From Serratia liquefaciens ATCC 27592 (lineage in GTDB: Bacteria > Pseudomonadota > Gammaproteobacteria > Enterobacterales > Enterobacteriaceae): DNA of 64,000 bases. The stretch lies in NCBI RefSeq assembly GCF_000422085.1, contig NC_021741.1, forward strand, positions 1,488,001 through 1,552,000, in the 5' to 3' direction. A program made the position numbers and the translations under genes. Below, piece by piece: positions 1 through 64,000 of the stretch. The notes beneath the pieces were generated by a model that was not told where the DNA came from, did no database searches, and saw only the letters and a list, made by a program, of their open reading frames with translations. Numbering within the stretch: the stretch's first letter is position 1; each line of letters starts with the position of its first letter.

Positions 1-938
1 ATGAGCAGAAGATGCTGGCGCGTTATCTCTGGCGGATCGTCGCCGCCGTCGCGGTGGCATTTATTCTGATTGCATTGCTGGGATACTGGGTGATGCGCCG
101 CGGACTGCAGCCACTGTGGCGAATGGCGGCGCAGGCGGCGGTGATCACCCCGAACACGCTGTCGACTCGCCTGAGCGAGCACGGGGTACCGAAGGAATTG
201 CAGCAACTGACCCGTTCGTTCAACGCCATGTTGGATCGCCTGAATGAAGGTTATCTGCGCCTGACGCAATTCTCCGCAGATTTGGCCCATGAAATCCGCA
301 CGCCGGTAGGGGCACTGATGGGGCACTGTCAGGTAGCGCTGTATCAGGCGCGCAGTGTGGAAGAGTATGAAACCTTGTTGTCGAACAACATGGAGGAGCT
401 GGAGCGTATTTCCCGTATGGTGGAAAATATTCTATTTCTGGCGCGCGCCGGCGAAGGGCAAGCGGTGTTGAACCCTCAGCGGCTTGATGTGGCACAAGAG
501 CTGCAACGGGTGGCTGACTACTTCGAAGGTTTGGCGGAAGAACGCGGCATTACGTTGGTCTGCCAGGGAGAAGGGCAATGGATGGCGGATGCTATGCTGT
601 TTCAGCGCGCATTGAGTAACCTGGTCTCCAACGCGGTACGCTATGCCGATGAAAACAGTCAGGTACAGCTGCAGGCTGTCAGTCAGGCCGATGGTGGGCT
701 GGCGATACTGGTTATCAATCAGGGCCCGCCGATCTCCCCTGCGCATCTGAACAAGTTGTTCGACCGCTTCTATCGTGCCGATGCCGCCCGCAGTTCCGGC
801 AGCCATGCCAGCGGACTGGGGCTGGCGATCGTCCGTGCGATCATGACACTGCATGGCGGCACAGCGCACGCCCATTGTGTTGTCGAAGAAAATACTGCTC
901 GCATCACCTTCAGCCTGATATTCCCCGCGCAAGAATAG
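1..938 (+). CDS. Heavy-metal-type sensor histidine kinase, 5' end outside window
   Basis: The reading frame is already open at the window edge, so the N-terminus (first membrane helix and periplasmic sensor domain) is missing. What remains begins with a membrane helix (about residues 5-27 counting from the ATG at 12), then a HAMP linker, the phospho-acceptor box with His in the motif LAHEIRTP, an N box (NLVSNAVRY) and a G box ending GLGLAIV. The HisKA sequence (SADLAHEIRTPVGALMG) is of the CusS/CopS/PcoS type, which phosphorylates an OmpR-class regulator in response to periplasmic copper or silver. The partner regulator would normally lie just upstream, outside the window. The signal cannot be deduced because the sensor domain is not visible. 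The next gene on this strand starts over 500 bases later, so this is the last gene of its operon. Confidence 0.85.
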   Translation, partial: EQKMLARYLWRIVAAVAVAFILIALLGYWVMRRGLQPLWRMAAQAAVITPNTLSTRLSEHGVPKELQQLTRSFNAMLDRLNEGYLRLTQFSADLAHEIRTPVGALMGHCQVALYQARSVEEYETLLSNNMEELERISRMVENILFLARAGEGQAVLNPQRLDVAQELQRVADYFEGLAEERGITLVCQGEGQWMADAMLFQRALSNLVSNAVRYADENSQVQLQAVSQADGGLAILVINQGPPISPAHLNKLFDRFYRADAARSSGSHASGLGLAIVRAIMTLHGGTAHAHCVVEENTARITFSLIFPAQE

Positions 939-1469
939 CCTATTTCCCACGTCGGATTTGATTGGCTGGGGCGGCCAAATCCGTTTATCCGGCCTGGTCG
1001 AAACTATTTACTTTCATTTACCGCTGGGCTAACCCAATCACCTCCGGATCAAAAGATTAATTCTGACCAGAATTAGGGCAATGTTGCGGCCTAGGCCCGG
1101 TTTTTTGGCGGCGACCCCTTTTGGCAAAATTCACCCTTCGTTACGTTGTTATTAAAATTGCTTGCATTAAAGGAATGACGAGAATTTTCAGCTTAAAGGC
1201 GGTAATTTACAAAACAAAAAACTAACTTTAAGATCTTTTACATATAAATATATCAATGATGTGGATGTTTGTATAATCTTTGGTTATGACATATGAGAAA
1301 ATTCTTATATCAAAAATGATAAGGTGAGAAATATTTACTTTGTGGCGTTAATTGATTTTCAGAAGGGTCAGTGGCTAAGGTTGGCTAATTAATCTGATTA
1401 AATATTGCTTAATATTCTATTAACATTTAACGCCGGCGATAAATAATCCTAGAGTGAAACCTGTGAAAA
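939..1469. other. Intergenic region, 531 bases
   Basis: No convincing gene. It changes from GC-rich near the kinase to strongly AT-rich from about 1140 up to the regulator at 1470, as expected for a promoter region of an AT-rich fimbrial/regulatory locus. It holds a perfect 8-2-8 palindrome at 1058-1075 and, at about 1081-1106, a GC-rich palindromic stretch followed by six T that may terminate the kinase transcript; the stem there is short, so this is weak. The 1150-1460 segment has many A/T runs and could bind H-NS; that is inference from composition only. Confidence 0.5.
1058..1075. promoter_or_regulatory. Perfect 8-2-8 palindrome, possible operator
   Basis: TAATTCTGACCAGAATTA is an exact inverted repeat with a two-base centre, lying 120 bases past the kinase stop and about 395 bases before the next gene. 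It is not followed by a T-run, so it does not look like a terminator. Its regulator is unknown. Confidence 0.3.
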
Positions 1470-2309
1470 ATGAAATATAGAATTAATGACCACATCATTT
1501 TTGACGTGGATACGGGAACCATGAGCCTGACAGAGTTTCCTGAAGATCCCATCTCTATTTCCAATCCGTCGAAGCGGTTACTGCTGCTATTGATTACGCA
1601 TCATGGCGAGCCAGTGGGGCGGGAGGTAATATTCAAGAAGGTTTGGGATGATTATGGCATGGTGTCAGGCAACAATAATCTTAACCAATGTGTGAGTAAA
1701 TTACGTCGGGTTATTAAAAATCTGGGCATTGAGGACGAGGTGATTGTCACCGTCCCCAAGGTCGGTTTTATGCTGCGATATCAAATTATGGTGGAGTCTT
1801 GCGAAGGGCCGGAAGATCGTTTCGTAAATGGAGATATAAATTCCCCTCCACCGGCGCCGGTTCAAGCGGAAATCGCGCCTTCGTCAGGCTCTTCAGCCGC
1901 AGCCGATGCGGTTTATACCGGGTATTCCCGGCGCTGGTGGGCGATAGTCAGCGTAGTGGCATTGGGGGTAATTATGCTGGCGGTTGGCATTACCACCTAT
2001 CTCACCGGTTCGGTTTCCCGGCAAGAAATCTATCTTGGCAAAGTCAGCAGTTGTAAGGTGTTTATGTCGATGCCGGGCGCCTCAGCTGCCGTCAGTGCTG
2101 CTCTAAGTCGCGACATTCTGGCCTATGCGGGCCCGCAAACGGCAGAGTGCAGCGGTGACGAATTCCTGTTGGTAGTACGCAGCAATCAGGTACGCTCTTA
2201 CATTTCGGGCATTTCCCGACTGTTTTTTCTGCGCTGTCGCATTTTACGCGAACATCGGGTAGAGATTTGCTCTGGGCTCGAAAGCGACAACGCCGCAATT
2301 CTTAATTAA
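1470..2309 (+). CDS. ToxR/CadC-like membrane-anchored winged-helix regulator
   Basis: 279 aa. Residues about 5-105 form an OmpR/PhoB-type winged helix: a segment with NPSKRLLLLLITHHGEPVGR, then a recognition-helix region with NNLNQCVSKLRRVIKNLG and the wing VPKVGFML. A proline/serine-rich linker follows (about 120-145), then one membrane helix (about 157-180, from WWAIVSVVALGVI on) and a ~100-residue periplasmic domain with Cys at four positions. No receiver domain is present. This is the architecture of ToxR, CadC and related one-component sensors, in which a periplasmic C-terminus controls a cytoplasmic DNA-binding domain. It lies two genes before ecpA in the same direction, so it may control the pilus operon; that is inference. 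The start ATG has only a weak ribosome binding site. Confidence 0.75.
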   Translation: MKYRINDHIIFDVDTGTMSLTEFPEDPISISNPSKRLLLLLITHHGEPVGREVIFKKVWDDYGMVSGNNNLNQCVSKLRRVIKNLGIEDEVIVTVPKVGFMLRYQIMVESCEGPEDRFVNGDINSPPPAPVQAEIAPSSGSSAAADAVYTGYSRRWWAIVSVVALGVIMLAVGITTYLTGSVSRQEIYLGKVSSCKVFMSMPGASAAVSAALSRDILAYAGPQTAECSGDEFLLVVRSNQVRSYISGISRLFFLRCRILREHRVEICSGLESDNAAILN

Positions 2310-2514
2310 TCATCAATCGGTGTCAGGATGAACGCCACCCCGGGGGAAAGGAATATGCCACCAATCTTTATTGTCTTGATATTAAATACTTAATTTTCAC
2401 CACCTGGTTAATAATGCAGCATTTATTCGATGCAAGCCTTATATTTTGCTCGCCGGCGCTGCCTTGCATTTCTGCGCCAACCGCTTTTGTAATACCTAAT
2501 TATGGTAATAGATT

Positions 2515-3144
2515 ATGAAAAATATCTCTTTCAGGGAGGACATTCTCTTTTTCGAACCCAACCCCTGGGTGAGAAAAGGATTACGGGCACTTATTGGAAC
2601 CGAACCCATACACTACCAATTTGTGCACAGCATCAGGGCAGTGGAGGCAGGGTTAAAGGAGAATGAGAAACAAATCCTCATAATGGAGCTGTATAATGAA
2701 AGTGAGAGTTTGTATGATGTATTACATTTCATCCTGACGATAAAGGATATTTGGCCCAAGACGCCACTGATCATATTTACTGAAGTGACCAATGCCAGCA
2801 TATTGACCATTCTGGCTGCTCAAACGCATTTATCCCTGGTGGCCAAAGACGATCCATTGGTTTGCCTGTATCAGGCCATTGACGCTGTCGGCACGGGGGT
2901 AAGTTACCGTAGTCCGGCGATTCAGAAAGCGTTGATATCCGCGGTAGAACCCTTGTCCCGTAGCGAATGGCAAATATTGGCGATGATGATCGCCGGCGCC
3001 AATCCGCGACATATCGCCAGTATTACCCATCGCAGTTGTAAAACGGTCAGTAGCCATAAGCTGAATATCATGCGTAAGCTGAGGCTTAATCAAGCAGGGT
3101 TTATGCGCCTGATTTTGGCATTCAGGACTCAACACCCGGCCTAA
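2515..3144 (+). CDS. LuxR-type (NarL/FixJ-like) transcription regulator upstream of ecp
   Basis: 209 aa. The C-terminal ~60 residues are a LuxR helix-turn-helix: LSRSEWQILAMMIAGANPRH, then the recognition helix with CKTVSSHKLNIMRKLRL. The N-terminal ~130 residues look like a degenerate receiver-type domain (EDILFFEPNPWVRKGLRALI; the usual phospho-acceptor region reads IMELYNE), so phosphorylation is doubtful. In E. coli the ecp operon is preceded by the LuxR-type activator EcpR (MatA). This protein takes that position and belongs to the same superfamily, but I cannot see close sequence identity with EcpR, so no symbol is given. Likely role: control of the pilus operon that starts 465 bases downstream. 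Confidence 0.7.
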   Translation: MKNISFREDILFFEPNPWVRKGLRALIGTEPIHYQFVHSIRAVEAGLKENEKQILIMELYNESESLYDVLHFILTIKDIWPKTPLIIFTEVTNASILTILAAQTHLSLVAKDDPLVCLYQAIDAVGTGVSYRSPAIQKALISAVEPLSRSEWQILAMMIAGANPRHIASITHRSCKTVSSHKLNIMRKLRLNQAGFMRLILAFRTQHPA

Positions 3145-3608
3145 AAATTCGCCGTCGGTTGTAATGGCACACGCCGCGCCGGCGGTTTAATACTTTCTCG
3201 TTCCAAGCGCTTATCCCTTTATTTCCTGCCAGCCACCCAGATGAATTGATCTGCATCAAATTAAACATCCTACAAAAATAAACCTGTCGCCCTTATTTAT
3301 GCGCTGACGCAATAGTGCGTTTTATATACCGTTAACGTGGTTTTAGAGGGGATGAAAACAATAGGTGTTTTGTTCCCTGCAGCATCATTACATGGCCCTT
3401 TTAACTTACTGGAAGCAAAATAAACATTAAAGTAAGAATAAAAATCTAAATATTTGACCATTGGTAGTTAATGGTTCTTTTTTGATTTGATGCGGTTACT
3501 CTTTTCTCCGTCAAGCAGACTGGCTAAAAGCACTCATGCAAGTGACTGATTAAGGCACGTCAGGCTAATGGACGCACAATCATATTTAAAGTTGAAGGGA
3601 GTTTTACC
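3145..3608. other. Long leader/promoter region of the ecp operon, 464 bases
   Basis: There is no gene. The first ~60 bases are GC-rich and the rest AT-rich. I see no strong sigma70 promoter. An inverted repeat lies at 3457-3475, and a good ribosome binding site (AAGGGA, 3595-3600) precedes ecpA. Long upstream regions of this kind are typical for fimbrial operons under multiple regulators. Confidence 0.5.
3457..3475. promoter_or_regulatory. Inverted repeat ACCATT-N7-AATGGT upstream of ecpA
   Basis: A 6-7-6 inverted repeat about 130 bases before the ecpA start, inside the long leader. It could be a binding site for either of the two regulators upstream. Support is limited to its symmetry and position. 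Confidence 0.25.
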
Positions 3609-4196
3609 ATGAAGAAAATTACACTGGCTCTGGCAATCATTTCCGCCTTCGCTGCGGTCAGCACTGCTCAAGCCGCCGACGTTACCGCTCAGGCGCTGGC
3701 TACCTGGTCTGCTACCGCGAAGAAAGACACCACCAGCAAACTGGTTGTTACCCCAATCGGCAGCCTGTCTTTCAACTATGCGGAAGGCATCAAGGGTTTC
3801 AACAGCCAGAAAGGTCTGTTTGACGTGACCGTAGAAGGGGATGCCACTGCAACTGCCTTCAAACTGACTTCTAAACTGGTTTCAAACACCCTGACTCAGC
3901 TGGATACCTCTGGCTCAACCCTGAATGTCGGCGTGAACTACAACGGCGCAGCGGTAGAGAAAACGGCGGAAACCACCATGATCGACACCTCTGCCGGCAT
4001 TTTGGGTGGCAACCTGAGCGCGTTATCCAACGCTTACAATCAGGCTGTCCGCACCAGCGCACAAGATCAGTTCACTTTCACCATTATTGGCGCCACCTCT
4101 GACGGCACCACTGCGGTCACCGACTTCAGCACCCTGCCGGAAGGTATCTGGAGCGGTGATGTGAGCGTGGAATTCAACGCCACCTGGACTGCGTAA
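3609..4196 (+). CDS. ecpA: E. coli common pilus major subunit EcpA
   Basis: 195 aa with a Sec signal peptide cleaved after ...STAQA (residue 22). The mature start ([18 protein letters not shown]) and long stretches such as [20 protein letters not shown] and the C-terminus ([20 protein letters not shown]) closely match EcpA (MatB) of E. coli as I remember it. EcpA polymerises into the ECP (Mat) fibre, an alpha-class fimbria used for adherence and biofilm formation. Length agrees with the family. It is the first structural gene of a five-gene operon, with chaperone, usher, tip adhesin and second chaperone following in the E. coli order. Confidence 0.96.
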
Positions 4197-4275
4197 TCCC
4201 CGAGTTGCTGGTTTAGAGCAGGGGGCAATCCCCTGCTTATTCCACCCCGCTGAAGAACGTCACTGGAATACCGTT

Positions 4276-4944
4276 ATGAAACGACTCTCTCTCGCCGCCT
4301 GCCTGTTGCTATCGCTGTCTCAACCTGTTTTCGCGCTCGACGTCGGTGAGATCAGCTCGTTCATGCACAGCGATAGCGCGCGTCTGAGTAAAGAAATCAA
4401 GAACACCACCGACAGCGGTCGTCTGGTGAATATCAAGATCGAGCGAATTTCCAGCCCGCTGGAGTCCGGCACGGTGCTCCCGATGGGCAGTAAAGATGAA
4501 ATGTTGCTGTCGCCGGCCAGCCTGATATTACCGGCCAATGCCAGCGACGTGATCCGTTTCTATTACAAAGGCCCCAGCGACAACCAGGAACGGTATTACC
4601 GCATTGTCTGGTTCGATCAGGCGTTGAGCGATGTGGGGAAAAACTCGGCTAAACGCAACGCGGTTGCCACCACATCGGCACGTATCGGCACTATTTTGGT
4701 GGTGGCGCCACGGCAGGACCAATTCGACTATCAGTTTGCCGACGGCCAGATCAAAAACACCGGCAACGCCACCTTTAAGGTGGTGGCCTACGGTAATTGC
4801 CGCGACAAGAAAGAGGGGAATGACTGCAAGGAAAACTATTTCGTCATGCCGGGCAAGGCTCGAGCTTTCAGCAAGGTGGACGTCAGCGACAAGAAGGGTC
4901 GCGTTGCGCTGTGGCATGGCGACCAGTTTATCCCGGTGAAATAA
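4276..4944 (+). CDS. ecpB: ECP pilus periplasmic chaperone EcpB
   Basis: 222 aa with a signal peptide ending near QPVFA (residue 20). It has the immunoglobulin-like fold signature of pilus chaperones: [20 protein letters not shown] at the N-terminus and [19 protein letters not shown] in the domain-1 F-G region. EcpB shields the pilin from misfolding in the periplasm and delivers it to the usher EcpC. It follows ecpA after 79 bases and precedes the usher. It is a paralogue of EcpE, encoded at the operon end, and both carry the DNxERYYR motif. Confidence 0.93.
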
Positions 4945-5011
4945 CGGACTGCGTAACCCACGGCAAAGCCTATACGGAATGGAACTCATAACAAGAATTC
5001 AAGGAGTGGAT

Positions 5012-7549
5012 GTGAAAGGTGCGCTGGATGATGTGTTGTTGAAAACCCTGCTTGCCGCCGGCGCGCTTGTGCTTCCTGCCGTGCTGTTGCCGGGTCAGAC
5101 GACGATGGCTGCCGGACTGACCCAGATTGATGGCGTCTTGATCCCCCAGACCTTCAGCCTGGCGTTGCGCGAAGGCATGAGCATCCCCCTGCTATTGCAC
5201 TTTGAAAAAAACAGCGGTGTAAAAGACGACCGCCGTATTGGCCATGCCTTTTTGTACCTCGAAAACGACCAACTAAAAATTCGCCAAATTACCCTGGAAG
5301 AGGGTGACGAGGGGACACCGCTGACTGCGGAAACCATCAAACAGCTGCAGGCACTGCAGGAGACCGCATTTGATCGGCAGCAGCGTATTGCGCTGACGCC
5401 CGACGCCTGGCTGGCGCTGGATTTCCGCCAGCTCAATTTACAGCTGGTGGTGAAAGCGTCCGCGATGGGAACCCTGCTCCGCGCGCGCTCCAGCGACATT
5501 GGCGCGTCGAGCGTCAATGCCGTCAGCAGCACGCTGGACTATAACCTTGGTATTTACGATAACCGCACCCGTGCCAGCGAGGGCAACACTTCCAGTTACC
5601 TGTCACTCAACAGCGTTACCGCTTTGCGCGAGCACCACGTGGAAGTGAACGGTTCGATTTACGGCATCGGCAGCGGCGACGAAAACGCTACGCTGTATAA
5701 GGCGATGTACGAGCGCGATTTTGCCGGCCGCCGCTTTGCCGCCGGCATGCTCGACAGCTGGAACCTGCAGTCGCTGGGGCCGGTCACCACCATCAACTCC
5801 AGCAAGATCTACGGCCTGTCCTACGGTAACCGTGCCAACTCTACCGTTTTTGATAACAGCCAGTCGCTGACGCCGATCGTGGCATTTTTTCCATCGGCGG
5901 GGGAAGTGCACTTGTCGCGTGAAGGGCGGCTGCTCAGCGTACAAAATTTTGCCATGGGTAACCATGAAGTGGATACCGGTAACTTGCCTTACGGCATTTA
6001 TGACGTCGAAGTCGAAGTGGTGGTCAACGGCAAGGTGGTAGATAAGCGCATGCAGCGGGTGAACAAACTGTTCAGCCCCAATCGTGGTGCCAATGCGCCG
6101 CTGGCCTGGCAGTTTTGGGGCGGAATGATCCGTATGGACGACTGGCGCGGCGATAACCAACGTCAGCGACCGGCGAAAGATTCTTATCTGCTGGGTGCCT
6201 CTGCTACCGGCAACGTAAACAGGCTCAACTGGGCGCTGTCCGGCTATTCGTTTGACAGCAATGCGGTCGGTGAAAGCCGCATCAGCGTACCGCTCACCGA
6301 GTCGATTCAGTTCAACCTGCAGAACATGGCGGCCTCCGACAGCTCATGGAGCATGGTTAACAGCGTCAGCGCAGCACTGCCTGGCGGTTTCAGCAGTTTG
6401 TGGATCAATCAGGAAAAAACCTCGATTGGCGACAAACTGCTGCAAAACGATGCATATAACCGTGCCATTGGCGGCACGATGAATTTTGGTGCGCTATGGT
6501 CGCCGTTGGGCAGTCTGAGTCTCAGCTACAACGACGATAAGAAGAACAACAGTCATTACTACAACGCCGATTATTATCAAAATGTGTTTACCGGCCGCTT
6601 TGGTACGCTGGGCGTACGTGCCGGCATACAGCGCTATAACAACGGTGGCTACAGCGCAAATACCGGTAAATATATTGCGCTGGACTTCTCTTTGCCGATG
6701 GGCAATTGGCTCAGCGCCGGAGTTTCCAATCAAAACGGCTATACCACGGCTAACCTGGCGGCGCGCAAGGATATTCAAAACGGGCCGATCCGCACCCTCG
6801 GCGCCAACCTGTCGCGGGCGATATCCGGCGACACCAACGGCGATAACAGCCTTAACGGTGGTGCATACGCGCGCTTTGATACCAAATATTCCGCCGGTAC
6901 GGTCAACGTCAGCAGCTCCGCCGACGGTTACGTCAACTCGAGCCTGTCCGCCAGCGGCAGCGTGGGTTGGCAGGGGCGTGATATTGCGGTCAGCGGCCGA
7001 AGCGAAGGGAATGCGGGCATCATCTTTAATACCGGTATTGAAAACGACGGCATGCTGACCGCCCGGGTCGACGGACGGACGGTCAAGCTGACCGGCAATA
7101 AAAACTATGTGCCGTTGTCGCCGTACGGTCAGTACGAAGTGGAGTTGATGAACAATAAAAACTCGGCGGAAAGCTTCGATATCGTCACCAAACGCAAGAG
7201 CAAGCTGACGCTGTATCCGGGTAACGTGGCGGTGATCACGCCAGAAATCAAACAGATGGTGACGGTGTTCGGTCGCATCAAGGCTGAAGACGGCACGCTG
7301 TTGGCCAATGCCTATATCAAAAACCATATCGGGCGCACCCGCACCGATGACAAAGGCGAATTCATTATGGACGTCGATAAGAAATTCCCGGTTATCGACT
7401 TTACGCATAGCGGTAACCAGAGCTGCGAAGTGGATCTGGATCTGAGTAAGGCTCAGGGCGCCGTGTGGGTCGGTGACGTGGTTTGTACCGGGCTGAAAAC
7501 CTATGCCGGCAACAATATGCAGGCAGGAGAAACGATCAATGAAGGCTAA
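5012..7549 (+). CDS. ecpC: ECP pilus outer-membrane usher EcpC
   Basis: 845 aa from the GTG at 5012, chosen because AAGGAG (5001-5006) sits five bases upstream and the protein then begins directly with a signal peptide ([16 protein letters not shown]). An in-frame ATG at 4979 is the alternative. The body matches the E. coli usher in many places ([60 protein letters not shown]). The C-terminal ~110 residues hold the plug/carboxypeptidase-like domain ([20 protein letters not shown]) with a conserved Cys pair. The usher forms the outer-membrane pore through which EcpA and EcpD are assembled. The gene overlaps the ecpD start by 11 bases, so the two are translationally coupled. Confidence 0.94.
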
Positions 7550-9173
7550 AATTGCGCTGCTGCTTATGCTGTGGGTGGCCCTGCCGTTGCGTGCGGCGGT
7601 TACCGTTACCAACTGGCCAAACGCCGCGACGGTGAAGTTCGTGTTCGTTGAAAACAACGCCGACGACAACTTTTTCGTTACGCCGTCCGGGGTGCTGGAT
7701 CCGCGCATGACCGGTGCGAATAAATGGACCGGCCTGAAATACGGCGGCTCCGGCACCATTTATCAGCAGAGCCTGGGCTATGTGGACAATGGTTATAACA
7801 CCGGCCTGTCAGCGAACAACCGCTTTGACATGTGGCTGGAAAATGCCCCGATAAAAAATCCGTTCCTCGGCCTGCGCTGCATTAACTGGTATGCGGGCTG
7901 TAATATGGACACCAGCCTGATCCTGCCGCAAAGCACCGATGAAAAAGGGTTTTATGGTGCGGTGGTGACGCCAGGCGGCGCAAAATGGATGCACGGCATG
8001 ATGTCGCCGAGTTTCTACCAATATTTGCAGCAGATGGCCCCCGGCGATGCATTCAGCATGCAGATTAATAGCTGCCAGACCTCGGCCACTTATGATGCCG
8101 GCGCTGGGGGACGGTGCCAGAACCAGGCCAGCGGTAATTGGTATAAACGCACCGTGACCCACAGCAAGGCCGCGCATCTGCGCTTTATCAACACCAACGC
8201 GGTATCGGAAGTGTTTGTTAACAGCGACGGCGTGCCGATCATCGGTGAGGGGAATGCCGACTGTAAAAACCAGACTATCGGTGCGCGCGCCGGCATCATG
8301 TGCAAAATGGTCAGCTACGATCTGCAGACCGATGGAAGCGTCAGCAATACCTCGATTCACGTGTTCCCGGCCATTAACCATGCGGCGCTGTCCTCGGCGG
8401 TTAACGCCGCCGACCTGCAGTTCAGTCTGAACGGCAACACCTGGAAAAACACTTCCGGTACCGGCAGCTATTACACCTTTAACGAGCTGAAAAGCAGCAA
8501 TGCCATCTACGTCTTTTTCGCCAGCAACTTCTTTAAGCAGATGGTGAAGCTGGGGATCTCCGACAGTGGCACTCGCGACCTGATTAACTTCCGCTTCCAG
8601 AACACCACGTCGCCGGAGTCCGGCTGGTATGAGTTTTCCACCTCAAACCAGCTGATTATTAAACCACGCGATTTCAGCATTAGCATTATTTCTGACGACT
8701 ATGACAATACCCCTCATCGTGAAGGTTACGTTGGACCGGGTGAGCCACCGCTGGAGTTTACTTATATTGTTACCACCAGCGGTAAAACCGCTGCCGATGA
8801 GGTGAGAGTCATGGCCAGCGGCCCGACACAGGCCCTCAGCGGTAGAAGCTACTGCATTTTTTCCTCGGCGGATAACAGCACCAAAGTACCGTTCCCGGCG
8901 ACGCTGAGCATCACTACCAGCACCAACGGGCAGCAGGATTATGACGCCGGCTGCGATGGGCAGTGGCATGACATGACGAATGCGTTATGGAGCAGTACGC
9001 CGTGGAATGACATTTCCGGCGAGGTAGGGGTGTTAAACAAAACGCGAGTGAAATTCAGTATCCCGATGAATAACCCGATTTCACTGAGGACGATTGAAGG
9101 TAATGGTTGGTACGGCGACGTTAGCGCCGCCGGTGAGATCCATGTTGAAGCCACCTGGCGCAACATTAACTAG
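7539..9173 (+). CDS. ecpD: ECP pilus polymerised tip adhesin EcpD
   Basis: 544 aa. The start at 7539 gives a short signal peptide ([15 protein letters not shown]); an upstream in-frame ATG at 7503 would bury it. The protein matches E. coli EcpD over its length: [53 protein letters not shown] and the C-terminus [13 protein letters not shown]. EcpD is the polymerisable two-domain tip subunit of the ECP fibre and mediates host-cell and surface contact. It overlaps the usher gene by 11 bases and is followed after 10 bases by ecpE. Confidence 0.93.
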
Positions 9174-9183
9174 GGGAAAGGTT

Positions 9184-9849
9184 GTGAGAAGCTTGCTGCT
9201 CGGGTTGTTGTGCCTGCCATTTTATGCCAGCGCGATTAACGTTGGCACCCTGACGTTCGCGATGGATCAGGACCAATCCTTCACCGCCAAGCGGGTGCTG
9301 AACAATAACCGCAGCGCGCGTATTTATCAGGTGACGCTGCGGGCCATTGATCGACCGGGTGATAGCGAAACGCGGAGCAAACCGGCCGATGGCGAACTGC
9401 TGTTTGCCCCTCGTCAACTCCAGTTGCAGGCGGGACAGAGCGAATATTACAAGTTCTTTTACCGCGGGCCGCAGGATAACCGCGAACGCTATTACCGGGT
9501 ATCGTTCCGAGAAATTCCGACTCGTTTATTCGATCCCGCAGGGCAAAAGGCGACTGGCGTGACGCTGGAGCCAATCGTGGTAATGGACACCATTTTGGTG
9601 GTGCGGCCACGTCAGACCAATTTTGCCTATCGGCTCGATTCACAGCGCGGCACCGTCACCAATACCGGCAACACCTACTTCAAGCTGTTGATCAAGCCCG
9701 GTTGCGACAGTACCGACGAAGAAGGGGTAACCGAATACCTGCGTCCTGGCGATACTTTGACTCATGCCGGTATTCGCCAGAAAGGGCAGAAATTTATTAT
9801 CTATAACGACAAGTTTATCAGCATCGATAAAAGCTGCCTCAACGAATAA
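9184..9849 (+). CDS. ecpE: ECP pilus second chaperone EcpE
   Basis: 221 aa from the GTG at 9184. This start follows the ecpD stop by 10 bases, has GGGAAAG just upstream and begins at a clean signal peptide (LLLGLLCLPFYASA). The longer frame from the ATG at 9094 would overlap ecpD without reason. The fold and motifs (GTLTFAMDQDQSFTAKRVLN, FFYRGPQDNRERYYRVSF) show a pilus chaperone paralogous to EcpB. In E. coli EcpE is the last gene of the operon and assists EcpD assembly. The next gene is convergent and starts eight bases beyond the stop. Confidence 0.9.
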   Translation: MRSLLLGLLCLPFYASAINVGTLTFAMDQDQSFTAKRVLNNNRSARIYQVTLRAIDRPGDSETRSKPADGELLFAPRQLQLQAGQSEYYKFFYRGPQDNRERYYRVSFREIPTRLFDPAGQKATGVTLEPIVVMDTILVVRPRQTNFAYRLDSQRGTVTNTGNTYFKLLIKPGCDSTDEEGVTEYLRPGDTLTHAGIRQKGQKFIIYNDKFISIDKSCLNE

Positions 9850-9856
9850 TAACGCG

Positions 9857-11323
9857 CTAACGCAGCGGGATTGAGAAGCGGAAGCAGGCACCGCGTTGCG
9901 GTTGTTCGATCAGTTGGATATCGCTGTCGTGCAGCAACAAAATGCGCCGCACGATCATCAATCCCAGCCCGCTGGCGTGGCGACGCGCGCTGCTCAGAAT
10001 AGAAGGGCGAACGAACAGATCGGCGCGCAGCTCCTGTGGGATACCGGGGCCACTGTCGTTAAGTTGAACCAGCACCTTGCCTGCCTGCTGCCAGAGCCGC
10101 ACTTCAATCTCGCCCCCCTGTGGCGTGTGGCGAATAGCGTTGTCCAGCAGGTTGGTCAACACGCGTTCAATCATGCTGACATCGGCGAACACCAATGGAA
10201 TGCCCGGGGCGATATCAGCCAGCAGCCGTTGCTGGCGAGCCTCGGCTGCCAGCTCGAACTTCTGGAACACATCCTGCACCAGCTCGCTGAGCGAGAACGG
10301 CTCTTTCTGCGGTTTCACCACGCCATACTCCAGCCGTGCCAGCTCGAACAGCTCCTGCGCCAGCCGACCAACCTTGCGGCTCTGCGCCAGCGCGATCTCC
10401 AGATAGCGTTGGCGATCGTTTTCACTCAGGCTGGCGGATTTTACCGACAGCGTTTCCAGGTAGCCGTGCAGCGAAGTCAGCGGGGTACGCAGGTCGTGCG
10501 AGATATTGGCGATAAACTCGCGGCGCTGTTGGTCCTGCTGTGAAAGCGACTGCCACTGTAAGGCGATGCGTTGCGCCATGCTGTTGAAGGCTTGCTGCAG
10601 TCGGCTGACCTCGTCGCGTCCGGCGGCGTCGACCGGCAGCGCGGCATAGGCCTGTACCGCAGCGATGCCGCCGCTGTCCAGCTCGCTGACCTGACGCGTA
10701 AGACGACGGATTGGCCGGGTGACCCAATAGAACGCGAATCCGCCGGCCAACAGGCTGAACAGCACCATCAGGCCCGATGACCACAGCGCCATAGAAACCG
10801 CAGAGCTAAACAGCGCGTTGCTGGCCAGCGCGTCGTAGTCTTCGCCCAGCAGCACCACGTACAAATAGCCTTCAACCTGACCATTGACCTTCAGCGGTGC
10901 GGCGCTGAACACTTTTCTGGCATTCGGGTTGCGCGGGTCATCGCCGTAAACCGGCATGCTGGCGCCATCGAACAAGGCCTGCAACGGCAGCAGATCCACT
11001 TTCTGGCGTTTCAGGTGGCCGGCCGGCGCGGCGTTGCCAATGATATTGCCCTGTTTGTCGAGCAGGTAGACCTCAACGCTGGGGTTTACCGCCATCAGCT
11101 GATCGAACAGGCTGTGAACCGAGGGGGCGTTCAGCCCGTTTTGCCCCAACAGCGGGTTACTGTCGGCAATGTGCTGCGCCAGATTACCGGACAACCGCTG
11201 GATCACCGCCTGGCTATACTGGGTACTGCTGCGCACCTGCATCCAGCCGGATATGGCGCAGCTGACTACCATCAGCAGTGCGAAGATCAGGGTCAGACGT
11301 TGCGTTAACGTAAGGTTTTTCAT
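9857..11323 (-). CDS. Sensor histidine kinase of a two-component system
   Basis: 488 aa. Order: membrane helix (about 10-28), periplasmic sensor region of about 130 residues, second helix (about 168-190), HAMP, HisKA with His in NISHDLRTPLTSLHGY, N box NLLDNAIRHTP and G boxes ending GLGLMIV. It is encoded three bases downstream of the response regulator at 11327-12040 and is surely its partner. The pair is divergent from the cytochrome/molybdoenzyme/Met-rich cluster that begins at 12191. By analogy with HprSR (YedVW), which controls msrPQ in E. coli, it may sense periplasmic oxidant stress and switch on that cluster; this is inference. Confidence 0.88.
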   Translation of the reverse strand: MKNLTLTQRLTLIFALLMVVSCAISGWMQVRSSTQYSQAVIQRLSGNLAQHIADSNPLLGQNGLNAPSVHSLFDQLMAVNPSVEVYLLDKQGNIIGNAAPAGHLKRQKVDLLPLQALFDGASMPVYGDDPRNPNARKVFSAAPLKVNGQVEGYLYVVLLGEDYDALASNALFSSAVSMALWSSGLMVLFSLLAGGFAFYWVTRPIRRLTRQVSELDSGGIAAVQAYAALPVDAAGRDEVSRLQQAFNSMAQRIALQWQSLSQQDQQRREFIANISHDLRTPLTSLHGYLETLSVKSASLSENDRQRYLEIALAQSRKVGRLAQELFELARLEYGVVKPQKEPFSLSELVQDVFQKFELAAEARQQRLLADIAPGIPLVFADVSMIERVLTNLLDNAIRHTPQGGEIEVRLWQQAGKVLVQLNDSGPGIPQELRADLFVRPSILSSARRHASGLGLMIVRRILLLHDSDIQLIEQPQRGACFRFSIPLR

Positions 11324-11326
11324 GAT

Positions 11327-12040
11327 TCACTCTTGCGGCGCTGCCGCGAATTTGTAGCCCATACCCCATACGGTGAGGATGCGCTCGGGTTCCGCCGGGT
11401 TGCTTTCAATCTTGATGCGCAGCCGGTTGATGTGGGTATTCACGGTGTGCTCATAGCCTTCGTGCTGATATCCCCACACCTGGTTGAGCAGGCTCAAGCG
11501 GGAAAAGACCTTGCCGGGGTGTTTGGCAAAAAAATACAGCAGGTCGAATTCACGCGGCGTCAGGTCGATGGCTTGATGATTCAACAGCACTTCACGCGCA
11601 ATCGGATCGATGGTCAGGCCGTCAAAGCTCAAGGTGCCGGCGTCCATTTTCAGGTTGCGGCTCATGGCTTCCTGACGGCGAAACAGTGCCTTAACCCTGG
11701 CCACCAGTTCCAGCATCGAAAAGGGTTTGGCGAGATAGTCGTCGGCACCGAGTTCCAACCCCAGCACGCGATGTACCTCGCTGGATCGCGCGCTGGTGAT
11801 GATGATCGGCGTGTAGCGCGTCATGTTGCGCGCGCGGCGGCAGATCTCCAACCCATCGATCCCCGGTAGCATCAAATCGAGGATCAATGCGTCCCAGCCG
11901 CCCTGTTCCAGCATCGCCATCCCCAGATTGCCATCGGCGGCATGGCTGATGTCATAACCCTCGTCGCGCAGATGTAACTGCAGCAGCTCTGCGATATTGC
12001 CGTCATCCTCGACGATTAAAATTTTCTTTGGCTTTTCCAT
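11327..12040 (-). CDS. OmpR-family response regulator
   Basis: 237 aa. The receiver domain has the acidic pair EDD near residue 11, the phospho-acceptor Asp in LILDLMLPGIDG, Thr/Ser and Lys switch residues (TSAR, LAKPF). The winged-helix output domain follows (LTPREFDLLYFFAKHPGKVF, HTVNTHINRLRIKIE, VWGMGYKF). It is first in the operon with the kinase at 9857-11323. The 150-base gap to the divergent cytochrome gene is where its binding sites should lie. The cognate sites were not identified by eye. Confidence 0.9.
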   Translation of the reverse strand: MEKPKKILIVEDDGNIAELLQLHLRDEGYDISHAADGNLGMAMLEQGGWDALILDLMLPGIDGLEICRRARNMTRYTPIIITSARSSEVHRVLGLELGADDYLAKPFSMLELVARVKALFRRQEAMSRNLKMDAGTLSFDGLTIDPIAREVLLNHQAIDLTPREFDLLYFFAKHPGKVFSRLSLLNQVWGYQHEGYEHTVNTHINRLRIKIESNPAEPERILTVWGMGYKFAAAPQE

Positions 12041-12190
12041 TCTCTCACCGCTGATTGCCAGGCCTTAGTGAAGTCTACACAACCACCGGAGCCTGAGTTA
12101 TCACATTTTATTTAACTTTGCGTGAGGTCTTGGGGAACAAATCGGACGGATACTCAGCCCATCGAAACCGCCACCGTCAGGAGAGACGTC

Positions 12191-12802
12191 ATGGCCATGT
12201 CCATTACGCCGGAGAAACCCGCACTGATCCACCCGCTGTGGCTGCGCCTGACGCATTGGTTGAATGCGTTGGCGATGCTGATCATGGTCACCAGCGGGTG
12301 GCGCATCTACAACGCTTCCCCGCTGTTCAACTTCAGTTTTATCAATGAGCTGACGCTGGGCGGTTGGTTGGGTGGGGCGCTCCAATGGCACTTCGCCGGC
12401 ATGTGGCTGTTTGGGATCAACGGGTTGTGTTATCTGCTGATCAATCTGTTCAGCGGCCGTTTGAAACGCAAATTTTGGCCGCTCAGCCCAAAAGCCTTGT
12501 TGAGCGATCTGCTGGCAGCGCTGCGGGGCAAACTCGGTCATAGCGATTTGCGTCATTACAACATGGTACAGCGAGCTGCTTATCTGTTTGTGATGGTGGC
12601 AGGCGTAGTGATGGTGATATCTGGCCTGGTGTTGTGGAAGTCGGTGCAATTTCCGCTGCTGCGCGAATTGCTCGGCGGCTATGAAGCGGCACGTTATATC
12701 CACTTTTACGCCATGTCGGCGCTGGTGGGGTTTGTAGTAGTGCACCTGGTCATGGTGGCGCTGGTACCACGCACGCTGTTGGCCATGCTGCGTGGACGTT
12801 AA
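12191..12802 (+). CDS. Cytochrome b561-type membrane subunit
   Basis: 203 aa from the ATG at 12191, with AGGAGA at 12179-12184. It has four to five membrane helices with His residues placed for b-haem (RLTHWLNALAMLIMVTSGWR, LQWHFAGMWLF, IHFYAMSALVGFVVVHLVMV). This is the cytochrome b561 / nickel-dependent hydrogenase b-type family. It probably takes electrons from quinol and passes them to the exported molybdoenzyme encoded 10 bases downstream, the same logic as MsrQ (YedZ) serving MsrP (YedY), though the fold family may differ. Quinol as donor is inference. Confidence 0.85.
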   Translation: MAMSITPEKPALIHPLWLRLTHWLNALAMLIMVTSGWRIYNASPLFNFSFINELTLGGWLGGALQWHFAGMWLFGINGLCYLLINLFSGRLKRKFWPLSPKALLSDLLAALRGKLGHSDLRHYNMVQRAAYLFVMVAGVVMVISGLVLWKSVQFPLLRELLGGYEAARYIHFYAMSALVGFVVVHLVMVALVPRTLLAMLRGR

Positions 12803-12812
12803 GGAGAACCCG

Positions 12813-13601
12813 ATGAAAACAGATAAACCCCTTATCAGCCTGAGTGAAGGCCGGGAGATTGTCAGGGAAGCACAGCAGTTGCTGGCGCGTCAATTGACCT
12901 CCTCTTCACGCCGCCGTTTTCTGCGTAACGGGTTGACGCTGGGTGGCATTGCGATGCTCACCGGCTGTGACCTTAGCGACAACACCCATGTGGAACAGGC
13001 GTTGAGCCGTATCTCGCGCTTTAACGATCGGGTGCAGGGGTGGCTGTTTAACGCCGACCATTTGGCACCGGTGTATGCCGAGTCGCAGATTACTCGTCCG
13101 TTCCCGTTCAACGCGTTTTACGCCGAGGAAGAGGCGCCGGATATCAATGGCGAGGATTATCGGTTGGAGGTCAGTGGGTTAGTGCTGAATAAGCAGCCGT
13201 GGACCTTGCCGCAATTGCACAGCATGACGCAAATCAGCCAGGTGACGCGCCATATCTGCGTTGAAGGTTGGAGCGCCATCGGTAAGTGGGGGGGCGTACC
13301 CTTTGCGCAATTTTTGCAGGCGATCGGCGCGGACCTGAGCGCCAACTATGTCAGCTTCAAATGCGCCGACGACTACTACACCAGCATCGACATGGCCACG
13401 GCGCTGCATCCGCAAACCATTATGGCGCTGACTTACGATGGCCAGATCCTGCCGCGTAAATACGGCTATCCGATGAAGCTGCGCATGCCGACCAAGCTCG
13501 GCTACAAGAACCCGAAACATATTCAGGTCATAGAGATCACCAACCGCTTTCCCGGCGGCTACTGGGAAGATCAAGGTTACAACTGGTTTGGCGGCAGCTA
13601 A
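12813..13601 (+). CDS. Tat-exported molybdopterin-dependent oxidoreductase (sulfite oxidase/MsrP-like)
   Basis: 262 aa. The start at 12813 has AAGGAG upstream and is 10 bases past the cytochrome stop. The N-terminus carries a twin-arginine motif (SSRRRFLRNG, about 31-40) followed by a hydrophobic stretch ending in LTGC (Cys52), so it may be a Tat-exported lipoprotein. The catalytic domain is the sulfite-oxidase Moco fold; the molybdenum-ligand Cys is expected at Cys149 in RHICVEGWSAIGKWGG. The family includes MsrP, which reduces protein-bound methionine sulfoxide in the periplasm. The neighbouring gene encodes a methionine-rich periplasmic protein, a likely substrate. The substrate assignment is inferred, not shown. 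Confidence 0.87.
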   Translation: MKTDKPLISLSEGREIVREAQQLLARQLTSSSRRRFLRNGLTLGGIAMLTGCDLSDNTHVEQALSRISRFNDRVQGWLFNADHLAPVYAESQITRPFPFNAFYAEEEAPDINGEDYRLEVSGLVLNKQPWTLPQLHSMTQISQVTRHICVEGWSAIGKWGGVPFAQFLQAIGADLSANYVSFKCADDYYTSIDMATALHPQTIMALTYDGQILPRKYGYPMKLRMPTKLGYKNPKHIQVIEITNRFPGGYWEDQGYNWFGGS

Positions 13602-13659
13602 CGACGGCCCCAACTATCCCCGGCACACAGGTGCTTTTTAAATGAGAAAAGGAAATACC

Positions 13660-14010
13660 ATGAAAAAGTTATTCGCAGTAATGATGTGTAGCGCGTTGAT
13701 GTTAGGTTCCCTCGGTGCCAATGCCGCCGACAGCATGGGCAAAGACGCGATGAAAAAAGACGGCATGAGCCAGATGTCGCACGACGGTATGGCCAAAGAC
13801 GGCATGAAAAAAGAGTGTATGGGCAAGGATTGCATGAAGAAAGACGGCATGGGCAAAGATGCCATGGGCAAAGATGCCATGGGCAAAGATGCCATGAAAC
13901 ATGATGGCATGAAGAAAGACAGCATGGGTAAAGACGCCATGAAGCATGACGGCATGAAGAAAGACAGTATGAGTAAAGACGCTATGCAAAAAGACGCTAT
14001 GGGGCAGTAA
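13660..14010 (+). CDS. Methionine-rich MXKDX-repeat periplasmic protein
   Basis: 116 aa from the ATG at 13660 (AAAAGGA upstream); the ATG at 13642 is less likely because it lies before the signal peptide. A signal peptide ends at ANA (residue 22). The mature ~94 residues are almost wholly five-residue units of the form M-x-K-D-x (for example MGKDA, MKKDG, MKHDG), with 19 methionines by my count and two cysteines. This is the 'pentapeptide MXKDX repeat' family, of no established function. Its place directly after a MsrP-like molybdoenzyme recalls MrpX of Azospira suillum, a methionine-rich peptide that scavenges hypochlorite and is regenerated by YedY1. Copper binding by the Met-rich chain is the alternative. 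It is surely highly charged and disordered. Confidence 0.85.
   Translation: MKKLFAVMMCSALMLGSLGANAADSMGKDAMKKDGMSQMSHDGMAKDGMKKECMGKDCMKKDGMGKDAMGKDAMGKDAMKHDGMKKDSMGKDAMKHDGMKKDSMSKDAMQKDAMGQ
13849..13893 (+). repeat. Three exact 15-base tandem repeats inside the MXKDX gene
   Basis: Three perfect tandem copies of ATGGGCAAAGATGCC (MGKDA). They lie in a larger array of imperfect 15-base units from about 13735 to 14007. The unit is a multiple of three, so slippage would change repeat number without breaking the frame. Confidence 0.85.
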
Positions 14011-14020
14011 GCCGCCGCGC

Positions 14021-14060
14021 CCCGCAGCCGGATGGACGCGGGTTTAATCCCGGCTGCGGG
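14021..14060 (+). other. Intercistronic stem-loop after the MXKDX gene
   Basis: CCCGCAGCCGG (14021-14031) pairs exactly with CCGGCTGCGGG (14050-14060), leaving an 18-base loop. No T-run follows and the next gene starts 20 bases on, so it more likely protects or limits the upstream mRNA than terminates it fully. It would allow the Met-rich protein to be made in excess over the downstream gene. Confidence 0.5.
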
Positions 14061-14080
14061 CAAGTACAACGGGAGGGACG

Positions 14081-14551
14081 ATGGTTCAGACAATGTGGCT
14101 GCAGCGCTTTAAGCGCTCGAACTGGGACGTGGCCTTTGTGCGGCTGGCGCTGGTGGTGATCTTCGCCGCTTTCGGCTATGCCAAGTGGTTTGATTATGAA
14201 GCGCAGGGGCTGGTGCCTCTGATTGGTAATAGCCCGCTGCTGGCCTGGATGCACGATGTGTTTGGCATTCGCGGTGCCAGTTATGCGTTAGGGGTTGCCG
14301 AGTGGAGCTTTGGTCTTTTGCTGCTGGCCGGTTTTTGGTCGCGACGTTTGGGGTTATTGGGGGCGGTGGGATCGACGCTGACTTATCTGACGACCCTGAC
14401 GCTGATCTTCTCCACTCCGGGTGCCTGGGAAGTTTCGGCCGGTGGCTTTCCGGCGATGGGGGGAGCCACCAGCTTTCTGCTAAAAGATCTGGTGTTATTG
14501 GCGGGTTCGATACTGCTGCTAAAAGCCGACTTGCCTGACGATATACCGTAA
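14081..14551 (+). CDS. DUF417 family inner-membrane protein, RclC-like
   Basis: 156 aa with about four membrane helices. The order of motifs (FVRLALVVIFAAFGYAKWFD, IGNSPLLAWM, GVAEWSFGLLLLAGFWSRRL, SFLLKDLVLLAGSILLL) follows the DUF417/YkgB family, whose best-known member RclC of E. coli is in the reactive-chlorine resistance regulon. A GGGAGGG ribosome binding site precedes the start at 14081. It is the last gene of the cluster and ends at a terminator shared with convergent betT. It fits an oxidant-defence role for the cluster; the molecular activity of the family is not known. Confidence 0.82.
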   Translation: MVQTMWLQRFKRSNWDVAFVRLALVVIFAAFGYAKWFDYEAQGLVPLIGNSPLLAWMHDVFGIRGASYALGVAEWSFGLLLLAGFWSRRLGLLGAVGSTLTYLTTLTLIFSTPGAWEVSAGGFPAMGGATSFLLKDLVLLAGSILLLKADLPDDIP

Positions 14552-14554
14552 AAA

Positions 14555-14583
14555 AAGGCGCAGTTTTTAAACTGCGCCTTTTG
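14555..14583. terminator. Bidirectional Rho-independent terminator between the DUF417 gene and betT
   Basis: GGCGCAGTTT (14557-14566) pairs with AAACTGCGCC (14569-14578), with an A-run on the left and T-run on the right. It can therefore stop transcription from both convergent genes. Confidence 0.85.
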
Positions 14584-14598
14584 GCCATGATGAACGGA

Positions 14599-16638
14599 TC
14601 ACATATCCGGGAAGGTCAAGGTATTGCCCGGCGCCTCACGGTGGATATGCACAAAGTTCAGGTGTTTCTCATACTGATCGAGAATATCGCCGATCACCTG
14701 CTCTTTGCTGTAATCCATCAGGTCATTGCCCTGGGTGCCTTCCATCAGGAAGGTTTCCAACCGGTAGTAATGCGACTTACCGGAGCGAGCACGATAGGTA
14801 AAGCCCGGCACCGAATAGCGCTGTGGCCAGATCTGGTAGATGAAGTTCTGCTCTTCGCCCAGATGCACCAGCAGCTCCAGATGGCTCAAACGTTCATCTT
14901 CGGTCGGCGGTACCTCACTGAATTCCACTTTGGCACCGCGCAGTTCCAGCTCACGCGCCACTTCTTGCATCGCCGGTCGGCAACGGGTATCCAGCATTTT
15001 CTGCGTGTACTGCGTGCCAGGATAATTCATTACGCGCGACAGGCGCTGTTTCCAGTTGAGCACGTCATTGCTGGACACCGGCATTGGCGCACTGGTGTTC
15101 AACGCGCTGGCTTTGCGGTAATCCTCTACCCGCAATGACTTATACAATCCGGCCATCACGAAGAAGATCACAAAGCTGAACGGCAGGCCCATGATCACCG
15201 TGGTTTTTTGCAACGCGGGCACGCCGTCGGTCATCAGCATGCCGATGGTCAGCAGGCCAATGGTTATTGACCAAAAAATACGTAGCCAGTTGGGCGCATC
15301 GTTGTTGATGTCGCTCAGACGCGAGGTGAAGTTACCCAAAACCAGTGAACCTGAATCCGCCGACGTGACGTAGAACAGCAGGCCAGTGATGGTTGCCACC
15401 GAGGCGCTGAAGGTGAAGCCCGGATACTGAGCCAGCAGGCTGTAGAAACCGCGTTCCGGATACTGCATTACTTCCTGCGCGAAAGCGGCGTTACCGTGAA
15501 TGATCTGATACAGCGCGCTGTTGCCGAAAATCGACAGCCACAGCAGGGTGAACACGAAAGGAATAATCAGCGTACCGACTACAAATTGGCGGATGGTGCG
15601 CCCACGCGAAATACGCGCCAGGAACAGGCCGACAAACGGCGCCCAGGCCACCCACCAGGCCCAGAAGAACAGGGTCCAGTTGTTCATCCATTCTACCGGA
15701 CGATCGAAGGCGAAGCTGTTAAGGGTCATCCCCATAAAGCGGTTAACGTAGTCGCCAACGTTGAGCACCAGCGCATTGAGCAGGAATTCGGTATCTCCGA
15801 AGAACAGCACGAACATGATCAGCCCCAACGCCAACAGCACGTTGAGTTCGGACAGAATGCGGATGCCCTTGTTAACGCCTGAGGTCACCGAAATGGTCGC
15901 CATGATCACTGAAAGCAGGATCAGCGCGGCCTGAACCGTCAGGTTTTCCGGAATGTGGAACAGAACTTTCAGCCCGTAGTTCAACTGCACTACGCCAATA
16001 CCCAGCGTGGTGGCGATGCCGAAGATAGTGCCCAGCACGGCCGCTATGTCTACGCTGTGGCCGATCGGGCCGTTGATGCGTTTACCGAAAATCGGGTAGA
16101 GCGCCGAACGGATGGTCAACGGCAGGTTATAGCGGTAGCTGAAGTAGCCGAGGGCGATGCCCATCAGCGCATACATCGACCAGCCGGTCAGCCCGTAGTG
16201 GAACAGTGTCCACACCATGGCCTGGCGGGCGGCTTCCATCGTCTGGCCCTGGCCTTCCGGTGGCATCATATATTGCGTCACCGGTTCGGCGACCGAGAAG
16301 AACATCAGATCGATGCCGATGCCGGCGGCGAACAGCATCGCTGCCCAACTCATCAGGCTGAATTCGGGTTTCGACTGTTCTGGCCCGAGCTTGATCGAAC
16401 CGAAGCGCGACGCGGCGATAAACACCACAAATACGATGTACAGAGTAGCGGCCAGCAGGTAATACCAGCCGAAGGTGGTTGAAACCCAATTCAGGGTGCG
16501 GGTGATCCATCGCCCGGAGAAATCGGTAAAAAAGATGGTCATCAGCGAGAAGGCCAGAATCAGCCCCGCCGAGGTAAAGAAAACCACCGGATTAAGGCCA
16601 TCCTTTTGTGGTTTTGAGGAGGTTTCGCGTGTTGTCAT
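14599..16638 (-). CDS. betT: High-affinity choline transporter BetT
   Basis: 679 aa from the ATG at 16638, which has AGAGGAAG upstream on the minus strand and gives the usual BetT length; an upstream in-frame ATG at 16743 adds 35 unlikely residues. It is a BCCT-family carrier with 12 membrane helices. Family-typical stretches include FAAGIGIDLMFFSVAEPVTQ, FHYGLTGWSMYALMG and the choline/betaine-binding WWVAWAPFVGLFLARISRGR. A long cytoplasmic C-terminal domain (~180 aa) regulates activity osmotically in the E. coli protein. It is divergent from betIBA as in E. coli, with a BetI operator between them, and supplies choline for betaine synthesis. Confidence 0.96.
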   Translation of the reverse strand: MTTRETSSKPQKDGLNPVVFFTSAGLILAFSLMTIFFTDFSGRWITRTLNWVSTTFGWYYLLAATLYIVFVVFIAASRFGSIKLGPEQSKPEFSLMSWAAMLFAAGIGIDLMFFSVAEPVTQYMMPPEGQGQTMEAARQAMVWTLFHYGLTGWSMYALMGIALGYFSYRYNLPLTIRSALYPIFGKRINGPIGHSVDIAAVLGTIFGIATTLGIGVVQLNYGLKVLFHIPENLTVQAALILLSVIMATISVTSGVNKGIRILSELNVLLALGLIMFVLFFGDTEFLLNALVLNVGDYVNRFMGMTLNSFAFDRPVEWMNNWTLFFWAWWVAWAPFVGLFLARISRGRTIRQFVVGTLIIPFVFTLLWLSIFGNSALYQIIHGNAAFAQEVMQYPERGFYSLLAQYPGFTFSASVATITGLLFYVTSADSGSLVLGNFTSRLSDINNDAPNWLRIFWSITIGLLTIGMLMTDGVPALQKTTVIMGLPFSFVIFFVMAGLYKSLRVEDYRKASALNTSAPMPVSSNDVLNWKQRLSRVMNYPGTQYTQKMLDTRCRPAMQEVARELELRGAKVEFSEVPPTEDERLSHLELLVHLGEEQNFIYQIWPQRYSVPGFTYRARSGKSHYYRLETFLMEGTQGNDLMDYSKEQVIGDILDQYEKHLNFVHIHREAPGNTLTFPDM

Positions 16639-17051
16639 CGTCTTCCTCTGTTTTTTAACAACTGAGTAAAATCGTGCCCACACACCAGCCTGAACGGACG
16701 CATCGGCGCCGTCCGGAAAAGTGCGGATATAAAGCCGCGGCAATCGCTATTCTGCTTGCCAAAGATTGCCGCTTTGCTTGTTAACGAAACAGAAAATCGT
16801 TTCGTGGTGGGAACCGCTTACAGACACTGATTTTGGTCAGATTCGTTAAATACCTCACAAAAATCAGCCAGTTCCACAACCGAAAAGTACATATTTGTAA
16901 CCAAGCGGTAATAAAATATATGCAATTTTTATTGAACGTTCAATCAAAAAAAAGTTTAATAGTGAGCATGAAGACCAAGTTCAGCAGGTGAAAAGGGCGT
17001 GAAGTCCCGCCGCTGAGACGAGGCCGAAGTCGGTTTTGTGAGAGTCGAATT
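16639..17051. promoter_or_regulatory. Divergent betT/betIBA control region, 413 bases
   Basis: No gene. It is AT-rich in the middle (16790-16980) and holds the palindromic BetI operator at 16931-16944. Promoters for both directions must lie here. In E. coli this region also answers to ArcA and osmotic stress, which I cannot confirm from the sequence. Confidence 0.7.
16931..16944. promoter_or_regulatory. BetI operator
   Basis: ATTGAACGTTCAAT is a perfect 14-base palindrome, flanked by T-rich and A-rich sides that extend the symmetry. It agrees with the BetI site as I know it (TTGATTGxACGTTCAAT). It lies about 108 bases before betI and about 290 before betT; BetI represses until choline binds. 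Confidence 0.85.
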
Positions 17052-17648
17052 ATGCCAAAGGTAGGAATGCAGCCAATCAGAAGGCAGCAGTTGATAGATG
17101 CCACGCTGGCCGCGGTGAACGAAGTGGGAATGCATGACGCCACCATCGCGCAAATAGCGCGGCGGGCCGGAGTTTCCAACGGCATCATCAGCCATTATTT
17201 CAAGGACAAGAACGGCCTGCTGGAAGCCACTATGCGCTATTTGATTAGCCATTTGGGCGAGGCGGTGAAGCTGCGGCTACAGGCGTTAAGCGACCAGAGC
17301 CCGGCATCACGGCTGCAGGCGATCGTCGCCGGTAACTTCGACGACAGCCAGATCAACAGTGCAGCGATGAAAACCTGGCTGGCGTTTTGGGCCAGCAGCT
17401 TACACCAGCCGCAGCTTAATCGGCTGCAACAGGTGAACGGCCGTCGGCTGTATTCCAACCTGTGTGCCGAATTTAGTCGCCAACTGCCCAAGGCGCAGGC
17501 GCGACTGGCAGCCAAAGGATTGGCAGCACTGATTGACGGCCTGTGGCTGCGCAGTGCGTTGCGCGGCGCGGCGTTCAACCAGAAGCAGGCGATAGCACTC
17601 ACGACCGAATACATTACGTTTCAACTCCGGGGGCAAACGCCACCCTGA
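17052..17648 (+). CDS. betI: Choline-responsive TetR-type repressor BetI
   Basis: 198 aa. The N-terminal TetR helix-turn-helix ([20 protein letters not shown]) and the opening [19 protein letters not shown] match BetI closely, as do later segments ([34 protein letters not shown]). BetI represses betT and betIBA and is relieved by choline. It is the first gene of the betIBA operon; betB begins 20 bases downstream. Confidence 0.96.
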
Positions 17649-17668
17649 GGATAACCCAAGGAGAACCT

Positions 17669-19141
17669 ATGTCCCGTTTTGGCTTACAGAAGCTCTATAT
17701 TAATGGTGCCTATGTAGACAGTACCGATGGAAAAACTTTCAACGCGGTTAACCCGGCGAACGGTGAAGTGCTTGCCGAGATCCAGTCCGCCAGCGCTGAA
17801 GACGTCAACCGTGCGGTGGCCAGTGCAGCCAGCGGACAGAAAGTGTGGGCGGCGATGACGGCGATGGAACGTTCTCGTATTCTGCGCCGTGCGGTGGATA
17901 TTCTGCGTGAACGCAACGACGAACTGGCCGCGCTGGAAACGTTGGATACCGGCAAGGCCATGTCGGAAACCACGGCAGTGGATATCGTTACCGGTGCCGA
18001 CGTATTGGAATATTATGCGGGTCTGATCCCGGCGATCGAAGGCCAGCAGATCCCGCTGCGTGACAGCGCCTTTGTTTATACCCGCCGTGAGCCCCTGGGC
18101 GTGGTGGCCGGTATTGGCGCCTGGAACTACCCGATCCAGATTGCCCTGTGGAAATCCGCACCGGCACTGGCGGCAGGCAACGCGATGATCTTCAAACCCA
18201 GTGAAGTCACTTCCCTGACGGCGCTGAAGCTGGCGGAAATCTATACCGAAGCCGGTTTGCCGGACGGCGTATTCAACGTGGTCACCGGCAGCGGCGCAGA
18301 AGTCGGCCAGTACCTGACCGATCATCCCGGCATTGCCAAGGTGTCCTTCACCGGCGGTGTCAAAACCGGTAAGAAAGTGATGGCTAACGCCTCAGGTTCG
18401 ACGCTGAAAGAAGTCACCATGGAGCTGGGTGGCAAATCCCCGCTGATTATTTTTGACGACGCCTGCCTGGATCGCGCCGCCGATATCGCCATGATGGCCA
18501 ACTTCTACAGCTCCGGCCAGGTGTGCACCAACGGGACTCGAGTATTTGTCCCCGCAGCGTTGCAGGCCGAGTTCGAAGCCAAAATCCTCGAACGCGTTAA
18601 GCGCATCCGCCTGGGAGATCCTACCGATCCACAAACCAACTTCGGCCCGCTGGTCAGCTTCGCGCATATGGAGTCGGTATTACGCTTCATCGAAAGCGGC
18701 AAGAAAAGCGGCGCTCGCCTGTTGTGCGGCGGCGAACGTGTGACTGAGGGTGAATACGCCAAAGGGGCTTATGTGGCGCCGACGGTATTTACCGACTGCG
18801 GTGACGAGATGGAGATCGTGCGCGAAGAGATCTTTGGGCCGGTCATGAGCATTCTCACTTACCACAGCGAAGAAGAAGTGGTACGCCGTGCGAACGACAC
18901 CACCTTCGGCCTGGCTGCCGGTTTGGTGACGAACGATCTGACCCGGGCGCATCGGGTGATCCACCAGTTGGAGGCCGGTATTTGCTGGATCAACACCTGG
19001 GGTGAATCGGCGCCGGAAATGCCGGTCGGCGGGTACAAGCAGTCTGGCGTCGGCCGTGAAAATGGCCTCAGTACGCTGGAACATTACACCCAGGTCAAAT
19101 CGGTACAAGTCGAGCTGGGCGAATATATTTCCATCTTTTAA
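17669..19141 (+). CDS. betB: Betaine aldehyde dehydrogenase BetB
   Basis: 490 aa from the ATG at 17669 (CAAGGAGAACCT upstream). The longer open frame from 17543 overlaps betI and is rejected. An aldehyde dehydrogenase: catalytic Cys in [11 protein letters not shown], catalytic Glu in [13 protein letters not shown]-binding [10 protein letters not shown] and IFGPVMSI near the C-terminus. It oxidises betaine aldehyde to glycine betaine, the second step of osmoprotectant synthesis from choline. It lies between betI and betA in one operon, but the betB-betA gap is widened by an intergenic repeat element. Confidence 0.96.
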
Positions 19142-19142
19142 A

Positions 19143-19264
19143 TATCCCCGTCGTCTTTCAAGCTACAGCGTTGTTGGCTGCGAACGCGGACCCCAGTCAC
19201 TTACTTGACTCCTGGGGTTCCACGCCCTTGCCGCCTAGCTGTAACGCGAAATCCATAGGGGATA
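19143..19264. repeat. ~122-base imperfect palindromic intergenic element, copy 1
   Basis: Ends read TATCCCCGTCGTCTTTC on the left and, in reverse complement, TATCCCCTATGGATTTC from the right, so the unit is a long imperfect inverted repeat. The centre holds CCCCAGTCACTTACTTGACTCCTGGGG without extra symmetry beyond the CCCCAG/CTGGGG arms. A clear relative lies at 34770-34897. This type of element is common in Serratia and relatives. Here it sits inside the bet operon between betB and betA and would fold in the mRNA. Confidence 0.75.
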
Positions 19265-19360
19265 ATCCTTTCTTGCATCCAAAACCGCCTGGATATATTC
19301 AGCATGCGATATTCAAGCCATTCGCATCATTCAGGCATACGAATATTTAGGAGATAATGT

Positions 19361-21028
19361 ATGGAATACGATTACATCATTATCGGTGCCGGCTCAGCCG
19401 GTAACGTTTTAGCCACCCGTTTAACCGAAGACGCTGATGTTAGCGTATTGCTGCTGGAAGCCGGCGGCCCGGATTATCGGATGGATTTTCGCACCCAGAT
19501 GCCGGCCGCGCTGGCATTCCCGCTGCAGGGCCGTCGTTACAACTGGGCGTATGAAACCGATCCTGAGCCGCACATGAACAACCGCCGCATGGAGTGTGGC
19601 CGGGGTAAAGGGCTGGGCGGCTCATCACTGATTAACGGCATGTGCTACATCCGCGGCAACGCGATGGACTTCGACAACTGGGCAAAAGCACCGGGGTTGG
19701 AGGACTGGAGTTATCTGGACTGCCTGCCATATTTCCGCAAGGCGGAAACCCGCGATATCGGGCCTAATGATTATCACGGTGGCGACGGCCCGGTCAGCGT
19801 GACCACGCCGAAAGCCGGTAATAACGAATTGTTCCACGCAATGGTGGAGGCCGGTGTGCAGGCGGGTTATCCGCGTACTGATGACCTGAACGGCTACCAG
19901 CAGGAAGGCTTTGGCCCGATGGATCGCACGGTCACGCCGAAAGGCCGTCGCGCCAGCACCGCTCGGGGTTATCTGGATCAGGCTCGTTCCCGTTCAAACC
20001 TGAAGATTGTGACTCACGCGTTGACCGACCGCATCCGCTTCGAGGGTAAGCGTGCGGTGGGCGTTGACTACTTGCAGGGCGAAAGTAACCAAATCAACAG
20101 TGCCCGAGCGCGTCGTGAAGTGTTGCTGTGTGCCGGGGCGATTGCCTCGCCGCAGATTTTGCAGCGTTCCGGCGTTGGTCCAGCGGCGCTGCTGAACCGC
20201 CTGGACATCGATCTGGTGCACGATCTGCCCGGCGTGGGCGAGAACTTGCAGGACCATCTGGAAATGTACCTGCAATACGCCTGTAACAAACCGGTGTCGT
20301 TGTACCCGGCATTGCAATGGTTCAACCAGCCGAAGATCGGCGCAGAGTGGCTGTTCAATGGCACCGGCGTGGGCGCCAGCAACCAGTTTGAAGCCGGTGG
20401 CTTTATCCGCAGCCGCGAAGAGTTCGCCTGGCCGAACATTCAGTACCATTTCTTGCCGGTGGCGATTAACTACAACGGCAGCAACGCGGTGAAAGAGCAC
20501 GGTTTTCAGGCGCACGTCGGTTCAATGCGCTCCCCAAGCCGTGGCCGGGTGCAGGTGAAATCGAAGGATCCGCGCCAACATCCGAGCATCTTGTTCAACT
20601 ATATGGCGACCGAACAGGACTGGCAGGAGTTCCGCGATGCCATTCGCATCACGCGCGAAATCATGGCGCAGCCTGCATTGGACGAATACCGCGGCCGCGA
20701 GATAAGCCCGGGGCCAGAAGTGCAGACCGACGAACAGCTGGACGCTTTTGTGCGTGAGCATGCCGAAACCGCCTTCCATCCTTCCTGCTCATGCAAAATG
20801 GGCGAAGACGAGATGGCGGTGGTGGATGGGCAAGGGCGAGTGCACGGTATGGAAGGCCTGCGGGTGGTGGATGCGTCCATTATGCCGCTGATCATCACCG
20901 GTAACCTGAACGCCACCACCATCATGATCGCCGAGAAGATTGCCGATCGTATTCGCCAGCGCACGCCGTTGCCGCGTAGTACTGCCGACTATTACGTGGC
21001 CGGCGACGCCCCGGCGCGTAAGCCATAA
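19361..21028 (+). CDS. betA: Choline dehydrogenase BetA
   Basis: 555 aa, GMC oxidoreductase. The FAD-binding motif is at the N-terminus ([17 protein letters not shown]), the GMC signatures follow ([34 protein letters not shown]), and the active-site His region is near the C-terminus ([29 protein letters not shown]). It oxidises choline to betaine aldehyde at the membrane, passing electrons to the respiratory chain. AGGAGA precedes the start. It is the last gene of betIBA; a repeat-rich stretch follows. Confidence 0.96.
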
Positions 21029-21033
21029 CCCAC

Positions 21034-21112
21034 ATGCCCTCTCGCCGTTGAGGGGGAGGGCCGCTGTAGCAAGCAACCCCCTCTCCAATGTCCTTCCCCG
21101 AGGCGAGGGGGC
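21034..21112. repeat. GC-rich inverted repeat after betA (REP-like)
   Basis: A CCCTCTCGCC...GGGGGAGG block and a facing CCCCCTCTCC...GGCGAGGGGG block form a long imperfect hairpin between betA and the convergent gene at 21159. It resembles REP/BIME-type elements. There is no T-run. It may stabilise the 3' ends of both messages. Confidence 0.55.
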
Positions 21113-21158
21113 AATTCATTCCCGTTATCTTTCACCTCAGCAGGTACAAACGTACCCC

Positions 21159-22781
21159 TTAAGCCGGCAGGGCGATCGCCTGATCGAAACTGTTTGGCGT
21201 CGCCATGCGCCACATGCGCGCATAAAAATCGCTTTCGATCTCTTTTTGCAGCAGTGCACCAGGCTCCAGGTAGTAATAGATGTCGGCGTAGACCTTGATT
21301 TCGGTTGAGGTAATACGGCGCAGCATATGATGCGAAGTCAACTGCTCAGGGCGGCTGACGCCCGCCGCGGCGAGCATTTCTGCCAGCGCTTTCACCGTAT
21401 TCTGGTGGAAGTGATAAACGCGTTCGGCCTTGTTTGGCACCACCAGGGCTTTCTGTCGCAGTGGATCCTGGGTGGCGACCCCGGTAGGGCAGTGATTGGT
21501 ATGGCAGCTTTGCGACTGAATGCAGCCGACGGCGAACATAAAACCACGGGCTGAGTTCACCCAGTCGGCGCCCAACACCAGCACGCTGGCGATGTCGAAG
21601 GCGCTGATGATTTTACCGCTGGCACCAATCTTGATTTTGTCGCGCAGTCCGCAGCCCACCAGGGTGTTGTGGACGAATAACAACCCTTCGCGCAGCGGCA
21701 TGCCCATATAGTTGGACAGTTCGAGCGGTGCTGCGCCGGTTCCGCCTTCTTTGCCGTCCACCACGATAAAGTCCGGCAAGATCTGGGTTTGCAACATGGC
21801 TTTGGCGATGGCGACAAATTCCCACGGGTGGCCGATACAGAGTTTGAAGCCCACGGGTTTGCCACCGGACAATTCACGTAGCTGCTGGATGAAATGCATC
21901 ATTTCAATTGGGGTGCTGAAGGCGCTGTGCGAAGCCGGAGAAATACAGTCGACTCCTTCAGGTACGCCGCGCGTTGCGGCGATTTCCGCATCCACTTTTT
22001 TCGCCGGCAGTATGCCGCCATGTCCGGGTTTAGCCCCCTGGCTGAGCTTGATTTCAATCATTCTCACCTGCGGTTTTTTAGCCTGCTCGGTGAAGCGTTG
22101 CGGATCAAAATGGCCGTCGGCGGTGCGGCAACCGAAGTAGCCGCTGCCCAATTCCCAGACCAGGTCGCCGCCATTTTCGCGATGATAACGGCTGATACTG
22201 CCTTCGCCGGTGTCGTGGTAGAAATTGCCCTTTGCCGCGCCGAGGTTGAGGGCGCGAATGGCGTTGGCCGACAGGGCGCCGAAGCTCATGGCGGAGATGT
22301 TAAAGATCGACGCGGAGTAGGGTTGGCTGCAATCTGGACCGCCGATCGTCACGCGGAAGCTGGTGGGGTCAGATACTTCGACCGGACGCATGGAGTGCCC
22401 GATACATTCGTAGCCGGTTTGATAAACGTCCAACTGGGTACCGAACGGCTTATCGCCCATTTCGTTTTTGGCGCGTCGGTAAACCAGCGTGCGCTGGGTA
22501 CGTGAAAACGGGATCTGCGCGTTATCTTCTTCCAGTAAGTACTGGCGTATTTCCGGGCGAATAAACTCGAAGAAAAAGCGCAGTCGGCCGATGATCGGAT
22601 AGTTTCGGCAGATGGCGTGGCGTTGTTGGGTCAGATCATAAATGCCCAGAGCGCTCAGACCACCAAAAATGATCGTCGGTAGCCAAAACCAGGGGCTATG
22701 GGACAACAGCGCCAAAGACGCCAACGTCAGCAAAAGACTCAACACAAGGCAGGTATAACGGCTGAATAATGATGACTTCAT
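21159..22781 (-). CDS. FMN-binding glutamate-synthase-like protein with membrane anchor
   Basis: 540 aa from the ATG at 22781, with CAGGAGA upstream on the minus strand (an ATG at 22817 is in frame but poorly placed). Two hydrophobic segments occupy about residues 6-45. The rest is the FMN/central domain of glutamate synthase: FNISAMSFGALSANAIRALN, GAKPGHGGILPAKKV, VDGKEGGTGAAPLE, and a Cys cluster in CIQSQSCHTNHCPTGVAT for an iron-sulfur centre. No glutaminase domain is present, so it is not a classical GltB. Members of this stand-alone family (Glu_synthase, YerD-like) have no well-established reaction. It is monocistronic. Confidence 0.85.
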   Translation of the reverse strand: MKSSLFSRYTCLVLSLLLTLASLALLSHSPWFWLPTIIFGGLSALGIYDLTQQRHAICRNYPIIGRLRFFFEFIRPEIRQYLLEEDNAQIPFSRTQRTLVYRRAKNEMGDKPFGTQLDVYQTGYECIGHSMRPVEVSDPTSFRVTIGGPDCSQPYSASIFNISAMSFGALSANAIRALNLGAAKGNFYHDTGEGSISRYHRENGGDLVWELGSGYFGCRTADGHFDPQRFTEQAKKPQVRMIEIKLSQGAKPGHGGILPAKKVDAEIAATRGVPEGVDCISPASHSAFSTPIEMMHFIQQLRELSGGKPVGFKLCIGHPWEFVAIAKAMLQTQILPDFIVVDGKEGGTGAAPLELSNYMGMPLREGLLFVHNTLVGCGLRDKIKIGASGKIISAFDIASVLVLGADWVNSARGFMFAVGCIQSQSCHTNHCPTGVATQDPLRQKALVVPNKAERVYHFHQNTVKALAEMLAAAGVSRPEQLTSHHMLRRITSTEIKVYADIYYYLEPGALLQKEIESDFYARMWRMATPNSFDQAIALPA

Positions 22782-22922
22782 AACATCTCCTGATGTTTTT
22801 ATTAGTCCAGACGACATGGCTCACAGAAAGTTTGCTGAGCGGATCCTAACCAATAGACAGGAGTGTTATGTGGCTGTTACTGCTTTATCGTTGATTGTTA
22901 CATTAATTTAACGATGAGTCCG

Positions 22923-22954
22923 CCCTTCAGGCCGCCGGGTGGCAGCCTGAAGGG
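22923..22954 (-). terminator. Stem-loop downstream of the LuxR-type gene
   Basis: CCCTTCAGGC (22923-22932) pairs exactly with GCCTGAAGGG (22945-22954), right after the stop of the gene at 22964. It lacks a clear T-run on the minus strand, so termination may be partial. Confidence 0.5.
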
Positions 22955-22963
22955 GAGAAGGAG

Positions 22964-23554
22964 TTACTTGCTGGCAACGAAAATACTGCTCATGCTGCGC
23001 AGACGCAGCTTTTTCATCGCACTGTATTTCTGAGAGAAAATCGTTTTGGGGTGGGTGCCGCGCTTTTGGGCAATATGCAGCAGGCTGTCACCGCGCAACA
23101 GGTTGAAGATAACGTCGCTTTCCGCCGGGCTAAGCTCGCGGGTTTTCTGCATTTTTATCCCCCCGGGCTCTTTGCTTTCCAGCAGGTTCTGTATTTTTTC
23201 CTGCAGCGAATAAAGTGGAATGCGTGTAGACACCAATTCAACGGAGATGCCCAGGATCGACAATAGTTTCACCACGCGTTCATCGTCATAAAACACCAAC
23301 AGACGCGTTTTGGAGTTGTATTGCTGATGCAAAGACACCAGGCTTTCAATGACGTTAACGCTTTGCTCCAGATTTTGTGAGGTGAAGATCAGGGCGATGT
23401 CGTGCTTAATTATTTTCTCCGCCTTGGCGCCACCGTGCATAAAATCTGAAAACAGTCTGATATCGTACTTGCCGTAATGTTTTTTCAGTAACACCGAAAG
23501 GCCGACATAGCTGTACTTACACTCACTAATAACAAGGACATTGTTTTTAGACAT
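22964..23554 (-). CDS. LuxR-type regulator next to the second fimbrial operon
   Basis: 196 aa from the ATG at 23554; a GTG at 23566 is an in-frame alternative. The C-terminus is a LuxR helix-turn-helix (LSPAESDVIFNLLRGDSLLH, KTIFSQKYSAMKKLRLRS). The N-terminal ~125 residues resemble a receiver fold (NVLVISECKYSYVGLSVLL; IALIFTSQNLEQ) but lack the canonical aspartate, so it is probably not phosphorylated. It follows the EAL gene by 22 bases and likely shares its transcript. The pair is divergent from a fimbrial operon. LuxR-type plus EAL genes are common fimbrial regulators in enterobacteria, so control of the fimA-like gene is the likely role. Confidence 0.75.
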   Translation of the reverse strand: MSKNNVLVISECKYSYVGLSVLLKKHYGKYDIRLFSDFMHGGAKAEKIIKHDIALIFTSQNLEQSVNVIESLVSLHQQYNSKTRLLVFYDDERVVKLLSILGISVELVSTRIPLYSLQEKIQNLLESKEPGGIKMQKTRELSPAESDVIFNLLRGDSLLHIAQKRGTHPKTIFSQKYSAMKKLRLRSMSSIFVASK

Positions 23555-23576
23555 AATGGCAAACACCCATAATGAG

Positions 23577-24293
23577 TTAAAAGTATTCAGCTGTAAGAAG
23601 CGAGTTCAAATCCTTGATGTCGGATTCCTTCCACAGCTTTCCCTGCAGTGCGTAATATGGCATTTCGTCCAGCCATTTTTTATGCTCGGGGGTTTCAACC
23701 CCTTCAATAATTACCTTGTAATGATTAAGGTAAAAAAAGCGCAATAAAGCGCGCATTAAACCGTCGCCGCCGGACTTTTTCATAAAGTCCCATAACAAAA
23801 AGCGGTCGAGTTTAACGAAGCGGAACTGGCTGTTATACAGCGCGGAAAAACCCGCATAGCCAGAACCAAAATCATCGAGCCAAAATGAATAGCTCTTTAG
23901 TGAAGGATCGCCATGAACGCGATCTTTAACCAAACGGGTTGAGTTCTCACTGATTTCGAAATGTATACAGCGAGTGGCGTTAATTCTTTCTGCAAAATGA
24001 CTATTGGCCAACGAGCGTAGAGAATGGTCATCTACATTCAGCGTAGCTATAACCTGATTTTCACGAAACCAGTGATTATATTTCTCTATCAGACTGACCT
24101 GGTCTAACAGAATCTCAATTCGGGTCTCGCTATCGGCAGTACGAAAGAACTGTTCAGGAGAAAAATGCGCATATTCACTATTAAAAGTGAATCGAGATAG
24201 GCACTCAACGGCCAGCAATTGTCCGGATTTTGCGAACATTGGCTGGAAAACATAATTAATTCCGTTATTTTTCTCTCTAAAAGAACTGCGCAT
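23577..24293 (-). CDS. EAL-domain protein, putative c-di-GMP phosphodiesterase
   Basis: 238 aa consisting of a single EAL domain without GGDEF or sensor domains. The signature reads ECL (residues 30-32) instead of EAL. The other residues expected for metal binding and catalysis are present: Asn86, Glu113, Asp140-Asp141 (in WLDDFGSGYAGFS), Lys161, Glu197 in IIEGVET and Gln217. So it could be active despite the ECL variant; a purely protein-binding role as in YdiV is the alternative. It lies upstream of a LuxR-type gene in the same direction and divergent from a fimbrial operon, suggesting c-di-GMP control of fimbriation. Confidence 0.8.
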   Translation of the reverse strand: MRSSFREKNNGINYVFQPMFAKSGQLLAVECLSRFTFNSEYAHFSPEQFFRTADSETRIEILLDQVSLIEKYNHWFRENQVIATLNVDDHSLRSLANSHFAERINATRCIHFEISENSTRLVKDRVHGDPSLKSYSFWLDDFGSGYAGFSALYNSQFRFVKLDRFLLWDFMKKSGGDGLMRALLRFFYLNHYKVIIEGVETPEHKKWLDEMPYYALQGKLWKESDIKDLNSLLTAEYF

Positions 24294-24809
24294 TCCTCAA
24301 TCCCTTGATTGATATGTAACTACCTGTTTTTTAACTAAAATTAATTCAATATCAGGCTGTTTATAGGTAAATGTCTTATTTGGTGCGACGTGATTGTGAA
24401 ATGTCGCTTGCAGACCATTTAACGCGCATTTAGTCGTGAAGTCCAAAGGGCTCAAAAGGTAACAAAATGTAAATATACGGAATAATATGCTGTTAATCAG
24501 GCCTTAAAGAAAAATGTCTGACTGCATGACTTTCCAAAACACAGATTATTCCTATTCGATTGAATCGTCAACATCGATCGATAGGTATTTGTTGATAGTT
24601 TATTCCTATCAAGAGGGGGGTTATGAATGTTTTAAACGATTTAACAATAAGAATGCGCTTAGTCTATATTTCGTCCGGCAATGGGTTCATCGAGGCAACA
24701 CTCCTTTTAAGCAAGGAGTGCTATCGCTGAGTGTATGCTCAGTGCCGGGGAACTATATATTCGTCTGTCACTGAATCGATTATTTTATTGTTTTTCTATG
24801 GAGCTGGAA
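24294..24809. promoter_or_regulatory. Divergent control region of the second fimbrial operon, 516 bases
   Basis: An AT-rich region between the EAL gene and the fimbrial major subunit. An 86-codon open frame (24514-24774) is present but has no family features and is not called. Two hairpins lie close to the fimbrial gene: CACTCCTT...AAGGAGTG at 24699-24720 and a smaller CTGAG...CTCAG just after it. I found no long inverted repeats flanking a promoter that would mark a fimS-type invertible switch. Confidence 0.5.
24699..24720 (+). other. Perfect 8-base stem-loop in the fimbrial leader
   Basis: CACTCCTT (24699-24706), six-base loop, AAGGAGTG (24713-24720), about 90 bases before the fimbrial start codon. 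No T-run follows. A second small hairpin (CTGAG/CTCAG) comes directly after. They may be part of a structured leader; the function is unknown. Confidence 0.4.
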
Positions 24810-25337
24810 ATGAAAAAAGTATTATTGCCTTTGGCCGCGCTGGTATTGTCTGCTACTGCTTATAACGCTACTGCTGCAAGCGGCAACGTTAAATTCACCG
24901 GTGAAATCGTACAGTCCACCTGTAAAGTTGTTGATAAAGACCAGAATAAAGAAGTTTACCTGGGTAAATACCCTACTACCGCATTCCCAACTTCTGGTTC
25001 TACCAGCGGTGCTAAAGCTTTCGATATTAGCCTGGAGAAATGTGAAGCGGGTAACTACACCCTGCGTTTCGACGGTAACACCCCAGCTGGCCACCCAGAG
25101 CTGTTGGCTGTAACTGGCGGCGCTAACGGCGTTGGCGTTGAAATCCTGGATAACAACGGCGCAACTCTGCCAATCTCTCAGGAAGTTGCTACCCCAGCGA
25201 CCGTTTCTGTTGCTGCTGATGGCGACAACCCAGGTTCTGCGACTTTCAACCTGCGCGCTCGTTATAAATCTTACCAGGATCTGGTAACTGCGGGTCAGGC
25301 AAACTCTAACGCTACCTTCACCATCGAATACAAGTAA
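24810..25337 (+). CDS. Type 1-like fimbrial major subunit
   Basis: 175 aa from the ATG at 24810 (GGAGCTGGAA before it; the ATG at 24798 is closer to no ribosome site). Signal peptide through ATA (residue 22). The mature protein has the FimA pattern: GNVKFTGEIVQSTCKVV with the first Cys, a second Cys in ISLEKCEAGNYTLRF, and the C-terminal penultimate Tyr motif (NATFTIEYK). It will be polymerised by donor-strand exchange through the chaperone and usher encoded next. Codons are strongly biased to those of highly expressed genes, as for an abundant pilin. Confidence 0.92.
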   Translation: MKKVLLPLAALVLSATAYNATAASGNVKFTGEIVQSTCKVVDKDQNKEVYLGKYPTTAFPTSGSTSGAKAFDISLEKCEAGNYTLRFDGNTPAGHPELLAVTGGANGVGVEILDNNGATLPISQEVATPATVSVAADGDNPGSATFNLRARYKSYQDLVTAGQANSNATFTIEYK

Positions 25338-25408
25338 TTTAATTCGCTGGCAGGATAGATAGAGCTATTGGCCACGGACGGCTAAATTCTGAGAGTTGAG
25401 ATATTCCG

Positions 25409-26092
25409 ATGAAAAAAGTGCTTTCTTGTATTTTATTCGCGTTTTCCGTAAATGCTTTTGCCGGAATTCAGGTTGATTCGACGCGCGTAATTTATAACAG
25501 CGGAAGTAAATCCGCATCGCTCTCAATCAGCAATGACAGCGACGACACCTATATGGTGCAAACCTGGTTGGATACTGGCGATTCAAGCCAGATGCCGAAG
25601 AATTTACCGATCGTGGTCACTCCACCTATTTTAAAACTGGCTGCCAAAAAAGACGCAATTCTGCGCTTTATTTATTCCGGCAGCGGGTTACCGCAGGACA
25701 GAGAAAGTCTGCTCTGGGTAAACGTACAGGAAATTCCGCCAACGCCTAAGCAAGACAACGTGCTGCAGGTGGCGATCCGTACCCGTATCAAACTGTTCTA
25801 CCGCCCAGAAGCCTTGAAGGCCAACCTGCAACAGCAGGCAGAGGCACTGAAATGGCAGCGTCAGGGCAGCAATCTGGTGGTGACCAACAATGGTCCACTG
25901 TTTGTGACGCTGGGTGTACTGACGCTGAAAAGCGGTGGCAAAAGCTGGAAAGTGAATGCCGACATGGTGAAACCGCAAGATAGCCTGCGGATTGCTCTGC
26001 CACAGGGCGCGCAGTCGGCCAACAGTATGTCGTTCACCTATATCAACGATTACGGCGGCCACACCGAGATTAAGAACGTTGCATTAAATTGA
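25409..26092 (+). CDS. Fimbrial periplasmic chaperone, PapD/FimC family
   Basis: 227 aa with a signal peptide ending at NAFA (about residue 18). Immunoglobulin-like chaperone with the family blocks GIQVDSTRVIYNSGSKSASL, DRESLLWVNVQEIPP and RTRIKLFYRPEAL. These contain the conserved residues that anchor the pilin C-terminus. It is 71 bases after the pilin gene and 28 before the usher, in the usual subunit-chaperone-usher-adhesin order. Confidence 0.93.
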   Translation: MKKVLSCILFAFSVNAFAGIQVDSTRVIYNSGSKSASLSISNDSDDTYMVQTWLDTGDSSQMPKNLPIVVTPPILKLAAKKDAILRFIYSGSGLPQDRESLLWVNVQEIPPTPKQDNVLQVAIRTRIKLFYRPEALKANLQQQAEALKWQRQGSNLVVTNNGPLFVTLGVLTLKSGGKSWKVNADMVKPQDSLRIALPQGAQSANSMSFTYINDYGGHTEIKNVALN

Positions 26093-26120
26093 TTTAAGCC
26101 CTTCAAGGAATGAACAAAAA

Positions 26121-28736
26121 ATGGCACATAAAAGAATAACAACCCTCACGCCAAAACGTTTGGTCAGGCTGATTAATGGTGTAATTTATTTTTCTGCGGT
26201 GCCATTTTCATTCTCTCATATGGCCATGGCGGAGGAGCAGTTCAACACCTCCTTCATCCATGGCGATGACAACATTGCCCAGGTGGCAGCGTTGTCCAGC
26301 GGCGATGATATCCTGCCAGGTAAATATCCGTTCGATATTTACCTGAACGGACAGCGTATCGATCACCGTGACATCGAATTCAAAAAAGACGCCAAAGACA
26401 CGCCGGTAACGCCTTGCCTGACTGCGCAGGATTACCAGGACTACGGTGTAAAACTGCCGGGCGATATGAAAACCGAAGGTGCCGCGCAGTGCTACGCTCT
26501 GTCACAGCAAATTTCGGGTGCCAAGCTGAGCTACGACGCAGCCATACAGCGTATGGATTTGGAAGTGCCGCAGATATTCCTGGAGCCGCGTCCACAGGGT
26601 GCTATCTCGCCGAAGGTTTACGATCGCGGGATTAACGCCGGTTTCGTTAACTATAACTTCAGCGGCAACCATAATAATTACCGTAATAACGCCAACGATA
26701 AAACATCCGACTACTACTTCCTGAGCCTGAACAACGGCATCAATGTCGGTAATTGGCGCCTGCGTAACAACTCGACGCTGAATCAGCAGTCGGGTGCCGG
26801 CACGCACTGGAATACCGTTTCAAGCTGGGCGGAAACCGACATCGTTTCCCTGCGCAGCCGTCTGGTGATTGGCCAGACCAACACCAATAACAATGTATTC
26901 GACAGCATTCAGTTCCGCGGTGTGCAGATTTCCAGCGCCAACGATATGCTGCCGGAAAGCCAGCGCGGTTACGCGCCCGTGGTCCGTGGCGTGGCGTCGA
27001 CCAACGCCCGCGTTGAGATCCGCCAAAACGGCTACACCATTTACAGCACCAACGTGCCGCCGGGTCCGTTTGCGCTGACCGACATCTTCCCAAGCACCTT
27101 GAGCGGTAACCTGAACGTCACGGTCATTGAGGCCAACGGTTCAAGAACCTCTTTCGTGGTGCCGTTCTCTTCCGTGCCGAACATGCTGCGCGAAGGGATC
27201 TGGGACTACCAGATGACCGCCGGTAAATACCATGACGGCACCACCAAATACCAGCCGAAGTTCGTGCAAGGCACCTTGTCCCACGGCATGGCGTATGACA
27301 TCACGCCTTATGGTGGGGTGCTGGTCGCGGAAAATTACCGTTCGGCGGTAGTGGGTATGGGTAAAAACATGGGCGTCTGGGGGGCAGTTTCCTTCGATAT
27401 GTCCTATTCCGACACCAACCTGGTCAACGGTGACGACAAACAGGGGGAGAGCTTCCGCTTCCTGTACTCCAAATCGCTCAACGACTGGGGCACCGAATTC
27501 CAGATCGCCGGTTACCGTTACTCGACCTCTGGTTACTATGATTTCTCTGATGCGGTTGCGGAACGCGATCGCTATGAAAACGGCGTCTACCGTAACGATT
27601 ACTACGATGAGAATGACCGCAATCTGGGCGTGCCGGATTGGGCAGAATCACGTCGTCGTACCTATTACACCAGCCGTTTCAATAACAAACGCCAGCGTGT
27701 AGAGTTGTCGATCAACCAGCGTATTGCCGGTAACTCAACGCTGTATACCAATATCAGCAACCAGTCATATTGGGGCGGCTCCGGCCAGGATCGTACGGTT
27801 CAAACCGGCTTTAACAGCAGCTACAAAAATATCAGCTACGGCGTGTTCTATCAGGACAGCCGCAGCAACTACGGTTATAAAGATCGCAGCATCAACATGA
27901 GCGTCTCTATTCCGTTCAGCTTCTTCAGCCGCGATTCGTCTGATATGACGGCCAGCTTCAACGCCGGTCACAGCAAGCAGAGCGGTAATACATACAGCGC
28001 TGGCCTGAGTGGTACCGCGCTGGACGATAACCGTCTGAACTACGCGGTGCAAAGTGGTCACGATCGTTACTCCGGCCAAACCAGCTCGGCTAACGTCGGC
28101 TACCAGGGCAGCATGGGTACCGTCAATGCCGGTTACAGCTACAGTAATGATTACCAGCAGTCTACCCTGGGCGTGTCGGGCGGTATCGTGGCGCACTCCG
28201 GCGGCGTGACACTGACCCAGCCGCTGCAAAATACCTTTGTGCTGGTTGAGGCCAAAGATGCCAAGGGCGTCCGTCTGGAAAACCAGCCGGGTGTGGCTAT
28301 CGACCGCTTCGGTTACGCGGTAATGACCTCGGCCTCACCTTATCGTCATAACCGCGTGGCGTTGCGCACTGAGGATATCGGCAACGGCCTGGATATCCCG
28401 ATGGCGGCCCGCGACGTGGTACCGACATATGGCGCCATTACCCGCGTGAAATTTGAAACGCATACCGGCCAAAGCCTGCTGGTACACAGTAAACTGTTGG
28501 ACGGCAGCGTACCGCCAATCGGCGCCAACGTGTTTAGCGCCGACGGCAAGAACAACGGTACCGTGGGTACCAATGGGGATATTTATATCTCCGGCGCATC
28601 CGCAGGGGATCGCCTGTTGGTTAAATGGGGCAGCGATGCCGGCGACAGCTGTTCACTGGTGGTGCCGGAACTGAAATCGGCGACCGAACAGCTGATGGGC
28701 TATCAGGAACTTTCGCTGACCTGCGGAAAACCGTAA
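26121..28736 (+). CDS. Fimbrial outer-membrane usher, FimD/PapC family
   Basis: 871 aa with a long N-terminal signal region (hydrophobic stretch at about 16-35). It shows the usher N-terminal domain (FNTSFIHGDDNIAQVAALSS), the beta-barrel/plug segments (RGYAPVVRGVASTNARVEIR; LTDIFPSTLSGNLNVTVIEA) and the two C-terminal domains ending with a Cys pair (GDSCSLVVPEL, LSLTCGKP). It is the assembly pore for the fimbria encoded here. Length is normal. The downstream adhesin starts 11 bases after its stop. Confidence 0.94.
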   Translation: MAHKRITTLTPKRLVRLINGVIYFSAVPFSFSHMAMAEEQFNTSFIHGDDNIAQVAALSSGDDILPGKYPFDIYLNGQRIDHRDIEFKKDAKDTPVTPCLTAQDYQDYGVKLPGDMKTEGAAQCYALSQQISGAKLSYDAAIQRMDLEVPQIFLEPRPQGAISPKVYDRGINAGFVNYNFSGNHNNYRNNANDKTSDYYFLSLNNGINVGNWRLRNNSTLNQQSGAGTHWNTVSSWAETDIVSLRSRLVIGQTNTNNNVFDSIQFRGVQISSANDMLPESQRGYAPVVRGVASTNARVEIRQNGYTIYSTNVPPGPFALTDIFPSTLSGNLNVTVIEANGSRTSFVVPFSSVPNMLREGIWDYQMTAGKYHDGTTKYQPKFVQGTLSHGMAYDITPYGGVLVAENYRSAVVGMGKNMGVWGAVSFDMSYSDTNLVNGDDKQGESFRFLYSKSLNDWGTEFQIAGYRYSTSGYYDFSDAVAERDRYENGVYRNDYYDENDRNLGVPDWAESRRRTYYTSRFNNKRQRVELSINQRIAGNSTLYTNISNQSYWGGSGQDRTVQTGFNSSYKNISYGVFYQDSRSNYGYKDRSINMSVSIPFSFFSRDSSDMTASFNAGHSKQSGNTYSAGLSGTALDDNRLNYAVQSGHDRYSGQTSSANVGYQGSMGTVNAGYSYSNDYQQSTLGVSGGIVAHSGGVTLTQPLQNTFVLVEAKDAKGVRLENQPGVAIDRFGYAVMTSASPYRHNRVALRTEDIGNGLDIPMAARDVVPTYGAITRVKFETHTGQSLLVHSKLLDGSVPPIGANVFSADGKNNGTVGTNGDIYISGASAGDRLLVKWGSDAGDSCSLVVPELKSATEQLMGYQELSLTCGKP

Positions 28737-28747
28737 AAGGAATGAAT

Positions 28748-29794
28748 ATGTCTTCTTTGTTGTTAAAACATAAAAACCTCGGGCTGGCGGCAGGGCTGCT
28801 GGTCACGCTGGGGACGTTCTCGCAGAGCAGCTTTGCGCTGTCTTGTAAGCAGAATGGCAGCGTCAGTCAGATTATTACGCTGGATAAGCCAATTAAAGTG
28901 TCAACCGCTAATACGGCGGCGGGGGCTCTGCTGTGGCGCTCGCAAACCTTCACATCGACTTTCCAATGTGTCGATGACCGTGATTACCCCAAAGGCGAAA
29001 ATGCCTATCTTTACTGGGATCCGAAGAAGGATATGCGCAATATCGACAAATCTATCGAGGTTGGTGTCAACTACAACAGCGTGGATTATAAGCTGACCAA
29101 TGGCGCAAGACAGGATGTTGGTCCGGGTACACAATGTCGTCCAAATGGTCGCGGTGGTTGTGCCAAACCAGCCCAATCCTTGAGTGTGACGGTGACCTAC
29201 TCGCTTTATATCAAGGCGACAGGGGCACCTCCGCCTGCTGGTGGGAAAATCACCAACAATGGCACTTATTCCGTATTTCAGGTTGATGGGGTCGGCGGTC
29301 TCAACAACGTGGTCGGCAGCAACTTCAATGCCTATATTAACGGTCTGGGAAATATTCAGTTTATTTCCTGTAATCCGAAAATCACCGTAGTGGCTAACAA
29401 TGGCTCAACCGTGAATTTTGGCACCATTCCGCGTCAGAATGCGGTAGCTGGCAAGATAGAAAAACAAGTACCGTTCTCGGTCAGCGCCAATATGTCTGAT
29501 CCGGCTACCGGTCAGGATTGCAAGGGCGAGACACTGCAGGCCAGTTTCAGCTCCACTTATCCAGTGCAGGACGCTACGACGATCTTGCCAACCAGCGACA
29601 GCGGATTTGGTATCTTGATTTCGCAGGCGGCGACACCAAACACGCCAATCAAGATGAATTCCCCGGTTGATCTGGGCCTGGTCAATGGTAGCACCGTTGA
29701 AAAGAACTTCATGGCTAGCCTGAAATGGCTGAATACCAACCCGAAGGTGGGGCCATTCACCGCGTCGGCCAATATCGACGTCACCTTCAAGTAA
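28748..29794 (+). CDS. Fimbrial tip adhesin/minor subunit
   Basis: 348 aa from the ATG at 28748, six bases after AAGGA; an ATG at 28742 sits too close to it. Signal peptide through SSFA (about residue 30). The N-terminal half (LSCKQNGSVSQIITLDKPIK..., with several Cys) should be the receptor-binding domain and the C-terminal half (FISCNPKITVVANNGSTVNF ... ANIDVTFK) a pilin domain needing donor-strand completion. Two-domain architecture and the terminal position in the operon indicate the tip adhesin. The receptor cannot be deduced. A strong terminator follows. Confidence 0.85.
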   Translation: MSSLLLKHKNLGLAAGLLVTLGTFSQSSFALSCKQNGSVSQIITLDKPIKVSTANTAAGALLWRSQTFTSTFQCVDDRDYPKGENAYLYWDPKKDMRNIDKSIEVGVNYNSVDYKLTNGARQDVGPGTQCRPNGRGGCAKPAQSLSVTVTYSLYIKATGAPPPAGGKITNNGTYSVFQVDGVGGLNNVVGSNFNAYINGLGNIQFISCNPKITVVANNGSTVNFGTIPRQNAVAGKIEKQVPFSVSANMSDPATGQDCKGETLQASFSSTYPVQDATTILPTSDSGFGILISQAATPNTPIKMNSPVDLGLVNGSTVEKNFMASLKWLNTNPKVGPFTASANIDVTFK

Positions 29795-29810
29795 GATTTC
29801 TCAATAAAAA

Positions 29811-29843
29811 AAGGGGTTCAGCGCAGGCTGAACCCCTTTTTTA
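29811..29843. terminator. Bidirectional terminator between the fimbrial operon and the AraC-type gene
   Basis: AAGGGGTTCAGC (29811-29822) pairs perfectly with GCTGAACCCCTT (29827-29838) around a four-base loop. An A-run precedes and T-run follows, so it serves both convergent units. Confidence 0.92.
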
Positions 29844-29855
29844 ATGCAATTTCTC

Positions 29856-30314
29856 TCAGTGTTGACCAACCCAGTTGGTACAGACACTGTCCAGGCATTT
29901 ACCGGCATACCACAGATGCACGCCAGGGGACTCATGGCGATGCCCTTTCAGCGGTTCTATCGGCTGCGGGTGCATCTCTGCGACGTCCCAGCGGGTTGTG
30001 CGACGATAAACCGCCGGCGTTTTGCCGAACTGTTTTTTAAATGCGCGTGAAAAAGACGGCTGAGAATCAAAGTGGAACTGCAGGGCAATGTCGAGAATAG
30101 GGCGCGGGGTCGAACGCAGTGCTTGCGCGGCTTGCGACAGTCGACGCTCGCGAATGTAACTGCCTAAAGCATGCCCGGTAGTGCTGCGGAACATCCTTTG
30201 CAGGTGCCACTTGGAGTAGCCTGACTTCGCCGCTACGTTGTCTAACAGTAACGGCTGATCCAGATGGGTTTCAATCCAGTCCAGCAAATCGTGAATGATA
30301 TTAACGCGATCCAT
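29856..30314 (-). CDS. AraC-family regulator of the SoxS/MarA/RamA/TetD type
   Basis: 152 aa. Two helix-turn-helix motifs as in MarA-type proteins: LLLDNVAAKSGYSKWHLQRM and ILDIALQFHFDSQPSFSRAF, then FGKTPAVYRR. A ~45-residue tail is longer than in SoxS or MarA and begins WDVAEMHPQP, like TetD. No effector-binding domain is present, so regulation would be by synthesis level. Members control multidrug efflux and oxidant-stress genes. The target genes are unknown; neighbours do not help. Confidence 0.82.
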   Translation of the reverse strand: MDRVNIIHDLLDWIETHLDQPLLLDNVAAKSGYSKWHLQRMFRSTTGHALGSYIRERRLSQAAQALRSTPRPILDIALQFHFDSQPSFSRAFKKQFGKTPAVYRRTTRWDVAEMHPQPIEPLKGHRHESPGVHLWYAGKCLDSVCTNWVGQH

Positions 30315-30470
30315 TGTTTTAGTTCTCCTGCGGGTACGACATTCAGGTCACAGTAGGTAATAGTAATTATCCAAGTTGATGCTTTGATAATAGGCCGCAG
30401 AGACGGGTTACGCAAGTGTTAACCCGGAGGAAAAAGGTGGCTAAACGTGCTCTTTGGGTCGCAGGGAAAT

Positions 30471-30495
30471 GAAAAAGGCCGCACGTGGCGGCCTT
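30471..30495 (-). terminator. Rho-independent terminator of mqo
   Basis: AAGGCCGC (30475-30482) pairs with GCGGCCTT (30488-30495). On the minus strand the stem is followed by a run of T, 25 bases after the mqo stop. Confidence 0.85.
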
Positions 30496-30519
30496 GAGCA
30501 AAGAGGGGAAAGGCGGGGA

Positions 30520-32097
30520 TCAGTTAGTTTCCGGCTTCACTTCGATATAGTCCAACTGCAAGACGCTGCTGGTGTAGCCGCGGATCTTGTTGGTCATTTC
30601 AATATCGCCGTTCAGCTTGTGGCCGTAAGACGGAATGATCTCTTTCAGTTTGCTCTGCCATTCCGGCGTAGCCACTTTATCTTTGAACACTTTCTCCATC
30701 AGGTGCAGCATGATCGGTGCGGCAGTTGATGCGCCCGGTGATGCACCCAGCAGAGCGGCAATGCTGCCATCTTCGGAACTGACCACTTCGGTACCGAACT
30801 GCAGTACGCCACCTTTATCTGCATCTTTTTTGATGATCTGCACGCGTTGGCCGGCGGTCCACAGTTTCCAGTCTGCCTGTTTGGCTTCAGGGAAGTACTC
30901 TTTCAGCGCAGCGAAACGATCGTCGTCGTTCATCATCAACTGACCCACCAGGTATTTCACCAGGTCGAAGTTGTCCAGCCCGACGTGGGTCATTGGCATC
31001 AGGTTCGAAGTGCTCAGGGAGTGCAGCAGGTCGAACAGTGAACCGTTTTTCAGGAACTTGCCGGAGAAGGTGGCGAACGGTCCGAACAGCAAGACACGCT
31101 TGCCGTCCAGCATGCGGGTATCCAGGTGCGGAACCGACATCGGCGGTGAACCTACGCTGGCCAGGCCATAAACCTTGGCCAGGTGTTGGTCAGCGATTTC
31201 CGGGTTGGTGGTGACCAGGAACTGACCGCCGACAGGGAAGGCACCGTAGCCTTCGGCTTCAGGAATGCCGGTTTTCTGCAGCAGCGTCAGAGAAGCACCG
31301 CCTGCACCGATAAACACGAATTTGGCATTCACGGTGGTTTCTTTGCCGTCGCGGTTCAGATCGGCCACGGTGACGCGCCAGGTGTTGTCGGCATTGCGCT
31401 TGATGTCGCGGACTTCATGGCTCAGGTTCAGCTTGAAGTTCGGGTTTTTGGTCAGCGTGTCCACCAGTTGGTGGGTGATCACGCCAAAGTTAACGTCGGT
31501 ACCCAGCGGCATGCGGGTCGCAGCAATTTTCTGCGCCGGATCGCGGCCGTTCATCACCAGCGGAGCCCACTGTTTAATCTGGTTAGGGTCTTCTGAGTAC
31601 TCCATACCACGGAACAGGGTGCTGTGTTGCAGTGCGGCATAGCGTTTGCGCAGGAAGTTGACGTTGTCGTCACCCCAGACAAAGCTCATGTGCGGCACAC
31701 TGTTAATAAAGGATTTTGGATCTTTCAGGACGTTATTTTTCACCTGATAAGACCAGAATTGACGCGAGATTTCAAAAGACTCGTTAACCACCACGGCTTT
31801 GCTGATGTCGATGGTGCCGTCTTTTTTTTCCGGGGTATAGTTCATTTCAGCGAAGGCGGAGTGACCGGTACCGGCGTTGTTCCAGCCGTTGGAGCTTTCT
31901 TCAGCCACGCCGTTCATGCGCTCATACATGTCGATGGACCAGTTTGGCTCCAGCTCATGCAGGTAGGTCCCCAGCGTGGCGCTCATGATGCCACCGCCGA
32001 TCAGTACCACATCAACGGACTTATTCTCTTCCGCCGTCGCCTGTTGCGTAACGCCAAACAGGTTCAGACAGAAGATCAGGACGAGTAATTTTCTCAT
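30520..32097 (-). CDS. mqo: Malate:quinone oxidoreductase
   Basis: 525 aa. FAD-binding motif near the N-terminus ([20 protein letters not shown]) after a hydrophobic segment resembling a signal/anchor (residues 1-22). Family blocks include [34 protein letters not shown] and [20 protein letters not shown]. It oxidises malate to oxaloacetate at the membrane and reduces quinone, a TCA-cycle bypass of NAD-dependent malate dehydrogenase. It is monocistronic with its own terminator. Confidence 0.95.
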
Positions 32098-32544
32098 TGA
32101 ATCAAATCTCTTGTGTGTAAATTCTACTCATTGCAGGTGAAAGAATTTATCGGGAGTTACCCTGGAAATAAGTAAAACTAACCCGCCCGGCTAAGCCGAG
32201 TGACAGTGATAATGTCTTTTTGTTAATCGTTTTCTTAACGAAAAGTGGATTATTACAGGCTGTCTGGGGACAGGTTGTTCAACTCTGGTTACTGCGGGGA
32301 TATTATTGTTTGCAATATTGTTAAAAACTACTTTTGTAACTAAAAAAAGCCTATTAAAGGCAGGAATCATTCATTTATTATTTTTATTTAAATATAACCG
32401 CTAAATTAATAAGGTCTAATTGCCGCTGATTTAAACGATATGCCATTATCACACAATATTTATGGAATAATGGCAAATAGCAGCAGGTAACAAAATGAAA
32501 ATGGCCGCCGGGCATTTCAGTGCGGCCAAGATGCTGGTTGACGC
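32098..32544. other. Promoter region of mqo, 447 bases
   Basis: AT-rich, no convincing gene. A 64-codon open frame on the minus strand at 32384-32578 overlaps the acetyltransferase 3' end and has no recognisable features. The mqo promoter should lie within about 150 bases of 32097, where T-rich runs and a TTAAC/GTTAA inverted pair occur near 32222-32240; no regulator site can be named with confidence. Confidence 0.4.
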
Positions 32545-33117
32545 TTAGCGGCGGGCCTTCATTGCTGCCGACGGCCACTCTTCTTTCAGCAGTGCATAAA
32601 TCAGTTCATCACCCCATTGGCCATTGAAACGATCGTTTTGTCGCAGGTGCGCCTCTTTGCGCATCCCCAGACGTTCGACGACCCCGATAGACCCCTGATT
32701 GGCAGCATCGAGCCGGGCAAAAATGCGGTGGCAGCCCACTTGGTTAAACCCCCGATCCAACACCGCTTGCACGGCTTCGCTGGCATAACCTTTACCGGCA
32801 TAAACCGGGCTGAAGATATAACCGATCTCGGCTTGTAATGCTGCGCGGTTAGCCAGTTTCAACAACACTTCACCGATCAACTCTCCGCTGTCCTTTAGGG
32901 TGACGGCGCAATAAAAAATATCGCCGTCCTGACAGAAGCGCGAAGCTATCGCCTGAGCAAGCTGATCGGCCAGTTGCGCGTTGTCCGGGGTGGGGGCATA
33001 CAGATAACGATAGACCTCCGGCAAACGGTGGTAAGTCGAGTAGGCTTCGAGATCGTCGGGCGTGAAGCGGCGCAGTTGCAGGCGTTCGGTGTCGAAGGGC
33101 AGGGTAATCAAATGCAA
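32545..33117 (-). CDS. GNAT-family N-acetyltransferase, RimJ/RimL-like
   Basis: 190 aa if translation starts at the TTG at 33117, which has AAGGA six bases upstream and gives the usual family opening (LITLPFDTERLQLRRFTPDD). Other starts are ATG at 33177 or 33228, which add residues unlike the family. Acetyl-CoA binding is indicated by YAGKGYASEAVQAVLDRGF and the conserved Asn in RLDAANQGSIGVVERLGM. Members acetylate ribosomal proteins, antibiotics or small amines; the substrate here is unknown. It lies 189 bases after phoA on the same strand, beyond the phoA terminator. Confidence 0.8.
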   Translation of the reverse strand: MHLITLPFDTERLQLRRFTPDDLEAYSTYHRLPEVYRYLYAPTPDNAQLADQLAQAIASRFCQDGDIFYCAVTLKDSGELIGEVLLKLANRAALQAEIGYIFSPVYAGKGYASEAVQAVLDRGFNQVGCHRIFARLDAANQGSIGVVERLGMRKEAHLRQNDRFNGQWGDELIYALLKEEWPSAAMKARR

Positions 33118-33234
33118 GAGCTCATCCTTATTGTCGGGTGGGATCACATTGGTTTGTTTACGGACAGGGCAGAACATTTTTGCGAGGAATACAGGTCCCA
33201 CAATATAGCAGTAGCCTGGAGGTTTCAAACGGCG

Positions 33235-33278
33235 AAAACCCTGTTCATCGCCGGCGTGAGCAACGATGAACAGGGTTT
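33235..33278 (-). terminator. Strong terminator of phoA
   Basis: AAACCCTGTTCATCG (33236-33250) pairs perfectly over 15 bases with CGATGAACAGGGTTT (33264-33278). On the minus strand the stem ends in TTTT, 27 bases after the phoA stop. Confidence 0.88.
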
Positions 33279-33305
33279 AATTAATCAGCGGACGGGGTCG
33301 TTAGC

Positions 33306-34733
33306 TTACTTGATCGCCATGGCGTCACGCATGGTATAGAACAAATCTGTCTGATCGGTCAGCCCGACGACGTTGGCGGCATGCGGGCCGTAGGCGGCAA
33401 CACGCAGCTGGGTGCCGGTGTGGCCCTGCGAATCCTCTTCCGAGTTGCCGTAGCTGATGGTCATCGGCGCGCCATCTTTGGTGGTCAGCATTTGCGTCAG
33501 GCCCGGCGCTTTGGCGTCGGCGGCGATAATCTGGCTGGAGTGAGCATGGTCAGCGGTGACGATCACCAGAGTGTTGCCGTCGGCACGGGCGAATTCCAAT
33601 GCTTTCTGCACGGCTTCATCCAGATCGACAGTTTCCCCGAACTGGCCGCACGGGTTGGCGGCATGATCCTGTTTGTCGATCGATGCGCCTTCGACCTGCA
33701 GGAAGAATCCGTTTTTATTGGTTTTCAGCAGGTCGATGGCTTTCTCGGTCATAACCGCCAGCGTCGGGATATCCGCCGTACGTGCCGGGTTGTTCTGACA
33801 GGTCACCGCCGGTTGGTCGAGATTACCGTGATAGCTGGCCTTCGGCCCCTGCCAGCGTACCGGCATATTGCCGGCGGCAAACAGCCCCAGCAGCGGCTTT
33901 TGCTGATTGGCGACGTTAACGGCGTTCAGGGCATCGAGGTTTTCCACCCACTGATAACCTAATGCAGTTGCCTGCTCTTTCAGTGATTTTCCCTGCCATT
34001 CGCCGCTTTTGGCTAACTGATTAAAGGATTTTGCTCCGCCGCCTAAGGTGACGTCGGCGCGGGCTTTGAGTAACTGTTCACTGATCGAACCGCGGCCGCC
34101 ATTTTCCAGCGCGTTGGTTGCGCATTTTTCACTGGTCTCTTCCGGGCCGTAACATTTACGCGAGGTGACGTGGGAAATCTGCGCCGCAGGTGTGGCGTCT
34201 TGCAACTCTGCGGTGGAAACGTTGCCGGTGGCTTTACCCGCCGCTTTGGCAATTTCCAATAGGGTCGGTTGGTCTTTGCCATTAACGTCAACGCCCAGCG
34301 CGCCGTTATAGGTTTTGACGCCGGTGGACCAGGCAGTCGCCGAGGCGGCGGAGTCAGTGACGTAATCCGGCTTGTGGGTTTTCTTGTCCAGCGAATAATG
34401 GGTGTATTGGCCGGTTAACGGCAGGGCATCGATGCCTTTAAAATAGCCGCCTGCGCCTTCGGCATAGTTGCGTGCCGAAGTGATTTCCGAATCGCCCATG
34501 CCGTCGCCAATCAGCAAAATCACATTCTTGACCGTTTTATCAGACAACGAAGCTTTCAATGCCGCGGTTTGATCGCCACTCAGGCGACGTGCTCCGCCGG
34601 GTTCAACGATATTGCCGCGAGCCGCACGCTCGGAAAGTCCGGCAGCGTTGGCCGGCGTCTCATCGGCGAAGGCGCTTGAGCATAATAAGGCGGATAACAC
34701 GGCACTGGCGATCAGGGAAACTGGCTGCAACAT
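33306..34733 (-). CDS. phoA: Periplasmic alkaline phosphatase PhoA
   Basis: 475 aa from the ATG at 34733 (AAGGAG upstream on the minus strand); the in-frame ATG at 34787 would place 18 residues before the signal peptide. Signal peptide ends SSAFA (residue 23). The catalytic serine region [20 protein letters not shown], metal-binding [30 protein letters not shown] and [10 protein letters not shown] are all present, along with two Cys pairs. It releases phosphate from organic esters in the periplasm under phosphate starvation. A PhoB box lies about 200 bases upstream. Confidence 0.95.
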
Positions 34734-34769
34734 CGGGGAAAGCTCCTTGTCGTAATATAAAAACATAAA

Positions 34770-34897
34770 TACCCGGTCGCCTTTCAAGCTACAGCGTGGT
34801 TACCAGCACTCGCTAACCCCAAGTTACTTACTGGAGTAAGCGCCTGGGGATGAGCGAGCAGGATGCCTGACTGTGGCTTAAAAATCATAGGGGTATA
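34770..34897. repeat. ~128-base imperfect palindromic intergenic element, copy 2, in the phoA leader
   Basis: It starts TACCCGGTCGCCTTTCAAGC and ends ATCATAGGGGTATA, matching copy 1 at 19143-19264 at both ends (CTTTCAAGCTACAGCG shared) and in the centre (CCCCA...TTACTTACT...CCTGGGG). It lies between the Pho box and the phoA start, so it is probably transcribed as part of the phoA 5' leader. Confidence 0.75.
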
Positions 34898-34934
34898 ACA
34901 CGAACTTGTTAGGCAGGGAGGGTAATGCAGGGGT

Positions 34935-34952
34935 GTGACACTTTTATGACGA
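34935..34952 (-). promoter_or_regulatory. PhoB box of phoA
   Basis: On the minus strand TCGTCATAAAAGTGTCAC matches the E. coli phoA Pho box (CTGTCATAAAGTTGTCAC) at 14 of 18 positions by my alignment, with both GTCA cores in register 11 bases apart. It would act as the activator-dependent -35 region, giving a phoA leader of roughly 190 bases. Confidence 0.75.
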
Positions 34953-34965
34953 CAAAGAAGACGCA

Positions 34966-34990
34966 AAAGGGATAGCCGGGCGGCTATCCC
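34966..34990 (-). terminator. Terminator of the glutathione S-transferase gene
   Basis: GGGATAGCC (34969-34977) pairs with GGCTATCCC (34982-34990) around a four-base loop. On the minus strand it is followed by CCTTTT, 11 bases after the gene's stop. Confidence 0.8.
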
Positions 34991-35000
34991 AGGCAAGCCA

Positions 35001-35708
35001 TTATTCGCTGCGGGCGGGAATGTTGACGCCGCGTTGCACCGCCGGTCGTGCCAGACCGCGCTCCAGCCATTGCCCTACGCGTGGGAAACTGTCGAAATCG
35101 ACTATCTCGCGGGCTTCGTAGAAGCCGATCAGATTACGCACCCAGCCCAACAGTGAAATGTCGGCAATGGTGTAATCCTGGCCCATGATCCAGTCGCGGC
35201 CTTCAAGCCGGCTTTCCAGTACGCCCAGCAGGCGTTTCGACTCATTCTTATAACGCTCAAGCGGGCGCTTATCTTCGTATTCACGACCGGCGAAACGGTG
35301 GAAGAAGCCGAGCTGACCGAACATGGGGCCAACGGCCGCCATTTGGAAAAATACCCACTGAATGGTTTCATAACGCAGAGCCGGATCCTGCGGCAGGAAC
35401 TTGCCACTTTTTTCCGCCAGATACAGCAGAATGGCGCCGGATTCGAACAGGGGTAATGGCTTGCCGCCAGGGCCATCGGGATCGATGATTGCCGGGATCT
35501 TGCCGTTCGGGTTCAGCGACAAAAACTCGGGCGTCCAGGTCTCGTTTTTGCCGATGTCGATCAGGTGCGCTTCATACGGCAGGCCGATCTCCTCCAGCAT
35601 GATAGAAACTTTTACCCCGTTCGGCGTGGGCAGCGAATAGAGCTGCAGCCGCTCCGGATGCTGCGCCGGCCACAGTTTGGTGATTGGGAATTGGGTTTGA
35701 TCGAGCAT
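35001..35708 (-). CDS. Glutathione S-transferase, nu-class/YfcG-YghU-like
   Basis: 235 aa. Thioredoxin-fold N-terminal domain: LQLYSLPTPNGVKVSIMLEE, the cis-Pro segment NPNGKIPAIID and the glutathione-binding LFESGAILLYLAEKSGKFL. An all-helical C-terminal domain follows with the N-capping TIADISLLGWV. The N-terminal extension (WPAQHPERLQLYS) and Thr/Asn near the active site fit the disulfide-bond reductase group (YfcG, YghU). It reduces or conjugates glutathione disulfides or electrophiles. It lies 62 bases downstream of the ArsR-type gene on the same strand and may be co-regulated with it and the divergent P450. Confidence 0.88.
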   Translation of the reverse strand: MLDQTQFPITKLWPAQHPERLQLYSLPTPNGVKVSIMLEEIGLPYEAHLIDIGKNETWTPEFLSLNPNGKIPAIIDPDGPGGKPLPLFESGAILLYLAEKSGKFLPQDPALRYETIQWVFFQMAAVGPMFGQLGFFHRFAGREYEDKRPLERYKNESKRLLGVLESRLEGRDWIMGQDYTIADISLLGWVRNLIGFYEAREIVDFDSFPRVGQWLERGLARPAVQRGVNIPARSE

Positions 35709-35770
35709 GGGAGTCCTCGGGTTGACGGTTTGCTTATTGAGTATTGCACCAAAACTAACCTGTTGTGAGG

Positions 35771-36454
35771 TTAAACAGTGAGGTCAAAATGTGCTTTAAG
35801 CGCTTTTTTCCCGCTGGCGGTGAGCTGCAGTTCACGACTCTCCAACTGGCGTTTTATCCAGCCACGACGAATAAATGCGGTAAGCATCGCCGCACCTAAT
35901 GCACCACCCAGATGGGCCTTGCGCTCGCTCCAGTCCAGGCAACCGCAGGCGAAGCGTCTTCGTGAGGGCGCAGGGGAACAGTCGACGCCCAACCGAGTGA
36001 GTGCAGCGTGGCCGGCCTCGCTTAACCGATAGTCTTCCTCACCTTCTAACCAGGTTAGCTGATGCAGGCGTTGGTGCAGTTTTACCGCCACTTCACCGGC
36101 CAGATGGTCATAACAGGTTCGGGCGAATTGCAATGACGTCGGAGTAGTGCTTTTCACCACGGGCTTTTCGACGCCGGCCAGTGCCATTAGCGTTTCCAGC
36201 GCGGCGGCGACTTCCGGCCCCGCCAGACGGAAATAGCGGTAACGCCCTTGCTTGACGCAGGCGATCAGTCGCTGTTCCTGCAGGCGTGCCAGATGGCCGC
36301 TGGCCGTTGAGGCGGCAACGTCCACCGCGGCGCTGAGTTCGGTGGCGGTATAAGCGCGACCATCCATCAGCAGGCACAGCATGCGCGCCCGGGTGCGGTC
36401 GGCAATGGCACCGCTCAGTGCCGCCAGACGATCTTCAATATCGATGTTATTCAT
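35771..36454 (-). CDS. ArsR-family helix-turn-helix repressor
   Basis: 227 aa. The N-terminal ~95 residues are an ArsR winged helix (ADRTRARMLCLLMDGRAYTA, ATELSAAVDVAASTASGHLA, LIACVKQGRYRYFRLAGPEV). The C-terminal ~120 residues carry the motif CGCLDWSERKAHLGGALGAA, seen in a subgroup of these regulators, with a CxC pair that could sense a thiol-reactive or metal ligand. A 9-8-9 inverted repeat overlaps its own start codon, which argues for autorepression and control of the divergent P450 operon. The inducer is unknown. Confidence 0.85.
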   Translation of the reverse strand: MNNIDIEDRLAALSGAIADRTRARMLCLLMDGRAYTATELSAAVDVAASTASGHLARLQEQRLIACVKQGRYRYFRLAGPEVAAALETLMALAGVEKPVVKSTTPTSLQFARTCYDHLAGEVAVKLHQRLHQLTWLEGEEDYRLSEAGHAALTRLGVDCSPAPSRRRFACGCLDWSERKAHLGGALGAAMLTAFIRRGWIKRQLESRELQLTASGKKALKAHFDLTV

Positions 36455-36477
36455 ACTTCGAGATTAGGCGAAGTATG
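36452..36477. promoter_or_regulatory. Perfect 9-8-9 inverted repeat, probable ArsR-type operator
   Basis: CATACTTCG (36452-36460), eight-base spacer, CGAAGTATG (36469-36477). The left arm includes the ArsR start codon (CAT = minus-strand ATG), so binding would block both its own expression and the P450 promoter 57 bases away. Confidence 0.7.
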
Positions 36478-36533
36478 GCTGTGCGTCCACCGTTAGGATG
36501 GGTTCACACCGGCCAAACCTACTGGAGAACAAC

Positions 36534-37598
36534 ATGGCAACCTGCCCTTATTCCCGCGCCATTGCTGCCGTCACGGCCGATGATCCGCGGGCCAATTATA
36601 TGCAATTGGAACCCATGCAGTTTCAGCCGCAAAAGCAAAGTTGGCTCGCCGTTTCGCCTTTAGCCGTGCGGGAGGTTTTGCACAATATTGACTTTGGCGT
36701 TCGGCCCACAGATGAACCTATCCCGGCAGCCTTGCTGGGTACACCGGCGCAATCCATCTTTGGCAATTTGGTGCGTATGCGAGATGGCGACGAGCATGTC
36801 AGGCTTAAAAAGGCCATCGTGCAAACTTTAGCGGCTTTTGACTCATCTCTAGTCCAACAAACCGCGAGGGCTGTGGCGCAAGAATTGATGCCTGCAATAG
36901 CGAATGCGAGGCAGATCACCCGTTTTAATTATGCTCTGCCAGTGTGTGTTATCGCGGCACTTTTGGGCATCCCCGCCAAGGAATGGACTGAGCTGGTTGA
37001 CGAGATACTGGACTTTTCCCGCTGTATAGCGCCTGGCGGCAGTGCGCCTCAGGTGGCGCTCGGGATCCGGGCGGTAGAATCTATTTCGGCACGTCTCACA
37101 AACTGTTGTGGTCCACTATGGCAGGAATTGCAGCAGGTATCTGCACAACTCGGCATTGAAGATCGGGTCGTGGTGGCCAATGCCATCGGTTTGATGCTCC
37201 AGGCCTGCGAAAGCACCGCCGGTTTGATCGGTCAGACGTTATTGCTGATGGGCGACAACACGGAAAGTGTGCCACAACGCATTGAACAGATACTGACTGA
37301 AATGCCCTCGATCCAAAATACTCGCCGCTTTGCCCGGCAGGATACCCAGGTCGCCGGCTGCCAGGTGTTGGCCGGACAAAGCGTATTGGTTTTGCTGTGT
37401 GCAGGAGACGAAAGTTTTGCTTTCGGCGAAGGTGCGCATCGCTGCCCGGGGGCTGACTGGGCGAAAATTATCGCACAGTGTGGCATTCAGCATTTATTGG
37501 CATTGGGCGTTGATGTTCAAACGTTGAACAACGTTCGCTGGCGGTTTTCGCAAAATGCGCGCGTACCCGAATTTTTCTCTGACAGGAGCGCCCTATGA
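36534..37598 (+). CDS. Compact cytochrome P450 lacking the ExxR motif
   Basis: 354 aa from the ATG at 36534 (GGAGA upstream), shorter than the ~400 aa of usual bacterial P450s. The haem-binding loop is intact: FGEGAHRCPG at 297-306 with the thiolate Cys304; a C-helix DEHVRLKKA segment and an I-helix-like region (LMLQACESTAG) are visible. The K-helix, normally E-x-x-R, reads EQILTEMPSIQ (251-261), so the pairing Glu and Arg are replaced by Gln252 and Thr255, and the meander between the K-helix and haem loop is much shortened (VLLCAGDESFAFGEG). It overlaps the following ABM gene by four bases (ATGA). Whether it is an oxygenase, a peroxygenase or an electron-poor haem protein is open. Confidence 0.82.
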   Translation: MATCPYSRAIAAVTADDPRANYMQLEPMQFQPQKQSWLAVSPLAVREVLHNIDFGVRPTDEPIPAALLGTPAQSIFGNLVRMRDGDEHVRLKKAIVQTLAAFDSSLVQQTARAVAQELMPAIANARQITRFNYALPVCVIAALLGIPAKEWTELVDEILDFSRCIAPGGSAPQVALGIRAVESISARLTNCCGPLWQELQQVSAQLGIEDRVVVANAIGLMLQACESTAGLIGQTLLLMGDNTESVPQRIEQILTEMPSIQNTRRFARQDTQVAGCQVLAGQSVLVLLCAGDESFAFGEGAHRCPGADWAKIIAQCGIQHLLALGVDVQTLNNVRWRFSQNARVPEFFSDRSAL

Positions 37599-37942
37599 TT
37601 GCCGTTATTTTTGAGCTGCAGGCCGCTGACGGCCAGCGTGAGACCTATCTTGATTTGGCCGCCGATCTGAAGCCGCTACTGGCAGAAATTGACGGTTTTA
37701 TTTCCATTGAGCGTTTTCAAAGCCTGGCCGATCCGCAGCGGCTGCTGTCATTGTCCTTTTGGCGTGATGAGGCGGCGGTACAGCAGTGGCGAAATGTCGA
37801 GCAGCACCGAGCCGCACAGAAACGGGGCCGCCATGGCGTGCTGGCACAGTATCGCCTGCGGGTGGCTGAGGTGGTGCGGGACTATGGTCTGGATCAGCGA
37901 GAACAGACCCCTCATGACAGCCGCGGCTATCACGCGGGGTAA
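37595..37942 (+). CDS. Antibiotic biosynthesis monooxygenase (ABM) domain protein
   Basis: 115 aa. A ferredoxin-like ABM fold: MIAVIFELQAADGQRETYLD, a central DGFISIERFQSLADPQRLLS and SFWRDEAAVQQWRNVEQHRA. Proteins of this group are cofactor-free monooxygenases or haem-degrading enzymes, many of unknown substrate. Its start codon overlaps the P450 stop, so the two are translationally coupled and probably act on the same compound. The tail (about residues 95-115) is charged and likely disordered. Confidence 0.85.
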   Translation: MIAVIFELQAADGQRETYLDLAADLKPLLAEIDGFISIERFQSLADPQRLLSLSFWRDEAAVQQWRNVEQHRAAQKRGRHGVLAQYRLRVAEVVRDYGLDQREQTPHDSRGYHAG

Positions 37943-38106
37943 AGTGCGCGGCCATTATCAGTTATGACTCTGTGAGGCACAGCGTTGTTGACAATATGTG
38001 GGGATTTGCCTTATTGATAAGGTATGAGCATAAACAAGGTTTCATTCGCGCAGATTATTATCACCATTCTCGGAGTGGTGGGATAGCGCGTCTGTGTCAT
38101 GCTAAA

Positions 38107-38134
38107 ACCCGCCGGTAAGGCGGGTCATCTTTTC
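38107..38134 (+). terminator. Terminator downstream of the P450-ABM operon
   Basis: ACCCGCC (38107-38113) pairs with GGCGGGT (38119-38125), followed by CATCTTTT. It lies 164 bases after the ABM gene and just before the next gene's ribosome binding site. Confidence 0.65.
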
Positions 38135-38166
38135 CTCCTGCCGGTACTCACCTTCAGGAGAACGCC

Positions 38167-38661
38167 ATGAATAATTCCTCCCACGCCGTTTTACATTTGA
38201 TGTGCGGCAAAGCCGGTTCCGGCAAATCAACCCTGGCAAATCGACTGGCGCAGCAGCCCCATACGCTGCTGATCGTTGAAGATAGCTGGTTGGCAACGTT
38301 ATATGACCAGCAGATGAAAACCCTACAGGACTACGTTCGTTATTCCGCCAACCTGCGGCAGGTGTTGAGCGAGCATTTGGTGCAACTGCTGCGGCATGGT
38401 CTGTCGGTGGTGCTGGATTTTCCGATGAATACGCCGGATCGGCGCTTATGGGCCAGACAAGTGGCGGAGGAGGCCGGTGTAGCGCACTGCCTGCATTTTC
38501 TGGACGTCAGCAATGCGCAGTGCAAGAGCAGAATAAAACACAGAAATGAGCAAGGTGAACATCCCTTTGTGCTCAGTGAAGAGACCTTCGATCTGCTCAC
38601 GCAATATTTTGTCGCCCCTACCGAAGAAGAACGCCTGAGCCTTATCAGATATGGTGAATAG
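38167..38661 (+). CDS. Small P-loop kinase-like protein
   Basis: 164 aa. A Walker A motif is near the N-terminus (MCGKAGSGKSTLANRLA) and an AAA_33-type fold follows, with a lid region rich in Arg/Lys (FLDVSNAQCKSRIKHRNEQG). The group includes phosphotransferases acting on small molecules such as antibiotics and nucleosides, and zeta-toxin relatives. There is no antitoxin-like partner beside it, so a toxin role is unlikely. CAGGAGAA precedes the ATG. The substrate is unknown. Confidence 0.78.
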   Translation: MNNSSHAVLHLMCGKAGSGKSTLANRLAQQPHTLLIVEDSWLATLYDQQMKTLQDYVRYSANLRQVLSEHLVQLLRHGLSVVLDFPMNTPDRRLWARQVAEEAGVAHCLHFLDVSNAQCKSRIKHRNEQGEHPFVLSEETFDLLTQYFVAPTEEERLSLIRYGE

Positions 38662-38699
38662 ATGGGGTGAAGCGCAGAGACTGCGGAGAAAAGCACCCA

Positions 38700-38724
38700 A
38701 TGCCGGCGACGCTATCGCCGGCAT
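38700..38724 (-). terminator. Stem-loop after cynS
   Basis: ATGCCGGCGA (38700-38709) pairs exactly with TCGCCGGCAT (38715-38724), nine bases past the cynS stop. The T-run on the minus strand comes several bases later, so it is an imperfect intrinsic terminator. Confidence 0.6.
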
Positions 38725-38732
38725 CGTCAGGA

Positions 38733-39203
38733 TCAGAAAGGCTTGGTCGGCAGGTATTTACCGTCCAGGGTGATCACTGCGCGTTCGCCACCTTCCGGAT
38801 CCGGCACTTTCTTGATGTCCAGTTTGAAGTTAATCGCACTGATAATGCCGTCGCCAAACTGCTCATGCACCAGCGCTTTCAGCGTGGAGCCGTAAATTTG
38901 CACCATTTCATAAAAGCGATAAATGGTTGGATCGGTCGGCACACCGCCTGGGATGCTGCCGCGCAGCGGAATGGTTTGCAGCAGACGGATGGCGTCTTCG
39001 TCCAGATCGAGCTTGGCGGCCACCACACGCGCCGCCTGTTCTGGCAGCGGATGCTGACCCAGCAGAGCGGCGGTGACGAAGGCCAGACTCAGCCCGGTAC
39101 CCTGGTTGATCGCTTCGAAGGTCAGTTTTTTACGGATCTTGGCGGCCATAATGGTGTCGGTCAAGGTTTCGCGTGGGGATGAATAATGCAGGGACTGTGT
39201 CAT
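38733..39203 (-). CDS. cynS: Cyanate hydratase (cyanase)
   Basis: 156 aa, exactly the E. coli length. The catalytic residues fall at the family positions: Arg96 and Glu99 in YRFYEM and Ser122 in [10 protein letters not shown]. The enzyme converts cyanate and bicarbonate to carbamate and CO2, giving ammonia, and works as a decamer. It follows cynT by 18 bases in one operon; AAGGAG precedes its ATG. The cynX permease-like gene found in E. coli is absent. Confidence 0.96.
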
Positions 39204-39221
39204 GTTATCTCCTTATTGAGA

Positions 39222-39875
39222 TTAAAAACGGGATACGGCAGGGGTAGCCGTGACATTTGGATTGGTGGCCAGTGGAATAAAGCGGCGGGTTTCGCCATCC
39301 AGCGCTTCAATACAGCCGCTGGCAATGTCATAGACCCAACCGTGCAGCTTCAACCGGCCCTGCTCAAGCGCCAGCGCCACTGAAGGATGGGTTTTAATAT
39401 TGGTCAGTTGTGCGATGACGTTCTCACGCACCATCGAACTGACGCGTTCATTTTCAGAGGTATGCGGATGGGCCTGATTCACCGCCTTGGCTGAATCGGC
39501 GTAACGCAGCCAATTCGCTACGGTTGGCATATGATCCAGGCACTGACAGGTGGCGATGGCGGTCATTGCGCCGCAGTCGGAGTGTCCGCAGATCACGATA
39601 TCTTCCACGCCGAGTGCGGCGACGGCATATTCCACAGAAGCAGTTACGCCACCCGGCTCCGGGCCGAACGAAGGCACGATATTGCCGGCATTGCGGATCA
39701 CGAACAGGTCACCCGGCTCACGCTGGGTGATCAGTTCCGGCACCAGGCGGCTGTCGGAACATGAGATAAACAGGGTGCGTGGATTCTGGCGCGTGGCCAA
39801 CTGCCGGAACAGTTCGGAACGTTCGACAAACGCCTCGCGCTGGAACTTCAAAAAACCCTCAATAACCTCTTTCAT
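39222..39875 (-). CDS. cynT: Beta-class carbonic anhydrase CynT
   Basis: 217 aa. Zinc ligands are in CSDSRLVPE and [10 protein letters not shown], with the Asp-Arg dyad in SDSR. It recycles CO2 released by cyanase to bicarbonate, which cyanase needs as co-substrate. It is the first gene of the cynTS operon and divergent from cynR. GGAG precedes the start. Confidence 0.94.
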
Positions 39876-39933
39876 GCTGTCTCCATCAGGATGCTGTTAA
39901 GCGATGGGGGCATGATGCGCCGCTCTGGCTATA

Positions 39934-39964
39934 GGGTCTAAGACCCATTTATAATGGTCACCAT
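39934..39964. promoter_or_regulatory. Candidate CynR operators between cynT and cynR
   Basis: GGGTCTAAGACCC (39934-39946) is a perfect 6-1-6 palindrome and ATGGTCACCAT (39954-39964) a 5-1-5 palindrome eight bases later. Two such T-N11-A type sites in the divergent gap suit a LysR tetramer. The activator would respond to cyanate. Confidence 0.6.
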
Positions 39965-39989
39965 AGGAATTACTAATAGTTGAGGCGTT

Positions 39990-40871
39990 ATGCTGCTGCG
40001 ACACATCCGTTATTTTCTTGCCGTTGCCGAACAGGGCAACTTCACCCGCGCCGCCGAAGCGCTACACGTCTCGCAACCGACGCTGTCGCAACAAATCAAG
40101 CAGTTGGAAGAAAACCTGGGAACGCCTCTGTTTGATCGTTCCGGCCGAACGGTGCGCCTGACCGACGCCGGTATGGGCTGGATGCGCTATGCCCGGCTGG
40201 CGCTGCAGGATCTGGAAGCCGGCACTCGGGCGATCCACGACGTGGCGACGCTGGAGCGCGGTAATTTGCGGCTGGCGATGACGCCAACCTTTACCGCCTA
40301 TCTGGTGGGGCCTGTTATCGATGCTTTTTATCGGCAATATCCGGGTGTTTCGGTGAGTATTCATGAAATGACGCAGGACAGGATCGAGGCGCTTCTGGCG
40401 GAAGACCGGCTGGATGTGGGGATCGCGTTCAGTCAGGCGCAATCGGTGGATATTGTGGCCGAGGAGCTGTTTACCGAGTCACTGAATATGATGGTTGGAG
40501 CTCAGCACCCGCTGGTTCAACAGCGTGAGCCTTTGAGTGCACAGGTGTTCGAACAGCAACCGCTGGTATTACTGAGCGAGGACTTTGCTACCCGTCAATT
40601 TATCGACGATTATTGTCGTCGACAGGGGATCCGCCCCCGGGTAGCAATGGAGGCCAACGCAATTGGTGCCATCATTGAAATTGTGCGACGTGGCCAACTG
40701 GCTACCCTGCTACCGGCAGCGGTTGCGCAGGAAAACCCGCAGTTGCACCCGGTACGGCTTACCGAGATCATGCCCGCTCGCCGGGCGGTGCTGTTGCAGC
40801 GTAAAGACGCCTACCGTAGCGCGGCGTCACGGGCGTTTATCGAGGTCTTGCACCGGCAGAAATTTAGCTAG
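39990..40871 (+). CDS. cynR: LysR-type activator CynR
   Basis: 293 aa. The N-terminal LysR helix-turn-helix (GNFTRAAEALHVSQPTLSQQ IKQLEENLG region) is followed by the two-lobe effector domain. Its position, divergent from cynTS across a 114-base gap with palindromic sites, matches E. coli cynR. It activates cynTS with cyanate and represses itself. Length is normal for the family. Confidence 0.92.
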   Translation: MLLRHIRYFLAVAEQGNFTRAAEALHVSQPTLSQQIKQLEENLGTPLFDRSGRTVRLTDAGMGWMRYARLALQDLEAGTRAIHDVATLERGNLRLAMTPTFTAYLVGPVIDAFYRQYPGVSVSIHEMTQDRIEALLAEDRLDVGIAFSQAQSVDIVAEELFTESLNMMVGAQHPLVQQREPLSAQVFEQQPLVLLSEDFATRQFIDDYCRRQGIRPRVAMEANAIGAIIEIVRRGQLATLLPAAVAQENPQLHPVRLTEIMPARRAVLLQRKDAYRSAASRAFIEVLHRQKFS

Positions 40872-40974
40872 GGACATTTCGGCCCGCTATAAAACCGGCT
40901 AAATACCGTGGTAGTCTGGCGCACCGAGCTGGTCCGATCGTCACTTTCATTCTTGGCTGAATAGGGAGGTTTTT

Positions 40975-41391
40975 GTGAAAAGGATCTTGAGCGTTATTAC
41001 TTTGGTTTTTGTTTCTTTCTCTTCCCTCAACGGTTACGCCGCTGAGCAACACCGTGAAGCGACAGAAAATAATTTATCCAAGGTGACTCATTTCTCTTTG
41101 GGAATGAACGGGTTTGTTGGCATTGGTAGTGCCGGAGAAACCGAAGTAATAGAAATCCTAACCTACCAGGACGCGGGGGCCGTTTTTTTGCGTATTGCCA
41201 ATAACCCGCAGGCAACCCCAGAAGCGAAACTTTATGCTGCCTGTGGCTTAAAAAAGCTCAATAACAAAACCGGCGAACCCAATTTCACCCAAGTGTGGGA
41301 TCAACCGGTTTCGGTTTTGAAAGGGGATGTTTTAAGGAAAGAAAAATTCAGCGATGTTTATTTCAGTATTCTAAAACAGGGGTGTTGGTAA
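40975..41391 (+). CDS. Small exported protein of unknown function
   Basis: 138 aa from a GTG at 40975 with GGGAGG upstream. Signal peptide ends NGYAA (about residue 23). The mature ~115 residues contain two cysteines (in LYAACGLKKLN and the C-terminal KQGCW), likely one disulfide. Segments such as AKLYAACGLKKL and FSDVYFSILKQGCW suggest a small family of secreted enterobacterial proteins (MchS3-like), but I do not recognise a function. It is monocistronic between cynR and ybiT. Confidence 0.7.
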   Translation: MKRILSVITLVFVSFSSLNGYAAEQHREATENNLSKVTHFSLGMNGFVGIGSAGETEVIEILTYQDAGAVFLRIANNPQATPEAKLYAACGLKKLNNKTGEPNFTQVWDQPVSVLKGDVLRKEKFSDVYFSILKQGCW

Positions 41392-41550
41392 ACCTCTGCA
41401 TTCACCTCCCTCAGGCCGAGACGTTCTTTCCACTTGGCCTGCCGCCGCACCTTTGCTCAAATTGTCACCGAAACTTCCCGCGATCTCTGTTGCCCGTTAT
41501 GGCATAATGCGCGCCAAATCACATTCCCAATGATATGAAGAGCGAGCGCT

Positions 41551-43142
41551 GTGTTAAGCACTAACAACATCACTATGCAGTTTGGCAGTAAGCCGCTGTT
41601 TGAAAACATCTCCGTTAAGTTTGGCGGCGGTAACCGCTATGGTTTGATCGGCGCCAACGGCTGCGGCAAATCCACATTTATGAAAATCCTGGGCGGCGAT
41701 CTGGTGCCGAGCGGCGGCAACGTGTTCCTCGACCCGAACGAGCGCCTGGGTAAACTGCGTCAGGATCAGTTCGCTTTCGAGCAATACAGCGTGCTGGACA
41801 CCGTCATCATGGGCCACAACGAACTGTGGGCGGTGAAGGAAGAGCGCGATCGCATTTATGCGCTGGCTGAAATGAGCGAAGAAGACGGCTATAAAGTGGC
41901 CGATCTGGAAGTGGCCTACGGCGAGATGGACGGTTATACCGCTGAAGCGCGCGCCGGCGAACTGCTGCTCGGCGTCGGCATCCCGGTTGAACAGCATTAT
42001 GGCCCGATGAGCGAAATCGCACCGGGCTTCAAACTGCGCGTATTGCTGGCGCAGGCGCTGTTCTCCGATCCGGAAATTCTGTTGCTCGACGAACCGACCA
42101 ACAACCTGGACATCGACACCATCCGCTGGCTGGAGCAGGTGCTGAACGAACGTAACAGCACCATGGTTATCATTTCGCACGACCGTCACTTCCTGAACAT
42201 GGTTTGTACTCACATGGCGGATTTGGACTACGGTGAGCTGCGCGTGTATCCGGGTAACTACGACGAATATATGACGGCGGCTACGCAGGCGCGTGAACGT
42301 CTGGTTGCGGATAACGCCAAGAAGAAGGCGCAGATTAACGAACTGCAATCGTTCGTGAGCCGCTTCAGTGCCAACGCCTCCAAATCCAAGCAGGCAACCT
42401 CACGTGCCCGCCAGATCGACAAGATCCAGCTGGAAGAAATTAAGGCTTCAAGCCGTCAGAACCCGTTCATCCGTTTCGAACAGGACAAAAAACTGTTCCG
42501 TAACGCGCTGGAAGTGGAAGCGCTGGCCAAAGGTTTCGACAACGGTCCTCTGTTCGGCAAGTTCAACCTGATGGTTGAAGTGGGCGAGAAAGTGGCGGTG
42601 TTGGGCCCGAACGGTATCGGTAAATCTACCCTGCTGAAAACGCTGGTGGGCGATACGTTGCCGGATAGCGGTACCGTGAAATGGTCTGAAAATGCCAAGA
42701 TCGGTTACTACGCTCAGGATCACGAATACGAATTCGATGACACCCTGACGGTGTTCGACTGGATGAGCCAGTGGAAGCAGGAAAAAGACGACGAGCAGGC
42801 GGTGCGCAGCGTGCTGGGCCGTTTGCTGTTCAGCCAGGACGACATCAAGAAGAAAGTGAAGGTGTTGTCCGGGGGGAGAAGGGCCGCATGCTGTTTGGCA
42901 AGCTGATGATGCAGCGTCCTAATATCCTGGTTATGGATGAACCGACCAACCACCTGGATATGGAATCCATCGAGTCGCTGAACATGGCGCTGGAAATGTA
43001 CGAAGGCACCTTGATCTTCGTTTCCCACGACCGTGAATTCGTTAGCTCGTTGGCGACCCGCGTACTGGAAATGACGCCGACCAAAGTGATCGACTTTACC
43101 GGCAACTACGAAGATTATCTGCGTAGCCAGGGTATCGTGTAA
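41551..43142 (+). pseudogene. ybiT: ABC-F ATPase YbiT, interrupted by a frameshift in a G tract
   Basis: The first part (41551-42906) encodes an ABC-F protein up to the second signature motif: Walker A at GANGCGKST and GPNGIGKST, first-domain signature and [13 protein letters not shown]. At 42871-42876 the DNA has six G where seven would read LSGGEKGRM; the frame then breaks and stops at 42906. The rest ([40 protein letters not shown], to the stop at 43142) continues in another frame. With one G added the product is 530 aa, the length of E. coli YbiT, a ribosome-associated translation factor. No other damage is seen, so a base-calling error or a very recent mutation is likely. Confidence 0.9.
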
Positions 43143-43209
43143 CCCAGCGGCAGGGGCGCTGCATGCTGCGCCCGAAGCTATAACCGGTGACGAATTTGTC
43201 ATCAAACTC

Positions 43210-43236
43210 AGGCGGGAGCATTCCCGCCTTTTTTGT
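43210..43236 (+). terminator. Terminator of ybiT
   Basis: AGGCGGGA (43210-43217) pairs with TCCCGCCT (43222-43229) around a four-base loop, followed by a T-run. It lies between convergent ybiT and moeB. Confidence 0.92.
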
Positions 43237-43241
43237 CTCTG

Positions 43242-43997
43242 CTATTCCCCACCGCAAACGTCGCACTGCGGATCCTTCGGCAGCTTCATCTCGCGGAACT
43301 GCATCGTCATGGCATCAAACATCAGCAGTTTTCCGGTGAGCGGTTGGCCGTACTGCGTCAGCAGTTTGATGGCCTCCATCGCTTGCAGCGTGCCGATGGT
43401 GCCGACCAGCGGTGCCATGACACCGGCCTCGACGCAGGTGAGGGCATTGTCGCCGAATAACCGGCTCAGGCAGCGGTAGCAGGGTTCTCCGGGCTGATAG
43501 GTGAAGACGCTGAGCTGCCCTTCCATGCGGATCGCCGCGCCGGACACCAGGGGTTTGCGCTGAGCATGACAGAGGCGATTTAGCAGATTGCGCGTCGCCA
43601 CGTTGTCAGTGCAGTCCAGCACCAAATCGCAGGCGGCAATCTGCGCCGCCATCTGGTCGTCGTCCAGCTGTGCATCAACAGTTTCTATCTGAGCATGTGG
43701 GTTGATGGCACTGAGTTCGAGACGGGCCGATTCAACTTTCGCCATACCGATGCGCGCGTCGCGGTGCAGAATTTGGCGCTGCAGGTTAGAGAGTGAAACG
43801 GTGTCGAAATCAACCAGCGTCAGGTGGCCGACGCCCGCCGCGACCAGATAGGGGGCGGCGGCGCAGCCTAACCCGCCGAGGCCGACAATCAGTACCCGGG
43901 CGGCCTTCAGTTTTTCCTGACCGTCGAAGTCAAAGCCACGCAGGATAATCTGGCGGTTATAGCGCAGCGCTTCGGCATCGGTTAATTCCGGCAGCAT
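43242..43997 (-). CDS. moeB: Molybdopterin-synthase adenylyltransferase MoeB
   Basis: 251 aa. E1-like fold: ATP-binding GLGGLGCAAAPYLVAAGVGH, the Arg finger region (YNRQIILRGFDFDGQEKL), and zinc cysteines in CYRCLSRLF and CDVCGGE at the C-terminus. It adenylates the C-terminus of MoaD for thiocarboxylate formation in molybdenum cofactor synthesis. It follows moeA with a two-base gap; GAGGAG precedes the ATG. Confidence 0.95.
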   Translation of the reverse strand: MLPELTDAEALRYNRQIILRGFDFDGQEKLKAARVLIVGLGGLGCAAAPYLVAAGVGHLTLVDFDTVSLSNLQRQILHRDARIGMAKVESARLELSAINPHAQIETVDAQLDDDQMAAQIAACDLVLDCTDNVATRNLLNRLCHAQRKPLVSGAAIRMEGQLSVFTYQPGEPCYRCLSRLFGDNALTCVEAGVMAPLVGTIGTLQAMEAIKLLTQYGQPLTGKLLMFDAMTMQFREMKLPKDPQCDVCGGE

Positions 43998-43999
43998 GC

Positions 44000-45238
44000 T
44001 CAGCTCCTCAGCAAGGCGTTGAAGGGCTCAATGTCCACTTTTTCGCCCACTGCTACGGAGCCGCGTTCGCGCTCCAGCACGATAAAGCAGTTACCCTGGC
44101 TGAAAGAACTGAACACGTGTGACCCTTGATGGCCGGTGGTGCTCACTTCCAGCTCGCCCTGAGCGTTGCTGCTAAACACGCCGCGCTGAAAATCAAGGCG
44201 TCCCGGCGCTTTCTTCAAGGGGGTCAGGGCGCGAGCCTGCAAACGCGGTGGCAAATGCCAGTCGCTGTGGCCCGCCAGCTTCGCCAACAGCGGCTGCACC
44301 AGTTGGTAGAAGGTCAGCGCTGCAGAAACCGGGTTGCCCGGCAGGCCGCAGAACCAAGCCTGCTTGAGCTTGCCGAAGGCAAAGGGTTTACCGGGTTTGA
44401 TCGCCAGCTTCCAGAAGCCGACTTCGCCCAGCTCGTCGAGCATCTGCTTGGTGTAGTCGGCTTCACCGACCGAGACGCCACCGCTGCTGATCACCACATC
44501 GGCCTGGCGGTCTGCCTGCTCGAAGGCGGCGCGCAGCGCGTTTTGATCATCACGGATAATGCCCAGATCCAGCGTTTCGCACCCTAACTGTTCCAGCATC
44601 AGGCGTACGGCAAAGCGGTTGGTATCATAGATTTGGCCCGCCTGCAGCGGCTGCCCGACCGGCTGTAACTCGTCGCCGGTGGAGAATACCGCCACCTTCA
44701 ACTTACGTACCACCTGCACCTCGGCGACACCGAGCGAGGCCAACAGCGGCAACTGCGCAGCGCCCAGTCTGATACCCGCAGGTAAAACCCCGGCACCCTG
44801 GCGAATATCTTCCCCCGCCAGGCGAATATTTTGCCCGGCTTGCACTTCGGCCGTGAAGCGCACGCCGGCATCGCTGATCTCGGCCTGCTCCTGCATGATC
44901 ACCGCCTCGGCCCCTGCTGGGACAGGCGCGCCTGTCATGATGCGTACGCAGGTACCGGCTGGCCAGTCGCCGTCGAACGGAGCACCGGCAAAAGCTTTGC
45001 CCGCGACCGGCAGCGGCGCGTTGGCTTGCAGATCGGCGAGGCGCACGGCATAGCCGTCCATGGCCGAATTGGCGAAGGGCGGTACATCAATCGGCGAAAT
45101 AACCGGTGCGGCGGTAATGCGGCCGGCGGCGGCGGTCAGGGCAATGGATTCGGTTTGCTGAAGGGGGGAGATCTGGCTGAGCATCTTCTCCAACGCCTGC
45201 TCCAGGGAAATAAGATCGGAAGTATGGCAATGATCCAT
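44000..45238 (-). CDS. moeA: Molybdopterin molybdenumtransferase MoeA
   Basis: 412 aa from the ATG at 45238 (CGGAGTTCCTT upstream on the minus strand); the longer frame from 45379 overlaps the divergent gene. Motifs: [49 protein letters not shown] and [14 protein letters not shown]. It inserts molybdate into adenylylated molybdopterin. Forms the moeAB operon; its product is needed by the molybdoenzyme at 12813-13601. Confidence 0.95.
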
Positions 45239-45330
45239 AAGGAACTCCGTAATCAGGGTGCGCGACAAATGGCGGCAAAGTGGGGGTATTATGAAGGATG
45301 CTATGCTGAAGTAAACAACGGGAGGCAGTG

Positions 45331-45867
45331 ATGCACAGACAGGTATTAGACTTTTGGTTTGACGAGATCGAACCGGCAATGTGGTTCAAAAAGGACGATG
45401 ATTTCGATCGCCTGTTGCATACGCGCTTTGGTCAGATCTGGCAGGCCGCCGCCGCCGGCGAGCTGGCGCACTGGCGAGACACCATTGAGGGGCGGTTGGC
45501 GGAGGTGATCGTGCTCGATCAGTTCAGTCGCAACCTGTTCCGCGGCACGCCGCGTTCATTTGCCAGCGACTGCATGGCGTTGGTGCTGGCACAGGAAGCG
45601 GTCCGTAGTGGGCAATGTGAACGACTTACGCCAGAGCAACGGGGCTTTCTCTATTTGCCCTTTATGCATTCAGAGTCGGCGTTGATTCATCAACAGGCTT
45701 TGGCGTTGTATACCGAGCTGGGCAATGCCAATCAGTTGGAGTTTGAAGTGCGGCACAAAGCCATTATTGACCGCTTTGGCCGTTACCCACACCGTAATGC
45801 GATATTAGGCCGAGTCTCTACCCCGGAGGAGGAAGCATTTCTGCTGTTGCCGGGGTCAGGATTCTAA
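45331..45867 (+). CDS. DUF924 family protein
   Basis: 178 aa from the ATG at 45331 with GGAGG five bases upstream (an in-frame GTG lies directly before). Alpha-helical, TPR-like DUF924 family: [60 protein letters not shown]. The function of the family is unknown. It is divergent from moeA with a 92-base gap. Confidence 0.85.
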
Positions 45868-46276
45868 ATATTGATCATCTGCGTTCAGCCGGCTAAAAAA
45901 CAGCAGGTTGAACGCACAACGGCCGGATATTTAGAGATATCGATTATTTTTGCCGGTAATTACTGTGTGCCCCTCACGGGTTTCTACCAAAAATCCCAAT
46001 CGTTATTCAGAACGGTTTTTCCAATTTATAACTCTCTGTTTTTATTCCATTAAGCTATTTCAATGTGCGAAATAATCTAAGCGGGCTACGCTAAAAGCTG
46101 GGCGAAGACTTTATGCTTTACTTCGATAGCGCGGCTAAATATAGTCGGGAAAAGGCCGAATAATAATTATACCCGTCGCCTTGCCGGCCGCCGCGTTGTG
46201 GGCTGCCGCCGAGGTGAATCTATTTCCCCTTCAATGAGGGGCGGGATTGGCAGGATTAACACAGGGTGACAGGCAA
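45868..46276. other. Intergenic region upstream of iaaA, 409 bases
   Basis: No convincing gene; a 60-codon frame at 45871-46053 has no features. The first 220 bases are AT-rich and probably contain the iaaA-gsiABCD promoter. At about 46168-46222 there is a shortened relative of the intergenic palindromic element (TATACCCGTCGCCTT ... GTGAATCTAT), lacking the middle. Confidence 0.5.
46168..46222. repeat. Truncated copy of the palindromic intergenic element
   Basis: It begins TATACCCGTCGCCTTGCCGG, as in copies 1 and 2, and ends AATCTATTTCCCC, resembling their right end, with the central ~70 bases missing. Assigned by eye only. Confidence 0.45.
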
Positions 46277-47233
46277 ATGAGCAAACCAGTGATTGCCATT
46301 CATGGCGGTGCGGGCGCAATTACCCGTGCGGCGCTGAGTGCTGAAAAGGAACAGGAGTATATTCAGGCGTTGTCCGACATCGTCGCCGCCGGCCAGCAGA
46401 TCCTGGCCCAGGGTGGCAGCGCCCTGGATGCGGTCACCGAGGCGGTGAGGCTGCTGGAAGAGTGCCCATTGTTTAATGCCGGTAAAGGCTCGGTATTCAC
46501 CCATCAGGGCACCCACGAGTTGGATGCCTGTGTGATGGATGGGAGCACCTGCGATGCCGGTGCCGTGGCCTGCGTCAGCCGGATACGCAATCCGGTGCTG
46601 GCTGCGCGCGCGGTATTGGAAAACAGCCAACACGTGCTGTTCGCTGGGGAGGGTGCGGAGAAATTTGCCGCCGCCCACGATCTTGAAATGGTCGCACCCG
46701 ATTTCTTCTTTACCCAACCACGTTTTGACCAACTGCACCGTGCTCAGGCCGAGCTTGGGCGTGTGTTGCTCGATCACGATGGCGCTGCGCAAAGCGGTGA
46801 GCCGATCGACCCCGATCGTAAATTCGGTACCGTTGGCGCGGTGGCGCTGGATGCCCTGGGCAACCTGGCGGCCGCAACGTCGACGGGCGGCATGACCAAC
46901 AAACAGGCCGGCCGGGTGGGGGATACGCCGATCATCGGTGCCGGTTGTTACGCCAACAATGCCACGGTGGCGGTCTCCAGCACCGGTACCGGGGAAACCT
47001 TCATGCGCGGCGTGTCGGCCTATGACGTTTCCGCGTTGATGGAGTACGCCGGGCTCAGTCTGCAGCAGGCCACTGACCGGGTGGTGATGGAAAAACTGCT
47101 GGCGATGGGTGGCAGCGGCGGCATGATTGCCATCGACAGTCACGGCAACGTGGCGCTGCCTTTCAACAGTGAAGGCATGTACCGCGGTTTCGGTTATGTC
47201 GGCGATGCGCCGTCCGTAGGGATTTACCGCTAA
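46277..47233 (+). CDS. iaaA: Isoaspartyl peptidase / L-asparaginase IaaA
   Basis: 318 aa from the ATG at 46277. Ntn-hydrolase: the autoproteolytic Thr is in [11 protein letters not shown], with the substrate-binding [20 protein letters not shown] and GTGETFMRG downstream. It cleaves itself into two subunits and hydrolyses isoaspartyl dipeptides and asparagine. It heads the iaaA-gsiABCD operon, as in E. coli; gsiA starts 19 bases later. Confidence 0.94.
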
Positions 47234-47252
47234 CCGATCGCCAGGAGGGTGC

Positions 47253-49130
47253 ATGACCGATGCCTTAATGCCGCTTGCGGCCAACGCCGGGCTATTATTG
47301 CCGCCGCAGCGCGTGCTGTCGGTGCGCGATCTGAGCGTCCAATTTCAACAACAGGGCGATACCGTAGAAGCGGTGCGCAACCTGTCATTTGATCTCGATC
47401 GCGGTGAGACGCTGGCGATCGTCGGTGAATCCGGTTCGGGTAAATCTGTCACCTCTCTGGCATTGATGCGCCTGGTCGAACAGGGCGGCGGCAACATCGT
47501 CAGCGGGACGATGCCCTTTCGTCGGCGTAACGGCGAGGTGCTCGATCTGGCCCACGCACGTCAGGGTACATTACGCACGGTGCGCGGTGCCGATATGGCG
47601 ATGATCTTTCAGGAACCGATGACCTCGCTGAACCCGGTATTCCCGGTAGGGGAACAGATCGCCGAATCTCTGCGCCTGCATCAGGCGATGGATCACCGCG
47701 CCGCCAGACAAGCCGCCTTGCAGATGCTCGATTTGGTGCGCATTCCCGAAGCCAAAGACGTACTTAACCGTTACCCACATCAGCTCTCCGGCGGTATGCG
47801 CCAGCGGGTGATGATCGCCATGGCGCTGTCCTGCAAGCCGGCCTTATTGATTGCCGATGAACCTACCACAGCGCTGGACGTCACCATTCAGGCGCAAATC
47901 CTGCAGCTTATCCGCGTACTGCAGCAGGAAATGCAGATGGGGGTCATTTTTATTACCCACGATATGGGGGTAGTGGCGGAGATAGCCGATCGGGTACTGG
48001 TCATGCGTCAGGGGGAACAGGTGGAGCAGGGGCCGGTGCGCGAACTGTTTGCCGCGCCGCAACAGCCCTACACCCAAGCGCTGCTGGCGGCGGTGCCCAG
48101 GCTGGGATCAATGGCGGAGTTGGACTTCCCGGCGAAATTCCCGTTGCCGAACGGCGCAGACAATGGCGGGCCACAGAATACCGTACCGCCGGGGGCGACG
48201 CCGATCCTGCGGGTAGAAAATCTGGTTACGCGCTTTGACCTACGCAGCGGTATTTTAAATCGCGTCACCCGGCGAGTGCATGCGGTGGAAAACGTCAGTT
48301 TTGATCTCTACCCCGGCGAAACGCTGGGGCTGGTGGGAGAGTCCGGCTGCGGCAAATCCACGACTGGCCGCTCGTTGTTGAAGCTGGTGGACAGCCAGCG
48401 CGGCACCATTACCTTTGACGGTCGTCAAATCAATCAGTTGAAAGGCCCGGCGCTGCAGCACCTGCGGCGGGACATCCAGTTTATCTTCCAGGATCCTTAC
48501 GCCTCGCTCGATCCGCGTCTGACCGTCGGGTTCTCGATCATGGAACCGCTGCTGGTACATAACGTGGCACGTGGCAAGGCGGCACAAGAGCGCGTGGCCT
48601 GGCTGCTGGAACGCGTTGGGCTTAAACCAGAGCATGCGCGTCGTTATCCGCATGAGTTTTCCGGCGGCCAGCGGCAGCGAATCTGCATTGCGCGCGCGTT
48701 GGCGCTTAATCCCAAGGTAGTGATCGCTGACGAATCGGTGTCGGCGCTCGACGTGTCGATTCAGGCGCAGATCGTCAATCTGCTGCTCGATCTGCAGCGT
48801 GAGTTCGGCATCGCCTTTTTGTTTATCTCGCACGATATGGCGGTAGTAGAGCGCATCAGCCACCGCGTAGCGGTGATGTATCTCGGGCAGATTGTCGAGA
48901 TTGGCCCGCGTCGGGCGGTGTTTGAGAACCCGCAGCACGCTTACACCCGCAAGCTGATGGCGGCGGTGCCGGTGGCCGATCCTAACCATGCTTATAAACG
49001 CCAGCCGCTGCTGGTCGATGAAATCCCCAGCCCGATCCGCGCGCTGGGCGATGAACCCGTTACCGCACCGCTAGTGCAGGTTGGACCGGGGCATTTTGTC
49101 GCCCGCCATCCGATCGCCGGTGCCTTTTAG
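47253..49130 (+). CDS. gsiA: Glutathione import ATPase GsiA
   Basis: 625 aa with two ABC ATPase domains. Walker A motifs are GESGSGKS (N-terminal half) and GESGCGKS (C-terminal half); signatures [15 protein letters not shown] and [15 protein letters not shown]; Walker [12 protein letters not shown] and [11 protein letters not shown]. Each half ends with an oligopeptide-binding motif ([27 protein letters not shown]). It powers the glutathione ABC importer GsiABCD. CAGGAGGG precedes the start, and it ends one base into the next open frame before gsiB. Confidence 0.95.
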
Positions 49131-49153
49131 TGACCTCAGGAGAGACAAGCACC

Positions 49154-50692
49154 ATGAAGCACTCATTCAAACGTAAGGCATTAGCGGGCGCCGTGCTGCT
49201 GGCGGCCGCGGTCGCCGGCCCAGCCTGGGCTGCGAAAGATGCGGTGATCGCCGTCGCGTCCAATTTCACCACGCTTGATCCGTATGACGCCAACGATACG
49301 CTGTCGCAGGCGGTGGCCAAATCCTTCTATCAGGGCCTGTTCGGTTTCGATAAAGACATGAAACTGGTGAACGTGCTGGCGGACAGCTATGAGGTGAGCA
49401 AAGACGGCCTGACTTACACCCTCAAGCTGCATCCGGGAGTGAAATTCCATGACGGCACCGAGTTTAACGCCGAAGCGGTGAAGGTGAACCTGGATCGCGC
49501 CAGCAACCCGGACAATCACCTCAAGCGCTACAACCTGTTCAAAATGATCGACAAAACCGAAGTGGTGGACGCCAATACGGTGAAGATCGTGCTGAAAGCG
49601 CCATTCTCGGCCTTTATCAACAACCTGGCGCACCCGGCGGCGGTGATCATTTCGCCGGCCGCGCTGAAGCAGTACGGCAAAGAGATTGGTTTCCACCCGG
49701 TGGGGACCGGCCCTTATCAGTTCGTGACCTGGAACCAGACCGATTTCGTCAAGGTGAAAAAGTTTGACGGTTACTGGAAACAGGGGCTGCCGAAGCTCGA
49801 CAGCATCACCTGGCGCCCGGTCGTGGATAACAATACCCGCGCTGCCATGCTGCAGACCGGTGAGGCGACCTTTGCCTTCCCGATCCCGTATGAGCAGGCC
49901 AAGGTATTGGAAGGCAATGCCAAGCTCGATTTGGTGGCCGCGCCGTCGATCCTGCAGCGTTATATCAGCCTGAACGTGACTCAAAAGCCATTCGATAACC
50001 TGAAAGTGCGTCAGGCGTTGAACTACGCCATCAATAAAGACGCGCTGATCAAGGTCGCGTTCTCCGGCTACGCCGTTCCGGCGGAAGGCCCGGTGCCGCC
50101 AGCGATCGATTTTGCCACCCGTTACCAGCCTTGGCCTTATGATCCGGCCAAGGCGCGCGAACTGCTTAAAGAGGCCGGTTATCCTAACGGTTTCACCACC
50201 ACCCTGTGGTCGTCTCATAACCACAGCACCGCGCAGAAAGTGCTGCAGTTTGCCCAGCAGCAGTTGGCGCAGGTTGGCGTGAAAGTGACGGTGACGGCGA
50301 TGGATGCCGGTCAGCGTGCGGCCCAGGTGGAAAGCGTTGGGGTGAAAGACACCGGCGTGCGTATGTTCTACACCGGTTGGTCAGCATCAACCGGTGAAGC
50401 GGACTGGGCCTTATCACCGCTGTTCTCAACCCAGGCTGCGCCGCCGAAGCAGTTCAACACGGCGTTTTACAGTAATCCGCAGGTGGATCAGGATCTGACC
50501 GGCGCGCTGGCGACCACCGACCGTGCCGAGAAGCAGAAACTGTACAAGGACGCGCAGGATCGTATCTGGGCAGATGCGCCATGGATTTTCCTGGCCACCG
50601 AGCGCTTGCTGTCGGCTAACAATAAACAGCTGAGCGGCTTTTACGTGATGCCGGATACCTCGTTCAACTTTGATAATGCCGATCTTAAATAA
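49154..50692 (+). CDS. gsiB: Glutathione-binding periplasmic protein GsiB
   Basis: 512 aa from the ATG at 49154 (CAGGAGAGA upstream). Signal peptide ends GPAWA (about residue 26). Extracellular solute-binding protein family 5: [60 protein letters not shown]. It delivers glutathione to GsiCD. A GC-rich hairpin after the stop may stabilise its message. Confidence 0.95.
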
Positions 50693-50701
50693 GGCACCGA
50701 T

Positions 50702-50724
50702 CCCCGCTCTCGTGGAGGGCGGGG
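50702..50724 (+). other. Intercistronic hairpin between gsiB and gsiC
   Basis: CCCCGC (50702-50707) pairs with GCGGGG (50719-50724). No T-run. Such hairpins after a binding-protein gene commonly raise its mRNA level relative to the membrane subunits. Confidence 0.5.
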
Positions 50725-50742
50725 TGAAGGGACGCACCCAAG

Positions 50743-51663
50743 ATGCTTAATTATTTTCTTAAACGACTGCTGGGCCTGATCCCGACGCTGCTGATTGTCG
50801 CGGTGTTGGTGTTTTTGTTCGTCCATATGCTGCCCGGCGATCCGGCGCGGCTGGCGGCAGGACCGGAAGCCGACGAAGCGGTAGTACAGCTGGTGCGTAA
50901 GGATCTGGGGCTGGACAAGCCGCTGCCGCAACAGTTCGTGCACTTTTTTGTCAATGCGGTGCGGGGGGATTTCGGAACCTCGATGGTTTCCAAGCGCCCG
51001 GTGAGCGAAGAGATCGGCTCGCGCTTTTTACCGACCCTGTGGCTGACGCTGAGCAGCATGCTGTGGGCGGTGATTTTCGGTATGGGCATCGGCATGGTGT
51101 CGGCCGTGTGGCGCAACCGCTGGCCCGATCGTCTCGGCATGACCCTGGCGGTCTCCGGGATTTCGTTCCCCGCCTTTGCGCTGGGTATGCTGCTGATGCA
51201 GGTGTTTTCCGTCAATCTCGGTTGGTTGCCGACGGTGGGCGCCGACAGTTGGCGGCACTATATTTTGCCTTCCATCACCCTTGGGGCTGCGGTAGCGGCG
51301 GTGATGGCGCGTTTTACCCGCGCTTCGTTTGTTGAGGTGCTGCAGGAAGACTACATGCGTACCGCGCGCGCCAAAGGCGTACGGGAAACCATGGTGGTAG
51401 TGAAACACGGGCTGCGCAACGCGATGATCCCGGTCGTCACCATGATGGGATTGCAGTTTGGCTTCCTGCTCGGTGGCTCGATCGTCGTGGAGAAGGTCTT
51501 CAACTGGCCGGGGTTGGGCAGGCTGCTGGTCGATTCGGTTGAGATGCGTGATTACCCGGTGATCCAGGCCGAAGTCTTGCTGTTCTCGCTGGAGTTTATT
51601 CTGATTAACCTGTTGGTGGACCTGCTGTATGCGGCAATTAACCCGGCAATACGATACAAATGA
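50743..51663 (+). CDS. gsiC: Glutathione transport permease GsiC
   Basis: 306 aa, DppB-type permease with about six membrane helices. Typical N-terminus ([40 protein letters not shown]) and the ATPase-contacting EAA loop ([20 protein letters not shown]). It forms the membrane channel with GsiD. Confidence 0.95.
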
Positions 51664-51672
51664 GGGCGCTGC

Positions 51673-52581
51673 ATGATTAAGCATTGGCGACGCGACGCCG
51701 CACTGAAGGCGATGCCGACAATCGATCCTAACGCAGTACGAACGCCGTGGCATGAATTCTGGCGGCGTTTCCGTCAGCAACGCGTGGCGCTGGTCGCTGC
51801 GCTATTGGTGTTACTGTTGGTGGTTGCTGCGCTGCTGGCACCCTACCTGGTTCCCTTTGACGCGGAAAATTATTTTGATTACGACCGCCTGAACGAAGGG
51901 CCTTCGCTGATGCATTGGCTGGGGGTGGATTCGCTGGGGCGGGACATTTTCAGCCGCATTCTGATGGGGACCCGTATTTCGCTGGCCGCCGGGGTGTTCT
52001 CGGTGCTGGTGGGTGGGCTGATCGGTACGCTGCTGGGGCTGCTGGCGGGCTATTACGAAGGCTGGTGGGATCGCATTACCATGCGTATCTGTGATGTGCT
52101 GTTCGCCTTTCCGGGCATTCTGCTGGCGATCGGCGTGGTGGCGATTATGGGCAGCGGCATGGCCAACGTGATTATCGCCGTGGCCATTTTCAGCATACCG
52201 GCATTCGCCCGATTGGTACGGGGCAACACCCTGGTGTTGAAGCATCTGACCTACATCGAGTCGGCACGCAGCATTGGCGCGTCAGACTGGACCATTATCA
52301 TGCGGCATATTCTGCCGGGGACAATTTCGTCGATTGTGGTGTATTTTACCCTGCGTATCGGTACTTCAATCATCACCGCCGCCAGCCTGTCGTTCCTCGG
52401 GCTGGGTGCCCAGCCGCCAACGCCGGAATGGGGCGCGATGCTCAATGAAGCGCGGGCGGATATGGTGATCGCGCCGCATGTCGCGATTTTCCCGAGTCTG
52501 GCAATATTCATCACGGTGTTGGCGTTTAACCTGCTGGGGGATGGCTTGCGCGATGCGTTGGATCCGAAGTTGAAGGGATAA
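51673..52581 (+). CDS. gsiD: Glutathione transport permease GsiD
   Basis: 302 aa, DppC-type permease. Six membrane helices; [20 protein letters not shown] and the EAA loop [20 protein letters not shown] are visible. Last gene of the iaaA-gsiABCD operon. Only 27 bases separate its stop from the small frameshifted membrane-protein gene, which has its own strong ribosome binding site and may be read on the same transcript. Confidence 0.95.
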
Positions 52582-52608
52582 CCGTTTTTTAGTCCAAAGG
52601 AGCTGGCT

Positions 52609-52835
52609 ATGAGCCATATCAGTAAAAAGGGAATTAAAACAGGCATGCTGATTTACATCATCACCTATCTGGGGGGCTCAGCCTGGTACGCAATTCGTCG
52701 CTTCTGGTAGCCTACCCCGATATCAGCTATGTCGATGTGGTTATTGGTCTACTGGTGTATTTTGGTATCTGGAAGGTCTGTAACCTGATGCAAGCTTTTT
52801 ACCGCTGGTATAACGGCATCGAGAATGTTTCATGA
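52609..52835 (+). pseudogene. Small membrane protein, immunity-like, frameshifted in a G tract
   Basis: An ATG at 52609 follows AAGGAG (52597-52602). As written the frame stops at 52710 after 33 residues (MSHISKKGIKTGML...). At 52671-52676 there are six G; with seven the frame runs on to the TGA at 52833 and gives 75 aa with two hydrophobic segments and the tail ISYVDVVIGLLVYFGIWKV, FYRWYNGIENVS. This tail is clearly related to the protein at 53456-53647 (shared SYVD, FG, K-V, FY-W-NG-E pattern). It thus looks like a second bacteriocin immunity protein, either broken, recently mutated or misread. Confidence 0.65.
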
Positions 52836-53096
52836 TCTTTAGCGTGAGAGAAGGCTAACGTACCGGATAAGATGAATTTATCTCAAGGTTAATACGCTAA
52901 GTTTTTAGTGTTCTATTAAATTGAGTCTTTTAGTGTTGTCGGTTAATAACCGAAGAATACATGATTAACCTATTGCTCTCGTCACGTTTTTACTAAATAA
53001 AATTTGTATTTTACTTTCGCAATTATATTATCACTATGGTTGCCCAATATGTTTGTTTGTGAGGATTTAATAACTTTAATTCATGGAGTGAATAAT
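52836..53096. promoter_or_regulatory. AT-rich promoter region of the putative microcin gene
   Basis: Distinctly richer in A/T than the flanking gsi and frm genes, with no gene. It contains a small CGGTT-AAT-AACCG hairpin (52940-52952) and many T/A runs. The composition suggests recent acquisition. No specific regulator site (for example a Fur box) was recognised. Confidence 0.45.
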
Positions 53097-53429
53097 ATGG
53101 CTATTCGTGAGTTAACATCACAGGATCTTGATCTAATTTCTGGCGGAAACGCTGACTCCGGTTATGAAGGTCGGGGGGATGGCTGTGGTCACTATGGTGG
53201 AGCACCGAATACCTGCGCGAACCAAGTGGGGAGTAAAATTATTCTGGGTGCGATCGGGGGAGCGATACGAAGGCCAGGTCATCCGGCCTTAATGGTGGTT
53301 GGTGCTATTATGGGGGGAATGAAGGCGGCAATATCCTGTAAGGATAATAACCCGCAAAGAGGGGGGCGGCAGGATGCTTTGGGTGGAAATAATAGCCCTA
53401 ATAGTGTGAATGGTCAGTGCCGTTGGTAA
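53097..53429 (+). CDS. Putative class II microcin precursor with double-glycine leader
   Basis: 110 aa from the ATG at 53097 (GGAG eight bases upstream); the longer frame from 53004 is rejected because it would hide the leader. The first 17 residues, MAIRELTSQDLDLISGG, are a typical double-glycine leader (REL..., hydrophobic positions, GG cleavage). The 93-residue mature part has four Cys (mature positions 13, 23, 64, 91), a Gly-rich membrane-active stretch (GSKIILGAIGGAIRR, VVGAIMGGMKAA) and a hydrophilic C-terminus ending QCRW. This resembles microcins V, L and N in layout, without recognisable identity in the mature part. A small membrane protein follows after 26 bases. Three six-G tracts lie in the gene, so the C-terminus depends on correct base calls. 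Confidence 0.72.
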   Translation: MAIRELTSQDLDLISGGNADSGYEGRGDGCGHYGGAPNTCANQVGSKIILGAIGGAIRRPGHPALMVVGAIMGGMKAAISCKDNNPQRGGRQDALGGNNSPNSVNGQCRW

Positions 53430-53455
53430 TATCCACCGCATCAATGGAATATCAA

Positions 53456-53647
53456 ATGAAAGATGTTATATATGTCGCTTTATGGATATGGATATCATTT
53501 GATTTAATTCAATACTCTTCACTGGCCATTATGAAACCTCATAATAGCTATGTGGATATTGCCGTGGCGGTTTTCGCCTTTTTTGGCGTGAAGGCGGTAC
53601 TGACTTCTGTTGAGAATTTTTATTATTGGTTTAATGGCCGGGAATAA
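53456..53647 (+). CDS. Putative microcin immunity protein, small membrane protein
   Basis: 63 aa from the ATG at 53456 (GGA upstream; the ATG at 53444 and a GTG at 53417 are in-frame alternatives). Two hydrophobic segments (about 3-24 and 34-52) and a short polar end (NFYYWFNGRE). It follows the putative microcin by 26 bases and precedes a strong terminator, the usual place of an immunity gene. It is a paralogue of the frameshifted protein at 52609-52835. No known immunity family is recognised by eye. Confidence 0.6.
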   Translation: MKDVIYVALWIWISFDLIQYSSLAIMKPHNSYVDIAVAVFAFFGVKAVLTSVENFYYWFNGRE

Positions 53648-53654
53648 GCAGTCG

Positions 53655-53705
53655 CCGTAATAAGTGCTTGCGATAGCGATTATCGCAAGCACTGTTACGG
53701 TTTTA
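53655..53705. terminator. Terminator closing the microcin locus
   Basis: AGTGCTTGCGATA (53663-53675) pairs perfectly with TATCGCAAGCACT (53681-53693), extended by CCGTAA/TTACGG outside, then TTTTAT. It lies between the immunity candidate and convergent fghA. Confidence 0.92.
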
Positions 53706-53708
53706 TGA

Positions 53709-54551
53709 TCAGCGGAACAGATGTTCGGCGTGGAAGCGCAGATGGTCTTCGATAAAGCTGGCGATGGTAAAGTAGCTGTGATCGTAGCCCGGCTGAATGC
53801 GCAGGATCAGCGGCCAGTCGCGCTGGCGTGCCAGCTCGGCCAGTTTTGCCGGCTGCAGTTGATCTGCCAGGAACTGATCGTCGTCACCTTGGTCCACCAA
53901 TACCGGCATTTTTTCCGCGCCGTTGGCCAGCAGGTGGCAACTGTCATACTGCAGCCACTGGCTTTCGTCGTCGCCCAAATAGGCGGCAAAGGCTTTACGT
54001 CCCCAGGGCACCTGACAGGGATTGACGATCGGCGCAAACGCCGATACCGACCGGAAGCGCTGGGGATTGCGGAACGCCATCATCAGTGCGCCGTGGCCGC
54101 CCATGGAATGGCCGAAAATCGACTGGCGCTCGCTGACGCTGAAATGCTGGTTGATCAACGCCGGCAGCTCATCGCTAATGTAGTCGTACATGCGAAAATG
54201 CTTGTCCCACGGTGCTTGGGTGGCATTCAGATAGAAGCCTGCGCCCTGGCCCAAATCGTAGCCTTCATCATTCGGCACATCGTCGCCGCGCGGGCTGGTG
54301 TCGGCCATCACCAATACCAGTCCCAGCTCGGCGGCGATACGCTGCGCACCGGCCTTCAGCGTGAAGTTTTCGTCATTGCAGGTCAGCCCCGACAGCCAGT
54401 ACAGCACCGGCGGCGGGTTATCATCGCGCGGTGGCGGCAGATAGATGCTGAAAGTCATGTTGCAATTCAGGCTCTGCGCCGCATGGCGGTAACGCTGTTG
54501 CCAGCCGCCAAACATGCGGTGCTCTTCGAGAAGTTCTAATGACAAGGTCAT
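53709..54551 (-). CDS. fghA: S-formylglutathione hydrolase
   Basis: 280 aa, esterase D family alpha/beta-hydrolase. Nucleophile Ser in [11 protein letters not shown]; the family blocks [20 protein letters not shown] and [20 protein letters not shown]; catalytic His near [17 protein letters not shown]. It hydrolyses S-formylglutathione to formate and glutathione, the second step of formaldehyde detoxification. It lies 14 bases downstream of frmA in one operon. The E. coli homologues are FrmB and YeiG. Confidence 0.93.
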
Positions 54552-54565
54552 CTCTGCCTCCTGGC

Positions 54566-56639
<2,074 letters not shown>

Positions 56640-56746
56640 TATCTTCTCTTTTCGTGATGAACTTGATGAGTATTATTCAGTTTTTGTGAGTGTAATACTG
56701 CTGCATGATACTGGCAACTTTCTTTTAACAGTATGGATAACTCTAC

Positions 56747-57904
56747 ATGGCCTTAAGAATTGCCCTGAGCGGTTTTATCGCGTTGATCGTTGCCATGGGG
56801 ATTGGCCGCTTCGCCTTTACCCCGCAGGTGCCGCTGATGATTGCTGAGCATCAGTTTACTCTGACCGGCGCCGGATTGGTGGCGGCCATCAACTATCTGG
56901 GCTACCTGTGCGGCGCTTACGATGCCATGCGTGCCAGCCGACACGTGGAACGTCGGCTGTGGTTGGGCGTGTGGGGGGCGGTGATCTTGACGCTGCTTTC
57001 CGCCTGGGTACAGGGGGAGTGGTGGCACGGTGCGGTGCGTTTCTTCATCGGGTGGGCTAGCGGTTGGTCGATGGTACTGGTGGCGGCCTGGACCAACGAA
57101 CGGTTGGCACACTATGGCCGACCGGCGCTCAGCGCGGCGGTGTTTGCCGGCCCGGGAGCCGGAATTTTTATCAGCGGCATGCTGGCGGTGGGGATCCACA
57201 GTCTGGCGTTGACCGCGTCACAGGCCTGGCTGGTCTACGGCGTACTGGCGCTGGTATTGATTGGCGCGATCAGCATTAATCTGCCGAAGACCGGCGAATT
57301 GCATCGTCCTGACGTGGCGCCTGAGCCATTGTTGTTGACCCCGGCGCTGAAACGTCTGGTGTGGAGCTACAGTCTCGCAGGCTTTGGTTATATTCTGCCG
57401 GCCACTTTTTTGTCGCAAATGGCCGCGGCGCGCTTTCCCGGCAGCCTGTTCGCGCAATTTGTCTGGCCGATCTTTGGTGGGGCGGCGGTGCTGGGGATTG
57501 TCATCGGTATTCTGACCCGTCACCGGCTGACTACTCAAACCCGGCTGGCTATCACCCTGTGGGTACAGGCATTGGGGGTGTTAAGCGCGGAAATCGTACC
57601 GGGAGTTGCCGGCTTGGCACTGGGCGCGTTGCTGACCGGTGGCGGCTTCCTCAGCGTGGTGCAGCTGTCGATTCAGCATGGCCGTGAGTTGGCACCCAAC
57701 CATGCCCGTTATATGGCGGGACTGCTGACCACCGGTTATGCGATTGGCCAACTGGTTGGTCCGACGCTGTCGGCGTTGTCTACCGCATTGACTCACCGAC
57801 TGGAACCGGCATTGTACGTGGCCGTGGCGGCGCTGATTGTGGCCGGTCTGCTGGTGGTCAATACGTCGGCGCGCGAGCTGGCGCGAAAACCGATGGCGCA
57901 GTGA
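56747..57904 (+). CDS. YbfB/YjiJ-family MFS transporter
   Basis: 385 aa with about 12 membrane helices. The opening (GFIALIVAMGIGRFAFTPQV PLMI region) and NYLGYLCGAYDAMRASR are typical of the YbfB/YjiJ family. The substrate is unknown. It is divergent from the LysR gene, with a 107-base gap where the regulator should bind. Confidence 0.87.
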   Translation: MALRIALSGFIALIVAMGIGRFAFTPQVPLMIAEHQFTLTGAGLVAAINYLGYLCGAYDAMRASRHVERRLWLGVWGAVILTLLSAWVQGEWWHGAVRFFIGWASGWSMVLVAAWTNERLAHYGRPALSAAVFAGPGAGIFISGMLAVGIHSLALTASQAWLVYGVLALVLIGAISINLPKTGELHRPDVAPEPLLLTPALKRLVWSYSLAGFGYILPATFLSQMAAARFPGSLFAQFVWPIFGGAAVLGIVIGILTRHRLTTQTRLAITLWVQALGVLSAEIVPGVAGLALGALLTGGGFLSVVQLSIQHGRELAPNHARYMAGLLTTGYAIGQLVGPTLSALSTALTHRLEPALYVAVAALIVAGLLVVNTSARELARKPMAQ

Positions 57905-58151
57905 TTAAATTCCGTACAAAAAAAGTGGAATAGCCGCAGCTGGCCTGATTGTGCTAAATGCGAATATTTCACCTGCGGATGAAACACAATCACTGGATAA
58001 TCCCCTCGCTCTCATCTAGAGTGGGGGCAAAATCTTGACTGGGTTCACGTTATCAACTGCGGAAACGTCTGTCGTCAGGAGAGTATGCAATTCATCCCTC
58101 TGCTCGGTAAAACAGCCGGATGGGTGAGTTCAAGTCCGTTGGAGAGAAGAA

Positions 58152-58820
58152 ATGACATCATCATTAAGTAAAGAAGCTGCATTGGTTCACGCGGCGCTCG
58201 AAGAGCGCGGTCTGGAAACTCCGTTGCGCGGCGAAGTGCTGGATCGCGAAACGCGTAAACGTCGTATTAAAGAGCACATGACCGAAATCATGCAGCTGCT
58301 TAATCTCGATCTGTCCGACGACAGCCTGGCGGAAACCCCGCACCGCATCGCCAAAATGTATGTCGATGAGATTTTCTCCGGCCTGGACTACGCCAACTTC
58401 CCAAAAATCACCGTCATTGAAAATAAGATGAAGGTGGATGAAATGGTGACGGTGCGTGATATCACCCTGACCAGCACCTGCGAACACCATTTCGTCACCA
58501 TCGATGGCAAGGCGACCGTTGCCTACATTCCCAAGGATGCGGTGATTGGGCTGTCGAAAATCAACCGTATCGTGCAGTTCTTCTCCCAGCGCCCACAGGT
58601 GCAGGAGCGCTTAACTCAGCAGATCCTGGTGGCATTGCAAACCTTGCTGGGCACCAATAATGTGGCGGTATCAATTGATGCGGTCCATTATTGTGTTAAG
58701 GCGCGCGGTATCCGTGACGCGACCAGCGCCACCACCACGACCTCTCTGGGCGGGCTGTTCAAGTCCAGCCAGAACACCCGTCAGGAATTCCTGCGCGCGG
58801 TGCGCCATCACCAGTCGTGA
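58152..58820 (+). CDS. folE: GTP cyclohydrolase I
   Basis: 222 aa, the E. coli length. Zinc and active-site residues are in [20 protein letters not shown] and [20 protein letters not shown]. It opens the tetrahydrofolate pathway by converting GTP to dihydroneopterin triphosphate. GGAG precedes the start. A terminator follows, before yeiB, as in the E. coli order folE-yeiB-galS. Confidence 0.96.
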
Positions 58821-58840
58821 TGGGTCGCTAGAATGGTAAC

Positions 58841-58863
58841 AGGCGCCTGCGGGCGCCTTTTTA
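58841..58863 (+). terminator. Terminator of folE
   Basis: AGGCGCC (58841-58847) pairs with GGCGCCT (58852-58858), followed by a T-run, 20 bases past the folE stop. Confidence 0.9.
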
Positions 58864-58888
58864 ATGAGCGGAATACAGCGATAAAATA

Positions 58889-60070
58889 ATGAACACTAGC
58901 CCAACGGCTCCTTTGCCGCGCATCGCCACGCTGGACTGCGTGCGCGGTATCGCCATCCTTGGCATTTTGCTGCTGAATATCAGCGCCTTTGGCCTGCCGA
59001 AGGCGGCCTATCTCAATCCGGCCTATCTGGGCTTGCCTACAACGCGCGATGCCTGGACCTGGGCGCTGCTGGACATTTTCGCGCAGGCTAAATTCCTGGC
59101 GATGTTCGCCCTGTTGTTTGGCGCCGGGCTGCAGATGCTGCTGCGCCGCGGCAAAGGCTGGATACGTGCACGGCTGTCGTGGCTGGTGCTGTTTGGCCTG
59201 GGACATGCCATTTTCCTTTGGGACGGCGATATCCTGCTGGCCTATGGGCTGATCGGGTTGGTGTGCTGGCGGATGATCCGCGATGCGAAAGAAACCTATC
59301 AACTGTTGAAAACCGGCGTGGTGCTGTACCTGATTGGTGTCGGGGTGCTGTTGTTGTTGGGCTTCATTTCGCACGGTGAACCTGGCAGTTTCTGGCAACC
59401 CGGCGTGGCAGAGCTGCAGTATGAGAAGTTTTGGAAGCTGCAGGGCGGGATGGAAGCCTGGCGCAGCCGCACCGATCTTCTTTCCTCCAGCCTGCTGGCG
59501 ATTGGCGCGCAATACGGTTGGGAGTTGGCGGGGCTGATGCTGTTCGGCGCCGGTTTAATGCGCAGTGGCTGGCTACGCGGCACTTATTCACCGGGTTACT
59601 ACCGCCGGCAGGCAGCATGGCTGATACCGCTTTCATTGCTGATCCAACTGCCGGCCGTGGTGCTGCAATGGCATCTTCACTGGGACTACCGTTGGAGCGG
59701 TTTTTTATTGCAGGTGCCACGTGAGCTGGGGGCGCCCCTGCAGGCGATGGGCTATCTGGCGCTGTGCTACGGTTTTTGGCCGACGCTGTCGCGTTTGCGC
59801 ATTGGGCACTGGTTGACGCAGGTCGGGCGCATGGCGCTGAGCAATTACCTGCTGCAAACGCTGATCTGTACCACGCTGTTTTATCGCTTTGGCCTGTATC
59901 AACAGTTTGACCGCCTGCAACTTTTGGCTTTCGTTCCGTTGGTCTGGCTGGCTAACCTGTTGTTTTCAAACCTGTGGCTGCGCTATTTCGAGCAGGGGCC
60001 GGTGGAGTGGCTGTGGCGCAAACTCACCGCCCTGGCTACCGGCAAGGTGGAGCCCAAGGTGGTGAATTGA
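58889..60070 (+). CDS. yeiB: YeiB, DUF418 family membrane protein
   Basis: 393 aa with about ten membrane helices. The N-terminal RIATLDCVRGIAILGILLLN and the C-terminal DUF418 block (GHWLTQVGRMALSNYLLQTL) define the family, related to membrane acyltransferases. Function is not established. The ribosome binding site is weak; transcription probably partly reads through from folE. The gene lies between folE and galS as in E. coli. Confidence 0.92.
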   Translation: MNTSPTAPLPRIATLDCVRGIAILGILLLNISAFGLPKAAYLNPAYLGLPTTRDAWTWALLDIFAQAKFLAMFALLFGAGLQMLLRRGKGWIRARLSWLVLFGLGHAIFLWDGDILLAYGLIGLVCWRMIRDAKETYQLLKTGVVLYLIGVGVLLLLGFISHGEPGSFWQPGVAELQYEKFWKLQGGMEAWRSRTDLLSSSLLAIGAQYGWELAGLMLFGAGLMRSGWLRGTYSPGYYRRQAAWLIPLSLLIQLPAVVLQWHLHWDYRWSGFLLQVPRELGAPLQAMGYLALCYGFWPTLSRLRIGHWLTQVGRMALSNYLLQTLICTTLFYRFGLYQQFDRLQLLAFVPLVWLANLLFSNLWLRYFEQGPVEWLWRKLTALATGKVEPKVVN

Positions 60071-60100
60071 GATCTGGCGCAGGTAGGTTAAAAAAATGTA

Positions 60101-60114
60101 TGTAAACGTTTTCT
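60101..60114. promoter_or_regulatory. Gal operator upstream of galS
   Basis: TGTAAACGTTTTCT fits the GalR/GalS half-site pattern (TGTAAnCGnTTnCA), 86 bases before galS. It suits autorepression by GalS. Confidence 0.65.
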
Positions 60115-60118
60115 TTCC

Positions 60119-60134
60119 TGTGACGTAATTCACG
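60119..60134. promoter_or_regulatory. CRP site upstream of galS
   Basis: TGTGACGTAATTCACG matches the CRP consensus (TGTGA-N6-TCACA) except at the final base, five bases after the gal operator. Confidence 0.7.
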
Positions 60135-60199
60135 CAGAGGAGGATGACAAACGGGGTAGGATAGCGCCACTGTCAACTACCCCGACCTCAGGATCCTTC

Positions 60200-61237
60200 A
60201 TGACCTCTGTTCACCCAACCACCATTCGCGACGTGGCGAAGCGTGCGGGCGTGTCTGTAGCGACAGTCTCCCGCGTGCTGAATCACAGCGCCTTGACCAG
60301 CAAAGAGACGCGCGAGCAGGTATTGAAGGCGGTGGCTGAACTGGGCTATCGACCCAATGCCAATGCGCAAGCCCTGGCCACCCAGAGCAGCGATACCCTT
60401 GGGGTGGTGGTGATGGACGTCTCCGATCCCTTCTTCGGCGCACTGGTGAAAGCGGTAGACACCGTGGCGCAACAACACCACAAATACCTGTTGATCGGTA
60501 ACAGCTATCACCAGGCGGATAAAGAGCGCCACGCCATCGAGGTGCTGATTCGCCAACGCTGCAACGCCTTGATTGTTCATGCTAAAACTCTATGTGATGC
60601 CGAGCTGATCGCCTTTCTCGATCAGGTGCCGGGTATGGTGCTGATCAACAGAATCATACCCGGCTATGAACATCGCTGTGTCGGGCTCGATAACGTCAGC
60701 GGCGCAGAGATGGCGATGCGTTTGCTGCTGTCGCAGGGCCACCAGCGTATTGGTTATCTGGGCTCGAACCATCCAATCGAAGACGGGCCGCTGCGCCAGC
60801 AAGGCTACACGCAGGCGATGGCGGCGGCCGGGCTGGCAACGCCCGACAGCTGGCGCGCCTATGGTTCGCCAGATTTGCAGGGCGGGGAAGAGGCGATGAT
60901 CGAACTGCTTGGCCGCAACCTGCATCTTAGTGCGGTATTCGCCTACAACGACGCCATGGCCGCCGGGGCGATGGCGGTGCTGAAAGAAAACGCTATCACA
61001 GTACCGCAAAACTTTTCGCTGGTTGGGTTCGACGACATCCCCATCGCTCGTTACACCAGCCCCAAGCTCACCACGGTGCGTTACCCGATTGTCACCATGG
61101 CGACGCTGGCCACCGAACTGGCCTTGCTGGGCGCGGCAGGCAAGCTGGAGCCGCAGGCCCGCCATTTGTTTATGCCGACCCTGGTCCGACGCCATTCTGT
61201 GGCCCCTTGGCAAAGTGAGGCGGCGGTCACTCTCTGA
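60200..61237 (+). CDS. galS: Galactose-responsive LacI-type repressor GalS
   Basis: 345 aa. LacI helix-turn-helix at the N-terminus ([20 protein letters not shown]), hinge helix, then the sugar-binding domain ([40 protein letters not shown]). GalS represses mgl and itself and is relieved by galactose. It lies directly upstream of mglBA, as in E. coli, with gal operators and CRP sites on both sides of the gene. Confidence 0.94.
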
Positions 61238-61250
61238 ACATTTAATCTTG

Positions 61251-61264
61251 TGTAACCGTTTTCA
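61251..61264 (+). promoter_or_regulatory. Gal operator of the mgl promoter
   Basis: TGTAACCGTTTTCA fits the GalR/GalS operator pattern, just upstream of the CRP site at 61268-61283. Confidence 0.7.
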
Positions 61265-61267
61265 ATC

Positions 61268-61310
61268 TGTGAGAAAATTCACAGATTATTAACATCACGC
61301 CGTCTATGCT
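61268..61310 (+). promoter_or_regulatory. mglBp: mglBA promoter with class II CRP site
   Basis: TGTGAGAAAATTCACA (61268-61283) is a perfect CRP site. A -10 hexamer TATGCT lies at 61305-61310, so transcription should start near 61317 with the CRP centre at about -41.5. No good -35 is seen, as expected for a CRP-dependent promoter. Confidence 0.82.
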
Positions 61311-61491
61311 CTAGGCGTTTTCCAGCGTAAAGGCACTTGCCGCTGCTGTTTTAACTCACGCTGGCGCCACATTTTTCAGGAATAACATGATTCACGGATG
61401 ACAGGGAAACTGCCAGGCCCGGTCGTGCTGACACCGCCGGTTGCCCTTGGCCTAATACCGAGCAAGACCCTACATAAACCGGAGACACACA

Positions 61492-62484
61492 ATGAATAAG
61501 AAGGTTTTCACCCTGGCCGCGACGGCCGCAGCCATGATGTTTGGCGCCGCAGCTCACGCAGATACCCGTATTGGCGTCACGATTTATAAATATGACGACA
61601 ACTTTATGTCGGTGGTGCGCAAGGCAATCGAGAAAGACGCCAAGGCCTCTCCGGATGTCACCCTGCTGATGAATGACTCGCAGAACGACCAATCCAAACA
61701 AAACGACCAGATCGACGTGCTGATCGCCAAGGGCGTAAAAGCGCTGGCGATTAACCTGGTGGATCCAGCGGCTGCCCCGGTGGTGATTGATAAGGCACGC
61801 GCAAACGATATCCCTATCGTGTTCTACAACAAAGAGCCTTCCCGCAAAGCGCTGGACAGCTATGACAAAGCCTATTACGTGGGCACCGACTCTAAAGAGT
61901 CCGGCGTGATCCAGGGCCAACTGATTGAGAAACACTGGAAGGCCAACCCGAACTGGGATTTGAATAAAGACGGCCAGATCCAGTACGTGTTGCTGAAAGG
62001 TGAACCGGGCCATCCGGATGCAGAAGCGCGTACCACTTACGTGGTGAAAACGCTGAATGACGACGGTATCAAAACTCAGCAACTGCAGATGGACACCGCG
62101 ATGTGGGACACCGCACAGGCAAAAGACAAGATGGACGCCTGGCTGTCCGGCCCTAACGCCAACAAAATCGAAGTGGTTATCGCCAACAACGATGCCATGG
62201 CGATGGGGGCGGTAGAAGCGCTGAAAGCGCACAACAAATCCAGCATCCCGGTATTCGGTGTCGATGCCTTGCCAGAGGCTCTGGCGATGGTGAAATCCGG
62301 CGCAATGGCAGGGACGGTGCTGAACGATGCCGACAATCAGGCCAAAGCCACCTTCGAGCTGGCGAAAAACCTGGCGGCGGGCAAACCTGCTGCCGACGGC
62401 ACCCAATATAAAATCGACAATAAAGTGGTGCGCATTCCTTACGTTGGCGTAGATAAGGACAATTTGTCCAAATTTGTTAAGTAA
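61492..62484 (+). CDS. mglB: Galactose/glucose-binding periplasmic protein MglB
   Basis: 330 aa with a signal peptide ending AAAHA (residue 23). Mature start [20 protein letters not shown] and the calcium-binding loop DLNKDGQIQ are diagnostic. It binds D-galactose and D-glucose for the MglBAC importer and serves as chemoreceptor ligand for Trg. A GC-rich hairpin separates it from mglA and should favour its higher expression. Confidence 0.96.
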
Positions 62485-62495
62485 GTTCTGAATGG

Positions 62496-62555
62496 CCCCG
62501 CCTGCGGTGCGCTGCCCGGCGCCAACACCAGGAAAGCCGCCGGCGGGGTAATTTT
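62496..62555 (+). terminator. Attenuating hairpin between mglB and mglA
   Basis: CCCCGCC (62496-62502) pairs with GGCGGGG (62542-62548), followed by TAATTTTT. It probably lowers mglA relative to mglB and stabilises the mglB message. A fragment resembling the intergenic palindromic element (TTTCAAGCTGCAGC) follows at about 62588. Confidence 0.6.
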
Positions 62556-62648
62556 TCTTAAAATCACAGCCCAGATCCGATGAGTTTCAAGCTGCAGCTA
62601 ATTAGGCGGCGGTTTGGAAGGTGTCGGGTCACATAGCCAGGTGTATTT

Positions 62649-64000
62649 ATGGCCGACAGCCCACGCGAATTTTTGCTGGAAATGACTGATATCAGTAAAT
62701 CATTTCCCGGCGTCAAGGCATTGGATAATGTGAATCTGCGCGTTCGTCCGCACTCCATTCATGCATTAATGGGAGAGAACGGCGCGGGGAAATCGACATT
62801 ATTAAAATGCCTGTTCGGCATTTATAAAAAGGATGCCGGCAGTATTATTTTTCAGGGCCAGGAAATAGATTTCAAAAGCTCTAAAGAGGCGCTGGAACAC
62901 GGCGTGTCCATGGTGCATCAGGAATTAAACCTGGTCTTGCAGCGCACCGTGATGGACAACATGTGGTTGGGGCGCTACCCGACCAAGGGCATGTTTGTCG
63001 ATCAGGACAAGATGCTGAAAGATACCCAGGCGATATTCGACGAGCTGGATATTGATATTAACCCGCGGGATAAAGTGGGCACGCTATCGGTATCGCAAAT
63101 GCAGATGATTGAAATCGCCAAGGCTTTCTCCTATGACGCCAAGATTGTCATTATGGATGAGCCCACTTCATCGCTGACGGAAAAAGAGGTGAACCACCTG
63201 TTCACCATTATCCGCAAGCTGAAGGAACGCGGCTGCGGCATCGTCTATATCTCGCATAAGATGGAAGAGATCTTCCAGCTGTGCGACGAAATCACCATTC
63301 TGCGTGATGGCCAGTGGATCGCCACCCAGCCGCTGGAAGGGCTGGATATGGACAAGATCATCTCGATGATGGTGGGGCGTTCGCTCAGCCAGCGTTTCCC
63401 CGATCGACAGAATACGCCGGGCGAGGTGATCCTGGAGGTGAAGAACCTGACCTCCTTGCGCCAGCCTTCGATTCGCGACGTCTCTTTCGATCTGCATCAG
63501 GGCGAGATCCTCGGCATCGCCGGGCTGGTGGGGGCCAAACGTACCGACATCGTCGAAACCCTGTTTGGCATCCGCGAAAAAATTGCGGGTACCATCAAGC
63601 TGCACGGTAAAACCATCAACAACCACAGCGCCAATGAGGCGATAAACCACGGTTTCGCACTGGTCACCGAAGAACGTCGTTCCACCGGGATTTATGCCTA
63701 TCTGGACGTGGGGTTCAACTCGCTGATCTCCAATATTCGCAACTACAAAAATAAAATCGGCCTGTTGGATAACGCACGCATGAAAAGCGATACCCAGTGG
63801 GTGATCGATGCCATGCGGGTCAAAACCCCGGGCCATCATACCCACATAGGTTCGCTGTCGGGCGGTAATCAGCAGAAGGTGATCATCGGCCGTTGGCTGC
63901 TGACTCAGCCGGAAATATTAATGCTGGATGAGCCGACGCGCGGCATTGACGTCGGCGCCAAATTCGAAATTTATCAGCTGATGACCGAACTGGCGAAGAA
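62649..64000 (+). CDS. mglA: Galactose/methyl galactoside import ATPase MglA, 3' end outside window
   Basis: About 450 codons are visible from the ATG at 62649; the family length is ~506, so the last ~55 residues lie beyond the window. Two ABC domains: first Walker [10 protein letters not shown], signature [15 protein letters not shown] and Walker [12 protein letters not shown]; second domain with the degenerate Walker [10 protein letters not shown], signature [15 protein letters not shown] and [16 protein letters not shown]. This asymmetry is normal for sugar ABC proteins of the MglA/RbsA class. It energises galactose uptake with MglB and MglC. Confidence 0.96.

Follow-up and report, generated by a model that had tools for sequence, protein, structure and literature searches.

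The window, i.e., the whole 64,000-base stretch of DNA analysed here (G000:C1:1488001–1552000), belongs to a Serratia genome of 5,282,719 bases in two contigs. Between gsiD, which ends at position 52581, and fghA, which lies on the opposite strand and ends at 53709, there is a gap of 1,133 bases (last sense codon to last sense codon). It holds, in this order, a broken immunity-like gene, an AT-rich region, a gene for a predicted microcin precursor of 110 aa, a gene for a two-helix protein of 63 aa, and a hairpin. GsiD and FghA are 99.7% and 99.6% identical, respectively, to the proteins of a Serratia liquefaciens metagenome-assembled genome (MAG; L011). The GC content varies from 0.30 to 0.54 across the stretch, compared with mostly 0.55–0.62 in the flanking operons (250-base windows). 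Given that the same gap spans just 49 and 52 bases in two congeneric genomes (G002 and G003), we interpret the microcin stretch as an insertion, as did the preliminary description of this DNA, which had proposed an AT-rich insertion between conserved operons.

The first gene of the gap (52609–52835, forward strand) was recognised from the ORF list, BLAST of its pieces, tblastn against relatives, and the translation of an intact relative. It consists of two pieces (52609–52710 and 52737–52835) split by a frameshift, the second of which matches the 63-aa protein (31% identity over 29 aa, E = 2e-6). Intact copies of 75 aa are present in G007 (L034:5499–5726) and G006 (L051:5534–5761). The preliminary description had set the start of the locus at 52609; this position turns out to be the start of a second immunity-like gene that it had overlooked, frame-broken here and intact in these two genomes. 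The AT-rich region that follows (52836–53096, forward strand) is the putative leader/promoter region of the microcin gene, based on its GC content and a mean column identity of 92% with two relatives. No Rfam family was found in it at the gathering threshold, and a structured RNA was rejected on this ground. At the other end of the gap, where the immunity gene and fghA converge, there is a hairpin (53654–53701, no strand assigned). Its folding energy (−31.8 kcal/mol, z = −6.7) supports the strong stem of what had been called a perfect terminator, but the T run is short (TTTTA only) and the hairpin is absent from the output of the terminator scan, so we consider it a probable terminator. In G002 and G003, the short gaps of 49 and 52 bases contain a different hairpin.

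The precursor gene (53097–53429, forward strand) begins with a leader of 17 residues, MAIRELTSQDLDLISGG (53097–53147), that ends in GG and whose length lies within the range used for class IIa (an N-terminal double-glycine leader of 15–18 residues). The leader assignment is backed by an alignment with the MccS-operon peptide P0026 and by a motif control: EL[TS]..[DE][LIM]..[IVL][SAG]G[GA] occurs once in the six frames of the window and in none of 100 first-order Markov copies. The 110-aa ORF with a double-glycine leader, as initially reported, is thus present, and its leader motif is unique in the window. Cleavage after GG would yield a mature peptide of 93 aa (53148–53426) starting NADSGYEG, with 22% Gly and a calculated mass of 9,350 Da. 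For the precursor, Pfam PF10439 (Bacteriocin_IIc) scored 15 bits, below its gathering cut-off of 27.1, and NCBIfam gave nothing above cut-off; the structure model was unusable (pLDDT 43.6).

Cysteines are found at precursor residues 30, 40, 81, and 108. The four that had been described for the mature peptide are therefore all there, but Cys30 is private to this strain (compared with 12 alignment rows and G007), and relatives with the same core keep the other three. Owing to Cys30, the four cysteines could mispair in this strain. The C-terminal residues 93–110 (53373–53426) form a conserved tail ending in NSVNGQCRW, which we propose as a receptor/uptake module by analogy with the published layout of such peptides. 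All 12 alignment rows contain NSVNGQ, which is followed by C[R]W in the 11 rows other than P0008, where Y replaces C; of the 20 loci read, 19 contain it as well, L052 being without it. The form NSVNGQC[RH]W is common to relatives with quite different cores. A class IIb microcin was rejected, as the precursor has no Gly/Ser-rich siderophore-attachment tail.

The preliminary description had suggested searching for homologues. Among ~5.8 billion proteins, 11 protein clusters homologous to the microcin were found (P0001 being the window's own protein or a near-identical one), with a conserved mature region, and six clusters homologous to the 63-aa protein. The microcin family is present in 13 of 30 congeneric genomes; a family-wide search at E 1e-4 gave matches in 11 of 295 genomes, two belonging to the same genus. 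Substitutions were counted against G007, which has the same genes at the same site and in the same order. Between the two precursors there are 19.5 synonymous changes and 9.5 non-synonymous ones (dN/dS = 0.13), and dN/dS is 0.12 for the immunity gene and 0.01–0.03 for four flanking genes. Both ORFs (53097–53429 and 53456–53647) are real and under purifying selection, and a chance ORF was rejected given this selection and the homologues. The dS of the precursor against G007 (0.30) is higher than those of gsiD (0.21), the immunity gene (0.11), and fghA (0.09), which may reflect recombination.

These data also bear on whether the allele of this strain is a decayed or silent copy within a real microcin family. 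Such a copy could account for the private Cys30, the broken upstream immunity-like gene, and the absence of a linked exporter, and a sister genome does have an internally deleted precursor. However, the frame, leader, core, and tail are all intact here, a GGAG lies 8 bases upstream of the ATG, and the precursor dN/dS is that of a gene under constraint. In addition, the related McpM tolerates the loss of its third and fourth cysteines (PMC5311971, excerpt), and unlinked exporters are usual among these relatives. We consider an inactive allele unlikely.

The 63-aa ORF (53456–53647, forward strand) starts 26 bases past the microcin ORF and has two hydrophobic segments, in line with the small two-helix membrane protein initially described there. 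It was predicted to fold as a two-helix hairpin (mean pLDDT 70). Its homologues, selection, and fold model, and the way in which it tracks the core of the peptide, make it the candidate for the cognate immunity protein.

To see this tracking, distances between immunity proteins were compared with those between the parts of their peptides in 14 loci. The Mantel correlation was highest for the core (r = 0.85, partial 0.74), followed by the leader (0.71, partial 0.53) and the tail (0.49, partial −0.16); the loci are related, and the p value overstates their independence. The 14 pairs were drawn from 20 loci, omitting L040, which is nearly the same as L038, L039, and L041, and five loci without a nameable immunity ORF (L005, L047, L048, L049, and L050, the last of which has a downstream 67-aa ORF). 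The first of two tandem immunity ORFs was used for L046 and the upstream candidate for L044 and L045, L052 was kept despite its different tail, and where several ORF starts were possible the one giving the leader was taken. Immunity tracking the core most closely is what one would predict for a peptide that kills through its core and an immunity protein matched to that core. Class II microcins are described as having an N-terminal antibacterial part and a C-terminal uptake part (PMC13101503; PMC13174018, excerpt), though one background sentence in the excerpt of PMC13174018 gives the reverse order. In G020, two tandem and similar immunity-like genes follow a single microcin (L046:5487–5888).

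Some relatives (the proteins P0010 and P0011 and the loci L044 and L045) share with the window peptide the end of the leader, the stretch NADSGYEGRG, and the tail, but have another core, and L044 and L045 have another immunity candidate as well. A different core and a different immunity candidate together with the same tail fit module swapping. According to the preliminary description, homologues that kept the leader without conservation of the mature region would speak against a microcin. P0010 and P0011 are partly of this kind in having another core, but their tail is kept, and the immunity candidate differs at L044 and L045.

To place the site in a broader context, we profiled the gsiD–fghA gap in the 26 of 30 congeneric genomes (one per species) in which fghA was found. 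At least one of ccdAB, an immunity-like gene, and a microcin was detected in 20 gaps and none of them in six, including that of G011, which has 1,226 bases of other content. Matches to ccdA and ccdB were found in 15 of the 26 genomes, in every case between gsiD and fghA, with an incomplete ccdB match in G018, G023, and G029; Pfam confirmed CcdA and CcdB for G006 (L051:4817–5364). The ccdA/ccdB genes at the gap are of two sequence types (loci L075–L097). An immunity-like gene was present in nine gaps (a partial match in G023) and a microcin in three, of which the G006 copy is internally deleted. An intact microcin is thus missing from seven of the nine gaps that carry an immunity-like gene. In four of the seven (G017–G020) the gene is 62–67% identical to the immunity protein of the window, and family members are found elsewhere with other partners. 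In G006, the microcin (L051:6024–6157) has lost its core and retains leader and tail, and both immunity-like genes are intact, suggesting that the killer was dispensable; it is possible that G006 is a resistant non-producer of this peptide. In the same gap, the 3′ end of gsiD is repeated (L051:5411–5503; 31 codons, 81% identical) between ccdAB and the immunity gene, perhaps a trace of cassette entry by recombination at gsiD.

We tentatively suggest, with somewhat less than even confidence, that poison-antidote cassettes, whether a microcin with its immunity gene, an immunity gene by itself, or ccdAB, are exchanged at this gap in Serratia, and that stranded immunity genes are kept as protection against mosaic microcins in which the docking tail is shared and the killing core varies. 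If true, the lone genes of G017–G020 (S. proteamaculans/quinivorans-like) would confer resistance to this very peptide, and the site would be one where stranded immunity genes can be paired with the peptides they should resist.

The distribution of these genes is also informative on whether the peptide kills at all. It could instead be a secreted double-glycine-leader peptide without diffusible killing activity, i.e., a surface glycine-zipper contact protein or a signal peptide. The Gly-rich mature part would suit a glycine zipper, the relative P0010 weakly matches glycine-zipper models (below cut-off), and a contact-killing glycine-zipper bacteriocin has been published for Caulobacter (PMC5380434, excerpt). 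Against this, different cores come with different immunity-like partners, both the peptide and the exporter resemble their MccS counterparts, and the presence of immunity-like genes without an intact peptide gene at the site, in seven of nine genomes, would suit antidotes but not a signalling gene. We regard a non-killing role as very unlikely.

No transporter genes lie in the window, as had been noticed before, and the preliminary description had proposed looking elsewhere in the genome for a peptidase-containing ABC exporter. The genome has a single C39 peptidase domain, in a 726-aa ABC protein (G000:C1, about 2,412,623–2,414,803) adjoining a 422-aa HlyD-family protein (L033), 871,613 bases (0.87 Mb) from the microcin and thus outside the window. 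This ABC protein resembles the MccS-operon exporter, with 61% identity over 338 residues to its first part (the stretch compared being that part alone). Two TolC-type matches in the genome exceed the family cut-off. Exporter genes are not clustered with the microcin here, a trait that is usual in class IIa and that we treat as usual rather than defining; some class II microcins are encoded away from their exporter genes (PMC13101503).

An orthologue of the exporter (≥78% identity) was detected in 10 of 30 congeners, i.e., in 9 of the 13 microcin-positive genomes and in 1 of the 17 negative ones (G003, which has the orthologue without the microcin family; Fisher p = 0.0004, inflated by kinship). 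The other four positive genomes have no orthologue but do have other C39 proteins, and some C39 match was found in all 13 positive and 11 of the 17 negative genomes. At 18 of the 20 places where the family occurs in Serratia there is no C39 gene within 3 kb, though three of the 18 (G017:C10, G018:C14, and G020:C13) are so close to a contig end (3 kb or less) that a neighbour could be missed; the remaining two places have one (G001 and G015).

Five plasmid records matched the family, and three were read, from Pantoea agglomerans (E = 2e-10), S. marcescens (E = 4e-5, over its second half), and Rahnella aceris (tail alone, E = 5). When read, the Rahnella peptide proved to begin with a leader and to carry NSVNGQCHW as its tail; NSVNGQC[RH]W is the ending of all three peptides. 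In all three records, exporter and HlyD/CvaA-type genes are within 5 kb of the microcin according to the record annotation, which ties the family to this export route even where the gene is detached, as here. The exporter of the window's genome could serve another peptide. In the Pantoea plasmid, a gene lying between exporter and microcin (L110:4202–4876) is annotated as the proteolytic subunit of a Clp protease. A close relative on a plasmid was rejected, the three matches at E 1e-3 all having <60% identity. A Rahnella plasmid also gave a DNA match of 71 bases. An exporter serving unlinked microcins would account for the failure of searches built on gene clusters to detect such loci.

Judged from its sequence, the locus very probably specifies a small antibacterial peptide for secretion, together with a membrane protein that protects the producer. 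More specifically, we estimate a probability of roughly 85% that its peptide is a class IIa microcin and a relative of MccS/MccPDI, with an adjacent immunity candidate and export in trans. The initial interpretation as a class II microcin with its immunity protein and with exporter genes elsewhere thus remains the best one, strengthened by the C39 exporter and the conserved mature region. The microcin would be expressed from the AT-rich region. Cleavage by the exporter would remove the leader behind Gly17, and the exporter, its HlyD partner, and TolC would together send out the 93-aa peptide; the exporter is apparently shared in trans, as seems to be so for most Serratia family members. Cys40 and Cys81, which are near the positions of the essential pair of MccPDI, would form a disulfide. 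The tail may dock on an outer-membrane receptor of related bacteria; OmpF is the receptor associated with the MccPDI/MccS group, from which the tail of the window peptide differs. The presumably helical, Gly-rich core would then damage the inner membrane, where in the producer the 63-aa protein would block it. The broken upstream gene would once have encoded a further immunity protein, probably directed at a sister allele.

The locus had been labelled undescribed. This holds for the sequence, as a literature search found no match to the strings NSVNGQC and VNGQCRW in the body text of 5.39 million papers (supplements being outside its scope), but not for the kind, because class II microcins of S. 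marcescens have been published, with 93 unique putative sequences, of which 17 were active (PMC13101503, 2026). Relatives of the window peptide may be among these 93. The S. marcescens microcins (SM001–SM080; PMC13101503) are likewise from Serratia and have a double-glycine leader, no siderophore tail, and small immunity proteins, most of the potential ones being unannotated; some are also encoded away from the exporter. They differ in species and sequence. Hybrid candidates from Erwinia/Pantoea (PMC13174018, excerpt) similarly show apparently recombined core and tail modules and a conserved Cys near the C-terminus, but their cores resemble MccH47, whereas that of the window resembles MccS/PDI.

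For comparison with MccS itself, its gene was located via the primers printed in PMC3316575 (excerpt), which matched 82 plasmid records, two of which were read. In E. coli FAM21845, the precursor (P0026) has 120 aa and is accompanied by a CAAX-type protein of 216 aa (PF02517), a HlyD-type protein, and an ABC transporter with a peptidase domain; a Citrobacter record has the same precursor and CAAX protein, followed by insertion sequences. We infer that the FAM21845 genes are the MccS operon, since the primers match and a review gives 216 aa as the size of the MccS immunity protein (PMC10233263, excerpt). The same excerpt reports MccS to be 80% identical to MccPDI. The window peptide shares 38% identity with P0026 over 89 aligned positions comprising leader, spacer, and core (hhalign 97.2%). 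The cysteines of P0026 (57/90/109/118) have the positions reported for McpM, in which inhibition depends on the first two but not on the others (PMC5311971, excerpt). Cys40 of the window peptide aligns with Cys57 of P0026, and Cys81 is two alignment columns off Cys90. A second cleavage site at G35/A36 is reported for McpM, and the window peptide also has Gly35-Ala36 (53199–53204), with the same residue numbers, where cleavage is putative; the GAP motif is kept in most members with this core.

The locus shares with MccS/MccPDI an IREL.. leader, an NA[DN]S.YEG spacer, a core with a CAN-V motif, a GGP-like turn, and two cysteines (the second offset as described), a V-G-C near the C-terminus, and an exporter similar over the half compared. 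It differs in that its tail is another one, just loosely like that of MccS, and in that the microcin is chromosomal and without a linked exporter. Its immunity candidate, the 63-aa two-helix protein without a Pfam match, is by its sequence of a different type from the 216-aa CAAX-type protein of this closest characterised relative. A Rahnella plasmid peptide (P0027, L112:4719–5057) joins both ends in one molecule, with the MccS-like start NANSNYEGG behind the leader, as in P0026, and the family tail NSVNGQCHW, and so bridges the MccS-like and Serratia groups. The locus would extend MccS/MccPDI-type microcins, with another type of immunity, to a chromosomal setting in a near relative of S. liquefaciens within Serratia, and its relatives, with one tail and many cores, would be a natural peptide set useful for separating receptor from target.
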